Shown piece by piece: positions 1 through 53,033 of a stretch of DNA of 53,033 bases. A program made the position numbers and the translations under genes. The notes under the pieces are model-generated. The model was not told where the DNA came from. It saw only the letters and a program-made list of their open reading frames with translations, and ran no database searches. Position 1 is the first letter of the stretch. Each line of letters opens with the position of its first letter. This DNA comes from Laspinema olomoucense D3b (lineage in GTDB: Bacteria; Cyanobacteriota; Cyanobacteriia; Cyanobacteriales; Laspinemataceae), in contig NZ_JAMXFA010000044.1 of the NCBI RefSeq assembly GCF_025370785.1, forward strand, positions 1 to 53,033, in the 5' to 3' direction.

Positions 1-110
1 TTGAGGTTAATTATCCCGCTAACCAATACAGGCATTAGGTTTACGAGATTGTTAAGAAATATGTGAGTAACGCATAGTCCTTCCAGGGAGAGGGTCTTTA
101 AATCCGGTGT

Positions 111-136
111 CCCTTCTCCCCTTTTTGGGAGAAGGG
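111..136. repeat. Perfect 10-bp inverted repeat in the leader region
   Basis: CCCTTCTCCC (111-120) and GGGAGAAGGG (127-136) form a perfect 10-bp hairpin with a CTTTTT loop. It lies in the non-coding stretch before the first gene. No T-run follows, so it is more likely a dispersed cyanobacterial intergenic repeat than a terminator. I see no gene in 1-253. Confidence 0.6.
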
Positions 137-253
137 CGGGGGGATGAGAGCAAACTGTCTAAAGGGAGATGCTCCCCCTAGAAAAAACCCCTGGAAACCT
201 CTGAATTGGGTGCAAGGAGGTTTTAATTTATAACCCTTAATTTGAGTCCTAAA

Positions 254-1594
254 ATGGATAGTGAAACAGTTATTTCAATTCAATATTTAGAAATTAAAGC
301 CGCCTCTTTATTGCTGTATCAAGGGGTTTTTAGGAGTGAACTGGGGAAATCTTTTCTCAAATTGATCCAGTTGATCTATGAAAGTTCGGGGGGCGGCGCT
401 GGAGGCCGGATGGGATTAAATTGCCTACAGGCTTATGGCTGTTGGTTTAAACGCTTGGCAGAAGAAGAAATGAGCTGGCAAGACTATCTGCTCGATCGCA
501 TCCTGAAGGATGAAAATCCATTTACCTACCAGGTGCAACGCAAGCCGTTTGAAGAAATTCCTCCGCCATTAATTGCAGCGGTTAAACATGATTTAGAGGG
601 ATTGCAATGTTTCTATGACTGTTCGGGCGATCGCCTCCGTCAGTGGGTGGAATCTGCCAGTGGTATCCCCATTCCCCCCTTACTTTGGAACTCCTCGTCT
701 ACGGAACCCGAGGCGATAGATCAATTGCCTCTGGGCTCCCGAAAACGGGCGATCGCCGCCCTCAAATCCCCAAAAAAATGGCCTGATACTCTCCAGGAGT
801 TAGTTGCCTATTACCAAACACAGGGTACCGGGCAATTTACAGAGTATCAAGCCTTTACTTGGCAGTCAGGGAAACTAAAAACCATCCCACACCCTGACCC
901 GGTGCGGTTGACGCAATTAGTGGGTTATGAGTTCCAGCGCGAAACTTTAAAAAAGAATACGGAATTTTTATTAGCCGGTAAACCCGCCTTAAATGTTTTA
1001 CTCTATGGCAGTCGGGGAACGGGTAAATCTTCCTTAGTTAAGGGATTATTAAATGAGTATAGTGAGCAAGGCTTACGATTAATTGAAATTCCCAAATCTC
1101 AACTTGAACATTTACCGGAAATTGTCGATGAACTTCGCCCTGCTCTTCAGAAATTTATTATTTTTGTGGATGATTTATCCTTTGAAGAGGATGACGATTC
1201 GTTTAAGGCATTAAAAGTGATTTTAGAAGGCACACTCACTGCCCGTCCTCGGAATGTGGTGGTGTATGCTACCTCTAACCGTCGTCATTTAGTCCGGGAG
1301 TTTTTTGATGAGAGACCCCGCCCGTCTCAGGCGGATGAAGTTCATGCTTGGGATACCCTTCAGGAAAAACTTTCCTTTAGCGATCGCTTTGGATTAACCT
1401 TAACGTTTGAACCTGCCAATCAAGAGAAATATCTGGCGATCGTCCATCATTTAGCCGCAGAAGCTGGATTAAATTTATCCCCCACAGACTTAGAGTTTCA
1501 AGCCTTACAATGGGCCACTCGCCATAATGGTCGTTCGGGAAGGACTGCCCGTCAATTTGTGGATTTTATCCAATCAGAACAAGGGATGGGATAA
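254..1594 (+). CDS. DUF815 family AAA-type ATPase
   Basis: Predicted P-loop ATPase of the DUF815 family, whose physiological role is unknown. Residues counted from the upstream TTG at 242: Walker A GSRGTGKS at 256-263 and Walker B with the acidic pair IIFVDD at 306-311. An Arg-rich sensor-like stretch (YATSNRRHL) follows, then FDERP. The N-terminal 240 residues carry no recognised motif and are the usual poorly conserved half of this family. ATG at 254 is preferred over TTG at 242. An AAGGAGG lies at 214-220, far from both, so the start is uncertain by four codons. A strong terminator follows the stop. The gene stands alone and is not in an evident operon. Confidence 0.85.
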   Translation: MDSETVISIQYLEIKAASLLLYQGVFRSELGKSFLKLIQLIYESSGGGAGGRMGLNCLQAYGCWFKRLAEEEMSWQDYLLDRILKDENPFTYQVQRKPFEEIPPPLIAAVKHDLEGLQCFYDCSGDRLRQWVESASGIPIPPLLWNSSSTEPEAIDQLPLGSRKRAIAALKSPKKWPDTLQELVAYYQTQGTGQFTEYQAFTWQSGKLKTIPHPDPVRLTQLVGYEFQRETLKKNTEFLLAGKPALNVLLYGSRGTGKSSLVKGLLNEYSEQGLRLIEIPKSQLEHLPEIVDELRPALQKFIIFVDDLSFEEDDDSFKALKVILEGTLTARPRNVVVYATSNRRHLVREFFDERPRPSQADEVHAWDTLQEKLSFSDRFGLTLTFEPANQEKYLAIVHHLAAEAGLNLSPTDLEFQALQWATRHNGRSGRTARQFVDFIQSEQGMG

Positions 1595-1625
1595 GAATCA
1601 TAGAAATTCCAATTGCTCCCCCTAA

Positions 1626-1665
1626 CCCCCCGGGGAATCAATGTTTTATTCCTGGGGGGCTTTTT
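1626..1665 (+). terminator. Rho-independent terminator after the DUF815 gene
   Basis: A long hairpin (CCCCCCGGGGAAT paired with ATTCCTGGGGGG, one bulge) is followed directly by CTTTTT. It lies 30 bases after the DUF815 stop codon. It is well placed to end that transcript before the convergent gene at 1698. Confidence 0.75.
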
Positions 1666-1697
1666 AAAATTTGAGAATTTGGCAAGAATTCTAATAA

Positions 1698-2165
1698 TTA
1701 CATCTCCTCATTAAACACCGGATGGAGCTTTTGAATTAAGGATTGCTCCCACATCTGCAAGGTTTCAGCCGTGACCATTCCAGGCAGGAGGGTAAAAGTT
1801 CTAATCAAAATTTCAATGCCCAATTTGTGCATTTTTCCAAACATCGGCACTTGATGATTGGACTTCCATCGCTGACTGATACTGGTTGTGGCAATGCCAA
1901 TATAAACTAAATTTTCGGTCCATTTACCCTTGGCATCATAAATTATAAAATAGACAAAATATAAGCCGGGAAAATCAGGAAGTTGATGGAGTCCTTCCTC
2001 ATTGACCACATCTTTAAAATCCACATATTGCAAATGATATCCGGCCCACTCGGAAATCTGTTCCGCAGTCAGGGAATCAAAGGGATTTAGGGTATTCAAG
2101 GGAACGAGAGAACTTTCAGTAGTCATGCTTCGGGACATATCTTTTAAAGCGATCGCATCAGTCAT
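1698..2165 (-). CDS. GIY-YIG-like nuclease-fold protein
   Basis: Small protein of about 155 residues. Its second half resembles a GIY-YIG domain: GLYFVYFI serves as the first strand and LVYIGIA as the second, followed by an Arg-containing helix (SISQRWKSNHQ). A Glu in the MWEQSLIQK helix near the C-terminus could be the metal ligand. GIY-YIG proteins cut DNA, but the strands here are atypical and activity cannot be assumed. The longest frame starts at a GTG at 2201. The ATG at 2165 is preferred because the extra residues look non-coding, and an ATG at 2126 is also possible. No partner gene is adjacent. Confidence 0.65.
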   Translation of the reverse strand: MTDAIALKDMSRSMTTESSLVPLNTLNPFDSLTAEQISEWAGYHLQYVDFKDVVNEEGLHQLPDFPGLYFVYFIIYDAKGKWTENLVYIGIATTSISQRWKSNHQVPMFGKMHKLGIEILIRTFTLLPGMVTAETLQMWEQSLIQKLHPVFNEEM

Positions 2166-2467
2166 GATGATTTGCTGATATTTCACCCCGGAATCCAGCA
2201 CTCAAGGGGATTAAGGATTTTTCCGCCTTGGCGCAAACTAGGGGATATTTAGCTTATTGTACTGGAATAATGGCTGCAAATCCCTTTCCAAACTGAGCCA
2301 AGGGATTGAGGATTAGGTTACCCTATATCCTTGACGGAATGATTTATCGTAAGTTTATCTGGGTCAGGACTCCAGGGTTCTCCGGTTGAGGGCGATTACC
2401 TCAGGGATACTCTAAGCTTAAGGCCCCGATGAACAAACCGATTGTATCTTAACACCCCAGGAATGCC

Positions 2468-3055
2468 ATGATTTCAACCGAGTCAACTTTATATTTTATT
2501 GCTCTTTTGCCCCCGGAGGCAATTCAGGAGGAAGTCACCGGATACAAACAGCACTTTGCTGAGAACTACCAAACTCGTCAGGCACTCAAGTCTCCCCCCC
2601 ATGTTACCCTGCAACCCCCTTTTGAATGGGAGGCGCAAAAACAGGGACTACTGGAAGAGTTTCTCAGAGGGTTTGCCGAGGTCCGCGCACCTGTGCCAAT
2701 GGTCCTGTCGGGGTTTGGTTCGTTTCCTCCGCGAGTGGTTTATATTAATGTTAAGAAAACTCCAGAATTGTTGTTGTTTCAGTCGGAGTTAGCAGGGGAA
2801 CTCAACTCGTCTCTGGGAATTTATGACGCGAAATCTAAGGGGCGATCGTTTTCACCGCACATGACGATCGCCTTTAAAGATCTCAGAAGGCATCATTTTA
2901 ATATGGGATGGGCCGAATTTAAAGACCGTGAGTTGTATTATGAATGTTCGGCTAGTCATTTAACTTTACTGGTGTTTCAGGACAGGCAGTGGCGTATTTG
3001 TGGGGAATTTCCCTTAAAAGTTCAGGTTGCTGAACCTTTAGGTGAACCGAATTAA
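2468..3055 (+). CDS. 2'-5' RNA ligase / 2H phosphoesterase family protein (LigT-like)
   Basis: 195-residue member of the 2H phosphoesterase superfamily. These enzymes act on 2',3'-cyclic phosphate or 2'-5' linked RNA ends and related nucleotides. Both signature HxT motifs are present: HVT at 45-47 within SPPHVTLQPPF, and HMT at 131-133 within FSPHMTIAF. Spacing and total length are normal for the LigT group. The ATG at 2468 gives the family's usual N-terminus (TLYFIALLPP). The substrate cannot be told from sequence. A second, distantly related 2H protein lies at 48063-48845. Confidence 0.85.
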   Translation: MISTESTLYFIALLPPEAIQEEVTGYKQHFAENYQTRQALKSPPHVTLQPPFEWEAQKQGLLEEFLRGFAEVRAPVPMVLSGFGSFPPRVVYINVKKTPELLLFQSELAGELNSSLGIYDAKSKGRSFSPHMTIAFKDLRRHHFNMGWAEFKDRELYYECSASHLTLLVFQDRQWRICGEFPLKVQVAEPLGEPN

Positions 3056-3368
3056 AGGCAAGCCCAACCTGTCGAGATTCTACTGCTTTTATTCCCGCTT
3101 AGGCGGGAATTGCAACCTAATCCGGTTTGTTAAAATCCATTTTCTCTATAGCCGAATCCGCTAGAATGTAGTTTTATTCCTCAACGGGATCAAAATGAAT
3201 TGATCACCGGGCGATCGCTGAGGAATCTATCCCTACCGAGTGAGCATTGCTTCACCCTTTTGACAGAGTGGAGAGGAGTGCCCCCGGATTAAAATGGTCA
3301 GCAGACTTATTTGTTATTCGTGGGTCGCCCGTTCTGCGGACCACTCCGATTGATTTGAGGAAAAATTT
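3056..3368. other. Intergenic region with an 8-bp hairpin
   Basis: No gene seen. ATTCCCGC (3091-3098) and GCGGGAAT (3103-3110) form a perfect hairpin with a TTAG loop about 35 bases after the LigT-like stop. This could be a weak terminator, although no T-run follows on the plus strand. The rest holds a HIP1-like site and the leader of the SRPBCC gene, with GAGG at 3357-3360. Confidence 0.5.
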
Positions 3369-4088
3369 ATGTCACCCACATCCGACTCGGTTCCCAATTC
3401 TCAACCGCGATCGCCTGAAAATAGCACCATGAGCGATACTGAACGTTGGGGGTCGTTGATTGGCGGCGGTGCAATGGTTTTAATGGGATTGCAACAAGCT
3501 TCTTTACGCGGTGTTTTACTCGCGATCGCGGGCGGTGGTTTAGCCTATCGTGCCGCCACCACTGAAAGCAGTTTGAAATCTGCCGTCGAATCGGTGATTC
3601 AAGGCAGTGATACAATTTCCGTTGAACAAACCGTCACGATCGCCAATCGTACCCCAGATGAACTCTACCACATCTGGCGCAATTTTGAAAATCTGCCCTT
3701 GTTTATGAAGCATATCCAGTCCGTCAAAGTTCTGGATGAAACGCGATCGCATTGGGTCGCCCAAGCTCCTTTAAATATGACCTTAGAATGGGATGCGGAA
3801 ATTATCACGGACCGGAAAAATCAACTGATTTCCTGGACTTCCGTTGAAAATTCTGATATTGAAAACTCCGGATTTGTCCGCTTCAAAGCTGCCCCCGGAA
3901 ACCGAGGCACTGAAGTAAAAGTAGTCTTGGAATACAAACCCCCCGGAGGCAAACTCACCGATGCCTTTGCTCACTTGGTGGGACAATCTGCTGAACAGCA
4001 AATTCGTGATGATATTCGTCATTTTAAAATGCTGGCCGAAGCCGGAGAAATTGCTACCATAGAAGGTCAGCCCCAGGGGGGTTCTTAA
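3369..4088 (+). CDS. SRPBCC (START/cyclase-like) family protein with hydrophobic N-terminal segment
   Basis: 239 residues. Residues 1-25 are Ser/Pro-rich. Residues 28-62 form a Gly-rich hydrophobic stretch (GGGAMVLMGL, AIAGGGLAYR) that could be one or two membrane helices. From about 75 to 225 the pattern is that of a SRPBCC/polyketide-cyclase-like ligand-binding domain: VEQTVTIANRTPDELYHIW, then FMKHIQSVKVLDE, then WDAEIITDRKNQLISW. Proteins of this architecture are common in cyanobacteria and have no settled function. They may bind a hydrophobic ligand at a membrane. The start is supported by TTGAGG six to eight bases upstream. A small exported protein follows after 124 bases. Confidence 0.8.
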   Translation: MSPTSDSVPNSQPRSPENSTMSDTERWGSLIGGGAMVLMGLQQASLRGVLLAIAGGGLAYRAATTESSLKSAVESVIQGSDTISVEQTVTIANRTPDELYHIWRNFENLPLFMKHIQSVKVLDETRSHWVAQAPLNMTLEWDAEIITDRKNQLISWTSVENSDIENSGFVRFKAAPGNRGTEVKVVLEYKPPGGKLTDAFAHLVGQSAEQQIRDDIRHFKMLAEAGEIATIEGQPQGGS

Positions 4089-4212
4089 ATTAAATCCCAA
4101 ATTGGAATGATAATTTATTCCTAAAGAAGGATACAAAACTCCCTAATCATTGTTCCAATGAAAATAAGTTTTTAACCAAAAACTTGAAAACCATTAAAAC
4201 CAAATTGAGCTT

Positions 4213-4578
4213 ATGAATTTAAACAGAACTTGGCTAAAAAATATTCGCCTCAATCGCACGATTGGCTGGTGTCTGGCCACCCTCACTTTGCTGCTTGGAT
4301 TTACCTTCGGAAGCATCACCGATAATAGCGCCCACGCCGCTAAATTAGTGACTTCTGACTACAATCCAGAGCAGGTAGACAAAGCCACGGTTAAGAAAAT
4401 TAAAAACAGTGCGGAAGATTTCCCCAGTGAAGAAATTGGGGATACAGGTCTAAAAAATATTCGCAACTTGGGGAAAAATATTCCCAAAGTGATTGAGCAG
4501 AATATTGAGGAGACCCGGAATCCGGATAACCCCGATGCTCCCGGAACTCGGTCCTCCACTCGTTCTGATCGCCGGTAA
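4213..4578 (+). CDS. Small exported protein of unknown function
   Basis: 121 residues with a clear Sec-type signal peptide: basic start (RTWLKNIRLNR), hydrophobic core (LATLTLLLGFTFG) and an A-H-A cleavage site near residue 42. The mature part is charged, with a repeated idea of K-N-I-R / K-N-I-P segments. It ends in a Pro/Ser/Arg-rich tail (NPDAPGTRSSTRSDRR). I do not recognise the family. Its position just after the SRPBCC gene suggests a possible common transcript, but the 124-base gap leaves this open. Confidence 0.7.
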   Translation: MNLNRTWLKNIRLNRTIGWCLATLTLLLGFTFGSITDNSAHAAKLVTSDYNPEQVDKATVKKIKNSAEDFPSEEIGDTGLKNIRNLGKNIPKVIEQNIEETRNPDNPDAPGTRSSTRSDRR

Positions 4579-4647
4579 TTGAGACCCAGGTGTCTACTCT
4601 CCACCGCTCCAAAGCTCTCCCTTTGGTCCGGGGAGTGGACGGGATAA

Positions 4648-4759
4648 AGTAGGGAAGAACCCCACCCTCACCCTCCCCAACCCACAGGGGAGGGAACCGG
4701 ATTAAGTAGGGATAATTTTTTCTTTGAAAGTAGGGGAGAACCCCACCCTCACCCTCCCC
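4648..4759. repeat. Direct repeat pair (about 31 bp) in the 4579-4903 gap
   Basis: Two near-identical copies of a CCCCACCCTCACCCTCCCC-centred sequence occur at 4648-4678 and 4729-4759. Each begins with AGTAGGG. A related, more diverged stretch (ACCCCACCCAACCCTCCCC) appears near 31946. These look like dispersed pyrimidine-rich intergenic repeats. No gene is seen in 4579-4903. GGAG at 4890-4893 is the ribosome-binding site for the next gene. Confidence 0.7.
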
Positions 4760-4903
4760 TGTGCGTTGGTCCCGGGACTGGACTGATTGAGTTAAGGCTG
4801 TAGAGCATTTTGCTCCTTAGAGACACAAGATATCTGGACCCGCAGTCCGGAAAGTGTTACATAAATAAATCGCCATTAATTAAAGTTTAGGAGAACTCAA
4901 AAA

Positions 4904-6070
4904 ATGAAAGCAGTATGCTGGCATGGGAAGAACGATGTGCGGGTGGATACCGTTCCGGATCCCAGTATTTTAAATCCTAGAGATGCCATTTTAAAAATTA
5001 CTTCTACAGCCATTTGTGGGTCGGACTTACATCTTTATGATGGGTATATTCCGACGATGCAAAAGGGAGATATTCTCGGCCATGAGTTTATGGGTGAAGT
5101 GGTGGATAAAGGTTCAGAAGTAAAGAACCTGAATAAAGGCGATCGCGTGGTGATTCCGTTTACAATTGCTTGCGGTCACTGCTTCTTTTGTAATCGAGAT
5201 CTGTGGTCTTTGTGCGATAACTCCATCCCTGATGGTAAAATTGTGGAAAAGGCTTATGGTCACACACCTTCGGCCTTATTTGGCTACTCCCATATGTTGG
5301 GCGGATATGCCGGAGGACAAGCGCAATATGTGCGAGTTCCCTTTGCAGATACGGCAGCTTTAAAAATACCCGAAGGATTGACCGATAAACAGGTGCTATT
5401 TCTCACGGATATCTTTCCCACGGGCTATCAAGCGGCGGAATATTGTAACATTCAACCGGGCGATACGGTGGCGATTTGGGGTTGTGGTCCCGTGGGACAA
5501 TTTGCTATCCGCAGTGCCTATATGTTAGGTGCACAGCGGGTGATTGCCATTGATCGGGTTCCGGAACGGTTGGCGATGGCGCGAGAAGGGAAAGCGGAAA
5601 CGATTAATTATGAAGAAATCGATGCTGGGGAAGCGCTTAAAGAAATGACGGGCGGTATTGGACCCGATTCTTGCATTGATGCGGTAGGATTAGAAGCTCA
5701 CGGGACGGGATTGGATGCTTTTTATGATAAGGCAAAACAAAGTTTACGCTTGGAAACCGATCGCCCAACGGCATTAAGACAGGCGATCGTCGCTTGTCGC
5801 AAAGGCGGTACCCTATCAATTCCGGGGGTGTATGGCGGATTTGTAGATAAGTTTCCGTTGGGGGCGTTATTTTCTAAAGGGTTAACGGTGAAAACGGGAC
5901 AAACTCATGTCCATAAATACCTCAAACCGTTACTTGAGCGCATTCAGAAGGGGGATATTGACCCAACCTTTGTGATTACCCATGAGATGAGTTTGGAGGA
6001 AGCACCTCAAGGGTATGAAATATTTAAGCATAAGCGTGACAATTGCATTAAAATTGTCTTAAATCCTTAA
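4904..6070 (+). CDS. Zinc-dependent alcohol dehydrogenase, formaldehyde dehydrogenase-like
   Basis: 388-residue medium-chain dehydrogenase. Catalytic zinc ligands are visible as C38 (AICGSDLH) and the GHE motif at 59-61. The structural zinc lobe has C90, C93, C96 and C104. A Rossmann stretch follows ([20 protein letters not shown], then [11 protein letters not shown]). Length and the long insertion after the zinc lobe fit the glutathione-independent formaldehyde-dehydrogenase-like branch, so it probably oxidises an alcohol or aldehyde with NAD(P). The exact substrate is not deducible. TTTAGGAGAA sits 8-10 bases before the ATG. It is monocistronic as far as the sequence shows. Confidence 0.88.
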
Positions 6071-6224
6071 CCCTCAGATTAGGGCGATCGCATTGAGTGA
6101 ACAGTGCAGTTTTCGCCCTTTATTCTGGACGCGCGGAACTTAAAAGCGGGCGATTGTCATGATGGCGATCGCCCGCTATCGCCGCAGGGATTCTCTATCC
6201 TTCCGTATTTTTGTCCTGATAACC

Positions 6225-6860
6225 ATGAAACAAAAGCCCTCAACTCCGAAAACGCGCCCTTCCGATGAGTGGATCGAAATTGGTAAAATCATTGGCGTGC
6301 AAGGTCTCAACGGTGAAGTTCGAGTATATCCCTCCACGGACTTCCCAGAACGGTTTGAGGAACCGGGACAGCGATGGTTGAAGTATCCCAATCAATCCAC
6401 CCCTCAACCTGTGGAGTTAGTGCAAGGTCGATTGATTGAAAATAAGGGAATTTTTATCGTACAACTGGCCGAGGTAACCGATCGCAATCAGGCGGAAGCG
6501 TTGCGGGGTTGTGTGATGTTAGTTCCCGAAGGCGATCGCCCTCATTTAGAGGAAGATGAGTATTACATCCAGGATTTAATTGGATTAGTGGCGATCGACC
6601 AACGCACGGGGGAGGAAATCGGGACAGTGGTCGAAATCCTCACCGCCGGTCATGATATCTTGGCAATTAAACCTCCAGTTCCAGCGGTTGAAACTCCTGA
6701 TATTTCTGAGATTTCCGAAACTCTGGAAACTCCCTCAAAACGCAAATCAAAGCCAAACATTTTAATTCCATTTGTGAAAGAAATTGTCCCCATTGTGGAT
6801 ATGGCAGCCGGTCGCGTCGAAATCAATCCGCCCCCGGGTTTACTAGAAGTAAATAATTAG
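6225..6860 (+). CDS. rimM: Ribosome maturation factor RimM
   Basis: RimM binds ribosomal protein uS19 and helps mature the 30S head. The N-terminal RimM domain starts WIEIGKIIGVQGLNGEVRVY. The C-terminal PRC-barrel includes YYIQDLIGLVA and the closing ILIPFVKEIVPIVD. An insertion of about 30 residues (Pro/Glu/Ser/Lys-rich) splits the barrel, as in many cyanobacterial RimMs. The frame is open upstream to an ATG at 6159, but that extension encodes an Arg-rich stretch over HIP1 sites and is not like RimM. ATG 6225 is therefore chosen. An intrinsic terminator follows. Confidence 0.92.
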   Translation: MKQKPSTPKTRPSDEWIEIGKIIGVQGLNGEVRVYPSTDFPERFEEPGQRWLKYPNQSTPQPVELVQGRLIENKGIFIVQLAEVTDRNQAEALRGCVMLVPEGDRPHLEEDEYYIQDLIGLVAIDQRTGEEIGTVVEILTAGHDILAIKPPVPAVETPDISEISETLETPSKRKSKPNILIPFVKEIVPIVDMAAGRVEINPPPGLLEVNN

Positions 6861-6878
6861 ATTTATTGCCCAATTTTC

Positions 6879-6912
6879 AAAAGCTCCCCTCATTTGTGAA
6901 GGGGGGCTTTGG
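6879..6912 (+). terminator. Rho-independent terminator after rimM
   Basis: AAAGCTCCCCT (6880-6890) pairs with AGGGGGGCTTT (6900-6910) with one mismatch, around a CATTTGTGA loop. It lies about 20 bases downstream of the rimM stop. The trailing T-tract is short. Confidence 0.6.
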
Positions 6913-7365
6913 ATAATTCAGCAAGTAGTCTATTCTGTCTAAACTCCTGGAGGGTTAAGTATTATTACTAAAAATTAAAGCCCACAGGACCGACGTCAGG
7001 GATGAGGAGAGTGCTGGTTCCGAGTTAGATTAATTTTTATTAAAGTTGAAATCTTTATGACAGGGCTGTGACATTCTAGAGGAAAGTAAAACCTGACTAA
7101 ACTTAACGGGAGTCTCAGCATTTAAGGGATGTAGAGCCTGGGGTTTGAGATGACAGGTTTTGAAGTCGCTGATGGAATAGACCCCTTGCAAACATCTCTC
7201 AAGCGCCCCTTAATTAGGGAGGGAAAGGGGGAGCAATCCTTTTTTTTGCCAGAAGTCTAATGGCACAGGAGGACTGCGGATCAAAGGCGATCGCCAGGGG
7301 GAAGCGCTCAACCTCCAACTCACAATCAAACCCTCATCCTCAATTTCAGACCTGGGAGAATCAGA
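6913..7365. other. Intergenic region before the giant kinase gene
   Basis: 453 bases without a gene. It contains one copy (7178-7192, TAGACCCCTTGCAAA) of a motif that recurs at 38745-38760 in reverse and at 52960-52975. A purine-rich stretch and a T8 run follow it. I could not pick a convincing promoter. The kinase gene is preceded by TGGGAGAATCAG, giving GGGAG as its ribosome-binding site. Confidence 0.5.
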
Positions 7366-10300
7366 ATGACTGTTAACTTGAATAACTATCAATTCCTGGA
7401 AACCCTGCACTCAGGAGGCAGAACAGTTATTTATCGCGCTCAAAACCAGGTCGATGGGTCCAAGGCGATCGTCAAAACCCTTAAGTCTGAATACCCCAGT
7501 CTAGCTGACATTACCCGCCTGCGCCACGAATATCAAATTTTAGAAAACCTCCAGATCAACACCATTATCCAACCCCTCGGTTTAGAAACCTATAAAAACG
7601 GGTGGGCGCTTTTCCTAGAAGATACCGGGTCAATATCTTTAAGTGATTGGATAGTTTCTCACTCTCTTTCTCTGGTTAAATTTCTGGAAATCGCCATTCC
7701 CCTCGTGGATGCTGTGAGCGAACTCCACAATTATCACATTATTCATAAAGATATCAAACCTCAAAATATTATTATCAATCCCCTCACAGAAGCTGTTCAA
7801 CTGATTGATTTTAGCATCGCCTCACGACTCGAACGAGAAAATCCCACCCTCAGTCATCCCGACTTATTGGAAGGGACTTTGGCCTATATGTCCCCGGAAC
7901 AAACCGGCAGAATGAACCGCACTTTAGACTACCGGAGTGATTTTTACTCCCTGGGAGTCACCTTCTATGAACTGTTAACGGGAAGCTTACCCTTTACCAG
8001 TAACGACCCCTTAGAACTGGTCCATAGTCATATTGCCAAAACTCCGATTTCCCCCCATCAAATCAAGGCAGAAATTCCTGAAGCAATTTCTGCCTTGATT
8101 ATGAAATTGCTCGCCAAAACCGCAGAAGAGCGCTACCAAAGTGCAGCAGGATTAAAATTTGACCTCGAAACCTGCTTAATCCAGTTACAAACCACCGGAG
8201 AAATTACCCAGTTTATTCCTGGTTTGGCGGACAAAGCGGGACAAATGACTATTCCTCAAAAACTTTATGGACGGGATGCAGAAATTGCCACCCTATTAAA
8301 CACCTTTGAACGGGTGGCTAATGGCCAGACTGAACTAATGCTCGTTTCCGGGTATTCCGGGATTGGGAAAACGGTTTTAGTCGCCGAAGTCCACAAACCC
8401 ATTGTGCGACAACGGGGCTATTTTATCGCCGGTAAATTTGACCAATTTAAGCGCAATGTTCCCTTTGCCTCTCTGATTCAAGCCTTCCAGTCCTTAATTC
8501 TGCAACTGCTGACTGAACGAGACGCCCAAATCCAAATGTGGAAAGAGCGACTCTTATCTGCCTTGGAAAATAATGGACAAGTCATTATCGATGTGATTCC
8601 CGAAGTGGAATTAATTATCGGGAAACAGCCTACGGTTCCTGAACTGGGAAGCACCGAATCTCAAAATAGATTTAGCCGAGTTTTTAAACAATTTATTGGG
8701 GTATTTACGACCAAAGAACATCCCCTAGTCGTATTTTTAGATGACTTACAATGGGCTGATTTAGCTTCGTTGAAATTGATTGAATTACTGATGACCGATA
8801 CGGAAAGTCAGTATTTGTTACTCATTGGTGCTTATCGGGATAATGAAGTCTCTGCGGTTCATCCCACCATCCAGACCATTGAACGAATCCAAGAAGCGGG
8901 GACAACGGTGGATAATCTGGTGTTGTCTCCCTTACAGTTGTCCCATGTCCAAGCCTTAATCACCGATACCTTACCTGAAGCTGTTGAGTCTCAACCCTTA
9001 GCAAATTTGCTGTTTAATAAAACCGGAGGAAATCCGTTTTTCCTAACTCAATTGCTGAAAACGCTCTATCAAGAAGATTTGTTGCAATATGACTTGCACT
9101 TAGGCAGGTGGCAATGGGATATTGCTCAAATTCAGGCCATTGGAATTACCGATTATAATGTGGTGGAACTGATGGCTAGAAATATTCGGAAACTGTCGGA
9201 AGAGACCCAAAAAGTTTTAACCTTGGCTGCTTGTATTGGGAATACCTTTAACCTAGAGGTCCTCGGCATTGTCAATGAGCAATCTAACTCCCTAACCGCT
9301 GCACAGTTATGGTCCGCACTACAAGCGGGTTTGATTTTACCTTTAAGTAATGAATATAAAATTCCCCTGGCTTTTACCCCGGAGGAATCCCAAGAGATTG
9401 GTTTAAAGGATGTTAAGGTTGATTATAGGTTTTTACATGACCGGGTGCAGCAAGCTGCCTATTCGCTAATTCCCGAGGATAAGAAGAAAGAAACTCACCT
9501 CAAAATTGGGCAACTGCTCTTAAAAAATACCACTCCAGAGGAACGGAGAGAAAATATTTTTAGTCTGGTTAATCAGCTTAATTATGGGCTGGAATTACTC
9601 ACCCGGGATGAGGAGAAATATGAACTAGCAGGGCTGAATTTAATCGCCGGACAGAAAGCGAAAGCAGCGACGGCTTATGAGTCGGCAGCAAAATACTTAA
9701 ATGTCGCTTTATTACAGCTTAAAGAGGAGAGTTGGGAAAGCCAGTATGAGCTGACGTTTCGGTTATATTTAGAAGCGGCGGAGGTGGAATTTACGAGGAC
9801 CAATTTTGAGCGATCGCAGCAACTTTCAGACCTCACCCTCACCCGCGCCAAAACCCTACTCGACAAAGTAAAAGTCTATGAAATGAAAATTCAGGTAGAG
9901 TTTTCACAAAATCAGATGGAATCGGCGATCGACACCGGGATGGAAGTTTTACAAATGTTAGAAATTCCCCTCAAGGAAGCACCGCCTCCCGATTTACAGG
10001 TGGAGGCACTTGCCGAACTTCCGGCGATGACGGACCGTGATAAACAAGCAGCGATGCGGATTTTAATCAGTATCATTCCAGCGGCTTATATTGTCAAAGG
10101 TGCAATGCTTCCTCCGATTTTGTTTACCATGATTGCTCTGTCCCAGCAATATGGAAACTCTCCGGAATCCGCTTATGCCTATGTGTTTTATGCAGCGCTT
10201 TTATGTGGCGCAATGGGAGAAATTGAAACCGGCTATCAATTTGGTCAGTTGGCTGTGCGCTCAATTGAAAAATTTGAAGCAAAACCTCTGCAACTAAAAG

Positions 10301-13300
10301 TTATTTTCTTAAATCATATTTTGAGCCAACATTGGAAAAATCCCATTCAAAAAAATTTAGCTCCCTTAAAGGCAGGAATTCATAAGTTTTTGGAAGTTGG
10401 GGATTTAGAGTTTGCTTGTCATAATTCTCATAATTACAGTTATTTCTTGTTTCTCAGTGGCCAAGATTTAAGCTATGTGGAACGAGAGCAAAAGAATTAT
10501 CTGGATTTAACCATTAAGCTCAAGCATCAGCATGATGCCGATAGCATCCGAATTTATCGGCAATTGGTTCAAAACCTCTTGGGAAAAGCCTCGAACAAAT
10601 ATGAACTCATCGGAGAAAGTTTTGATGAATCAACCCAGCTAGAGGAGATTCAATCCGCTAACAATGGAAACTTGCTGTTTTTCTATCATATTGCCAAAGG
10701 ATTTTTGTTTTATCTGTTTCAGCAATATGACTCGGGTTTATTTCACCTAAATTTTGTCTCGAATTATGCCCAGTTTGGGGTAGGATTAAGCATCAATGTG
10801 ATGCATAAATTTTACCAAACTTTGGCACTGTTTGCCTTAGCTTTAGACAGTGCCGATGAGGAATCCAAAACAGCCTATATGACCGAGGCTTTGACCGGGT
10901 TGGAAGTTTTGAAAAACTGGGCTGTTCACGGTCCGGCCAATTGTCAACATAAATATGAATTGTTAGAAGCTGAAAAAGCCCGCTGTTTGGGACAGACGCA
11001 ACAGGCAATGGACTGGTACGATCGCGCTATTGAAGGAGCCAGAGCGCATCAATATAATCAGGAAGAAGCTTTAGCCAATGAAAGAGCCGCTGCCTTTTAT
11101 ACCTCCATTGGTCGAGGCAAAATTGCCAACTCTTATCTCACCGATGCCTATTATGCTTATATGCGCTGGGGAGCTAAAGCTAAAGTCAAAGACTTGGAAG
11201 AACAATATCCCCAATTACTAGCAGCAGTGGTGAATGCAACCCTGGATCTGGCTCCCCCTGAAACCAGTCTTAAACGGGGGACAGACACGCGACAAAGTAC
11301 GAGCCTGATGGACCCCAGTCTTCTGGATATGGCTTCGGTAATTAAGGCAACTCAAGCAATTTCTGGGGAAATTTTGCTCCCTAACTTGCTGGAAAAGTTG
11401 ATGAAGATTTTAATCGAAAATGCTGGGGCCGAAAAAGGTGCATTGCTCCTCTGCTCAGAGGGGGAATGGGTGATTGAAGCCCAGGGAAATCAAGAAAGAG
11501 TGGAGGTGATGCAATCTGCTCCGATTCATCAGAGTTGCGAGGTGGCGATCGCCGCTGTGGAATATGTCACGCGCACCCAAAAAGATGTCATTCTCACCGA
11601 TGCCAGTGCAGAGGCAATGTTTAGTGGCGATGCTTATATCCGCGAACACCAACCCAAGTCTTTGCTGTGTTTACCCATCCTCTACCAAGGAAAACTCAGC
11701 GCCATTCTCTATTTAGAAAACAATCTGATTGCTGGAGCTTTTACCCCGAGGCGAGTAGAGGTGCTTAAGATGTTATCGAGCCAAGCAGCGATCGCCCTTG
11801 AAAATGCCACCCTTTACCATACCCTAGAACTCAAAGTCGAAGCGCGGACCCAGGAATTACAAACTAAAAATGACCGCTTAGAAATCGAAATTCAAGAACG
11901 ACAACGCGCTGAAAAATCCGCTGAAGCTGCAAATCGGGCCAAGAGTCAATTCCTCGCCAGCATGAGTCATGAACTGCGAACCCCCCTCAACGGAATTTTA
12001 GGCTATGCACAAATTCTCAACCGAGACAAAACCCTCAGTCAAGCTCAAAAAAGCGGGGTGAAAATTATTCACAAGTGCGGCGAACACTTGCTGACTCTCA
12101 TTAACGATATCTTAGATTTGTCGAAAATAGAAGCCGGAAAAATGGAATTGCACCCTAACAAGTTCCATCTGCCGGAGTTTTTACAAAGTATTGCCGACAT
12201 CTGTCGGGTTCGCGCCGAAAGTAAAGGGATTTCCCTAGTTTATGAACCCTCTTCTCACCTGCCTCTGGGGGTTTATGCCGATGAAAAACGCTTGCGCCAA
12301 GTGTTAATTAACTTGCTGGGGAATGCGGTCAAATTTACCGAAAGCGGTGGAGTCACCTTTAAAGTGGAATCTTTCCCCTCGCCGACCCTCGACCCCGAGC
12401 AGCCTCTAATTACCCTGCGATTTCTAGTCGAGGATACGGGAATTGGGATTGAACCGGAGCAGATCCCCACCATCTTTTTACCCTTTGAGCAGGTGAATGG
12501 GACCGTTCGTCAAACCGAGGGGACGGGATTGGGACTTGCGATTAGTTCCCAATTAGTCGAAATGATGGGGAGTTCGATTCATGTGGAAAGTGAGGTGGGA
12601 AAGGGTAGCCAGTTTTGGTTGGAAGTCGAAGTACCTAGGGTAGAAAATTGCGCCGAAGAACTCAAAGAATCGCCAAAAATTATTCGCGGATTTGTGGGCG
12701 CACCTCGAAAAATTCTGGTGGTGGATGATCGATGGGAAAATCGCTCGGTCTTAGTGAATTTACTCACTCCCTTGGGATTTGAAGTCCAAGAAGCAATTGA
12801 CGGGCAAGATTGCCTAAGTCAAATGTCTTCTTTCCAACCGGATTGCATCATCATTGATCTAGTGATGCCCGTGATGGATGGGTTTGAAGCGATGCGTCGG
12901 ATTAGAAAAATGCCCGAGGCACAAAATGTGGTCGCAATCGGGACCTCAGCGAGTATTCTTTCGTCCCAGGAACAATCTTGTTTGAAGATTGGTTGTAATG
13001 ATTTTCTCCTCAAACCGATTCGAGATGAGCAACTTTTAAGTTGCTTAGGAAACCATTTAGATTTAGAATGGATATATGAGGAGCAAGCAGTTGGGAGTGC
13101 TGAATCCAGTCTGAGACCTGCTTCTATCCCTCCTCACTGGCGTGAAGCGATCGCCCCTAAAGCAGAGGAATTAGCTATCTTATTCGATTTGGCCATGAAG
13201 GGCGAATTGGTCACGATTCAAGAACGAGTGCAACGCTTGGTAGATGGCGATGAGCGTTATGCACCATTTGCAACTCAGGTGATTCACTTGGCTACCACCT

Positions 13301-13356
13301 TTGCCGAAGAGGAATTACTAGCTTTTGTTCAAGGGTATATGGAGGCTGGACAATGA
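7366..13356 (+). CDS. Giant Ser/Thr kinase - AAA ATPase - GAF - histidine kinase - receiver hybrid (HstK-like)
   Basis: 1996 residues. The N-terminal Hanks-type kinase has Lys at K37, catalytic D129 in HKDIKPQN, and D148 in DFS where most kinases have DFG. A STAND/AAA_16-like ATPase follows, with Walker A GYSGIGKT (329-336) and Walker B LVVFLDD (D459/D460). A long helical TPR-like region runs to about 1310. A GAF domain occupies about 1345-1490, then a coiled coil. HisKA has H1535 (SMSHELRTP). HATPase has N1649/N1653 and DTGIG at 1690-1694. The receiver has DD 1787-1788, phospho-Asp D1831 and K1883. This is the HstK-type architecture known from filamentous cyanobacteria, with an added receiver. 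It overlaps the next gene by ATGA, so the two are likely co-translated. The signal sensed is unknown. Confidence 0.93.
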   Translation: MTVNLNNYQFLETLHSGGRTVIYRAQNQVDGSKAIVKTLKSEYPSLADITRLRHEYQILENLQINTIIQPLGLETYKNGWALFLEDTGSISLSDWIVSHSLSLVKFLEIAIPLVDAVSELHNYHIIHKDIKPQNIIINPLTEAVQLIDFSIASRLERENPTLSHPDLLEGTLAYMSPEQTGRMNRTLDYRSDFYSLGVTFYELLTGSLPFTSNDPLELVHSHIAKTPISPHQIKAEIPEAISALIMKLLAKTAEERYQSAAGLKFDLETCLIQLQTTGEITQFIPGLADKAGQMTIPQKLYGRDAEIATLLNTFERVANGQTELMLVSGYSGIGKTVLVAEVHKPIVRQRGYFIAGKFDQFKRNVPFASLIQAFQSLILQLLTERDAQIQMWKERLLSALENNGQVIIDVIPEVELIIGKQPTVPELGSTESQNRFSRVFKQFIGVFTTKEHPLVVFLDDLQWADLASLKLIELLMTDTESQYLLLIGAYRDNEVSAVHPTIQTIERIQEAGTTVDNLVLSPLQLSHVQALITDTLPEAVESQPLANLLFNKTGGNPFFLTQLLKTLYQEDLLQYDLHLGRWQWDIAQIQAIGITDYNVVELMARNIRKLSEETQKVLTLAACIGNTFNLEVLGIVNEQSNSLTAAQLWSALQAGLILPLSNEYKIPLAFTPEESQEIGLKDVKVDYRFLHDRVQQAAYSLIPEDKKKETHLKIGQLLLKNTTPEERRENIFSLVNQLNYGLELLTRDEEKYELAGLNLIAGQKAKAATAYESAAKYLNVALLQLKEESWESQYELTFRLYLEAAEVEFTRTNFERSQQLSDLTLTRAKTLLDKVKVYEMKIQVEFSQNQMESAIDTGMEVLQMLEIPLKEAPPPDLQVEALAELPAMTDRDKQAAMRILISIIPAAYIVKGAMLPPILFTMIALSQQYGNSPESAYAYVFYAALLCGAMGEIETGYQFGQLAVRSIEKFEAKPLQLKVIFLNHILSQHWKNPIQKNLAPLKAGIHKFLEVGDLEFACHNSHNYSYFLFLSGQDLSYVEREQKNYLDLTIKLKHQHDADSIRIYRQLVQNLLGKASNKYELIGESFDESTQLEEIQSANNGNLLFFYHIAKGFLFYLFQQYDSGLFHLNFVSNYAQFGVGLSINVMHKFYQTLALFALALDSADEESKTAYMTEALTGLEVLKNWAVHGPANCQHKYELLEAEKARCLGQTQQAMDWYDRAIEGARAHQYNQEEALANERAAAFYTSIGRGKIANSYLTDAYYAYMRWGAKAKVKDLEEQYPQLLAAVVNATLDLAPPETSLKRGTDTRQSTSLMDPSLLDMASVIKATQAISGEILLPNLLEKLMKILIENAGAEKGALLLCSEGEWVIEAQGNQERVEVMQSAPIHQSCEVAIAAVEYVTRTQKDVILTDASAEAMFSGDAYIREHQPKSLLCLPILYQGKLSAILYLENNLIAGAFTPRRVEVLKMLSSQAAIALENATLYHTLELKVEARTQELQTKNDRLEIEIQERQRAEKSAEAANRAKSQFLASMSHELRTPLNGILGYAQILNRDKTLSQAQKSGVKIIHKCGEHLLTLINDILDLSKIEAGKMELHPNKFHLPEFLQSIADICRVRAESKGISLVYEPSSHLPLGVYADEKRLRQVLINLLGNAVKFTESGGVTFKVESFPSPTLDPEQPLITLRFLVEDTGIGIEPEQIPTIFLPFEQVNGTVRQTEGTGLGLAISSQLVEMMGSSIHVESEVGKGSQFWLEVEVPRVENCAEELKESPKIIRGFVGAPRKILVVDDRWENRSVLVNLLTPLGFEVQEAIDGQDCLSQMSSFQPDCIIIDLVMPVMDGFEAMRRIRKMPEAQNVVAIGTSASILSSQEQSCLKIGCNDFLLKPIRDEQLLSCLGNHLDLEWIYEEQAVGSAESSLRPASIPPHWREAIAPKAEELAILFDLAMKGELVTIQERVQRLVDGDERYAPFATQVIHLATTFAEEELLAFVQGYMEAGQ

Positions 13357-14852
13357 GTGATCGTAGTTTGGAGTTAGGGACGATTTTAATCGTCGATGAT
13401 ATGCCCACCAATTTAGGGTCGGTGGTCGAGTTCTTGAGCGAATCGGGGTTTAAAATCTGGGTAGCTCGCAGCGGAAAAAGTGCTTTAAAAAAAGTCGAGT
13501 ATTCTCAACCGGACTTAATCCTGTTAGATGTACTCATGCCCGAAATGGACGGCTTTGAAACCTGCGCACAGTTGAAACAAAATCCGGTTACCCGAGATAT
13601 TCCCGTCATTTTTATGACGGCCCTAGACGATACGGAAAATAAAGTCAAAGGGTTTAATGCCGGTGCCGTAGACTATATTACGAAGCCGATTCAGCATGAA
13701 GAAGTCTTAGCGCGGGTCAAGACTCATTTGAGTATCCGCCATCTCACGCAAAAGCTGGAAGCGGAAATTGTGGAACGCGATCGCGCCAGGGCTGAACTGG
13801 AATGCCTTGCCCAAGAGTTGGAACACCGGGTCGAACAGCGGACCCAAGCCTTGCTGGAAACCAACAATCGCCTCAGCCAGGAAATTAATGAACGGAAACA
13901 AGCCCAGATCGCCTTACAAGAGTCCGAAAACCGAGAGCGACAGAAAGCCCTACAACTCGAACGCTCCCTCTTGCAACTCCAGCAAATGCAAAGCCAACTG
14001 ATTCAAATTGAAAAAATGTCGGCTTTAGGACAATTGGTAGCCGGGGTCGCTCATGAAATCAACAATCCCGTTAATTTCATTTACGGTAATCTCACCTACG
14101 CTCATAACTATAGTCAAGACCTGATCGAAATTATCGAGCTGTATCAACAATATTACCCCACGCCGGTTCCTGAGATAGAGGAAGCGATAGAATCTACTGA
14201 ATTATCGTTTCTCAAAGAAGATTTACCAAAAATTTTAGACTCCATGCAAGTGGGGGCTGAGCGGATTCGAGAAATTGTTTTATCCTTACGGCATTTTTCC
14301 CGTCATGAGGGATTTCAGATGAAGCCGGTTAACCTGCATCAAGGACTTGACAGTACCCTGATGATTTTAAATAATCGCTTGAAAGCCAAACCGGAGCACC
14401 CAGAGATTCAAGTAATCCGGGAGTATGATTCTCATTTACCGGCAGTGGAATGCTATGGCGGCGAACTCAATCAAGTGTTTATGAATATTCTCGCAAATGC
14501 GATCGATGCCCTCGATGAGTGGAACGATCGCCGAAGCCTCCCTGAAATGAAAGCGCATCCCACGCAAATTGTGATTCGCACTGAAGTCACGAGCAAAAAT
14601 CAGGTCACTATCCGCATTTCCGACAATGGACCCGGAATGTCTGAAGCGGTCCGAGGCTGTATATTCAATCCCTTTTTCACAACTAAACCCCCCGGGAAAG
14701 GAACCGGAATCGGACTCTCGATTACATGGCAAATTGTAGTAGAAAAACATAAAGGAAATCTCCGCTGTATCTCCTCGCCAAATCAAGGCACTATCTTTGA
14801 GGTGGAAATTCCTATTTCCCATCAAGTTGGGCTGTTATCCCTGTCTGCTTAG
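13353..14852 (+). CDS. Receiver - coiled coil - histidine kinase hybrid
   Basis: 499 residues. The N-terminal receiver has acidic pair D15/D16, phospho-acceptor D59 (LILLDVLMPEMDG) and a Lys in ITKPIQ. A long coiled coil of about 80-90 residues (EIVERDRARAELECLAQEL and onward) follows. The dimerisation/phosphotransfer helix carries H234 in GVAHEINNP, the HisKA type seen in NtrB/ZraS-like kinases. The HATPase region shows NQVFMNILANAIDAL, DNGPGM and GKGTGIGLSI. The start codon overlaps the stop of the giant kinase, which suggests a phosphorelay: the upstream protein may phosphorylate D59, which then controls this kinase. No separate DNA-binding output protein is encoded nearby. Confidence 0.92.
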   Translation: MSDRSLELGTILIVDDMPTNLGSVVEFLSESGFKIWVARSGKSALKKVEYSQPDLILLDVLMPEMDGFETCAQLKQNPVTRDIPVIFMTALDDTENKVKGFNAGAVDYITKPIQHEEVLARVKTHLSIRHLTQKLEAEIVERDRARAELECLAQELEHRVEQRTQALLETNNRLSQEINERKQAQIALQESENRERQKALQLERSLLQLQQMQSQLIQIEKMSALGQLVAGVAHEINNPVNFIYGNLTYAHNYSQDLIEIIELYQQYYPTPVPEIEEAIESTELSFLKEDLPKILDSMQVGAERIREIVLSLRHFSRHEGFQMKPVNLHQGLDSTLMILNNRLKAKPEHPEIQVIREYDSHLPAVECYGGELNQVFMNILANAIDALDEWNDRRSLPEMKAHPTQIVIRTEVTSKNQVTIRISDNGPGMSEAVRGCIFNPFFTTKPPGKGTGIGLSITWQIVVEKHKGNLRCISSPNQGTIFEVEIPISHQVGLLSLSA

Positions 14853-14962
14853 AGGGACAATGCGAACCGACGTCAAGACTCGGTAGGCTAATCTGAAAGA
14901 CCTCATTACAAATCCCGCTGTCACGGAGAAAACAGGTCGTTGACAGCGGAATTTGCGCTGCC

Positions 14963-15886
14963 TCAAAATTGGGCTTTGATTTTTCTGAGGCGATCGCGCA
15001 GTGCATTCATGAGGCTTTTTTTGGCCGGTTTCTGGTAGGGGCGATCGGGTTTGGGCTCATTCAGATAGCGGTAATGTTCCCAAATATCCCAATAGGGACA
15101 TCCCGGTTCAATCCTAAATCCGGCCCAGTGCAAATATTGTAGGGGTTGGTTGTTATCCGGGTCAAATAGTTTGGGTCCATCAATGGGCTGAAATTTTTTG
15201 CTTCCTGCCCAGTTGCCGGGGGCTTTCCCCGGGCGGCGCACGATGTTAAACCGGCGCTGAATTTTCTTCAAGATCATGTAATTGATAATCGGCTGATCTG
15301 AGGTTTTTTTAGAAAAGTCGAAATACTCCGGATGGGCGGCACATTCGGCAAAGGTGTCATATAAATCTTGTTCGGTGATTAACCCCTTCTTTGACCCCCA
15401 GAATCCGCCATTAAAAATATCCTGAAGCTGTTCTGAGGTGAAGACTCCGGATTCTAGGATTTGAGGAGTAAAAACATTAGTGATTCCTCCGGAATGTTGA
15501 TAATCGCAACAAATAAAATCGGAGTCGTTTAGATAGTTGAAATTGTCGCTAATTCTTTCAAAAACAACGATATCGGTATCGATATACACAAATTCATCGA
15601 AGGGTCCAAACCAACAGGCTTGTTTTCTAAATTGATTGGGACGCGCAAAAAATTTTTCGCCAAAAATTTCCTGAAGTTTTTTAGCTAACCGTTTAATAAA
15701 GTCTAAATCTTCATAAACTTTTACCCCAAATTTTTCCTGGAGGGTGTGAGCCACTTCTTGATAAGTCTCGTCATAGGGAATCATCACAACCGGCACATCT
15801 GGATCATAGAAGCGAATGCTATTCAGCAGGGCGATCGCCTGCTCCTTAACCCGGTCATTAGCAATAATATAAATTCCGCGACTCAT
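14963..15886 (-). CDS. Npun_R2821/Npun_R2823-like family protein (GT-A fold, probable glycosyltransferase)
   Basis: About 307 residues from the chosen start. The N-terminus (GIYIIANDRVKEQAIALL) and a central DTD within YIDTDIVVF resemble the nucleotide-sugar/metal-binding DxD of GT-A glycosyltransferases. Later segments (WGSKKGL, DQPIINYMILKK, YLHWAG) fit the same fold. I recognise the general family from cyanobacteria, where its role is unproven. The frame is open to 15991, but the ATG at 15886 (MSRGIYI) is preferred: AGGAAAAGAAG precedes it and the 35 extra residues look non-coding. The gene converges on the histidine kinase gene and is not in an obvious operon. Confidence 0.75.
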   Translation of the reverse strand: MSRGIYIIANDRVKEQAIALLNSIRFYDPDVPVVMIPYDETYQEVAHTLQEKFGVKVYEDLDFIKRLAKKLQEIFGEKFFARPNQFRKQACWFGPFDEFVYIDTDIVVFERISDNFNYLNDSDFICCDYQHSGGITNVFTPQILESGVFTSEQLQDIFNGGFWGSKKGLITEQDLYDTFAECAAHPEYFDFSKKTSDQPIINYMILKKIQRRFNIVRRPGKAPGNWAGSKKFQPIDGPKLFDPDNNQPLQYLHWAGFRIEPGCPYWDIWEHYRYLNEPKPDRPYQKPAKKSLMNALRDRLRKIKAQF

Positions 15887-16117
15887 ACTTCTTTTCCTCA
15901 ACGGGTTAATCCTAATTTTCTCATCACACGGTTGAGTAGACTTCTGATCAAACTCCCCCTCTTGCTGAGGCGATCGCCACCCTAGATGCACCCTTAAATA
16001 TCGAGACCTACTCTACCATGAATTGACCGAAATTTCAATGCCCCCTGCTTCGGCGGGTAGACAGCGGTGGCTGAGTTTTTTGGGGACCTACCACCGCCCT
16101 CTGAGCCTGATGCTGAC

Positions 16118-17419
16118 TTATTTCTTCACATAATAATCCCTTGTTCCTTTGGCGCTGAGGGCTTCTCCCAGGCGGTTTAACCCATGCACATAGGCAGCAG
16201 TTCGCATGGAAATGGAGAATTCATCAGCAATCTGCCAAATTTTTTCCGTTTCTTTTCGCATTCTCTTCTGCAAGCGTTCCTCAACTTCCTCCAATTCCCA
16301 ATATAAACCACTGCGATTTTGGAGCCATTCAAAATAACTGACCGTCACCCCTCCAGCATTGACTAAAATATCGGGAACGACATAAATTCCTCGGTCTTCT
16401 AGGAGGCGATCGGCCCCGGAACTAATCGGTCCATTGGCCACTTCAAAAATATATTTCGCCTTGATATCTTGCACGTTGGCTTCAGTAATTTGATTTTCTA
16501 ACGCAGCGGGAATCAGGATATCCACCTCTAAGGCCAACAGTTGCTCATTGGTGATAATTTCATGTTCCACAATATTGCAAACCGAATCTTGACAATAGAC
16601 GGCTTGAATCCCGGGGTGGGATTTTTTGTAGTGGAGGATGCTGGGAATATCTAGCCCTTTTTTGGCATAAATTCCCCCTTGAGAGTCGCTGACGGCGACC
16701 ACTTTGTATCCTGCTTTGGCGAGGAGTTCAGCCACCACGGAACCGGCATTACCAAATCCCTGAACCGCGACGGTAGTTTGATGGGGGAGACGGTCAAATT
16801 TCCCCATAATGGCTTCAATGACATAATAGGCCCCGCTTCCGGTGGCGGTATCCCGACCTAAACTGCCGCCTAGGGTGACAGGTTTGCCGGTAACAACACC
16901 GGGGTTGAGAGAACGACGGATAATATTATATTGATCCATCATCCAGCCCATGATGGTGGGGTTAGTATAAACGTCTGGGGCGGGAATATCGATGTTTGGT
17001 CCAATAAAGTCGGCGATCGCATCAATATAACCCCGAGTTAATCGTTCTAATTCCAGTTTAGAAAGTTCTTTGGGATTGACGGTGACGCCTCCTTTTGCAC
17101 CGCCAAAAGGTAAGTCAAGAACCGCACATTTGAAGGTCATCCAAAAGGCGAGAGATTTGACTTCATCCATAGAAACATTGGGATGATAACGGACGCCTCC
17201 TTTTCCCGGACCTCTGGTATCGTCGTAGCGGACCCGATAGCCTTGGAAAATGCGTAAGGAACCGTTATCCATGCGCACGGGAATGGAGACGTTTAAACTA
17301 GCTTTGGGATATTTGAGATATTCTAGGGCATCTTCTGAAATCGAGACGTATTTCATGGCCCGTTCTAAGCGTTTGCTGGCATCGGCAAAGAGTGAATCTG
17401 ACATTTTAGTGTTCTCCAT
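16118..17419 (-). CDS. gdhA: Glu/Leu/Phe/Val dehydrogenase (glutamate dehydrogenase-like)
   Basis: 433 residues with the full amino-acid dehydrogenase pattern. Substrate-binding segments are GGVRYHP and MTFKCAVLDLPFGGAKGGV, the latter containing the catalytic Lys region. The Rossmann domain has TVAVQGFGNAGSVVAELL and VVAVSDSQGGIY. The family reversibly deaminates glutamate, linking ammonium and 2-oxoglutarate. Because the family includes leucine-type enzymes, the substrate is inferred. ATG at 17419 is used; an in-frame ATG at 17404 is also possible. The gene is transcribed divergently from the DUF4126 gene across a 650-base region that contains a structured RNA candidate on the other strand. 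Confidence 0.9.
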   Translation of the reverse strand: MENTKMSDSLFADASKRLERAMKYVSISEDALEYLKYPKASLNVSIPVRMDNGSLRIFQGYRVRYDDTRGPGKGGVRYHPNVSMDEVKSLAFWMTFKCAVLDLPFGGAKGGVTVNPKELSKLELERLTRGYIDAIADFIGPNIDIPAPDVYTNPTIMGWMMDQYNIIRRSLNPGVVTGKPVTLGGSLGRDTATGSGAYYVIEAIMGKFDRLPHQTTVAVQGFGNAGSVVAELLAKAGYKVVAVSDSQGGIYAKKGLDIPSILHYKKSHPGIQAVYCQDSVCNIVEHEIITNEQLLALEVDILIPAALENQITEANVQDIKAKYIFEVANGPISSGADRLLEDRGIYVVPDILVNAGGVTVSYFEWLQNRSGLYWELEEVEERLQKRMRKETEKIWQIADEFSISMRTAAYVHGLNRLGEALSAKGTRDYYVKK

Positions 17420-17707
17420 ATTGGCGATCGCGCTGGTAGTGCAAACCCTGCATTACCCTGGGTTTCTAATTGGGGAGGGAATTTCAAGTTGGGTGAATCT
17501 GAATAATGAGCTTCTTCCATGAGTCCACAGAGACCCCTTGGAGGCGTTTTCAGGTATTTATAAGTCTACAATATTGAATTATCCAAAAAAATATTTTAGG
17601 CTTATACTGTGAAAAGACAGGGCAGTTCGGTTTGTAAGCAAGGCACTACTGTAGTTTATTATACAGTTTTTCAGCCAGTTTTAATATAATTGAAAGCAGC
17701 GACTATA

Positions 17708-17925
17708 GCTTATTTAAGCGATAATTCCTTGAGACCCATATCGAACTCCTTGATCCCCGATGGAATTTAAACTAGAACGGCAAGGAATTGGTCAGGGGAA
17801 GAAGGAACCCTGGCGGGGGTAGGCGGGAGGTAATCATGCAGGGGTAAAGAAAACCCGAACCGAACTCCGTCCCGTTGCAGGCAGATAACCGCCTAAGCAT
17901 TTAAACTATGAACAAGGGAGACAGC
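17708..17925 (+). promoter_or_regulatory. Candidate ydaO-yuaA (c-di-AMP) riboswitch leader
   Basis: Sits in the 652-base gap between gdhA and the DUF4126 gene, on the DUF4126 strand. A perfect 9-bp stem, AATTCCTTG (17723-17731) with CAAGGAATT (17781-17789), encloses a long arm. Downstream come GAAGGAACC, GGGGTAAAG, AACCCGAACC, CTCCGTCC and GGCAGATAACCGCCTAAGC, then GGGAGACAG. From memory this order resembles the ydaO consensus (GGGGAACC, GGGGTGAA, CCCGAA-CCGTC, CAGCTAACC, TAAGC, GGAGA). The outer P1 pairing (GCTTA 17708-17712 with TAAGC 17894-17898) is short. A cobalamin switch was considered but its B12 box is absent. A covariance-model search has not been done. Confidence 0.5.
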
Positions 17926-18071
17926 AAAACCCGAAATGAGACGGGGTGCGATCGCCACCCACATCAAGATGTTGCGGCCAAAACCTATCTGCGATCGCCG
18001 AAAAGCTTAAACTCCGATAGCTGGACTGGGTGAGCGGAAACCATAAGATTCCAAGAGACTAAATTGCCAAT

Positions 18072-18677
18072 ATGATGATTCCACTCCTAGCGGCGCTATC
18101 GGCCTCAGCAGCAGGGGGTCTGCGGATTGCCCTACCCCTTCTGTTAATCGGCTTGTTAAATGCCGATGAATTATGGTCGCACGTCCCTGTGTTGTCACGA
18201 ATTTCCCCCCAGGTGGCGATCGGGGTGTTGGTGAGTTGGTCCTTATTTGAACTATTTGCCTCCAAACAACCCTGGGGACAGCGCCTCCTCCAAAACGTGC
18301 AACTGCTGTGTAGTCCGTTTGTCGGCTCAATTATGGGGATGGCGATCGCCGCTGCCAGTTTTCGGGACGACAGTGACGCCCCCACCTTTATCGTTGCTCT
18401 AATTGGCATCGTCGGCGGATTATTGGCCCTGGTGCTACAACTGGTGCAAGTCGGGTGGTTTTATCGCCTCGGGAAATTACCCCTGTGGGCGATTCTCGCT
18501 CAAGATGCCTTATGTGTTTGCCTGGTTCTCTTCGCCTTCGACGCACCGACCGAGGGCGGCATTATTGCCTTACTCCTGTTATGGTTAGCGATTCGTTCCT
18601 CCCAGGAGTGGTATCGCTGGTATATCCAGCAAGGTGCGCGGAAAAATCCGCGTCAGCATAAAACCGAACCGGATTAA
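18072..18677 (+). CDS. DUF4126 family membrane protein
   Basis: 201 residues, strongly hydrophobic, with about five predicted membrane spans. The N-terminal signature SASAAGGLRIALPLLLIGLL is typical of DUF4126, a cyanobacterial and bacterial membrane family of unknown function. Pro/Gly-rich turns separate the helices, and the C-terminal tail is basic (RKNPRQHKTEPD). Two ATGs in a row (18072 and 18075) could start the protein. If the upstream structured leader is a c-di-AMP switch, a role in ion or osmotic balance would fit, but that is inference only. Confidence 0.82.
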   Translation: MMIPLLAALSASAAGGLRIALPLLLIGLLNADELWSHVPVLSRISPQVAIGVLVSWSLFELFASKQPWGQRLLQNVQLLCSPFVGSIMGMAIAAASFRDDSDAPTFIVALIGIVGGLLALVLQLVQVGWFYRLGKLPLWAILAQDALCVCLVLFAFDAPTEGGIIALLLLWLAIRSSQEWYRWYIQQGARKNPRQHKTEPD

Positions 18678-18765
18678 ATTAGTCCCAAAATCCGGGACTC
18701 TTCCGGTTCTCTATCCCTGTGAGGCGCTGCCGGTTACTGAGAAATTCCTCAGTCTCCGGCAGTAA

Positions 18766-19929
18766 TTACAGCAATCCGATAAAATGTAACGGTCCATGAC
18801 CGCTGATTAATTCAATCAACAGTCCCATAAACCCCAGCATCGCCAGTCGTCCGTTCCAGACTTCCGCTGCGGTGGTCATCCCCCATTCCCAGCGTTCTTG
18901 AGGATACATTTTGAAGTTTTTCTGGGGACGCATGACTTGATCCAGGGTCAGGGGTGGCGCATCGATCGCCTCTACCACTAAATTAGCTAAATCCTCAATG
19001 AACACCGGATGAGTATTCAACGCCGGGACGCGATGGAAATGTTCAATTCCTGCCTCTTCTGCCACTTCTCGATATTCCATATCGATTTCTTGAAGGGTTT
19101 CGATATGTTCCGAGACAAAGCTGATCGGGACTACGAGTAAATCGTTAATGCCTTCTGCCGCTAACTCGGCGATCGCATCTTCTGTATAGGGTTTGAGCCA
19201 TTCCACCGGACCCACTCGACTTTGATAGGCCAGGGTATGACGATTGGGACGATTCAGGGTTTGCACAATCAGTCGGGTGCATTCCTCAATCTCCTGCTGA
19301 TACGGGTCGCCTGCTTCTTCCACATAGCTAACCGGGACCCCATGAGCGCTAAAGAAAATATGCACTTGGTCTGGATTTTCAAACCCATCCAGTTCTCGGG
19401 CGATCAGTTGCGCCATTGCTTGCAGATAACCGGGACGCTGATACCAGGAGGGGATAACCGTGTGTTCTTGAGGGGCGAGAGAGGGGTTGTCTGTCCAAAT
19501 TTTTTCCAATAATCGGAAACTGGACCCGCTGGTGCTAATGGAAAATTGGGGATACAGAGGGAGGATGACTAATTGTTCGACGCCATCGCGCTTGATGCGG
19601 GCGATCGCCTCTTCCGTAAACGGATGCCAGTAGCGCATTCCGATGTAAACTTGAACATCCTGTCCCTTGTCCTGTAAACTTTGTTGCAAGGCGATCGCTT
19701 GCTCCTCGGTAATCCCACGCAAAGGCGAACCCCCACCAATTTCCATATAATTGGCTTGGGATTTTTTACTCCGCAGGCTCGAAATTAGCCATGCCAGGGG
19801 TTTTTGCATCCACGGAAAAGGCAACCGAATGATTTCCGGGTCAGAAAACAGGTTGTACAAAAAGGGTCGGACATCCTCAATTTGCTCCGGCCCACCTAAA
19901 TTTAGTAACAGTACCCCTACACGGCCCAT
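18766..19929 (-). CDS. hemH: Ferrochelatase with C-terminal chlorophyll-binding helix
   Basis: HemH inserts Fe2+ into protoporphyrin IX, the last step of haem synthesis. Diagnostic segments are [20 protein letters not shown] at the start, ILPLYPQFS, and the [15 protein letters not shown] loop with its conserved His. After about residue 340 comes the cyanobacterial extension: a linker and a transmembrane CAB-like motif ([18 protein letters not shown]). That motif binds chlorophyll and carotenoid and ties the enzyme to the thylakoid. The ATG at 19929 (MGRVGVLLL) is chosen over an upstream GTG at 19938 because it matches the family's conserved N-terminus. Confidence 0.95.
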
Positions 19930-20041
19930 AGCAGTCACAGTTTCCTTAGTGTTTTCATTATTGTTTACTTATTTTAACAATAATACCGTTTATTAAGTCA
20001 CAGTTTGAGTTAAATCTGCATTTTTATTCAAGGGGGTATCC

Positions 20042-20674
20042 GTGGCAACAATTCTTAGAGACTGGAGTTATCGCTATCAGTGGCTTTACGATGGCATCTC
20101 CCGCATTGCGGCCCTCAGCGTCGGAGGGGAATCTCGCTTTCGTCAGTTAGCCCTCCAAGGACTCACCCTCCATCCCGATAGCAAAATTCTAGATTTGTGC
20201 TGTGGGAGTGGTCAAGCCACTGCCTACCTCGTCCAATCTTCCCACAACGTCACCGGCTTGGATGCCTCTCCCCTCTCCCTGAATCGGGCGCGAAACAATG
20301 TCCCCCAAGCTTCCTACATTGAAGCCTTCGCCGAAAATATTCCCTTGGGCGACAATGAATTGGACCTCGTGCATACCAGCGCCGCCCTGCATGAAATGGA
20401 TCCAGAACAATTGCGGCAAATTCTCCAGGAAGTCTATCGCGTCCTGAAGCCGGGAGGAATGTTTGCCCTGGTTGATTTTCATCCGCCCACCAATCCCCTA
20501 TTCTGGCCCGGATTGACCCTATTTTTCTGGCTCTTTGAAACCGAAACCGCTTGGCAATTACTTCAAACTAATTTACCCGAACTGCTGCAAGAAATTGGCT
20601 TTAAAGTTGATTCTCCTCGCCTTTATGCCGGGGGGAGTTTACAAGTGATTCAAGCTAAAAAATCATCAAAATAG
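20042..20674 (+). CDS. Class I SAM-dependent methyltransferase
   Basis: 210 residues. Motif I is ILDLCCGSGQAT, followed by the acidic end of strand 2 (VTGLDASPLSLNRA), a motif II-like ELDLVHTSAALHEM and the post-motif YRVLKPGGMFALVDF. A hydrophobic Trp/Phe-rich stretch near residue 150 (WPGLTLFFWLF) may contact a lipid-like substrate or membrane. The substrate is unknown. It starts with GTG at 20042, with AGGGGG at 20030-20035 as a good ribosome-binding site. It is divergent from hemH, from which it is separated by about 110 bases that must hold both promoters. Confidence 0.85.
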   Translation: MATILRDWSYRYQWLYDGISRIAALSVGGESRFRQLALQGLTLHPDSKILDLCCGSGQATAYLVQSSHNVTGLDASPLSLNRARNNVPQASYIEAFAENIPLGDNELDLVHTSAALHEMDPEQLRQILQEVYRVLKPGGMFALVDFHPPTNPLFWPGLTLFFWLFETETAWQLLQTNLPELLQEIGFKVDSPRLYAGGSLQVIQAKKSSK

Positions 20675-20697
20675 GCGTTAGCCCTCTCTACGGGACC

Positions 20698-20844
20698 AGA
20701 AACCGGGTTTCTGCGTTAATTTTTGGCTCCTCCCCCAAATTTAGGAAAGAAACCCGGTTTCTAACCTACTGCAAAGGACTCAGAAACCGGGTTTCTGCGT
20801 TAATTTTTGCTTTGAGAGTAAATTTAGGAAAAAACCCGGTTTCT
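20698..20844. repeat. Two tandem copies of an AGAAACCGGGTTTCT repeat unit
   Basis: Copy A (20698-20763) and copy B (20782-20844) each begin with the near-palindrome AGAAACCGGGTTTCT. They continue with GCGTTAATTTTTG, a variable middle and AAATTTAGGAAA, and end in an AAACCCGGTTTCT half. A third, more diverged copy lies at 28409-28473. They are non-coding, sit between convergent gene ends, and look like a dispersed cyanobacterial intergenic repeat that could fold as a cruciform or RNA hairpin pair. Confidence 0.8.
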
Positions 20845-20932
20845 TTAGCTCATCAAAACAATCAAAATCTTCGCCTGCTTTTGCTTCATCGGGATTGGCT
20901 ACCAGGGTGGACAAAAGCCCACCCCATTAACT

Positions 20933-23563
20933 TTACTGCAACCCGTCCTGTAACTCGGATTTAGCGGTTTCTAACGCTTGTTTTAACTGGTCCGGGTCGC
21001 GTCCCCCAGCTTGCGCCAGGTTTGGACGTCCGCCGCCACCGCCACCGCAAATTTTGGCGATCGCGCCAATAAATTTACCCGCTTGCAATCCTTTGGCATT
21101 CACTTCTTTGCTAAAGGCAGCCACTAAACTGACTTTATCAGAACTAGGAACGGAACCTAAAACTACTGCACCATTTCCAAGTTTTTGCAGTAAGCGTTCT
21201 GCGGCAGTTTTCAACGATTCCGCATCCACTTCGCCGAGATTAGCTACAATCAATTTAAACTCGCCAATGGATTCAGCATCCGCGAGTAATTGCTCCGATT
21301 TAACAATAGCTAATTCGGATTTTATGGCCTCTAATTGCTTTTGGGTGGACTTCAATTCTCCTTGAATACTATCAATGCGATCGCAGATTTCCTCGGGTTT
21401 GACTTTAAACCGATCGCTCAACTCCCGAACCACGCGATCGCGCACTTCCAAATAGTCCAAAATCGCCGGTCCCGCCACTGCTTCAATCCGCCGGACCCCG
21501 GAAGCAACCCCCGATTCAGAAACAATCTTAAATGCGCCTATTTCAGCGGTATTACTCACATGAGTTCCCCCGCACAATTCCATTGAAACGCCGGGAAAAT
21601 CAATCACGCGTACTTCATCGGCATATTTCTCTCCAAACATGGCGACTGCACCTTTTGCCTTCGCCTCCGTCAGTCCCATCGTCTCAATTTGGGCTTGATG
21701 TGCTTCCGCAATCCAGGTATTTACCCGGTCCTCCACTTGTTTCAACTCATCAGGAGTCAGAGCACGAGGACAGTTGAAATCAAAGCGCAAACGGTCAAAA
21801 TCAACCAAGGAACCCGCCTGAGAAATTCCCTCATCCACCAACAGTTTTAAGGCGGCTTGGAGCAAGTGAGTTGCGGTATGATTGGCTTGAGCGCGACGAC
21901 GACAAGCGCGGTCAATTTGGGCAGTAATGCGATCGCCGACAGCGATGCTTCCCCGTTCAATCCGTCCGAAATGCACAAAGAAATCGGATTCTTTTTTGAC
22001 CTCTTCAATCCGGACTAAGCTATCTTGACCCGAGAGAAATCCGCGATCGCCAATTTGTCCCCCGGATTCGGCATAGAATGGCGTTTTGTCTAAGACAATT
22101 TGAACGCGATCGCCAGAGGTTGCTGACTCAACAGAGTTCCCCCCCATCAAAATCACCGTCACTTCTGAGGTAGTCACGGGTTCAAAATAGCCTAAAAATT
22201 CAGTACCGCGAATATGTTCAGCGAGTTTATCTAAACTGCCTTGAACCGTGAGGTCAATGGTTTCATGGGCCGCTTGCGATCGCACCCGTTGTTCTTCCAT
22301 TGCTGCCTCAAACCCAGGCAATTCCACCGTGATTCCCCGTTCTTCCACAATCTCTTGAGTCAGTTCTAAGGGGAAACCATAAGTATCATAAAGGATAAAC
22401 GCATCCCGTCCCGGAATTTCTTGGGGGTTTTTCTCCATCAGTTCTGCTAACAGTTTCTCACCCCGTTCCAGGGTTTCTAAAAACCTTGTTTCCTCCCGTT
22501 GCAGTTCTGCTTTCAGACTTGCCTCGCGATCACGCAGATTGGGATAGACCCCTTCTCCCAAGGCGATCGCCGCTTCTGCTACCTCGGGAGTAAACACCCC
22601 TTGAATCCCAATTAACCGTCCATGACGCACCACCCGACGAATTAACCGGCGCAGAATATACCCTCTGCCGATATTAGAGGCGGTAATCCCATCAGCAATC
22701 ATCTGTACCACCGCGCGAGAATGGTCCCCAATCACTTTGAGAGAGACTTTGGTTTTTTCGTCTGCCGTGGCGTAATCAATTCCGGCAATATCTGCCGCTT
22801 TTTTGACAATCGGAAAAATTAGGTCCGTTTCATAATTGTTGGGAACTTTTTGGAGGATTTGCGCCATCCGTTCCAACCCCAATCCCGTGTCAATATTCTT
22901 TTTCGCCAAAGGGGTGAGATTGCCTTCAGCATCCCGGTTGTACTGCATGAACACCAGGTTATAGAATTCGATGAAGCGGGTATCGTCCTCTAAATCAAGG
23001 TTGTCATCCCCTAGCTCGGGATGGAAATCATAGTACAATTCTGAACAAGGACCACAGGGACCCGTGGGACCGGAGGCCCAGAAATTATCCGCTTCATCCA
23101 TGCGCTTAATGCGATGGGGGGGAATGCCGATTTTGTCGCGCCAGATATTGAACGCTTCGTCATCTTCGCGGAAGACACTAACGACAATGCGATCGCTGGG
23201 GAGTCCATAGACTTGGGTGGAGAGTTCCCAGGCATAAGCGATCGCCTGTTCTTTGAAGTAATCCCCAAAGCTAAAATTGCCCAACATCTCAAAAAAGGTA
23301 TGATGGCGGGCGGTGCGTCCCACATTTTCGATATCATTGGTGCGGATGCACTTTTGAGAGGTAGTAGCGCGAGGAAATTCCGGAGTGCGCTGTCCGAGAA
23401 AGATGGGTTTAAACGGCAGCATCCCGGCAATGGTGAGTAAAACCGTAGGGTCTTCTGGGACTAGAGAGGCACTGGGTAGGATTTGATGACCCCTAGCGGC
23501 ATAGAAATTCAGAAACTTTTCGCGGATTTGGTTACCGGAGAGGGATTCAGGAACAGCAGGCAT
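20933..23563 (-). CDS. alaS: Alanine--tRNA ligase
   Basis: 876 residues, normal length. Charges tRNA-Ala with alanine. The N-terminal class II catalytic core begins [19 protein letters not shown] and includes the motif 2 region [18 protein letters not shown]. The editing domain has the zinc-ligand pair HTATH and CGGTH. A C-terminal coiled coil leads to the C-Ala domain with a Gly-rich run ([16 protein letters not shown]). The ATG at 23563 is the family's usual start. The gene is intact and stands alone. Repeats lie just after its 3' end. Confidence 0.97.
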
Positions 23564-23775
23564 GAGTTAGTTAACGACTTTCATTGAGTGAACAGGTATT
23601 CTATTGTTGCATTCGTTGAGAGGCGATCGCTACCTCCGTCCCTGGAACAGAGATCAGCGAGGGTTAGGGTCCCTGAATCTCTGGGACTGGGGAATCCATC
23701 AGAGGCGATCGGACAGCATCACCTCCCCCTGTCCTTTCTCAGGGGTTATAACATCACTCCCAAACAATTCCCCAC

Positions 23776-23809
23776 CCTGAAAAAACCCAGTAGGTGATCT
23801 ACTGGGTTT
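23776..23809 (-). terminator. Rho-independent terminator of the patX-like gene
   Basis: A perfect 11-bp stem, AAACCCAGTAG (23783-23793) with CTACTGGGTTT (23799-23809), has a GTGAT loop. Read on the minus strand it is followed by a T6 run (complement of the A-run ending at 23785). It lies about 30 bases beyond the stop of the gene at 23836-24102, so it is positioned to terminate that short mRNA. Confidence 0.85.
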
Positions 23810-23835
23810 AACCATTCCACTCAAATTGGTATTCA

Positions 23836-24102
23836 TTAACTGGCAACAGAGTCTTGTCTCATCTCCTGGGAACGGGGTTGTGTAAATGCTTGAGTAGAAC
23901 ACTCATCTCTTCTCCCGCTACCCCGAGGAATCGTACATTTTTTCTCATCCGGATTTTGTTGCGTGACTGAATCAATACTCGGAGTATGATTTGAACTGAT
24001 AAATTCCGTGGTCTTACTGAGATTGTCTTTAAGTTGAGGCACCCCAATTACCGTACCAATAACTAAACCTAAAAAAACGATGGAAGTTACTTGTTTAAAC
24101 AT
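23836..24102 (-). CDS. patX: PatX-like RGSGR pentapeptide precursor
   Basis: 88 residues. An N-terminal hydrophobic segment (IVFLGLVIGTVIGV, residues 8-21) acts as a signal peptide or anchor. The C-terminal half holds the exact pentapeptide RGSGR at 60-64 in the context CTIPRGSGRRDEC. RGSGR is the active core of the heterocyst inhibitors PatS and PatX, which bind HetR. PatX proteins are described as exported precursors with this motif, found in filamentous cyanobacteria including species without heterocysts. The assignment rests on length, export signal and motif position. hetR is not in this window. Two Cys flank the motif. Own terminator downstream; no strong ribosome-binding site. Confidence 0.75.
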   Translation of the reverse strand: MFKQVTSIVFLGLVIGTVIGVPQLKDNLSKTTEFISSNHTPSIDSVTQQNPDEKKCTIPRGSGRRDECSTQAFTQPRSQEMRQDSVAS

Positions 24103-24371
24103 GAAAATGGTAGAGGTAAATTGGTCACTTCCTCCTACAACTACCCCTAAAAATTTCAGGATTGTTTAATAAAATTATCTAAAATAGACCCTTGATAATC
24201 AGTTCAAGCTTAATAAAAACAAAACCCATACACAAAATCCGGTTACTTTTAAAAACTGTTTCCAACCCATCAAAAATCCCCAACAACTCTCTACCCACCT
24301 CCCTAGCTGACAAAGGCTGAAAACCTTCTGGAATAAAGATTTGGCGAGATAAACATAGCCCTTTTGCCTAG

Positions 24372-24401
24372 TTTACAAAGGGATGAGACTCTTGATATAC
24401 T
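24372..24401 (+). promoter_or_regulatory. Possible sigma-70-type promoter of an orphan transcript
   Basis: TTTACA (24372-24377) and TATACT (24396-24401) are separated by 18 bases. No coding gene starts downstream on this strand. A transcript from about 24408 would run through the dyad at 24554-24581 and into the antisense strand of the methyltransferase gene. Sequence match only. Confidence 0.35.
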
Positions 24402-24553
24402 GAGTCAGGACAACGGACAGACTGTAGCGATCGTCTCGTTTTTCCACCCAGCCACGTCGCGATCAAGAGTGCAGCCCATTCAGCAGATCCGTAGGGTCTA
24501 TGGTATTAGTTTGTATTAATTTTGTCCAAGTAACCGGCCTTCCCACCTTCACC

Positions 24554-24581
24554 AACTGGAACATCACTGTTTGTTCCAGTT
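24554..24581. repeat. Perfect 10-bp inverted repeat
   Basis: AACTGGAACA (24554-24563) and TGTTCCAGTT (24572-24581) are exact inverse complements around an 8-base spacer. There is no T-run on either side, so this looks more like a protein-binding dyad or an RNA stem than an intrinsic terminator. It lies about 70 bases beyond the methyltransferase stop codon. Confidence 0.6.
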
Positions 24582-24652
24582 CAGACAACGAAGCTTCTGG
24601 ACCGCTTGACTGTATAGAAAAAATGGCTTTGTTCAGTCATTTCTACAATATC

Positions 24653-25720
24653 TTAAGTTAGGAAATTACAAGATAGCTGGAGAGTTTCCTCAAACCTAAG
24701 ACATTTTTTTGAGGGCGATCGCCCCCGATTTTCTAAGTACAGCTTCACCCTAACTGCTAAAGACTTTGCCAAAATAGGTGGAACAGCATTGCCAATCTGT
24801 TTACACTGACTTTCTTCGCTGCCATAAAATTCAAACCAATCGGGGAAACTTTGCAGGCGTGCGCCTTCGCGAACAGTTAACCGCCGTCTCCGTCCTTCCG
24901 GTAAGCGAATTCTTAACATATCTCCAGTGGGTGCGCTGAGATTGCGACAGGTGATAGTTCGGGAGGGTCGATCTAAATGTAAATCTCTGGGGTTGACACA
25001 TTTAGAGGCTTTTTCATATTTTCTAATATATTCATCCATGCTAGGAGTGAGAAATTTGGAGTTAGGAGGTGCCATAAATGCCAGTTCTCCGAGGGCTTCT
25101 CCAGCGGTGTAGGGATGAGAGTGATGAGTCTTTTTTGGCCATTCCCACCCGCCTTTATGGGCGATACAAAATAATCTCTGTCGGCGTTGAGGTACACCAT
25201 AATCACTTGCCGTAAGGATTTCCCATTCGACGATGTAATCTAAGGCTTTTAAGCTGCTGATAATTTGTTCAAAATAGGCTTTGTTGCGAAATCGCATTCC
25301 GGGCACGTTTTCAAAGATTGCGATCGCCGGTTGATGGCGTTCTACCGCCTTGATAAAAATTGGAAATCCATCTCGACTGTCTTTGACTCCCTGCTGATTT
25401 CCTCCGACACTAAAAGGTTGACAAGGAGGACCTCCAATAATTACCGATGCACCTTCCACAAATTCACTCTCAGGGGTTAACAGAACCCTGTAGCAAAGAG
25501 AATTGAGATTTTTCCGATAAGTCATACAGGCATCGGGGTCCATTTCATATCCAATGGTTTTAAATCCCACGGCTTCAAATCCTAGTGCAAATCCTCCACA
25601 ACCGGAAAACAGGTCAATCACCAACGGTTGAACACCGGGATAGGGAATGGGTTTAAGTTCAGTATTCAGAAACTCAAGATAAAGGATTTTTTTGTGGGTG
25701 GGTTGAGGAGTCATTTTCAA
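24653..25720 (-). CDS. DNA (cytosine-5) methyltransferase, solitary
   Basis: 355 residues with the ordered C5-methyltransferase motifs. SAM-binding motif I is DLFSGCGGFALGF. Motif IV is GGPPCQPF with catalytic C100. Motif VI is ENVPG (127-131). Motif VIII is QRRQR (168-172). Motif X is QIGNAVPP (298-305). The target-recognition region between VIII and IX is short, at roughly residues 180-260. No restriction endonuclease, Vsr or specificity gene is recognisable beside it. It may therefore be an orphan methyltransferase or the survivor of a broken restriction system. Target sequence unknown. Start ATG at 25720; a second ATG lies two codons later. It is followed upstream by toxin-antitoxin genes. 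Confidence 0.92.
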   Translation of the reverse strand: MKMTPQPTHKKILYLEFLNTELKPIPYPGVQPLVIDLFSGCGGFALGFEAVGFKTIGYEMDPDACMTYRKNLNSLCYRVLLTPESEFVEGASVIIGGPPCQPFSVGGNQQGVKDSRDGFPIFIKAVERHQPAIAIFENVPGMRFRNKAYFEQIISSLKALDYIVEWEILTASDYGVPQRRQRLFCIAHKGGWEWPKKTHHSHPYTAGEALGELAFMAPPNSKFLTPSMDEYIRKYEKASKCVNPRDLHLDRPSRTITCRNLSAPTGDMLRIRLPEGRRRRLTVREGARLQSFPDWFEFYGSEESQCKQIGNAVPPILAKSLAVRVKLYLENRGRSPSKKCLRFEETLQLSCNFLT

Positions 25721-25795
25721 TCATTAGGTTAACATTTTTTCACTTTCGGGTAGCTACTAGAGCGGGAAAAGAGGCAGGATGAAAATGGTTAGCAT

Positions 25796-26140
25796 TTACG
25801 GTTCGTGAGGCTTAATCACCAGAGGTTCGAGTTGTACGAGAAGTTTAGGTATTTCGCGATGGATTACGTCCCAAACAATATCGAGGTCAACTTGATCGTA
25901 TTCATGAACAATCACATCACGCATCCCGGCTAAGTTTCGCCAAGGGATTTCTGGGTGATGTTGACGAAATTCCATTGAAAGGCGCTTTGTGGCTTCTCCA
26001 ATGATTGTAATCTGATAGAGAATCGCCGAAACCTTTTCATCATTAGTGATCAGTTCAGGTGGCTCAATACCACTGGCATAGCGGAGGATGCGCTTGGCGG
26101 CATTTTCAATATCAATTAGGGATTCTAGATCTTGTGGCAT
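25796..26140 (-). CDS. hepT: HepT-like HEPN domain toxin (DUF86)
   Basis: About 114 residues from ATG 26140 (MPQDLESLIDIENAAKRIL). It has the HEPN ribonuclease signature R-x4-H-x-Y as RDVIVHEY. In characterised MntA-HepT systems this protein is an RNase toxin, and the Tyr of that motif is AMPylated by the nucleotidyltransferase antitoxin. The frame stays open to 26236, but only because it overlaps mntA. The ATG at 26140 overlaps the 3' end of mntA by 29 bases, the usual coupled arrangement. All key residues are present, so the pair is probably functional. A 12-codon remnant of a second copy exists at 26997-27065. Confidence 0.87.
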   Translation of the reverse strand: MPQDLESLIDIENAAKRILRYASGIEPPELITNDEKVSAILYQITIIGEATKRLSMEFRQHHPEIPWRNLAGMRDVIVHEYDQVDLDIVWDVIHREIPKLLVQLEPLVIKPHEP

Positions 26141-26450
26141 AGATAACTTTGGCTGATTCCAGTATCTGTTGACGGCGTAGCCAGTTTTCGCTTTTGACGA
26201 TCGCCGGTTTGATAATAAAGTCAACTTCCCGACCAAAAAGGGTTTCTAACTCCTGACGCATTTGGATTGTTTCGGCTAAACCCCGCCGAAATTCAGGGTC
26301 AAACGTGACGAGCACATCAATGTCACTATCGGGGCGAAAATCATCGCGCAAGACCGAGCCAAATAGGGCAAATTCTGTGATGTGCCAGCGTTGGCAAAAC
26401 TCTTGAATTTGGGTGAAGGGCAGTTCGAGATTATGGTTAATTGCGTTCAT
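26112..26450 (-). CDS. mntA: MntA-like nucleotidyltransferase antitoxin
   Basis: About 112 residues from ATG 26450 (MNAINHNLELPF); the frame extends six codons further to 26468. The minimal nucleotidyltransferase motif is intact: GSVLRDDFRPDSDIDVLV, that is GS-x10-D-x-D. Known MntA proteins silence HepT by transferring AMP to its active-site Tyr. It precedes and overlaps hepT. A second copy at 27037-27375 is about 99% identical across most of its length but carries a stop codon. The last residues differ between the copies (ATRSRIPN here, ATSFRLPD there), which marks where they diverge. Confidence 0.87.
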   Translation of the reverse strand: MNAINHNLELPFTQIQEFCQRWHITEFALFGSVLRDDFRPDSDIDVLVTFDPEFRRGLAETIQMRQELETLFGREVDFIIKPAIVKSENWLRRQQILESAKVIYATRSRIPN

Positions 26451-26606
26451 AGTTAACAGCGGAATCATTGACCCCTTGCCGGAATTGGCGATCGCATCAC
26501 GATTCCTCTGGCAAACTAGCAGGAGATCGCCTTGTTCTATTGTACTAGAAGCAAGGGTTAATTTGACTAGAATGTATGGTGAGGTTCATGACCCAATAAC
26601 CTGTCA

Positions 26607-26752
26607 CTAACTCCACTGCTGAATTTTCTCATCTTTTGAAACCGCTGAAATTTCGATTCTGTCTGCTCTGTTAATGATTTCCCTAACGCGGGGGCCAGTT
26701 TTGGAGATTCATTGACCCACCAGATCCAAGGGTGGGTATCGAGAATAATCAT
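26607..26752 (-). pseudogene. Frameshifted, truncated VapC-like PIN toxin remnant
   Basis: Begins MIILDTHPWIWWVNESPKL, the typical N-terminus of PIN-domain VapC toxins with the first catalytic Asp. After KLAPA, at about 26688, similarity moves to the next frame, which reads REIINRADRIEISAVS, the expected VapC continuation. That frame then ends at a TAG (26607-26609) where the conserved CWE segment should follow. So one indel and a 3' loss have removed about two thirds of the toxin. The unshifted frame runs to 26567 but encodes no PIN features. Its ATG overlaps the stop of the antitoxin-like gene as ATGA. Confidence 0.75.
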
Positions 26753-27006
26753 TGATCTGCTTCCCAAGGCTCATCAATTGGAGAAATCAGGTCATCTTCA
26801 AACAGAACACTTCCTTTGAGGGGGTTCGGTTCAAGTGATAGGGAAGTGCTTTCCATGTCTTCTAAAACAATGACGCGGATGATTTTACATTCCCACTGGT
26901 GGGAGTATTCCGAGGGAAGGCTAATCATTCCGTTTTGGAGAATGGTTTTAAATGCGATCGCTTGCAGGGGTGAATGGGAGTAAGGGGGTCTTTGTATTAT
27001 AACCAA
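26749..27006 (-). CDS. VapB-like antitoxin, start codon apparently decayed
   Basis: The C-terminal part (NPLKGSVLFEDDLISPIDEPW) is typical of small cyanobacterial antitoxins paired with VapC. Family members usually begin M-QAIAFK. Here the same position (26965-26967) is CTG, followed by QAIAFKTILQNG. The open frame extends to a TTG at 27006, and an internal ATG lies at 26928. So the ancestral ATG seems to have changed to CTG, and expression is doubtful. The coordinates give the longest frame. It is coupled (ATGA) to the broken vapC. Confidence 0.6.
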   Translation of the reverse strand: MVIIQRPPYSHSPLQAIAFKTILQNGMISLPSEYSHQWECKIIRVIVLEDMESTSLSLEPNPLKGSVLFEDDLISPIDEPWEADQ

Positions 27007-27065
27007 CCGGGTATATTTCCTTCAAACTTTTCAATATCAATCAGGGAGTCTAAAGCTTGTGGCAT
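26997..27065 (-). pseudogene. Truncated hepT fragment (second copy)
   Basis: Starting at ATG 27065 the frame reads MPQALDSLIDIE, matching the first 12 codons of hepT at 26140 (MPQDLESLIDIE). It then runs into unrelated sequence (KFEGNIPGWL) and stops at 26997-26999. It is the downstream edge of the duplicated mntA-hepT segment. Confidence 0.75.
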
Positions 27066-27375
27066 AGATAACTTTGGCTGATTCCAGTATCTGTTGACGG
27101 CGTAGCCAGTTTTCGCTTTTGACGATCGCCGGTTTGATAATAAAGTCAACTTCCCGACCAAAAAGGGTTTCTAACTCCTGACGCATTTGGATTGTTTCGG
27201 CTAAACCCCGCCGAAATTCAGGGTCAAACGTGACGAGCATATCAAGGTCACTATCGGGGCGAAAATCATCGCGCAAGACCGAGCCAAATAGGGCAAATTC
27301 TGTGATGTGCCAGCGTTAGCAAAACTCTTGAATTTGGGTGAAGGGCAGTTCGAGATTATGGTTAATTGCGTTCAT
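27037..27375 (-). pseudogene. Second mntA copy inactivated by a nonsense mutation
   Basis: Aligns with mntA (26112-26450) at a constant offset of 925 bases. The codon for Gln in FCQRW (CAA in the intact copy) is TAA here, seen as TTAGC at 27316-27320 against TTGGC at 26391-26395. The downstream frame could restart at the ATG at 27276, giving a protein that keeps DDFRPDSDLD but lacks the GS motif. The two copies differ by only a few bases over about 330, so duplication was recent or the copies are homogenised. Confidence 0.85.
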
Positions 27376-27447
27376 AGTTAACAGCGGAATCATTGACCCC
27401 TTGCCGGAATTGGCGATCGCATCACCATTCCCCAGGCAACTTAGCGC

Positions 27448-27624
27448 GCGATCGCCGCCACCATCCTCTAGTCGAGGCAGGGTTTCATGAGCTGGTTTAA
27501 ATACTAAATGCTTTGGAGGCACCAGATTGAGCGCAAATTGTCCAGGGCGATCGCCTTGTAAAGGATGGGGAAGACCTTCCTGAATCTCTGTCACATTAAT
27601 GGCTTCTATTAAATCAGCCAAACG
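27448..27624 (-). pseudogene. HigB-like toxin fragment
   Basis: In the frame open from 27711, residues 30-88 read RLADLIEAINVTEIQEGLPH, then GDRPGQFALNL, then LVFKPAHETLPRLEDGG. This matches the core of HigB/RelE-superfamily 'system killer' toxins as I recall them. The usual N-terminal 35 residues are replaced by unrelated sequence. The C-terminal strand after DGG-I-D is cut by the junction with the duplicated mntA segment. No antitoxin gene (higA) is adjacent. The single long frame is a fusion of two fragments, not one gene. Confidence 0.6.
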
Positions 27625-27810
27625 CGCGTACGGAAAAGGCTCTGTAGAACTCGCCGCTGACCCCTCACCTCCACAAAGGCTATGGCTGAAAATATGATAA
27701 AATACAATCAATTCATCTCAGATGAGGTATGAAAATATAGATTAACCACGATGGGGAGATTACGAGACAGACTGAAATTCGGCTCATTCTTGGCTAAATA
27801 TTGAAGTAAC

Positions 27811-27918
27811 TATAGCGGTTTTCCCAGCTCATAAACTCCGAAAAATCCCCCTAAATCCCCCTTGATAAGGGGGATTTTGACCCTTATAGCGTCCCTCCAT
27901 AGCTTGAAAAACGCTATA
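27811..27918. mobile_element. MITE-like element, about 108 bp
   Basis: Ends are TATAGCGGTTTTCCCAGCTC (27811-27830) and, read inward on the other strand, TATAGCGTTTTTCAAGCTAT (27918-27899): 16 of 20 bases match as terminal inverted repeats. Inside lies a perfect hairpin AAATCCCCC (27853-27861) / GGGGGATTT (27869-27877). It is too short for any protein. A clear target duplication is not visible, so the mobile nature is inferred. The flanking gap 27625-27997 holds no other feature I can support. Confidence 0.5.
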
Positions 27919-27997
27919 ACGTCATTCTTATCAAACGTTCAGGCCGTTATATATCCGGGTTAGAGAGCAAAATAAATTTACATTTAGAGAAAGATTA

Positions 27998-28174
27998 ATG
28001 CCTACGGCGGCCCACTTAAAAAGTTTATATCGTATCAGCTACTGGCTGACTTATGTTATGGTTCAGCCGATTCACTTGGTTTGCATTGATGAGCGTACAA
28101 GCAACCTGTATGTTTTGGCGGGGAATACGGACAACCTTGAATTCCAGATTACTCCACAAGGGCAGGTATTTTAA
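27998..28174 (+). CDS. DUF6888 family small protein
   Basis: 58 residues. The pattern MPTAAHLKSLYRISYWL, then RTSNLYVLAGNTDNLEFQI and a closing ITPQGQVF, fits the DUF6888 family of small cyanobacterial proteins. The function is unknown. The stop overlaps the next start by one base (TAATG at 28172-28176), so translation is coupled to the DUF6887 gene. AGAGAAAG lies 5-12 bases before the ATG. The pairing of the two families next to toxin-antitoxin remnants is suggestive but not proof of a related role. Confidence 0.7.
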   Translation: MPTAAHLKSLYRISYWLTYVMVQPIHLVCIDERTSNLYVLAGNTDNLEFQITPQGQVF

Positions 28175-28395
28175 TGAATCCAGTTAACTATGGGGCGATG
28201 TCTGATGGAGAATTAAAACAATATTTTCTCAGGCATCGGGAGGACAAGTTGGCGCTGAGAGCGTATTTGGATAGGCTCGCTGATCGCCCCCGTCATGTAA
28301 TCACAACTGTGGATGATCCAGATTTTGAGCGGAAACTTCAAGCATCAGTTATGCAGCAAATCCAAGCCACTGAAGGGAACGCTGAAGGGGATTAG
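28174..28395 (+). CDS. DUF6887 family small protein
   Basis: 73 residues. The N-terminus MNPVNYGAMSDGELKQYFL and the following HREDKLALRAYLDRL resemble DUF6887 proteins of cyanobacteria. It is charged, soluble and without known motifs. Its start overlaps the DUF6888 stop by one base. The pair forms a two-gene unit with an AGAAACC-type repeat after it. No function can be assigned. Confidence 0.75.
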   Translation: MNPVNYGAMSDGELKQYFLRHREDKLALRAYLDRLADRPRHVITTVDDPDFERKLQASVMQQIQATEGNAEGD

Positions 28396-28408
28396 ATTGC
28401 TCAAAACA

Positions 28409-28473
28409 AGAAACCGGGTTTCTGTCCAAAATGTGAGAACTTGCCCCAGTTTTAGTGAATAAGCCCGGTTTCT
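28409..28473. repeat. Third copy of the AGAAACCGGGTTTCT repeat unit
   Basis: AGAAACCGGGTTTCT (28409-28423) and a second half AAGCCCGGTTTCTA (28460-28473) enclose a diverged middle. The layout matches the tandem pair at 20698-20844, 7.5 kb away. It lies right after the DUF6887 stop. Confidence 0.75.
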
Positions 28474-28543
28474 AATCGATGAAATGACAGCCTAAAATAC
28501 CTGTTTCACTTATTGCTAATTATCCTGAAAATTAACCATCAGT

Positions 28544-29833
28544 TTATCTCGCTCTCCCCCAAGGAATGGTCGGGTCTGCTGCAAGTTCTACGGCGACGGA
28601 AAAGGCTCCGTAGCGGTTGAGATGACTGGGGTCGGCAAAGTAATTATCCTGGGTGGGCCAGAGTTGTCCGAGGTCGCGGAAGATAAAGCCTCGTTGAGTG
28701 GCCATGCGTTGCATTTGAGTCCGGAATTGTTGTTCGGAAGAACTTCTCACTGGGTCGAGATAATCGCTGTTTAAGGGGAGATTAACGATAACTAGGGGGA
28801 TTTGTTGGCTGTTGGTGAATTGCGCGATCGCCTCTAATGCTCTCGTCTGTGGTCCCTGCAAGCTAAATGCTGCATAATCTCCATCATATTGTCCCGGTAC
28901 TCGCGGATGTTTCTGATAGTAAGTCTCGGGATTATAGCGATCGCTCACGGGCACGAACCCCCTGGATTGCATTTGGTTGGGGGTCTGCTGGGCGATCAGG
29001 GCTTCGATTCTCGGGAGTGGGGGTCTCCCAGTTCCCGGGGTGGGTGCAGTGGGTCTTTGGTTATTGCGACTATCTGCCGGGTCCCTTCGTCGCATCCACA
29101 TTGCCTGTTGCGCCTCGTCGTTGTAGGTGGCGGCAATTTCTTCTCGGACCTGACTAAACCAGACATTCATGGCTTGATAGGTGGTGGCAAGCGCTTCTCG
29201 GGGGTCATCATTGGTGGTGAGTGGGGGCAAGGGGTCGGTGTTAGGAGAATCTGCTGGGACCACACTTTGCCGACGTCTCGCCGGTCCGGTTCTGGTGGGG
29301 GTGGATGAACCAGGGGTTTGCAGGGGACGCACGCCACTGGAGAGGAGGCGATATCCTTCGGATTCAACTATCGCTTGATAGGTGCGATCGGGACGACCAT
29401 TATTAAAAGCTCTCACGCCATCTGCCCAAATAATCAGTTTGGGAAGTTGAGCTGGGGTCAAGATTCTCCGTAATAAGAGGTCAATGACTTGGGCGGTGGC
29501 CCCATTGATGCTAAAGTTATAAATTCTCAGTCCCGGATGTCCGTAATGGGCTAAGGCGAGTTCTAAGGCGAGGGGGTCTACCCCTTGTAATGCTCTGGAA
29601 CTGCCGACGATTAAGATATCGGGAGGTCCGGATTGGTTCAACTGCTGCTGATAGCGGATCAGTTGTTCGTCGAGTCGCTGACTATTAAAGGAGGGGAAGG
29701 GCTGGGACTGGGAGCTTCGGGCGTTGACGACCCCCTGAGCGATCGCCGGATGAATCCACAGGGTTTGAGTTACTGCTGGGAGTGCGATCGCCAGGGATAA
29801 CAGTCTCAAAGTCACAAACGCGCGTTTTTTCAT
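28544..29833 (-). CDS. Exported SGNH/GDSL-like hydrolase family protein
   Basis: 429 residues with a signal peptide (KKRAFVTLRLLSLAIALPAV, cleavage near AIAQ at 30-33). The nucleophile motif is ILIVGSSRALQGVDP with S78. A later SINGATA may supply the oxyanion residue. A C-terminal DPSHLNRYG gives the D401-x2-H404 dyad. This is the order of an SGNH hydrolase of the AlgJ/DUF1574-like type. The middle, about residues 175-285, contains two Pro/Arg-rich low-complexity insertions. The substrate is unknown; exported relatives often deacetylate or acetylate surface polysaccharides. The ATG at 29833 is the natural start. Confidence 0.75.
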   Translation of the reverse strand: MKKRAFVTLRLLSLAIALPAVTQTLWIHPAIAQGVVNARSSQSQPFPSFNSQRLDEQLIRYQQQLNQSGPPDILIVGSSRALQGVDPLALELALAHYGHPGLRIYNFSINGATAQVIDLLLRRILTPAQLPKLIIWADGVRAFNNGRPDRTYQAIVESEGYRLLSSGVRPLQTPGSSTPTRTGPARRRQSVVPADSPNTDPLPPLTTNDDPREALATTYQAMNVWFSQVREEIAATYNDEAQQAMWMRRRDPADSRNNQRPTAPTPGTGRPPLPRIEALIAQQTPNQMQSRGFVPVSDRYNPETYYQKHPRVPGQYDGDYAAFSLQGPQTRALEAIAQFTNSQQIPLVIVNLPLNSDYLDPVRSSSEQQFRTQMQRMATQRGFIFRDLGQLWPTQDNYFADPSHLNRYGAFSVAVELAADPTIPWGRAR

Positions 29834-30166
29834 ATAGCTAATTTGTTATGGGGGCGAGTCATTACGGGGAACAAGGCAATCCTTTTCAACAGTTTAGCCA
29901 GTTGGTGATCCCTCTTTACTTCTCTGCCTCGGACGGTTCTTTGAGCGGTTGAGGTTTCCGGGTCCCTTGAGCGATCGCCCTTCTCCGGCTGCTGCTGCGA
30001 TCCGGGAAATCATTTTAGCTCACATCACGCATCGCTGCTGTTACAATTCATGCAGGCTCCCAGCCCCGGAACCCCGATGACCCAGGAGAGTGACTGGGTT
30101 GGGATGTAGCCCCGAAAAAGGGGACCCCACAATCCCCGTAAAAAACTTTGGAAAATTTTGCAAATC
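29834..30166. other. Gene-free region ahead of the tandem RNA cassettes
   Basis: No gene seen. It should contain the promoter of the minus-strand SGNH gene. From about 30060 it turns into the first copy of the cassette described below, with a CCCC-GAAAAA-GGGG hairpin near 30110 and GGGGACCCCA at 30120. Confidence 0.4.
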
Positions 30167-30183
30167 TTCACAAGATTTTCACA
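30167..30183 (+). promoter_or_regulatory. Direct repeat TTCACA-N5-TTCACA upstream of RNA cassette 1
   Basis: TTCACA (30167-30172) and TTCACA (30178-30183) repeat with an 11-base period, one helical turn. This is the form of site bound by OmpR/PhoB-family response regulators. Promoter-like TTATCT (30192-30197) and TCTAAA (30215-30220) follow with a 17-base spacer. The same layout recurs in cassettes 2 and 3. Confidence 0.55.
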
Positions 30184-30226
30184 GCTCTCGATTATCTTGA
30201 TAATCAGCTAAGGTTCTAAACCTGTT

Positions 30227-30361
30227 CGTAACTTCTTTCAAAGCCCTTTTAAAACCCGCTGGCTGCATTGATGCCTTTTACAATCGTTTCTTGTATAAGG
30301 ACTCAGCCAGTTTATAAAAATATCAAATAACCAGGCCCATGAGGGCCTGGTTATATTTTTT
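30227..30361 (+). ncRNA. Tandem structured small RNA, copy 1
   Basis: Predicted RNA of about 135 nt; the 5' end is inferred from the promoter-like sequence. Stem CTGGCTG (30259-30265) / CAGCCAG (30304-30310) encloses a loop with a smaller TACAA/TTGTA hairpin. It ends in a perfect 12-bp terminator hairpin. The segment TTTCAAAGCCCTTTTAAAAC before the stem is shared with copy 2. No conserved reading frame. I do not recognise a named RNA family. Confidence 0.6.
30327..30361 (+). terminator. Terminator of RNA copy 1
   Basis: ATAACCAGGCCC (30327-30338) pairs perfectly with GGGCCTGGTTAT (30343-30354), and ATTTTTT follows. A strong plus-strand intrinsic terminator. Confidence 0.85.
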
Positions 30362-30462
30362 GAGCTAATTTTAGCCCGTGGATACTCCATGAGGCGGAAA
30401 TGAGAGGCCCTCCTCATGGGGACTCATACCCCTCAAAAAATTTTTAGAAAATTCCTCCACTC

Positions 30463-30479
30463 TTCATAAGATATTCACA
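30463..30479 (+). promoter_or_regulatory. Direct repeat TTCATA-N5-TTCACA upstream of RNA cassette 2
   Basis: TTCATA (30463-30468) and TTCACA (30474-30479), 11-base period. The conserved GGTT that precedes the -10-like region starts 34 bases after the second TTCACA begins, exactly as in cassettes 1 and 3. The -35-like hexamer is weaker here (ATATAG). Confidence 0.5.
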
Positions 30480-30522
30480 TTTCTTAAATATAGTAAGAAT
30501 TAATAAAGGTTTTAACTTTTTT

Positions 30523-30654
30523 TTTACTCATTTCAAAGCTCTTTTAAACACCACTGGCTGACATTTTGTCTTGCCCCCTCCTGGTTGTATTGAATAACCG
30601 TCAGCCGGTCTATAACATTCTCCCAGCTCCCCCCGGAGCTGGGTGTATTATTTT
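30523..30654 (+). ncRNA. Tandem structured small RNA, copy 2
   Basis: Predicted RNA of about 132 nt. Stem ACTGGCTGAC (30553-30562) pairs with GTCAGCCGGT (30600-30609), 10 bp including one G-U. The 5' part ATTTCAAAGCTCTTTTAAAC matches copy 1. Terminator at the 3' end. The loop sequence is different from copies 1 and 3. Confidence 0.6.
30622..30654 (+). terminator. Terminator of RNA copy 2
   Basis: CCCAGCTCC (30622-30630) / GGAGCTGGG (30635-30643) with a CCCC loop, followed by TGTATTATTTT. Its sequence is unrelated to that of copy 1 although the position is equivalent. Confidence 0.8.
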
Positions 30655-30798
30655 GGAGGGGCATCCCGGTATAGGGACCTTTAATTCGATTTTTTTTGGG
30701 ATGGAACCCTTTATTTTAAGGGGATTGCCCCCAGAGGTGGGGACTGAGGTTTGGAGGCCCGAACCCCCCAAAAAATTTTTTTCCAAGTTAGGAAAATC

Positions 30799-30815
30799 TT
30801 CATCAGATATTCACA
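30799..30815 (+). promoter_or_regulatory. Direct repeat TTCATC-N5-TTCACA upstream of RNA cassette 3
   Basis: TTCATC (30799-30804) and TTCACA (30810-30815), 11-base period. TTATCT (30824-30829) and TATAAA (30847-30852) follow with a 17-base spacer, the best promoter match of the three. Confidence 0.55.
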
Positions 30816-30858
30816 TTGGTTGCTTATCTTGTAAACCAGCAACGGTTATAAACTTTTT

Positions 30859-30990
30859 TTGACGGCTTTTAATAGAGTTTTAAAAACCGCTAACTGGCTC
30901 TCGATGCCCCAAGCCCTCGATTGTTTTTAATAACCGCCAGTTAGCTGATAAAAGAAGCCCAGATGCTTAAGCGTCTGGGCTTCTGATTTG
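30859..30990 (+). ncRNA. Tandem structured small RNA, copy 3
   Basis: Predicted RNA of about 130 nt. Stem GCTAACTGGC (30889-30898) pairs perfectly with GCCAGTTAGC (30936-30945). The base pairs differ from those of copies 1 and 2 but the helix is kept, which is compensatory change. The loop contains a TCGA...TCGA pair. The shared TTTTAAAAACCGC precedes the stem. Confidence 0.6.
30953..30984. terminator. Terminator of RNA copy 3, possibly shared with the convergent gene
   Basis: AGAAGCCCAGA (30953-30963) pairs with TCTGGGCTTCT (30974-30984); the loop contains the palindrome GCTTAAGC. The T-tract is poor on the plus strand. It lies 15 bases beyond the stop of the minus-strand fructosamine kinase gene, so it may serve both directions. 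Confidence 0.65.
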
Positions 30991-30999
30991 GGGGATAAG

Positions 31000-31866
31000 T
31001 TAATGCAATAGGGTGGCGATCGCCCGGTTTGCTTGGGACCCATACCCGCCGCCAAATAAATTAAAATGATTCAGGATGTGATACAGGTTATAAAGGGTTT
31101 TGCGCTGTTCATATCCCCCAGGCAAGGGCCAAACTTCGTTGTATCCTTGATAGAAAGCCGAGGAAAATCCTCCAAATAATTCGGTCATGGCAATATCAAC
31201 TTCCCGATCGCCATAATAGGTGGCGGGGTCATAAATAGTGGGTTCCCCCGCTTGGGTCACTCCGGCATTGCCTCCCCATAAATCTCCGTGGACGAGGGAG
31301 GGTTGGGGGGTATGATTTGCTAATAATTGAGGAATCGCATCCAGGAGGCGATCGCCTTCGGGAAACTGCCCCCCTTTTCGCCGCGCCAGTTGCAGTTGAA
31401 ACCTGATGCGATGTTCCACCCAAAACTCAGTCCAATCAGTGGTCCAAGTATTGATTTGTGGGGTGGAACCAATGGTATTATTTCGACCCCAGCCAAATTT
31501 GCGTGAACCGGAATGTTGATGCAAAGCAGCCAGTTTGCGCCCCATTTCTCGGGAGACTTGGGCATCCGCGCGAGAAGCCAACTCCAGCCACTCTAAAACA
31601 ATATAGGCCGAATCATCGGCAATGCCGGTACAGATGGGTTTGGGGACCCGAATGGTGTGGGTGTCCCACATTTCCTGTAATCCCAATGCCTCCGCCTCAA
31701 ACATCGGCAGATCCACAGCGCGATTCAGCTTGACAAAGTAGGTGCGACTGCCCCCAGTGAGGCGATACCCTTGATTGATGCAACCCCCGCCCACAGAACG
31801 GCGATCGCCCAGGGCAAATTTCTCGTTGGTTACCTCAGTAATCTGTTTAGCAATGTGCTCCCACAT
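31000..31866 (-). CDS. Fructosamine kinase family protein
   Basis: 288 residues of the FN3K family, which phosphorylates ketosamines on glycated proteins so that they break down (protein deglycation). Segments seen: a Gly-rich nucleotide loop (GGGCINQGYRL), a Lys in TYFVKLN, the catalytic loop HGDLWGGN, and metal-binding IYDPATYYGDREVD. The family Trp-Gly motif (KFGWGRNNTIGSTPQ) is intact. Length is normal. It could also be classed as a bacterial ribulosamine/erythrulosamine kinase. It is convergent with the tandem RNA cassettes and has no operon partner. Confidence 0.92.
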   Translation of the reverse strand: MWEHIAKQITEVTNEKFALGDRRSVGGGCINQGYRLTGGSRTYFVKLNRAVDLPMFEAEALGLQEMWDTHTIRVPKPICTGIADDSAYIVLEWLELASRADAQVSREMGRKLAALHQHSGSRKFGWGRNNTIGSTPQINTWTTDWTEFWVEHRIRFQLQLARRKGGQFPEGDRLLDAIPQLLANHTPQPSLVHGDLWGGNAGVTQAGEPTIYDPATYYGDREVDIAMTELFGGFSSAFYQGYNEVWPLPGGYEQRKTLYNLYHILNHFNLFGGGYGSQANRAIATLLH

Positions 31867-32034
31867 GATTCATTCCTTCAGCATCCCTGATTGTTCTTAA
31901 ATTTGGTTTTTAAAGACCTATTCTAAATTAGCCCACTCACCGAAGGACCCCACCCAACCCTCCCCAAGACACAGGGAAGGGCTAGATTAACTTAAACCCA
32001 TAAATCATCAGGTTTACAGGGGGTTGTGGGGGGT

Positions 32035-33120
32035 TTATCCCGCTAATGCTTGAAGTAAAGCATCACCCATTTGGCGACATCCCACCAGTTTCATGCCTTC
32101 GGACATGATATCTCCCGTGCGATATCCGGCATCAAGGACTTGGAGAACGGCTTGTTCAATTTTGATTGCTGCTTCCGGTTGATCTAACCCATAGCGCAAC
32201 ATCATGGCTGCACTTAAGACTTGGGCGATCGGATTGGCTTTATCCTGTCCGGCAATATCTGGGGCCGAACCGTGGACGGGTTCAAATAAACCAGGACCCG
32301 ACGAACCTAAACTGGCAGAAGGCAGCATTCCAATACTGCCCGTTAGCATGGCAGCAGCATCGGAGAGAATATCTCCAAACAGGTTGCCCGTGACAATGGT
32401 ATCGAATTGTTTGGGCCAGCGGACTAATTGCATGGCAGCGTTATCCACATACAGGTGAGAGAGTTCTATATCGCTGTATTCTGCGGCGAGTTGAGTGATG
32501 CGATCGCGCCAGAGTTGGGAGACATCCAGGACGTTTGCCTTATCCACGGAACATAATTTACCCTGGCGTTTACGGGCAGTCTCGAAGGCAACGCGCCCAA
32601 TTCGGTCGATTTCTGATTCCGTATAGGCCATTGTATTGACGCCGCGTTTTTCTCCGGTTTCTGTCTCGAAAATGCCTTTCGGTTGACCGAAGTAAATGCC
32701 GCCGGTGAGTTCTCGGACCACCATGATATCAACGCCTTCGACCACTTCCCGCTTGAGACTAGAGGCATCCACCAGTTGCGGTAAAATGGTCGCGGGTCGT
32801 AAGTTGGCAAAGAGATTTAAACCGGCACGCAGTCCCAGTAAGCCGGTTTCTGGTCGTTGGTGGCGGGGGAGGTTGTCCCATTTGTAGCCGCCGATCGCCG
32901 CGAGGAGGACGGCATCGCTATCTTGGCATTGTTTGAGGGTTTCCGAAGGCAGGGGTTCTCCGGTGGCATCAATGGCAGATCCGCCGATCGCCGCTTCGGT
33001 GAAGGTAAAACTCAAGTCGAGTTGCTGTCCGACGAGGTTTAAGACATCTACCGCGATCGCCATAATTTCAGGGCCGATGCCGTCGCCGGGAAGAAGAGTT
33101 ATGCGGTAGTTTTGGGTCAT
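32035..33120 (-). CDS. leuB: 3-isopropylmalate dehydrogenase
   Basis: 361 residues. Oxidative decarboxylation of 3-isopropylmalate in leucine synthesis, NAD-dependent. Diagnostic segments: [16 protein letters not shown] at the N-terminus, substrate Arg-rich [28 protein letters not shown], and the NAD loop [16 protein letters not shown]. The frame is open to 33228, but ATG 33120 (MTQNYRI) matches the family start. The 36 extra residues are not LeuB-like. It stands alone; other leu genes are not in this window. Confidence 0.96.
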
Positions 33121-33312
33121 AGTTATGTTTTCAACCAGTGCTTGCAAATGATTAATCATATCCAAAAACTGCACCATTTGAGACCGGATGGAAAACATCT
33201 CCATAGGGGGCGATCGCAGCTTATTCACCAGTCTAATTTCTACCGGAGTCTTTTCCTCCTAAACTCAAGGGAGCATCTCAGGTTTTGTTTAGGTTAATTA
33301 TTTGGATTTAAG

Positions 33313-34050
33313 ATGACGATTTTCAGGTTTCGCCAAAAAGCAGCGCAATTAGTTCAGTTTGGAAAGAAGCAATTTAATTTTCAATCCTTTTTTTCCCTTC
33401 TCTCCCCTGGACTGGTTCAGCAAATTTTACTATTTTTGCTGTCAATGGGAGCATTTGGGTATATTACCAATGGGGTGCTAAACCTAGAGACTAGGGATTT
33501 GGATTTAAACATCATGCTCGCCATTCAAAAAACTCATACTCCCCTTCTCGACATACCGATGAGAATCTTTTCTCATCTAGGCGGACCTATTGTTTTAATT
33601 GGGATTTCTGTGGGATTAGCGGTAAAGTTTTGGCTGCGCCGACAACGGATTGAATTGTTTGGATTGTTGGTAGCAGCCGGAGGCGGAAGTCTGGTCAATC
33701 TGTTGATTAAAGCCGGTTTCAATCGGGTTCGACCCCTGCTGTGGGTGCCGCTGCTGCATGATCACCTGAATACCTCCAGCTATCCGAGTGGTCATGTGAC
33801 CAATGCGTTAGTGATTTATGGGTTTTGTGGCTATTTGTTAGGCCGATATTTTCCCCGATGGCGGTGGTTAATTTATCTGGGAACCCTGCTGCTCGTATTG
33901 GCGATCGGTTGGAGTCGAATGTATGCCGGTTTGCATTGGCCCACGGATGTTTTAGCCGGATATGCCACGGGTTTTGCTTGGCTGAATGTCTCAATTCTCA
34001 GCTTTCAAATTTGCAAACGTCGAGAGAAAATGCGGCGCGAACAGGTTTAA
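33313..34050 (+). CDS. PAP2 family membrane phosphatase
   Basis: 245 residues, about five or six membrane helices. All three phosphatase signatures are present in order: K-x6-RP (KAGFNRVRP), PSGH (YPSGHVTN) and SR-x5-H-x3-D (SRMYAGLHWPTD). Such enzymes remove phosphate from lipid substrates such as phosphatidate or undecaprenyl diphosphate, with the active site on the outer membrane face. The exact lipid is unknown. The gene is divergent from leuB. Confidence 0.9.
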   Translation: MTIFRFRQKAAQLVQFGKKQFNFQSFFSLLSPGLVQQILLFLLSMGAFGYITNGVLNLETRDLDLNIMLAIQKTHTPLLDIPMRIFSHLGGPIVLIGISVGLAVKFWLRRQRIELFGLLVAAGGGSLVNLLIKAGFNRVRPLLWVPLLHDHLNTSSYPSGHVTNALVIYGFCGYLLGRYFPRWRWLIYLGTLLLVLAIGWSRMYAGLHWPTDVLAGYATGFAWLNVSILSFQICKRREKMRREQV

Positions 34051-34140
34051 ATTTTTGGGTTTTTCTGAAGAAAATGGCTTTTAAGTTTTTTCTTTAGTGC
34101 CAGATAAAACGCTGAAAAATAGTTAAGTAAGGAACAAAAA

Positions 34141-34947
34141 ATGACGACTTTACACACTTATGCTCCCCCGGTTAGCCAACTTTTGACTTATGGGGAGGTT
34201 TTAAAGTATGACTTCAAAAACAGTACACTTTATCTCGAAAAATTTGGATTTACAGCAGAACACATTCCCGAATTAATTCGGATGGTAAGTGATGAGGAAT
34301 TAAACAAGGCAGATTCTGAAAGTCTGGAAGTTTGGGGACCGATTCATGCTTGGCGATCGCTGGGAGAACTCCGGAATGAAGCGGCGATTCATCCCTTGCT
34401 CTCCTTGGTTACCCTATTAGATGAAGACGATTGGTTTATAGACGAATTCCCTCACGTTTTGGCCCAAATTGGCCCAGTCGCAATTCCAGCTTTGAGAGAT
34501 TATTTAGCCAATCCTGATTATAATGCCTCCGCCCGATCCTCTGCCGCCAATTCTCTGGAAGCGATAGCGACTCAGCATCCAGAAGTCCGGGACGAATGTG
34601 TAAGAATTTTAACCGAAAGATTGGCCTATTCGGATCCCGAGTCTCAAATTTTAAACGGTTTTATTGTTTTCAGTTTAGTTGGATTAAAAGCAGTGGAAGC
34701 AGCTTCGGAAATTGAGGCAGCATTTGCAGGCGATCGCATTAATAAAGATTGGTGCGACAATTGGGAACTCGTCCAGGTGGCGTTGGGGTTAAAAGAACCC
34801 AAGAAGAAACTGAAAAACCCCGATGGGATTTTAGCCTTGCTTGAAGAACATCACAAAAAACGTTCTAAACCCCAAGTCGCCTCTGGGTTTGGGTCCGCTG
34901 AAACTCAGAAGAAATCTGGAAATAAAAAGAATAAAAAGCGCAAATAA
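34141..34947 (+). CDS. DUF1186 / HEAT-like repeat protein
   Basis: 268 residues. The first half matches DUF1186-type proteins: IPELIRMVSDEELNK, PIHAWRSLGELRNEAAIHPL, then HEAT-like helices (AIPALRDYLANPDYNASARS). The C-terminal 30 residues are Lys-rich and disordered, ending in KNKKRK. Function unknown; HEAT-like repeats normally mediate protein contacts and the basic tail might bind nucleic acid. AAGGAAC lies 7-13 bases before the ATG. It follows the PAP2 gene by 90 bases on the same strand, so co-transcription is possible. Confidence 0.75.
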   Translation: MTTLHTYAPPVSQLLTYGEVLKYDFKNSTLYLEKFGFTAEHIPELIRMVSDEELNKADSESLEVWGPIHAWRSLGELRNEAAIHPLLSLVTLLDEDDWFIDEFPHVLAQIGPVAIPALRDYLANPDYNASARSSAANSLEAIATQHPEVRDECVRILTERLAYSDPESQILNGFIVFSLVGLKAVEAASEIEAAFAGDRINKDWCDNWELVQVALGLKEPKKKLKNPDGILALLEEHHKKRSKPQVASGFGSAETQKKSGNKKNKKRK

Positions 34948-35171
34948 ACCACAACAATCTCATATTTTATTGCAGTCTGAAGGCTAAAATAAAGGGCAGA
35001 CGGTAGTTATTGTTTACAGGATTTACCTTCACAATCTCACCGGAGTAGGCAAAAGACTGAGGCAAAGGTTAGGATAGACAGAATAGAGGTAGATAACTTA
35101 GGGGCGGTAATCCATCCCTGAGTTTTCTGCCTACCTGTTACTTTTCCCAATTTTGTCCTCCAAATAATTTT

Positions 35172-36623
35172 ATGAAACCCCTAGAACGAATTTCTGATTA
35201 TCTCTGGGAAATTCCCACCTCCTACAAACCCGGAATGCGCGTTCCCGCCCGAATTTATGCCACGGAACAGTTAATCCACGATATGGATGAAGCGGTGGCG
35301 GACCAAATCAGCAATGTGGCAACGCTGCCAGGAATTACCCAAAGTGCTTTATGTATGCCCGATGGTCACTTTGGCTATGGATTTCCTATTGGCGGTGTTG
35401 CCGCAATGGATATTGCTGAAGGAGGGGTAATTTCTCCCGGAGGCATTGGCTTTGATATTAACTGTGGAATGCGCTTACTCGTGACCAATCTCACGGAAAA
35501 AGAGGTCAAGCCTAAGATTAAAAAATTAATTGATAAGCTGTATGAACGAGTTCCCGCAGGAGTAGGAAGTAAAGGCTTTGTGAAAGTCTCTCGGAATGAA
35601 TTTCGCCAAGTGGTTCAAGAGGGGGCCAAGTGGTGTATTAACCAGGGTTACGGATGGGACGAGGATTTAGAACTCACGGAAGAAAATGGCTGTATTGCCG
35701 GGGCTTATGCTTCTAAAATTAGCGACAAAGCCATCGATCGCGGTTGCAATCAAATCGGAACTTTGGGGTCCGGTAACCACTATTTAGAAATTCAAGTCGC
35801 CCGTCCTGAAAATATTGTTGACCCCGAATTAGCCGAAGCCTTTGGGATTACCATTCCTAATCAAGTGGTGGTAATGTTCCACTGTGGCAGTCGCGGATTT
35901 GGGCATCAGGTGGCGACGGACTATCTGCAAGTCTTTCTCAAAGTTATGGAATCCAAATATGGGATTAATATCTTAGACCGAGAACTAGCTTGTGCGCCGT
36001 TTAATTCTCCGGAAGGGCAGGATTATTTTGCGGCCATGAAATGTGGATTAAATATGTCTTTTGCTAACCGCCAGGTGATTTTACACCGGATTCGCGAAGT
36101 CTTTTCTGATGTTTTTGGAAAGTCGGCTGAAGCATTAGGAATGCATCAAGTTTACGATGTGTCCCACAATACGGCCAAATTAGAAGATCATATTGTGGAT
36201 GGCAAAATGCGATCGCTACTGGTCCATCGCAAAGGTTCCACTCGCGCCTTTGGTCCAGGAATGGAAGGCATTCCCGACCGCTATAAACCTTATGGTCAGC
36301 CGGTGATTTTAGGCGGCAGTATGGAAACCGGATCCTATCTTTTAGCAGGGGTATCCACAGGTGCTCAAAGTTTCTTTAGTACCGCCCACGGTAGCGGACG
36401 AACCATGAGTCGAACCAAGGCGCGAAAACAGTGGAATGGGGAACAATTACAAAAAGATATGCAGAAGCAAGGGATTTACATTAGAACCACCTCCTGGCGG
36501 GGTTTAGCTGAGGAAGCTGGAGGTGCTTATAAAGACGTGGATGCTGTGGTCAAAGCCACGGAATTAGCAGGATTAAGTAAGCGGGTAGTTCGCCTAGTTC
36601 CGATTGGAAATGTCAAGGGATAA
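35172..36623 (+). CDS. rtcB: RNA-splicing ligase RtcB
   Basis: 483 residues. RtcB joins RNA 2',3'-cyclic phosphate or 3'-phosphate ends to 5'-OH ends using GTP and Mn2+. Motifs: MPDGHFGYGFPIGGVAA, GGIGFDINCGMRLL with the metal-binding Cys, FHCGSRGFGH, YDVSHNTAKLEDH and the guanylylated His H406 within TAHGSGRTMSR. Length is standard. First gene of a tight operon: the GTPase gene starts five bases after its stop and archease follows. Archease is the known RtcB activator, so the operon makes functional sense. Confidence 0.95.
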   Translation: MKPLERISDYLWEIPTSYKPGMRVPARIYATEQLIHDMDEAVADQISNVATLPGITQSALCMPDGHFGYGFPIGGVAAMDIAEGGVISPGGIGFDINCGMRLLVTNLTEKEVKPKIKKLIDKLYERVPAGVGSKGFVKVSRNEFRQVVQEGAKWCINQGYGWDEDLELTEENGCIAGAYASKISDKAIDRGCNQIGTLGSGNHYLEIQVARPENIVDPELAEAFGITIPNQVVVMFHCGSRGFGHQVATDYLQVFLKVMESKYGINILDRELACAPFNSPEGQDYFAAMKCGLNMSFANRQVILHRIREVFSDVFGKSAEALGMHQVYDVSHNTAKLEDHIVDGKMRSLLVHRKGSTRAFGPGMEGIPDRYKPYGQPVILGGSMETGSYLLAGVSTGAQSFFSTAHGSGRTMSRTKARKQWNGEQLQKDMQKQGIYIRTTSWRGLAEEAGGAYKDVDAVVKATELAGLSKRVVRLVPIGNVKG

Positions 36624-36628
36624 TCACC

Positions 36629-37513
36629 ATGAAAACACGCACTCCGATTACGGTGATTACGGGACCATTAGGCAGTGGAAAAACCACTTTATTGCGCTAT
36701 ATTTTGGAGACAGTTCCCCGCAAAATTGCTATTTTAATGAATGAATTTGGCGAAATAGCTATTGATAGCAAAGTCATTGAGGGGAAAAATATTCAGATTG
36801 CTGAATTAGGCGGGGGTTGCGTTTGCTGTTCCCTGGCGGGGGAATTTGAGGCAGCAGTTGAGGAAATTCTCGAAACGATTCACCCCGAAGTAATTGTGGT
36901 AGAAACTACTGGGGTTGCTGAACCCGATGCTTTGGTGTTTGACATTCAAGAAACTTTAACTCAAGTGATTTTGGATGGCGTGATTACCACCATTGATGCC
37001 GATGGTTTAGTTAAATATCCCACGATTGGTCATACCAGCCGCCTGCAAATTGAAGGGGCGGATTTTATCCTCTTAAATAAGGTGGATTTGGTCGATGAGG
37101 AACAATTAAGGGAAATTGAGAGGAAGCTAACGGAGATTAATAGTATCGCCCCGATTGTTAAAACCGAACGCTGTCAAGTAGATCCTGATTTGCTGTTTGG
37201 ATTAAATCGCGATCGCATTCAAAAACCACCCCATCACGTTCATCAGCCGGAATTTGATTCCTTTAGCTATACCTCGCACCAACTCTTCCATCGTTCCCGG
37301 TTTGAATCCTTCGCTGATAGCCTAGAATCCGAGGTTTATCGCGCCAAAGGATTCATCCGGTTTGCTGAGGGGAATTATCTGTTTAATTTCGTCGCTGGAC
37401 GCTGGGAATTGGAACCCTTTCAATGGGAAAGAACCGAGTTAGTGTTTATTGGTAAACAAATGCCGATTCGCCAATCTGACATCATCCAGCGATTGCAATC
37501 CTGTGAGGAATAG
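36629..37513 (+). CDS. G3E-family GTPase (COG0523, CobW/YeiR-like)
   Basis: 294 residues. P-loop GPLGSGKTT (12-20); the metal-binding CxCC motif as GGGCVCC with C64, C66 and C67; switch-like ETTGVAEPD; base-specificity NKVD. The C-terminal CobW_C-like domain includes AKGFIRFAEGNYLFNFVAGRWE and a His-rich approach (PPHHVHQPE). COG0523 proteins are GTP-driven metallochaperones for Zn or other metals. Here it lies between rtcB and archease with gaps of 5 and 3 bases, so a role in metal supply to RtcB is plausible but is inference from position. Confidence 0.9.
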   Translation: MKTRTPITVITGPLGSGKTTLLRYILETVPRKIAILMNEFGEIAIDSKVIEGKNIQIAELGGGCVCCSLAGEFEAAVEEILETIHPEVIVVETTGVAEPDALVFDIQETLTQVILDGVITTIDADGLVKYPTIGHTSRLQIEGADFILLNKVDLVDEEQLREIERKLTEINSIAPIVKTERCQVDPDLLFGLNRDRIQKPPHHVHQPEFDSFSYTSHQLFHRSRFESFADSLESEVYRAKGFIRFAEGNYLFNFVAGRWELEPFQWERTELVFIGKQMPIRQSDIIQRLQSCEE

Positions 37514-37516
37514 CCG

Positions 37517-37948
37517 ATGCCTTATGAATTTTTAGAAGAAGTAGCCACAGCGGATATCGCCTTTGTGGCCCAAGGGAAAGAGTTAGAAGAATTATTTCTT
37601 GCCGCTGGAAATGCCACGGTTAATGCAATGATTTTTGAGTTAGAAACTATTGCCCTAACTGAACAGCGTCACTTCACTTTAGAAAACGATGAATTGGATA
37701 TGTTGCTGTTTAATTATTTACAGGAATTCCTGTATTATAAAGATAGTGAACAGTTGTTATTACTCGGACAACAGGTGACGATCGCCCAGAAGAATGGAGT
37801 CTATCATTTAGAGGCGATCGCCAAAGGAGAAACCCTGGACCCAGATCGCCATGAACAGCGGGTTGATGTCAAAGCAGTCACCTTACATCAATTTAAACTT
37901 GAATCCACCCCAGAGGGATGGATAGCAATGGTTATCTTGGATATTTAA
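37517..37948 (+). CDS. Archease (RtcB activator)
   Basis: 143 residues matching archease: MPYEFLEEVATADIAFVAQG with the conserved Asp, LLFNYLQEFLYYKDSEQ, and the C-terminal VDVKAVTLHQFKLE with its His and a terminal Asp-Ile. Archease accelerates RtcB guanylylation and lets it turn over many times. It starts three bases after the GTPase stop, completing the operon rtcB-GTPase-archease. No terminator is obvious downstream. Confidence 0.9.
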   Translation: MPYEFLEEVATADIAFVAQGKELEELFLAAGNATVNAMIFELETIALTEQRHFTLENDELDMLLFNYLQEFLYYKDSEQLLLLGQQVTIAQKNGVYHLEAIAKGETLDPDRHEQRVDVKAVTLHQFKLESTPEGWIAMVILDI

Positions 37949-38111
37949 CAAAGAGTTTGAGGGACTAAAGTTCTGCACTGCATTTAATTTCAGCCCGATA
38001 AAATTATCAGGTGTCCCTGGATAGCGAGTAAAAATTCCTGATTTTCCTGTCCTCTTCTCGTAAGAACAGAAAGTCAACAAAACAGACTCACCTAGACTAT
38101 AACCAGGGATA

Positions 38112-38693
38112 ATGATGCCTCAAAATCAATCGAACCAAACCTCGATAGAACAACTCTTTTCTATGGGTTGGATATCTCATTCTGACAAGGATGAAACCTT
38201 TGATGCCACAGCATCAGTTACTCGGTCAGAACTAGCACAAGTTCTGGGAAAAGCCTTTAAGTTACACCAACGCACTACAGCGGAAAATCCAGCGATTTTT
38301 ATTCAAGATATGACCAGCGATCGACCGGATTATGCCGCCATTCAAATTGCCTTAAAAACTGGCACAATGACCGTGGATAATCAAGGCCGATTCTTCCCCG
38401 ATCGCCCCGTAACTCGCGCTGAAGGATTGGCAATTTTTGCCCAAGCTTATGGGGTATTTCAACTATCTGAAAATGCCGTTACCGACTTGTTAAATCAGCA
38501 TCCCGATGCCCTAAATATCCCGGATTGGGCCAAGCAAGCAATAGCAACCGCCTTACAAGAAGGGTTTGTCAATACCGATCGCAATCAAGCCATTCGTCCC
38601 TTAGAACCCATGACGCGAAACGACTTAGCTTATGCCTTAATTCAATATCTTGAAAAACAACAAAATCCAGCCTTTGTCTCAGAGTATCTCTAA
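38112..38693 (+). CDS. SLH-repeat protein without signal peptide
   Basis: 193 residues with three S-layer-homology-like repeats. They are signposted by ASVTRSELAQVLGKAF, RPVTRAEGLAIFAQAY and EPMTRNDLAYALIQYL, with D-x-P-D-W-A-type helices in between. SLH domains usually anchor proteins to the cell wall or, in cyanobacterial porins, to peptidoglycan. Here no signal peptide precedes them: the N-terminus is MMPQNQSNQTSIEQL. Either the protein is cytoplasmic, it is exported by another route, or the start is upstream. The ATG may be 38112 or 38115. Confidence 0.75.
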   Translation: MMPQNQSNQTSIEQLFSMGWISHSDKDETFDATASVTRSELAQVLGKAFKLHQRTTAENPAIFIQDMTSDRPDYAAIQIALKTGTMTVDNQGRFFPDRPVTRAEGLAIFAQAYGVFQLSENAVTDLLNQHPDALNIPDWAKQAIATALQEGFVNTDRNQAIRPLEPMTRNDLAYALIQYLEKQQNPAFVSEYL

Positions 38694-39015
38694 ACAATTC
38701 AAAAGCCCCCCTTTTTAAGGGGGGTTGGGGGGATCTCTCCGCTATTTTGCAAGAGGTCTATAATTTATCACGCTTCATCAATCCCAAGGGGTGTAGTAAA
38801 AACTGCACCCCTTTCCCATTGGGGCGATTGTTATGATAATATCTCGCCTTTTTCAAAAACCATAATAGTCTTGGATCCCCCCAACCCCCCTTGACAAGGG
38901 GGGCTAAAGCCTTCCATCTTGATCGCGGTTAATGATATAATATCCCCGTCCTTTTAACTGTTTCCGTGGGTCATCCCTGTATAGGGATAACCAGACAAAC
39001 GAGAAAAGTGGAACC
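38694..39015. repeat. Intergenic cluster of hairpins and a recurrent motif
   Basis: No gene. Three hairpins: CCCCCCTT/AAGGGGGG (38706-38724), AAGGGGTG/CACCCCTT (38786-38813) and CCCCCCTT/AAGGGGGG again (38885-38903). TTTTGCAAGAGGTCTA (38745-38760) is the exact inverse of 52960-52975. The first hairpin, 13 bases after the SLH stop, may end that transcript. The rest looks like fragments of repeated elements. Confidence 0.6.
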
Positions 39016-39018
39016 GTG

Positions 39019-41391
39019 ATGCATATTGAGGCGACTGCAACCAATCAACAAGCTGAACGCTATTATCAGGATGGTAAGTGGACCGAGGCAGTGACCCTCT
39101 GCCATCAACTCATTCAAATTCAGCCAAATTTTGCTCCAATTTATAAAACTTTGGGCAATAGTTTACAAGCTCAAGGTAAACTAGATGCAGCAATGCGGGC
39201 GTACCATCGCGCATTAGTTCTTAATCCAGAATTTGCCGAAGTTCATGCCAATCAGGGGACAATTTTTTATCAAATCGGTGAGTTAGACTCAGCGGTTCTC
39301 TGCTATCAAAAAGCTTTGACCCTTCAGCCAAATTGGGCCGGGGTTTATTGGAATTTAGGAAAAGTTTTTAAGGAACAAGGACGAGTCGATGAGGGGACTG
39401 AGTATCAGAAAATAGCTTTAAACCTCAATCCGAGTCAGTTTCCCCCGGATCTGCACAATCAAGTGGGATTAGAGTTAAGTAAACGGGCAACTTTGAAAGA
39501 AATCACAGCATTTTATCAGCGGTTTACCGAGACTTACCCAGACTGGGGTCCCGCTTACTTGAATTTAGGGATATTTTGGGAATTACAGAGTAAAATAGAA
39601 GAGGCGATCGCCTGTTTTCAGAAAGCAATCACTCTACAACCCAATCTCGCCGCTGCTCACTTTAAATTGGGCTATTTACTGCAACAAAAAAATGAACTTC
39701 AATCTGCAACTTCTTGTTTTAAAGCAACGATAGAACTGCAACCGGATTGGATTGAAGCCTACAATAATCTAGGGTTAATTTTAAGAAAAATTAATCAGGA
39801 AGAAGAAGCAATTTTCTGGTTTAAAAAAGGCATTGAAATTAACCCAAATTTTGCAGAAGCTTACCGTAACTTAGGAACCACCTTTCAAGTACAAGGCAAG
39901 CTAGAAGCGGCGGAGGCTTGTTTGCGAGACTGTATTAAAATTGAGCCTAATTTTGCCCTCGCCCATGGCAATTTAGGCTATGTTCTGGAACAACAAGGCA
40001 GACTGGATGAAGCCAAAGCCTCTTTGCATCATGCGATCGCCCTAGAACCTGATTTAGCAATGGCCTATGGCAATCTAGGGAATATTTTACACCGAGAAGG
40101 GGAACTGGAAGAGTCCATTTCCTGTTTCCAAAACGCGATAAAATATGATGCCGATTTCATGATGCTTTACTTCCGAGGTCAACCCCATTTAGAAGCCATA
40201 CCTCGGGAATCGTTGGTGGAACTTCCTGTGAGTTCACCTAAAAAAGTCTGTCGATTCACTCAAAATTTAGCTACCCAATTTAACTTAAATTATCCCGGAT
40301 CAGATATCACTTATTTGGAAATGAGTCCGCGTATCCCGGTTCATTTAGCAGCAGGGAAAACCCTTGCACTCAACGATGAGGCAGTTCCGATTTATTTCCC
40401 CGAAACCCACGGATATTCGCCGGAAACCTATCTGGCGATTGTCCCCAATGGACGCGCTTGGGGTGATTTATATACCAGTGTGATTTGGTCTGAAGACAAT
40501 ACTCTTTTAGCGGATCTCTCTACAGGAAATGTCCCTTTTTTATTCGCATTAGATAAATTGCCTCCCGTTCATAAAATTGAAGGAACTGTGGCCTTTATTT
40601 CAACCCTCGGAGGAGATACTTATTATCATTGGTGGGTAGATATTATTCCGCGACTAGAACTCTTACGCCGCAGTGGAATCGATTGGGATAAAATTGATAA
40701 ATTTGTAATCAATAATGTTCGTCATTCTTTCCAAAAAGATTTAATTCATACCTTAAATATCCCACCCGAAAAACTGATAACCAGTCTGGACTATCCCCAC
40801 CTACAAGCCACTCAGTTATTGGTTCCTTCCGTTACCAGTAGTACGGAAAAATGGTTTGGTCCTTTTATTGAAGGTCCGCCAAAATGGGTCTGCGACTTTC
40901 TCCGAAAAAGATTTACCTCTCTGGCTGATTTCCCGAGTTCTGAAACCCCAGAAAAAATTTATATTAGCCGTCGCAAAGCCAAGGTACGTCGCTTTATTAA
41001 TGAAGATGAAATTAGCGTTTTTTTAGAATCCTTGGGGTTTCAAACGGTCATGTTAGAAGCGCTTTCTGTCCGGGAGCAAATTGCTTTAATGACCGGGGCT
41101 AAAACGATTATAGCTCCACATGGGGCCGGATTAACGAATACTCTATTCTGTCAACCAGGTACTCAACTCCTGGAGATTTTTTCTCCCCGATATGTTCCCG
41201 ATTGTTATTGGATTATTAGTAATCAAGTGGGGTTAGACTATTATTATCTGATTGGGGACAATGGGAAAAATTATTATGAAAAATATCCCCATTTGCGCCC
41301 CAATTCGTTGAATCGTCCCCCTCGGGCTGAAGATATTTATGTTAAAATAGAATCTTTATTTCAACTGATGAAATGGGCGGGGTTTGTTTAG
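39019..41391 (+). CDS. TPR - GT61 (DUF563) glycosyltransferase, copy 1
   Basis: About 790 residues. Residues 1-385 are about ten tetratricopeptide repeats (for example AIACFQKAITLQPNLAAAHF and NNLGLILRKINQEEEAI). From about 450 the glycosyltransferase domain has the DUF563/GT61 marks: GDTYYHWWVDIIPRLELL, YISRRKAKVRR and APHGAGLTNTLFCQPG. GT61 enzymes add sugars such as xylose or GlcNAc. GTG at 39016 or ATG at 39019 can start the protein; ATG is listed. First of three tandem TPR-glycosyltransferase genes with near-identical first 60 residues. Likely modifies surface polysaccharide or protein. Confidence 0.87.
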   Translation: MHIEATATNQQAERYYQDGKWTEAVTLCHQLIQIQPNFAPIYKTLGNSLQAQGKLDAAMRAYHRALVLNPEFAEVHANQGTIFYQIGELDSAVLCYQKALTLQPNWAGVYWNLGKVFKEQGRVDEGTEYQKIALNLNPSQFPPDLHNQVGLELSKRATLKEITAFYQRFTETYPDWGPAYLNLGIFWELQSKIEEAIACFQKAITLQPNLAAAHFKLGYLLQQKNELQSATSCFKATIELQPDWIEAYNNLGLILRKINQEEEAIFWFKKGIEINPNFAEAYRNLGTTFQVQGKLEAAEACLRDCIKIEPNFALAHGNLGYVLEQQGRLDEAKASLHHAIALEPDLAMAYGNLGNILHREGELEESISCFQNAIKYDADFMMLYFRGQPHLEAIPRESLVELPVSSPKKVCRFTQNLATQFNLNYPGSDITYLEMSPRIPVHLAAGKTLALNDEAVPIYFPETHGYSPETYLAIVPNGRAWGDLYTSVIWSEDNTLLADLSTGNVPFLFALDKLPPVHKIEGTVAFISTLGGDTYYHWWVDIIPRLELLRRSGIDWDKIDKFVINNVRHSFQKDLIHTLNIPPEKLITSLDYPHLQATQLLVPSVTSSTEKWFGPFIEGPPKWVCDFLRKRFTSLADFPSSETPEKIYISRRKAKVRRFINEDEISVFLESLGFQTVMLEALSVREQIALMTGAKTIIAPHGAGLTNTLFCQPGTQLLEIFSPRYVPDCYWIISNQVGLDYYYLIGDNGKNYYEKYPHLRPNSLNRPPRAEDIYVKIESLFQLMKWAGFV

Positions 41392-41452
41392 GGGTAGAAA
41401 TTAGCGTTAACTTGCAGTTCTTAACAAGAATTTCCAAAATTAAGCAAAAAAA

Positions 41453-43531
41453 ATGGATAAGTTAGTTGAACCATTAATTCAGGAAGCAGAGGTATATTAC
41501 CGACTGGGACAATTAGATTCGGCCCGGAGTGTTTGCTGTCAAGTGATTCAGCTCCAGCCTAATTTTGCGCCTAGTTACAAACTCCTAGGAAATATATTGC
41601 AATTATCAGGAAAACTGGAGGCGGCAATCCGCGCTTACCAATCGGGAATAGATTTATTTGAAAAAACCCCTAATGGCTCTATCCAGTTAGCCGAATGTTA
41701 TGCATATTTAGGAGATAGTTTAATCCAAATTGGGGCGATAGAAAAAGCGATCGCCTGTTTAGAGAAACAAATTATTCTACAACCCGACTCAGCCGAGGCT
41801 TATTGCACGTTGGGAATTTTATTACATGAGGTGGAAGACCGAAAACGGGCATTTGATTGTTTTACCACAGCAATTCAGATTAAACCCAATTTAGCTGAGG
41901 CTTATGGAAATTTAGCTAACCTCTTGGCCGAACTCAATCAATTCAGTGAGGCGGTTAACTGTTTAAAAAAAGCAATTACTTTAAAGCCTGATTTAGCAGA
42001 ACTGTATGGTAATTTAGGAGCTTTATTATTTGAGCAAGGTAAATTTACGGAATCGATTTGTTATTTAAAAAAGGCTATTGAAATTAAACCGGATTATGCG
42101 AATGCTTACCATAAGCTAGGACAGGTTTTTCAACAAAGCAATCAACTGGAAGAAGCCGTCGCTTGTTTGCAAAAAGCAAGTGAACTTCAACCCGATTTTG
42201 CTGCTGCCTACGGAAACTTAGGGATGTCCCTGCAACTCCAGGGAAAATTATGTGAGGCGATCGCAGCTTTTCACAAAGCCTTTCAACTCCAACCGGACTT
42301 ATCTTTGCTATTTTTTAAAGGACAAAATCATTTAGAAGCGACTCTTAATCAGTTAGTAGCGGTTCCCACTTATCCTACTAAAACCGTCTGCTTATCACTA
42401 GCAAATATTGCTGTTGATTTTGATACAAATAAACCCAATTTAACCTATATTAAAATTAACTCCGGTCAATCCGTGTATCTCCGATCTCCCAAAAATTATT
42501 CAGGTAACTTCCCTCAAGTCCCTCCTAATCTCCAAGAAAGGTGGGGAGAGTTTCCAGAAAGGTATCTGGCAATTCTCCCCAATGGGCGGGCTTGGGGAGA
42601 TTTAATTACCACCGCTATTTTGACCGAACAAAATCAACTCCTGGCCGAACTCTCTACCGGAAATGTTGCTCATTTTACGCAAGTCAATAAGCTCCCTAGA
42701 ATTAAAAAAATTGATGGAACTATAGCATTTTTATCGGCCATAGGCGGTGATACTTATTACCATTGGATGATGGACATTTTACCCCGATTCAAGTTACTTC
42801 AATATCAGGGTATTGACTGGAATAATATTGATAAATTTGTCATTAATAATTACAAACACGCTTTTCAAAGAGAAACTTTGAATTTTTTGGGGATACCAGA
42901 AGAAAAAATCATCACCAGTGTAGAATATCCCCATATTCAAGCTTCTCAATTAATCGTCCCCTCGGTTCCTAGCAGCATACCGAAATGGTTTGGCAATTAT
43001 ATTCAGGGAGTACCTCCCTGGGTGTGTAAATTTCTGCGTCAAGAATTGATGCCTCTAGCGGCACCCAACCCATTGAAGGGATATGAACGGATCTATATTA
43101 GCCGTCAGCGCTCACAGTTTCGGCGATTTGTAAATGAAGAGGAAATATTAGACTGTTTGGGGAAATTTGGATTTAAAATGGTTATATTAGAATCTTTTTC
43201 TGTATCTGAGCAGATTGCAATTATGGCATCGGCAAAAGCGATAGTTGCCCCTCATGGTGCCGGACTCAGTAATGCCGTATTTTGTCAACCCGGGACGAAA
43301 CTGATTGAAATCTTTGCCCCCCGCTATGTCGAAAACTGTTATTGGATTTTAAGCAATCATATCAATTTAAACTATTATTATTTAATTGGAGAAAGTCTGG
43401 AAAATTACTACGCTACCAGACCCCAGATTCGTCCCCTTAAGCGAATTTATAAGGAGGCAAGAACTGACGATATTTATGTCAATATTGAATCTCTCGTAAA
43501 ATTAATAGATTTGGCGAAGTTGGCTCATTAA
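41453..43531 (+). CDS. TPR - GT61 (DUF563) glycosyltransferase, copy 2
   Basis: 692 residues, a paralogue of the preceding gene. TPRs fill about 1-290 (AEVYYRLGQLDSARSVCCQ, then ITLKPDLAELYGNLGALLFE). The GT61 region repeats the same landmarks: GDTYYHWMMDILPRFKLL, YISRQRSQFRRFVNEEE and APHGAGLSNAVFCQPG. It has fewer TPRs than copy 1, so the copies differ mainly by loss or gain of repeats. 61 bases separate it from copy 1 and 29 from copy 3, consistent with one operon made by tandem duplication. The acceptor is unknown. Confidence 0.87.
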   Translation: MDKLVEPLIQEAEVYYRLGQLDSARSVCCQVIQLQPNFAPSYKLLGNILQLSGKLEAAIRAYQSGIDLFEKTPNGSIQLAECYAYLGDSLIQIGAIEKAIACLEKQIILQPDSAEAYCTLGILLHEVEDRKRAFDCFTTAIQIKPNLAEAYGNLANLLAELNQFSEAVNCLKKAITLKPDLAELYGNLGALLFEQGKFTESICYLKKAIEIKPDYANAYHKLGQVFQQSNQLEEAVACLQKASELQPDFAAAYGNLGMSLQLQGKLCEAIAAFHKAFQLQPDLSLLFFKGQNHLEATLNQLVAVPTYPTKTVCLSLANIAVDFDTNKPNLTYIKINSGQSVYLRSPKNYSGNFPQVPPNLQERWGEFPERYLAILPNGRAWGDLITTAILTEQNQLLAELSTGNVAHFTQVNKLPRIKKIDGTIAFLSAIGGDTYYHWMMDILPRFKLLQYQGIDWNNIDKFVINNYKHAFQRETLNFLGIPEEKIITSVEYPHIQASQLIVPSVPSSIPKWFGNYIQGVPPWVCKFLRQELMPLAAPNPLKGYERIYISRQRSQFRRFVNEEEILDCLGKFGFKMVILESFSVSEQIAIMASAKAIVAPHGAGLSNAVFCQPGTKLIEIFAPRYVENCYWILSNHINLNYYYLIGESLENYYATRPQIRPLKRIYKEARTDDIYVNIESLVKLIDLAKLAH

Positions 43532-43560
43532 ATCACCTATTTTTATAATATTAATTAATT

Positions 43561-45741
43561 ATGAATCAGCCCAACCTCATCCAAAAAGAGGATAAGCCCG
43601 TTGAACCATTAATTGAGCAAGCGGAGGCATATTACCGTCAGGGAGAATTAGAGTCAGCCCTGACGGTTTGCCATCAATTGATTCAGATGCAGCCCGATTT
43701 TGCTCCTAGTTACAAACTCTTGGGAAATGTCTTGCAATCAACGGGGAAACGTGAGGGGGCGATTCGGGCTTACCAAATGGCGATCGCCCTCTGTCCTGAG
43801 TTTGCAGAAGCCCACGGAAACCTCGGGACCCTTTACTATCAGCAAGGAGATTTTACACAGGCGATCGCAGCCTATCAAACCGCCCTAGAGTTTAACCCCA
43901 ATTTAGCGGGACTCTACTGGAACTTAGGGAAAGTCTTCAAAGAAACCGGAGAGCTCAATCAAGGGATATTTTATCAAAAAGAAGCCCTTAATATGAATCC
44001 CAAATTAGTCGGCGCTTCCGGTTATTTTACCTTGGGTACAGACTTGCTGAATCAAGGCGAGTTAGAAGAAGCGCGCTCCCTGTTTCAAACAACTTTAGAA
44101 CTTGAACCTACCTCAGCGGAAGCTCATGTTCATTTAGGCATCATTTACCGGCAACAAGGGTGGATGGAAGAAGCCATCAATAGCTATAAAACAGCGATAT
44201 CGCTTCAACCGGATTTAGTAGAAGCGCATTGGAATTTATATGAATTATTCAGCAGTTCTAACAATTTTGCCGCTGCGCGTAAATCTGCTGATTGCTATAT
44301 AGAACACTGTCAAGGGGAAGGGCAATCGATGGCAGCGATCGCCTGGATTAGTGCCTATCTCAAAGCAGGCAGCGCTCAAAATGCCTACCAGCATTTTTTA
44401 ACTTTAGAGTCGCAAGTCCTGAAAAATTTAGACAACCTTTGCGATCGGGATATCCAACGCCTCTATTACAACAGCTTTTATATCCTCACCAATATCCGCG
44501 ATAATCTGCGCCAAAATTCTCACTTTTATCGCCAAATTTCTCAACGCTTTCTTCCCACCATACCTCGCTTCCAGACTCCCCCTCCATCCCGTAATCTCTC
44601 CCCTCGCCTTGCCTCAACCCCGTTAAAAATTGGCATCATTTCTCCCCATTACAGGCGACATTCCGTGGGTTGGTGCAGTGCAGATATCCTTCGCGAGTTA
44701 TCTCTACTCACGCCGGATTTGTATCTGTATGTCACAGGTCCTCTCCAACCGGACGATCGCACGACTATTTTTGAAAACTTAGCCGCTAAATTCTATCATC
44801 CCTCTGAAGGAGTCAGTCGTCAAACTATTTTTGAAGAAATCCAGAATGATAACTTAGATATTTTAATTGATTTAGACTCGCTAACTATTGATACGAATAT
44901 TGAAATTATAGCCTCTCATCCCGCCCCTATTTGTATTTCTTGGTTGGGCTTTGAGGCCCCGTTTATTTCCTCAAAAAACTACTTTCTTGGGGATTGGCAG
45001 ACTCACCCCCAGGGAAGCGAATCCTACTATCAAGAACAATTAATCCGAATGCCGGATTCCTTTGTGGCGAGTTCGGGATTTGAGCGAATGAAAGCTGACA
45101 GCGATACTTTGAGACATTCTTTGGGAATTAATTCAAACCAGGTGGTTTATCTCTGTGTCGCCCCAGGACGTAAATTCAATGGGGATTTAGTCCGCGCTCA
45201 AGTTGCCATTCTCAAGCAAGTTCCTGATAGTGTTTTACTGTACAAAGGAAAAGGTGATCGCGCTGTCATTTCTGCCACTTATCAACAAGAATGCCAGCTA
45301 CAAAATGTCAGTTTTTCTCGCCTTCATTTTTTACCCCGAACTCGCACTGAAGAAGAACATCGAACCCTCTATTTATTAGCCGATGTTTTACTCGATTCCT
45401 ATCCCTATAATGGCGGAACCCATACCTTAGAAGCGTTATGGTTTAACCTCCCCCTGGTGACCCGCAGTGGAGAACAATTTCTCTCTCGAATGGGCTATTC
45501 TTTCTTACAAGCTTTGGGAATTCAAGCGGGAGTGGCATGGAGTTGGGAGGAGTATGTGGAGTGGGGGGTCCGCTTCGGATGCGATAAACGCTTCCATCAG
45601 CAAATTAAACAGCAGTTAATCCAATCCAAAACAGCGGAAACTCTCGCCCCCTTGTGGAATCCTAAAAAGTTTGCTCAGGATATGTATCGTCTCTTTGAAA
45701 AGTTGCGTCAGTTGGAGGATGAAAAATTAGGTTTTTATTAG
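43561..45741 (+). CDS. TPR - GT41/OGT-like glycosyltransferase
   Basis: 726 residues. The N-terminal TPR block (AEAYYRQGELESALTVCHQ onward) closely matches the two upstream genes, but the catalytic half is different. From about 350 it reads KIGIISPHYRRHSVG. Later comes CVAPGRKFN, then LLADVLLDSYPYNGGTHTLEALWFNLPLVT, the pattern of O-GlcNAc transferase-like GT41/SPINDLY enzymes. Those transfer GlcNAc or other sugars to Ser/Thr of proteins, using the TPRs to choose substrates. So the same TPR front end has been joined to two unrelated glycosyltransferase folds in one cluster. Function is inferred. Confidence 0.85.
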   Translation: MNQPNLIQKEDKPVEPLIEQAEAYYRQGELESALTVCHQLIQMQPDFAPSYKLLGNVLQSTGKREGAIRAYQMAIALCPEFAEAHGNLGTLYYQQGDFTQAIAAYQTALEFNPNLAGLYWNLGKVFKETGELNQGIFYQKEALNMNPKLVGASGYFTLGTDLLNQGELEEARSLFQTTLELEPTSAEAHVHLGIIYRQQGWMEEAINSYKTAISLQPDLVEAHWNLYELFSSSNNFAAARKSADCYIEHCQGEGQSMAAIAWISAYLKAGSAQNAYQHFLTLESQVLKNLDNLCDRDIQRLYYNSFYILTNIRDNLRQNSHFYRQISQRFLPTIPRFQTPPPSRNLSPRLASTPLKIGIISPHYRRHSVGWCSADILRELSLLTPDLYLYVTGPLQPDDRTTIFENLAAKFYHPSEGVSRQTIFEEIQNDNLDILIDLDSLTIDTNIEIIASHPAPICISWLGFEAPFISSKNYFLGDWQTHPQGSESYYQEQLIRMPDSFVASSGFERMKADSDTLRHSLGINSNQVVYLCVAPGRKFNGDLVRAQVAILKQVPDSVLLYKGKGDRAVISATYQQECQLQNVSFSRLHFLPRTRTEEEHRTLYLLADVLLDSYPYNGGTHTLEALWFNLPLVTRSGEQFLSRMGYSFLQALGIQAGVAWSWEEYVEWGVRFGCDKRFHQQIKQQLIQSKTAETLAPLWNPKKFAQDMYRLFEKLRQLEDEKLGFY

Positions 45742-45808
45742 GGTTATTGTTCTCTATCAAAAAAATGTTTAAAATTCCGTTGTTTCAATCCGCTGCTGTA
45801 CTCAATTT

Positions 45809-47101
45809 CTAAAATTCCGGCTTATTAATGGTGAGAATGGTCACGGGATTTAAGGGGCAAAACCGGGTGAGATGAGCAATGGGAACGGAACGGGATAAAT
45901 TCGCCTGCAAGATGTGATAATCCCACTGGTGTTCATTGACCCAATTTAATGCTTCATTCAAATGTTCTAGGGTGGCTAAGGCGATCGCCATGGTTCCTCC
46001 TTTAGCCAATTGTCCCCCACAAAACCCCAGAATCGTCCGCAATTGTCCCCCCGTTCCCCCAATAAAAATCCGATGGGGAACCGGAAGTCTATCTAAAATA
46101 TCTGGGGCGCTACCATGAATTGAAATCACATTTCGGACCTGGAGGCGTTGACAATTTTGCTCAATTAAAGAAATCCCCGCGCCTGTTTTTTCAATGGCAT
46201 AAATTTGAGATTTGGGAAATAAGCGCCCAATTTCAATGGAAACTGCACCCGTTCCCGCCCCAATATCCCAGACAATTTGACCGGATTGGAGTCCTAACTC
46301 CCCGAGGATAAGAATTCTCATTTCTCGCTTGGTCATCAAACCGGGGCGATCGCTAAAGGTTAAAAAGGTACTATCCGGTAATCCAAATGTGGGTAAATTT
46401 TGAATCTCTAATCTTTCATGGGGATGACCCACCTGCCGCACCAAAACCACCACATTTAAAGAGGAAAACGTTTGGGATTCTAAGGCGATAATATCATCAG
46501 TTTGCTGAACTGAAAAAGTCTGGATGCGCTCCTCGGAACCGCCGAGGTTTTCACACACCCAAAAGTCATAACGGCTGGGTAAATCCAATGATAGCAGCAG
46601 ACGCGCAATTGTACTCGGGGTATTTTTCCCATCGGTGAGGATAGCAACTTTGGATGCACCTTCCCGTAATACCGTTAATAATTCATCTAAAGCGCGTCCA
46701 TGTGCACTGACAATTCGGGCATCTTGCCAGGGGACTTTAATCCGACTAAAAGCTAATTGAATGCAGCTTAAATGGGGATGAAAATCAAGCTGGTCCGCAG
46801 GGAGTTCTGCTAACAGTAACCGTCCTAATCCAAAAAATAACGGGTCCCCACTGGTGAGAACCACAAGATTTCGCCCCGCAGGGCTCTCTAATGAACCGGA
46901 ATTCCAGCGAATTAATTGACGGCAGAGGGTTTTAAAGGTTACCCCAATGTCTTCTATAACCAGGCGTTCGGCGGGATGCAGGGGAAAATAACTCAAGTGG
47001 CGATCGCTTCCCACAAGAAGATTCGCCGATTCGATAATTTGGCGCACGGCTTCCGTGAGTCCCGCTACCCCATCCAACCCAATTCCTATGACATGAATCA
47101 T
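45809..47101 (-). CDS. cobL: Precorrin-6Y C5,15-methyltransferase, CbiE-CbiT fusion
   Basis: 430 residues. The N-terminal CbiE-type tetrapyrrole methylase (about 1-205) starts MIHVIGIGLDGVAGLTEAV and includes NLVVLTSGDPLFFGLGRLL. The C-terminal CbiT-type methyltransferase (about 240-425) has VWDIGAGTGAVSIEIGRLFP. Together they methylate C5 and C15 and decarboxylate precorrin-6 in cobalamin synthesis. It lies 188 bases after cobH on the same strand, so they are probably co-transcribed. In cyanobacteria the product supports pseudocobalamin production. The names cobL and cbiET are interchangeable here. Confidence 0.93.
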   Translation of the reverse strand: MIHVIGIGLDGVAGLTEAVRQIIESANLLVGSDRHLSYFPLHPAERLVIEDIGVTFKTLCRQLIRWNSGSLESPAGRNLVVLTSGDPLFFGLGRLLLAELPADQLDFHPHLSCIQLAFSRIKVPWQDARIVSAHGRALDELLTVLREGASKVAILTDGKNTPSTIARLLLSLDLPSRYDFWVCENLGGSEERIQTFSVQQTDDIIALESQTFSSLNVVVLVRQVGHPHERLEIQNLPTFGLPDSTFLTFSDRPGLMTKREMRILILGELGLQSGQIVWDIGAGTGAVSIEIGRLFPKSQIYAIEKTGAGISLIEQNCQRLQVRNVISIHGSAPDILDRLPVPHRIFIGGTGGQLRTILGFCGGQLAKGGTMAIALATLEHLNEALNWVNEHQWDYHILQANLSRSVPIAHLTRFCPLNPVTILTINKPEF

Positions 47102-47289
47102 CCGTTTATATTCGTTGCGATCACCACTGAGTTTATACCATTAAACTTCCAAACATCGCTATTTTTTAAAAAAGCAGGTGAGCCAGTTCCTCGCACTGCT
47201 CATTCTCTTCTTGATTTAAAGTTTTTATAGGAAGCGAGCCAGATGCTCTCTAGGGTTATAATAATCCCAAAGCTAGGGATTTTTCGGTC

Positions 47290-47910
47290 TTAATTTTCTG
47301 GCTGCCAAGCCAACAGAATTAACGCATTAACGATCGCTGCCGTAGCAGGAGAACCCCCTTTGCGACCCTTGATGATAATCTGAGGGACATTCTGTTGCGC
47401 CAGTACCGCCTTAGATTCCACCACCGAAACAAACCCCACAGGTGCGCCAATCACCAGCGCCGGTTGAATCGGGGACTGGGGGAGGACCTCGCATAGGGCT
47501 AACAAAGCCGTAGGCGCATTCCCGATCGCATAAATCGCCTCGGGAAATTCCGCAAAGCATTGCAACAGCCCCATTTCTGTGCGGGTTTTGCCCTCCGTAG
47601 CCACCGGGACCCGTTCTACCGCTGAGTGTAAGGGATTCGCAAAAGTTTTGGCAAGCAACCCACTGATTCCCTGTTTCACCATGCTGACATCAGTCACCAC
47701 CGGAACCCCCCGACGCAAGGCGGCGATCGCCCCTTCAATTGCCCCCGGACTAAACACAATCAAGTCTTTAAATTCAAAATCGGCGGTACTATGAATCACC
47801 CGCCGAATAATTTCATATTCAGCGGTAGTAAAAGAATGTTCGCCAATCTCCGCATCAATGACGGCAAAACTCTGTTGCAGTATCGGGTGAATTAGGGGGT
47901 CATTGGTCAT
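47290..47910 (-). CDS. cobH: Precorrin-8X methylmutase
   Basis: 206 residues. CobH/CbiC moves the C11 methyl to C12 to form hydrogenobyrinate or cobyrinate. The catalytic His is in RRVIHSTADFEF. Other landmarks are VVTDVSMVKQGI, IGNAPTALL and PALVIGAPVGFVSVVESK. The ATG at 47910 lies inside a run of GGTCATTGG-type repeats, so the initiation region is built of repetitive DNA. No riboswitch is recognisable upstream; the repeats occupy that space. Upstream of cobL in the same direction. Confidence 0.93.
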   Translation of the reverse strand: MTNDPLIHPILQQSFAVIDAEIGEHSFTTAEYEIIRRVIHSTADFEFKDLIVFSPGAIEGAIAALRRGVPVVTDVSMVKQGISGLLAKTFANPLHSAVERVPVATEGKTRTEMGLLQCFAEFPEAIYAIGNAPTALLALCEVLPQSPIQPALVIGAPVGFVSVVESKAVLAQQNVPQIIIKGRKGGSPATAAIVNALILLAWQPEN

Positions 47911-47936
47911 TGGTCATGGGTTATTGGTCATTGGTT

Positions 47937-48046
47937 ATTGGTCTTATGTCCTTTGTCATTGGTCCCTGGTCATTCCTCCCAAGGACAAAGGACAAAGGAC
48001 AAAGGACAAAGGACAAAGGACAAAGGACAAAGGACATAAGACCAAT
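47937..48046. repeat. GGACAAA heptanucleotide tandem repeat flanked by a 21-bp inverted repeat
   Basis: Seven perfect copies of GGACAAA (47983-48031) and one degenerate copy (GGACATA). A perfect 21-bp inverted repeat flanks them: 47937-47957 (ATTGGTCTTATGTCC then CTTTGTC) and 48026-48046. ATTGGTCAT-type repeats extend on the left to the cobH start codon. This is like the short tandemly repeated (STRR) heptamers of filamentous cyanobacteria. Polymerase slippage should make its length vary between strains. Confidence 0.85.
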
Positions 48047-48062
48047 GACAGTAATCTCCTTC

Positions 48063-48845
48063 TTAAAATTGAAATACCGGCCAATCTTCTTCGCGATAGT
48101 AACGAGTCATATCGTCAAACTTGCGAATTTCGGCTTGTTGAATCAAAATTTCTTGGGGACTATCCAGCCATTTATCATTAAAGTCCGCCAAGATACTGCT
48201 GAGATGCTCCCGGTCCAAACTGGAGGGAATTTCACCAAAATAGCCCAAGGTAATGTGGCCAGTAAAATGATACTGCTGCTCGATTCCTAACCCCATTAAT
48301 TGTTGATTTTGATAAATCGATCGCCGGAATTGGACGATTTGCTCATAAGAGGGTTCATTTTTTGGCGCTAAACAAATCCCGATCGCCCGAGTCCGCAACA
48401 TTACCCCCAGGGCCTGCCAGCGAATCGGGGGACCTCCAGCAAGGGACTGGCATTGCTGGAAACTTTGGGCGATCGCCGATCGCAGTTGCTTATCATAGTT
48501 CGGATTTTCCGCCGACGCATCTCGGTAACTGCCGTCCCAAATTAAATCCGCTAGGGTGACATGAAAGCTATCCGCCGGGACCGGCACCATTAAACCCGGT
48601 TCCAGCATCTCCAGAAGTTGTTGCTGGCAACTCTCGATATTTTTATAAAACTCTTGATTCTCAACATCTTCTCCCATCGGTGGGGTAATCACCGTGTACC
48701 CCGGAAAAGACACCGGCTTTCTGGCCCCACCTTCTTGGACCTGAAATTTGGGAGAGGTTTGAATATGCTGGAGTCCCGACTGATAGGCATCTTTCAGGGT
48801 CATCCGCGCCACTCGATTCAAATAGGTTTGTAAAGTATCGTCCAA
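48063..48845 (-). CDS. DUF1868 family 2H phosphoesterase
   Basis: 260 residues. Two HxT motifs, HVT at 95-97 (DSFHVTLADL) and HIT at 197-199 (GHITLGYF), place it in the 2H phosphoesterase superfamily. The layout is that of the DUF1868 group, larger than LigT. Members cleave cyclic phosphates on nucleotides or RNA ends; the substrate here is unknown. The start is a TTG at 48845 with AGAGG about 9 bases upstream; the first internal ATG, codon 15, is the alternative. The 3' end abuts the GGACAAA tandem repeat. Confidence 0.78.
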   Translation of the reverse strand: MDDTLQTYLNRVARMTLKDAYQSGLQHIQTSPKFQVQEGGARKPVSFPGYTVITPPMGEDVENQEFYKNIESCQQQLLEMLEPGLMVPVPADSFHVTLADLIWDGSYRDASAENPNYDKQLRSAIAQSFQQCQSLAGGPPIRWQALGVMLRTRAIGICLAPKNEPSYEQIVQFRRSIYQNQQLMGLGIEQQYHFTGHITLGYFGEIPSSLDREHLSSILADFNDKWLDSPQEILIQQAEIRKFDDMTRYYREEDWPVFQF

Positions 48846-49037
48846 TTCTTATTGCCTCTCTTGTCTATATCTATAAAGGTTTTCGCGCTAGTCTTAGGTG
48901 CTAGAGAATGACTCCATTCTGAGCCTTTTGCTCTGAACGGGGATCAGTGAGATGACCATTGCCAATCTCTTTTATCCTAAAGGAAGGGTTAACCCTCCTG
49001 TGTTTTTGACCCTGGGATCTTATCCATAGTCTTCTAT

Positions 49038-50036
49038 ATGACAATTTACCTCTATTGGGGATCAGATGACTTTGCAATGGCAAAAGCGGTGGATTCTTTG
49101 CGCGATCGCACCCTGGATCCTGCTTGGGCGACCTTTAACGCCGACAAAATTTCCCCCGAACAGTCCGATGCCGTGATTCAGGGCCTTAATCAATCCGTCA
49201 CCCCGCCCTTTGGCAGTGGGGGGCGCTTTGTCTGGTTGGTGGATACCAACGTTTGTCAACAGGCATCCGGCGAAGTCTTAGCAGAAATGGAACGCACCCT
49301 GCCGGTGATCCCCGAAACCAACGTCCTGCTACTGACAACCCCCAACAAACCCGATGGCCGACTCAAAACCACCAAACTGTTACAAAAGTACGCCCAAGTC
49401 CAGGAATTTTCCCCCTTACCCCCCTTAAAACATAATGAAATCGTCTCATCCGTCCGCAAAGCCGCCCAGGAAGTGGGAGTCAAACTCACCCCGGATGCCG
49501 TGGACCTGTTGGCCGAATCCGTCGGCAATGATACGCGATCGCTGTATAATGCCCTGGAAAAGTTGCACCTGTATTCCCTGAGTGCCGGACCTCAACCCCT
49601 GAGTGCCGCTACCGTGGATCAACTCGTCACTGCAACGACTCAAAACAGCTTACAGCTTGCCAGTGCCATTCGCCAAGGAGACGTAGGAACTGCTTTAGAA
49701 TTAGTCGCAGATTTGATTAACCGCAACGAACCCGCCCTGAAAATTTCCGCTACCCTCACCAGGCAGTTTAGAACCTGGTTCTGGGTTAAACTGATGATAG
49801 AAAGTGGTGAGCGTGACGAAAAGGCGATCGCTGCTGCTGCGGAAATCGGCAACTTTAACCGAATTTACTTCTTAAGAAAAGAAGTCAGTTCCCTCTCCCT
49901 TAGTCAATTAGAACAAATCTTAGCCCTCCTCCTCGAACTAGAAGTCAGCCTCAAACGAGGGACAGAAGAACTCTCCACTTTACAAACCAAAACCATAGAA
50001 CTATGCCAACTCTGTCGTCCCACTTCCTTTCGGTAA
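49038..50036 (+). CDS. holA: DNA polymerase III subunit delta
   Basis: 332 residues. HolA opens the sliding clamp as part of the clamp loader. The N-terminus MTIYLYWGSDDFAMAKAVDS is typical of cyanobacterial HolA. Later segments fit domains II and III: LAESVGNDTRSLYNALEKL, and the C-terminal collar with ALKISATLTRQFRTWFWVK and LLLELEVSLKRGTEEL. The P-loop is absent, as expected for delta. It is monocistronic and divergent from the DUF1868 gene. Confidence 0.92.
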   Translation: MTIYLYWGSDDFAMAKAVDSLRDRTLDPAWATFNADKISPEQSDAVIQGLNQSVTPPFGSGGRFVWLVDTNVCQQASGEVLAEMERTLPVIPETNVLLLTTPNKPDGRLKTTKLLQKYAQVQEFSPLPPLKHNEIVSSVRKAAQEVGVKLTPDAVDLLAESVGNDTRSLYNALEKLHLYSLSAGPQPLSAATVDQLVTATTQNSLQLASAIRQGDVGTALELVADLINRNEPALKISATLTRQFRTWFWVKLMIESGERDEKAIAAAAEIGNFNRIYFLRKEVSSLSLSQLEQILALLLELEVSLKRGTEELSTLQTKTIELCQLCRPTSFR

Positions 50037-50276
50037 AATTTCTGTAAAGCCGCCCTCTCGACCCACCCAACCGGAACTAAACCCGGTAGAATTGAATCAT
50101 AAAAAGCAGCCCCAAAATCAGCTAAGTGAATCCATATCATACCATAAATCAGAAGAAAAACAATTATTAAATCTAAGTTTCATCCTTCTGTAAGGGATTA
50201 ACAATTGCTGTCAAAAAAACTTGTTTTTTCAACTTATCCTGATTCTTGCTGAGTTAATTTATCACCAATAGATGTT

Positions 50277-50747
50277 ATGATAATGTTCAAATTGTCCCCT
50301 GTTCATGTTCAGAGAATCCGAGTGAAACTCCTCTGCATCAGTGTACTTTCCGCCTTGGGAATCCTCACCGGGTCCGTTCCCCATCTGTCCCTCGATTCTG
50401 CCAACTGGATTGGGACGTATTCAGCCTCGGCGCAAAGCATTACCCCCGAAGAAATGGATAACTACGCCCGTTCCATCCTGGCGATCGAACAACAGCGATC
50501 GCAAGCTTCCCAAGAAGTCCAAACAATCCTCAATTACGTTCCCGCCATTGACTGCCGAAATGCTGATGCAGTCAACCAACTCGATCGCGAAGTCAAAGCG
50601 ATCGTCGTCAACTATTGCGAAAGCTCAAAAAACTTAGTCACCAGTAACGGATTAACCATCCAACGCTTTAACGAAATCACCGAAATCGTTAAAACTAATC
50701 CCCAATCCGAACAACAACTCCGAGCAGCCCTCACTCGTCTCCAATAA
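50277..50747 (+). CDS. DUF4168 family exported protein
   Basis: 156 residues. A signal peptide occupies roughly the first 52 residues (VKLLCISVLSALGIL core, cleavage near ASA). The mature part fits DUF4168: ITPEEMDNYARSILAIEQQR, a charged helix and IQRFNEITEIVKTNP. Two Cys may form a disulphide. Members are periplasmic proteins of unknown function. The ATG may be 50277 or 50283. The 240-base gap before it is A/T-rich and probably holds its promoter. Confidence 0.82.
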   Translation: MIMFKLSPVHVQRIRVKLLCISVLSALGILTGSVPHLSLDSANWIGTYSASAQSITPEEMDNYARSILAIEQQRSQASQEVQTILNYVPAIDCRNADAVNQLDREVKAIVVNYCESSKNLVTSNGLTIQRFNEITEIVKTNPQSEQQLRAALTRLQ

Positions 50748-50879
50748 TCATCAATTCTGGTTGCATAGGGGAGATAGGGGAAATAAATGTTTGTTCTAAC
50801 GACTTGCTGTCGTTTCCCCCTCTCCCCCATTCCCCAAGTCTATAATAAAACTTCCCCTCCTCATTTATTGATAAAAATT

Positions 50880-51446
50880 ATGACCGTTTCCACGGAACAA
50901 AAACACTGGACCGATGAAGAATTGATCGCCTTATCCCGAAATGGAAATCAGTACGAGTTAGTCAATGGAGAAGTCATAGACATGGGAAATTCTGGGATGG
51001 AACATGGCTATATCGCCTGCATTTTAGTAGCCGCTTTAATCACCATAGTCAGACCCAATAAACTCGGGGCCATTTGCGATTCCAGTACAGCCTTTACCCT
51101 AAAAAATGGGAATAAACGCGCTCCAGATGTTTCGTTTGTTGCCAAAAACCGACTGCAAGGGTTAACCCGACCCCCCCGAGGATTTTTTCAAGGCTCACCG
51201 GATCTAGCCATTGAAATTTTATCTCCCAGCAATACTGTAGAAGAAATTCATAGTAAAATCGTAGAATATTTCGAGAATGATACCCAGTTAGTCTGGGTGA
51301 TTCATCCCGATGAAAAGTTTGTTTTAGTTTACCATACCCCCGAACCCGATGGGTTTTTGCGCTCAGGCGATCGGCTCGATGGCGAAGATATTATCCCCGG
51401 TTTTTCCCTAGCCGTTTCCGAGCTATTTGAAACCTGGGATTGGTAA
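50880..51446 (+). CDS. Uma2 family endonuclease-fold protein (DUF820)
   Basis: 188 residues from ATG 50880 (MTVSTEQKHWTDEELI). The longer frame to 50787 adds 31 residues over sequence that looks like a leader. Uma2 proteins have a PD-(D/E)xK nuclease fold. Landmarks are YELVNGEVIDMG, RAPDVSFVAK, LAIEILSPSNTVEEIHSKI and LVWVIHPDEKFVLVY. Cyanobacteria carry many copies; most have no proven activity. Catalytic Glu and Lys candidates are E in AIEILSP and K in SKIVEYF. No partner gene beside it. Confidence 0.88.
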   Translation: MTVSTEQKHWTDEELIALSRNGNQYELVNGEVIDMGNSGMEHGYIACILVAALITIVRPNKLGAICDSSTAFTLKNGNKRAPDVSFVAKNRLQGLTRPPRGFFQGSPDLAIEILSPSNTVEEIHSKIVEYFENDTQLVWVIHPDEKFVLVYHTPEPDGFLRSGDRLDGEDIIPGFSLAVSELFETWDW

Positions 51447-51541
51447 TTGGAGAGATCCGCCGAATACCTATGAGTACGGTTAGCGAGGCCTTCCCTACTT
51501 GGATGAATCAACCGAGCAACGAAAGAGAACAAGAGAACAGT

Positions 51542-52942
51542 TTAAAGGAGAAATAACGTTTCCCGGGGAGCGTCGTTACGGAAGACAAACTTACAAGTTT
51601 GACCCACCTCAAAATTAATGTTGACAATGGTTGCGGTTCGCCCTTGGGTGAGTAGAGCTTGTGTATCAACGGCTGCGATCGTCCCCATCCCTAAGCGACG
51701 ATGTAAAACTTGCAGATTGTTGTTTAGGTTCAGGCGAGATAAGGGTTTTCCTAACTTCATCCCACTTGCGCCAGGGCGAATCTTCAGGTTGTCCGGTTTC
51801 TGAAGGGCAATGGTAGCTAAATGCTTGCCTAGCTCAATCAGAAATCGAGCATCTTGAATTTGCGATCGCCAAGTTTCAGGAATTGCTTGTAATCCAAAAG
51901 CTGCACCCCCCAATCCCCCCACAAAAGCGGCGATCGAATCCGTATCGCTGCCTATCATATTCGCGGCGGTGATAATATTTTCCTGGGTAGTTTCGGGATT
52001 ACGGCCAAACAGATAAATTCCAGCGATCGCCGTACCTAGTCCAGACCCTTTAGTATTGCGGTCAAAGCATCCTAATTTGTCCAGTACACTTTTTGGTGAT
52101 TCATCCTTATGTAATGCTGACCAGACTAAACGCAACTGCTCAACAGCCTCTTGTTTAGTGTTAGCAAAAACCGTATTGAAAGATTCTCCCCTTCCCTTAT
52201 TCCATTCAGTTATCCAGGTTTTCAACTCAGGGATTTGGGGAATTTCTAAGGATTTTACCCAGTTGCCTAGTGTTTCAATTAACTCCTCCCGGACAGGAGG
52301 TGCTGACCCCTCTAAAACCAGATGCAATGCATATCCGTAGAGAATCGCTCCAATAATCGCTCGGGGATGTCCGTGGCTAATAATTGAATTGCGCCAGATA
52401 TCAGCCTCAGCTTGGGTCCAACGTCCAACATTAGCCAAGACATGAGGGGAAATTCGCATAGCCGCACCATTAGCACCGCCATCCCGATAATCTATCGTTC
52501 CTTGTTTCATCTTCCGGTTGAAAAAATTATTATTCCAATCAGCCGATTTGCGCTGGATTTTCTCTGCGGCTTCTTTGACGGTACCACCCGCACCACGAGC
52601 GTACTCCAGCCACATCGGATACTCCAAGGTGCAAAAAGTCCCATAGTCAAAAGAGCCATTCGGGGAAATACAAGCGGCAGTGCAGATGGTTAATTGGGTG
52701 TCATCAGAGTAATCGCCAGGGGCAATATAATCTTCATAACCTTGAAATCGTCCACCAACTCGCTTACTCCATGCTTGATATTCGGTGATGCGATCGACTC
52801 CCATTTTGCGTTGGAGGTCATCGGGCGATCGGATAAACTCAGTCATCCACCCCATTGCATCACCCGCTGCCGCAGCAAGTAGCGATCCAGCAGTACGATT
52901 AGATAATAAGTCAATATTCAATAATTGTTTTTTTTCTAACAT
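51542..52942 (-). CDS. ADP-ribosylglycohydrolase (DraG family) with C-terminal barrel-like extension
   Basis: 466 residues. Residues about 10-370 form the DraG-type hydrolase, which removes ADP-ribose from proteins or nucleic acid using Mg or Mn. Metal-binding segments: GDAMGW near the N-terminus, GDYSDDTQLT, GGANGAAMRI and the C-terminal GSDTDSIAAF. After about 400 there is an extra 60-residue piece, LHRRLGMGTIAAVD then TATIVNINFEVG-QTCKFVF. It resembles the small Tudor-like barrel at the end of UvrD/PcrA helicases (also DUF3553). The ATG at 52942 is clear. Its substrate and any partner ADP-ribosyltransferase lie outside what is visible. Confidence 0.87.
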   Translation of the reverse strand: MLEKKQLLNIDLLSNRTAGSLLAAAAGDAMGWMTEFIRSPDDLQRKMGVDRITEYQAWSKRVGGRFQGYEDYIAPGDYSDDTQLTICTAACISPNGSFDYGTFCTLEYPMWLEYARGAGGTVKEAAEKIQRKSADWNNNFFNRKMKQGTIDYRDGGANGAAMRISPHVLANVGRWTQAEADIWRNSIISHGHPRAIIGAILYGYALHLVLEGSAPPVREELIETLGNWVKSLEIPQIPELKTWITEWNKGRGESFNTVFANTKQEAVEQLRLVWSALHKDESPKSVLDKLGCFDRNTKGSGLGTAIAGIYLFGRNPETTQENIITAANMIGSDTDSIAAFVGGLGGAAFGLQAIPETWRSQIQDARFLIELGKHLATIALQKPDNLKIRPGASGMKLGKPLSRLNLNNNLQVLHRRLGMGTIAAVDTQALLTQGRTATIVNINFEVGQTCKFVFRNDAPRETLFLL

Positions 52943-52959
52943 AACTTAGCTAACTTGAT

Positions 52960-52975
52960 TAGACCTCTTGCAAAA
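52960..52975. repeat. TAGACCTCTTGCAAAA motif near the window edge
   Basis: Sixteen bases identical to the inverse of 38745-38760 and similar to 7178-7192. Such AGACCTCTTGCA-type ends occur at the termini of cyanobacterial transposable elements as I recall. Only the motif is visible, because the window ends 58 bases later. Confidence 0.5.
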
Positions 52976-53033
52976 AAAATCTATGTTATAATGAAAAATT
53001 TTGAATTTTAGACCCCAGAGCCAACTCATAATT

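Follow-up and report, generated by a model that had tools for sequence, protein, structure and literature searches.

The stretch of DNA between a DUF1574 gene (28544–29833, minus strand) and a convergent fructosamine kinase gene (31000–31866, minus strand; Pfam PF03881, E 5e-119) in Laspinema olomoucense D3b holds no protein gene. It lies in the window, by which we mean the whole stretch of 53,033 nucleotides analysed, corresponding to contig C49 of the 7.02-Mb genome. A sequence-only reading had proposed that three diverged tandem cassettes in this stretch give rise to a family of paralogous small RNAs.

Architecture of the array

A repeat search recovered three diverged tandem copies with starts 295 and 336 nucleotides apart, and the same copies were recovered by alignment. 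Together with folding and a promoter motif at each copy, this shows that the three cassettes are real; the second period, previously given as 321, is corrected to the measured 336. Each cassette consists of an 11-bp direct repeat (TTCAY-N6-TTCACA), a −10-like element, an RNA of about 150 nt that contains a single long stem, and a hairpin terminator.

The copy-1 promoter (30140–30198, plus strand) contains an A/T-rich segment, the half-sites TTCACA (30167–30172) and TTCACA (30178–30183), and the −10-like hexamer TATCTT (30193–30198). It precedes the copy-1 RNA (30203–30363, plus strand), with a single-stranded 5′ part up to 30258, a stem (30259–30265/30304–30310) and a terminator (30327–30354). 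Copy 2 has the same layout, with a promoter at 30431–30494 (plus strand; A/T-rich segment, TTCATA 30463–30468, TTCACA 30474–30479, TATAGT 30489–30494) and an RNA at 30499–30655 (plus strand), whose stem pairs ACTGGCTGAC (30553–30562) with GTCAGCCGGT (30600–30609) upstream of a terminator at 30622–30643. In copy 3 the promoter spans 30771–30830 (plus strand; A/T-rich segment, TTCATC 30799–30804, TTCACA 30810–30815, TATCTT 30825–30830) and the RNA 30835–30991 (plus strand), with a stem of GCTAACTGGC (30889–30898) and GCCAGTTAGC (30936–30945) and a terminator hairpin at 30953–30984. Judged from the −10-like hexamers, transcription would start near 30205, 30501 and 30837, about 20 nt upstream of the positions suggested earlier (30227, 30523 and 30859), which are probably wrong.

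The long stems described by the sequence-only reading are present in all cassettes. GGGGAC, which it listed as a common element, is out of register in copy 3, and the orthologues vary there. Its description of the terminator stems as unrelated did not hold either: CCAG...CUGG is common to all three, and the orthologues stay near CCAGACCC/GGGUCUGG. A simple terminator scan of the plus strand found copies 1 and 2 and missed copy 3. The U-runs after the terminator stem are weak in copies 2 and 3, which we counted against a reading as small RNA (sRNA) genes. The copy-3 hairpin may terminate the convergent kinase gene as well.

RNA structure and strand

Folding of the plus strand gave z-scores of −4.9, −4.8 and −6.6 for copies 1–3, with none of 200 shuffles folding as well. 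Structure is also evident on the reverse strand (z −5.2, −3.6 and −6.1), as stems would be expected to give. All three copies display the same order of modules, namely an AAAACCG-like flank, the stem, a UAUAA-like flank and the terminator. RNAalifold on 24 copies returned an 8-bp stem and the terminator, 15 pairs in total, of which 8 had changes on both sides.

Covariation was then quantified in three alignments. Among 26 sequences from the genus, the family and one other family, 97.3% of the cells were paired and 11 of 15 pairs had changed on both sides. On four of five measures none of 500 shuffles scored as high (22 of 500 on the fifth), and slid-structure controls reached at most 47.9% paired. 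A more diverse set of 21 sequences gave 95.4% paired cells, with both-side changes in 14 of 15 pairs. The third set comprised 19 loci outside the training set, which are matches of the search model R3 (see below) and hence biased towards pairing, G613 and an extra G013 copy being close kin of trained loci; here 94.0% of the cells were paired and 14 of 15 pairs had changed on both sides, against at most 48.5% paired in slid controls. Omitted from this alignment were the weak G260 and G036, as well as G224, for which there was no locus.

Read on the plus strand, G-U cells exceed A-C cells by 24 to 5, and by 41 to 3 in the 19 untrained loci. The RNA is therefore on the plus strand, and the minus strand was ruled out as the RNA by the same excess. 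This bears on the idea that the array is a cis-acting terminator region of the convergent kinase gene, or a series of attenuators, and not a set of separate RNA genes. The array does lie at the 3′ end of the kinase gene, and TTTT comes after its last hairpin when the minus strand is read. However, the G-U pairs favour the opposite strand, each copy has its own conserved promoter motif, and distant members of the family adjoin other genes, so that a cis-acting role of this kind is very unlikely.

Conservation in the genus

A DNA search of 59 genomes, including that of L. olomoucense D3b itself, matched 11, namely the eight genus genomes and three from other members of the family. The array is present in all eight genus genomes examined, alignable over its full length and with position and order kept. 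In one of them (G002) copy 3 ends at the contig end, and this genome was left out of the identity means. Among the remaining orthologues the mean pairwise identities for copies 1, 2 and 3 were 1.00, 0.97 and 0.94 in the 5′ arms of the stems; 0.94, 0.92 and 0.88 in the leaders; 0.92 (over 30140–30204), 0.84 and 0.91 in the promoters; 0.92, 0.84 and 0.86 in the terminators; and 0.84, 0.73 and 0.83 in the loops. The two inter-copy spacers reached 0.73 and 0.74. The kinase gene is a syntenic anchor: it adjoins the RNA in all six relatives' loci tested by tblastn (G008, G009, G011, G013, G075 and G152), and the DUF1574 gene on the other flank does so in two (G008 and G009).

The copies are only 55–59% identical to each other, and their leaders 57–65% over the central part. 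In a tree of 26 copies, including six genus genomes, copies 1, 2 and 3 each formed one clade (100/99) with no mixing, the deeper forks being weak. It follows from this separation that the duplications took place before the genus arose and that no homogenisation of the copies has occurred.

These observations largely refute a mobile or selfish palindromic repeat of the REP or MITE kind. Hairpins in several copies, together with one extra copy away from the array in G013, might have pointed to such an element. Yet the D3b genome contains only these three copies (a fourth match of model R2 is the reverse strand of the array), their position and order are kept in the genus, each copy forms its own clade, and the changes are compensatory. 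We thus regard a mobile origin as highly improbable. Still less probable, to the point of being negligible, are mRNAs for short peptides. A 19-codon ATG open reading frame (ORF) in copy 1 is found in D3b and three other genus genomes, but it is lost or altered in the other four of the eight, and neither copy 2 nor copy 3 has an ORF of at least 10 codons kept by all genus orthologues.

Promoter motif and its other sites

The motif TTCAY-N6-TTCACA begins at 30167, 30463 and 30799, and these are its only three sites in the window on either strand. The direct repeat at the copy-1 promoter was found in all eight genus genomes. The exact pattern TTCAYN6TTCACN10TATNNT has four sites in the D3b genome, the three cassettes and one on contig C81. 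With a similar pattern and at most one mismatch, the eight genus genomes gave 53 matches, compared with 9 for a reversed control. Sorting by matched letters placed 51 of these in recurring groups and left two single sites. The cassettes account for 24 matches in 8/8 genomes. Two groups, each again in 8/8 genomes, concern Cys-rich CPCC proteins: one lies before an operon in which a CPCC gene is joined with the gene for a small, 73-aa membrane protein (genes read in seven genomes), and the other before a second CPCC gene (gene read in four). The C81 type, found in 7/8 genomes, contains no ORF and specifies a hairpin, about 75 nt in length, with a similar fold in the two genomes in which it was read. 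The last group (4/8 genomes, read in two) precedes an uncharacterised gene and has TTCAA as second half-site.

Some of these sites deserve description in their own right. The C81-type RNA is a GAGTTRGCTA...TAGCTAACTC hairpin, located at G000:C81:158638-158669 on the minus strand (L136/L020) and, in G005, at locus L185. The two CPCC proteins of D3b are alike, small and of the form CPCC...CWQxMPD; their genes, at G000:C44:113104 (L140) and G000:C45:15742 (L142), have TTCAC-N6-TTCAC upstream, and the proteins gave sub-threshold Pfam matches only and no NCBIfam match. At G000:C70:18557 (L144), four tandem TTCAY 11-mers lie between divergent genes for an ABC ATPase and an mntC-like metal-binding lipoprotein, both named by eye.

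The motif resembles the sites of known OmpR-type regulators to different degrees. PhoB, according to the part of PMC1906773 available to us, uses 8-bp boxes arranged in tandem, with 3-bp linkers between them, some 10 bp before the −10 element. The 11-bp tandem repeat of the array, just upstream of the −10-like hexamer, is close to this arrangement. CopR sites in Synechocystis have the form TTCATN4-5TTCAT and also occur upstream of mntC (PMC4182526, accessible sections). The mntC-like promoter of D3b with its four TTCAY 11-mers is a likeness to CopR/ManR-type regulators, whereas the array differs from CopR sites in its N6 spacing and in TTCAC as second half-site. The accessible sections of PMC4361706 gave nothing usable on the letters of the ManR site. 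Compared by eye, the tandem CTTAACCT of the SphR box has the same 11-bp period but different letters, and the HLR1 box of RpaB, KTTACAWW-N2-KTTACAWW in the available text of PMC13421787, likewise differs from TTCAY-N6-TTCACA. A Pho or HLR1 box was thus ruled out by the letters of the motif.

Beyond the genus, the spacing between repeat and −10 element is the same in G008 and G011. G009, whose −10 is weak, keeps this spacing too, as does G040, where one repeat is degenerate and the promoter has the same geometry in the form TTCACAAAATCCTCACA-N8-TTACTT. Upstream regions were scanned for such offsets at 33 listed loci, the core of G613 not being found. An 11-bp offset stands out in eight of these regions (z 5.1), and it is weakly raised in the 24 others scored (z 2.2, versus 2.1 for a 7-bp offset). 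Most of the distant relatives of the RNA have neither the TTCAY-N6-TTCACA promoter nor the leader, and therefore the regulator and the leader are not family-wide.

Other sequences were seen in front of distant members. An 11-bp direct repeat of the TCTAAAG type lies 67–79 nt before the core at L039, L166, L219, L221 and L222, in five genomes (G036, G699, G095, G167 and G078); recognised by eye and after the fact, it is perhaps another response-regulator box. CCGACTA is found upstream of five loci of family f56 (L147, L162, L164, L172 and L173), preceded by GGGTAGATC in three, and copies of the CCGACTA type occur twice each in G480 and G526.

Distribution beyond the genus

A match to a known Rfam family, which would have spoken against the sequence-only reading, was not found: Rfam 15 gave 0 matches across the window at the gathering threshold. 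Laxer filters on 29834–31000 yielded 12 matches, all far below threshold and to unrelated families. Among the open-licence PMC papers listed by literature searches, none was seen to describe the array or the motif.

Three models of the RNA, R1 to R3, were used to search other genomes. Their E-values are approximate, and since strict filters were applied in the large scans, a missing match there is weak evidence. R1 matched 17 of 388 genomes of the order at E ≤0.1: the eight genus genomes, five of the six others of the family, G075 and G152 of another family and, weakly, G036 and G151. R2 matched two of 20 genomes in the family of G075 and G152, and five of 36 in family f56. In 388 genomes of the class it matched eight, D3b itself and seven weak ones (E 0.0095–0.075). 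Four of the seven (G040, G526, G411 and G561) carry the same core on reading, and the three small-genome matches look like chance. With R3, built with seven of the loci that R2 had found beyond the genus, matches were obtained in 19 of the 388 genomes of the class and in 23 of the 388 of the order, both counts including D3b. The three copies in the window score 118–125 bits with R3, whose training set contained two orthologous arrays but not these copies. When 77 loci flanking the kinase gene in other named cyanobacteria were checked with R3, there was a single match, with an E-value of 1.6. We took G151, G260, G224 and the small-genome matches G490, G596 and G686 as chance or unsure, and G036 as unsure.

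Loci outside the training of every model were found in families f1, f8, f19, f28, f45, f48, f56 and f57. The core common to these further families of the order and class is AAAACCG-stem-loop-stem-UAUAA-terminator, sometimes in several copies per genome, as in G480, where one of the three belongs to the training set. In two f56 genomes of different genera the RNA adjoins psaF, named from its protein sequence. An additional copy in G013 (L223, contig C34) has the same promoter repeat and lies away from the kinase locus.

Homologues with conserved and covarying stems, as expected of a genuine family, were thus found. Arrays in all eight genus genomes, covariation and the lack of an Rfam match strongly support the paralogous structured small-RNA family that had been suggested. 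By its sequence, it is a multi-copy cyanobacterial sRNA family without Rfam 15 match. It adds to the catalogue a structured RNA with members in several cyanobacterial families, which in a single genus is linked with a compact regulon marked by a shared promoter box.

Proposed mechanism and comparison with known RNAs

On balance, we consider it fairly probable that the array encodes a set of sibling sRNAs that act in trans and are activated by a response regulator of the OmpR/PhoB type. Each of the three genes would have a promoter and a terminator hairpin of its own, with transcription running rightwards. The type of regulator is suggested by the motif: on binding the TTCAY half-sites, which lie in tandem with an 11-bp period directly before the −10 element, it would activate all three genes together, as well as the C81-type hairpin RNA and a small number of small-protein genes at other places in the genome. 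In the predicted RNAs, some 50 nt of single-stranded 5′ leader would precede a GC stem, which covaries and lies between the well-conserved AAAACCG and UAUAA, and the terminator hairpin would follow. Since conservation of the leader is copy-specific, we infer that it most likely pairs in trans with mRNAs, the stem module and its flanks serving as a scaffold common to the siblings. Because the leaders differ between copies and little between species, the siblings probably respond to one signal and act on different targets.

The sequence-only reading had attributed different targets to the diverged loops. The loops of copies 1 and 3 are conserved above the spacers and may have some role. In each copy, however, the leader is better conserved than the loop, and as the leaders also differ between copies, target specificity is more likely to reside in the copy-specific 5′ leader. 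A scan of the genus genomes for antisense sites to the 16 nt of highest conservation in the copy-1 leader gave 18 matches, 7 of them the gene itself, versus 22 for the reversed pattern; covering one 16-mer of one copy, it is weak evidence either way.

This limited scan, which revealed no antisense target, would also suit RNAs that bind protein through the AAAACCG/stem/UAUAA module, either sequestering a regulator or docking on an RNA-binding protein, and do not pair with mRNAs. So would the stem and its two flanks, which are kept across families in which leader and loop vary or are missing, and the several copies per genome, as appropriate for a titrating RNA. A common binding module, however, needs neither leaders that are well conserved in the genus (0.88–0.94) nor leaders that differ between copies, and we hold protein binding in place of pairing to be possible but rather unlikely. 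A broader proposal, which we put forward as speculative and doubtful, is that a widespread class of cyanobacterial sRNAs is built around a single module (AAAACCG, GC stem, UAUAA, terminator), which acts as docking platform for an RNA-binding protein, and that lineages have added different leaders, loops and response-regulator promoters. If true, this would be a cyanobacterial counterpart of an sRNA scaffold. Cyanobacterial Hfq is not known to bind RNA in the canonical manner. The two sequences beside the stem, being conserved, offer a concrete handle for finding a cyanobacterial stand-in for Hfq or ProQ. Sibling sRNAs with one promoter box and long-separate leaders would, if the favoured trans-acting reading is right, provide a natural test of how targets are divided among small RNAs.

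Three known cyanobacterial RNAs invite comparison. NsiR1 is a heterocyst-specific sRNA in a tandem array, as stated by the title of a 2010 paper given in PMC4734099 and by the accessible part of PMC9045159. What the two have in common, with NsiR1 known here by description, is a small cyanobacterial RNA that is present in tandem copies and controlled by a dedicated regulator, proposed in the case of the array. By sequence, the array also has several tandem copies with a promoter and a terminator each, the copy-3 terminator being the one missed by the simple scan. In contrast to NsiR1, the copies of the array are strongly diverged and old. The absence of an Rfam match would also set the array RNAs apart from NsiR1, which Rfam should contain. 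PsrR1/SyR1 is a trans-acting sRNA of about 131 nt in the regulon of the OmpR-family regulator RpaB (PMC13421787, PMC6202907, both as far as available). Compared by description only, it resembles the proposed array RNAs as a trans-acting sRNA under an OmpR-family response regulator, and differs in having an HLR1 box where the array has TTCAY-N6-TTCACA. Yfr2 is a multi-member family of cyanobacterial ncRNAs in the available part of PMC6202907. The array RNAs share with it the character of a multi-member family and would be distinguished from it by the lack of an Rfam match in the window, since Rfam should contain Yfr2.

Elsewhere in the window, a cytosine methyltransferase gene (24653–25720) lies beside a gene matching PDC-S09 of PADLOC (25796–26236), nucleotidyltransferase-like by eye, and a small partner ORF without PADLOC match (26112–26468), all on the minus strand. 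The PDC-S09-matching gene and the partner ORF are possibly a toxin-antitoxin pair.
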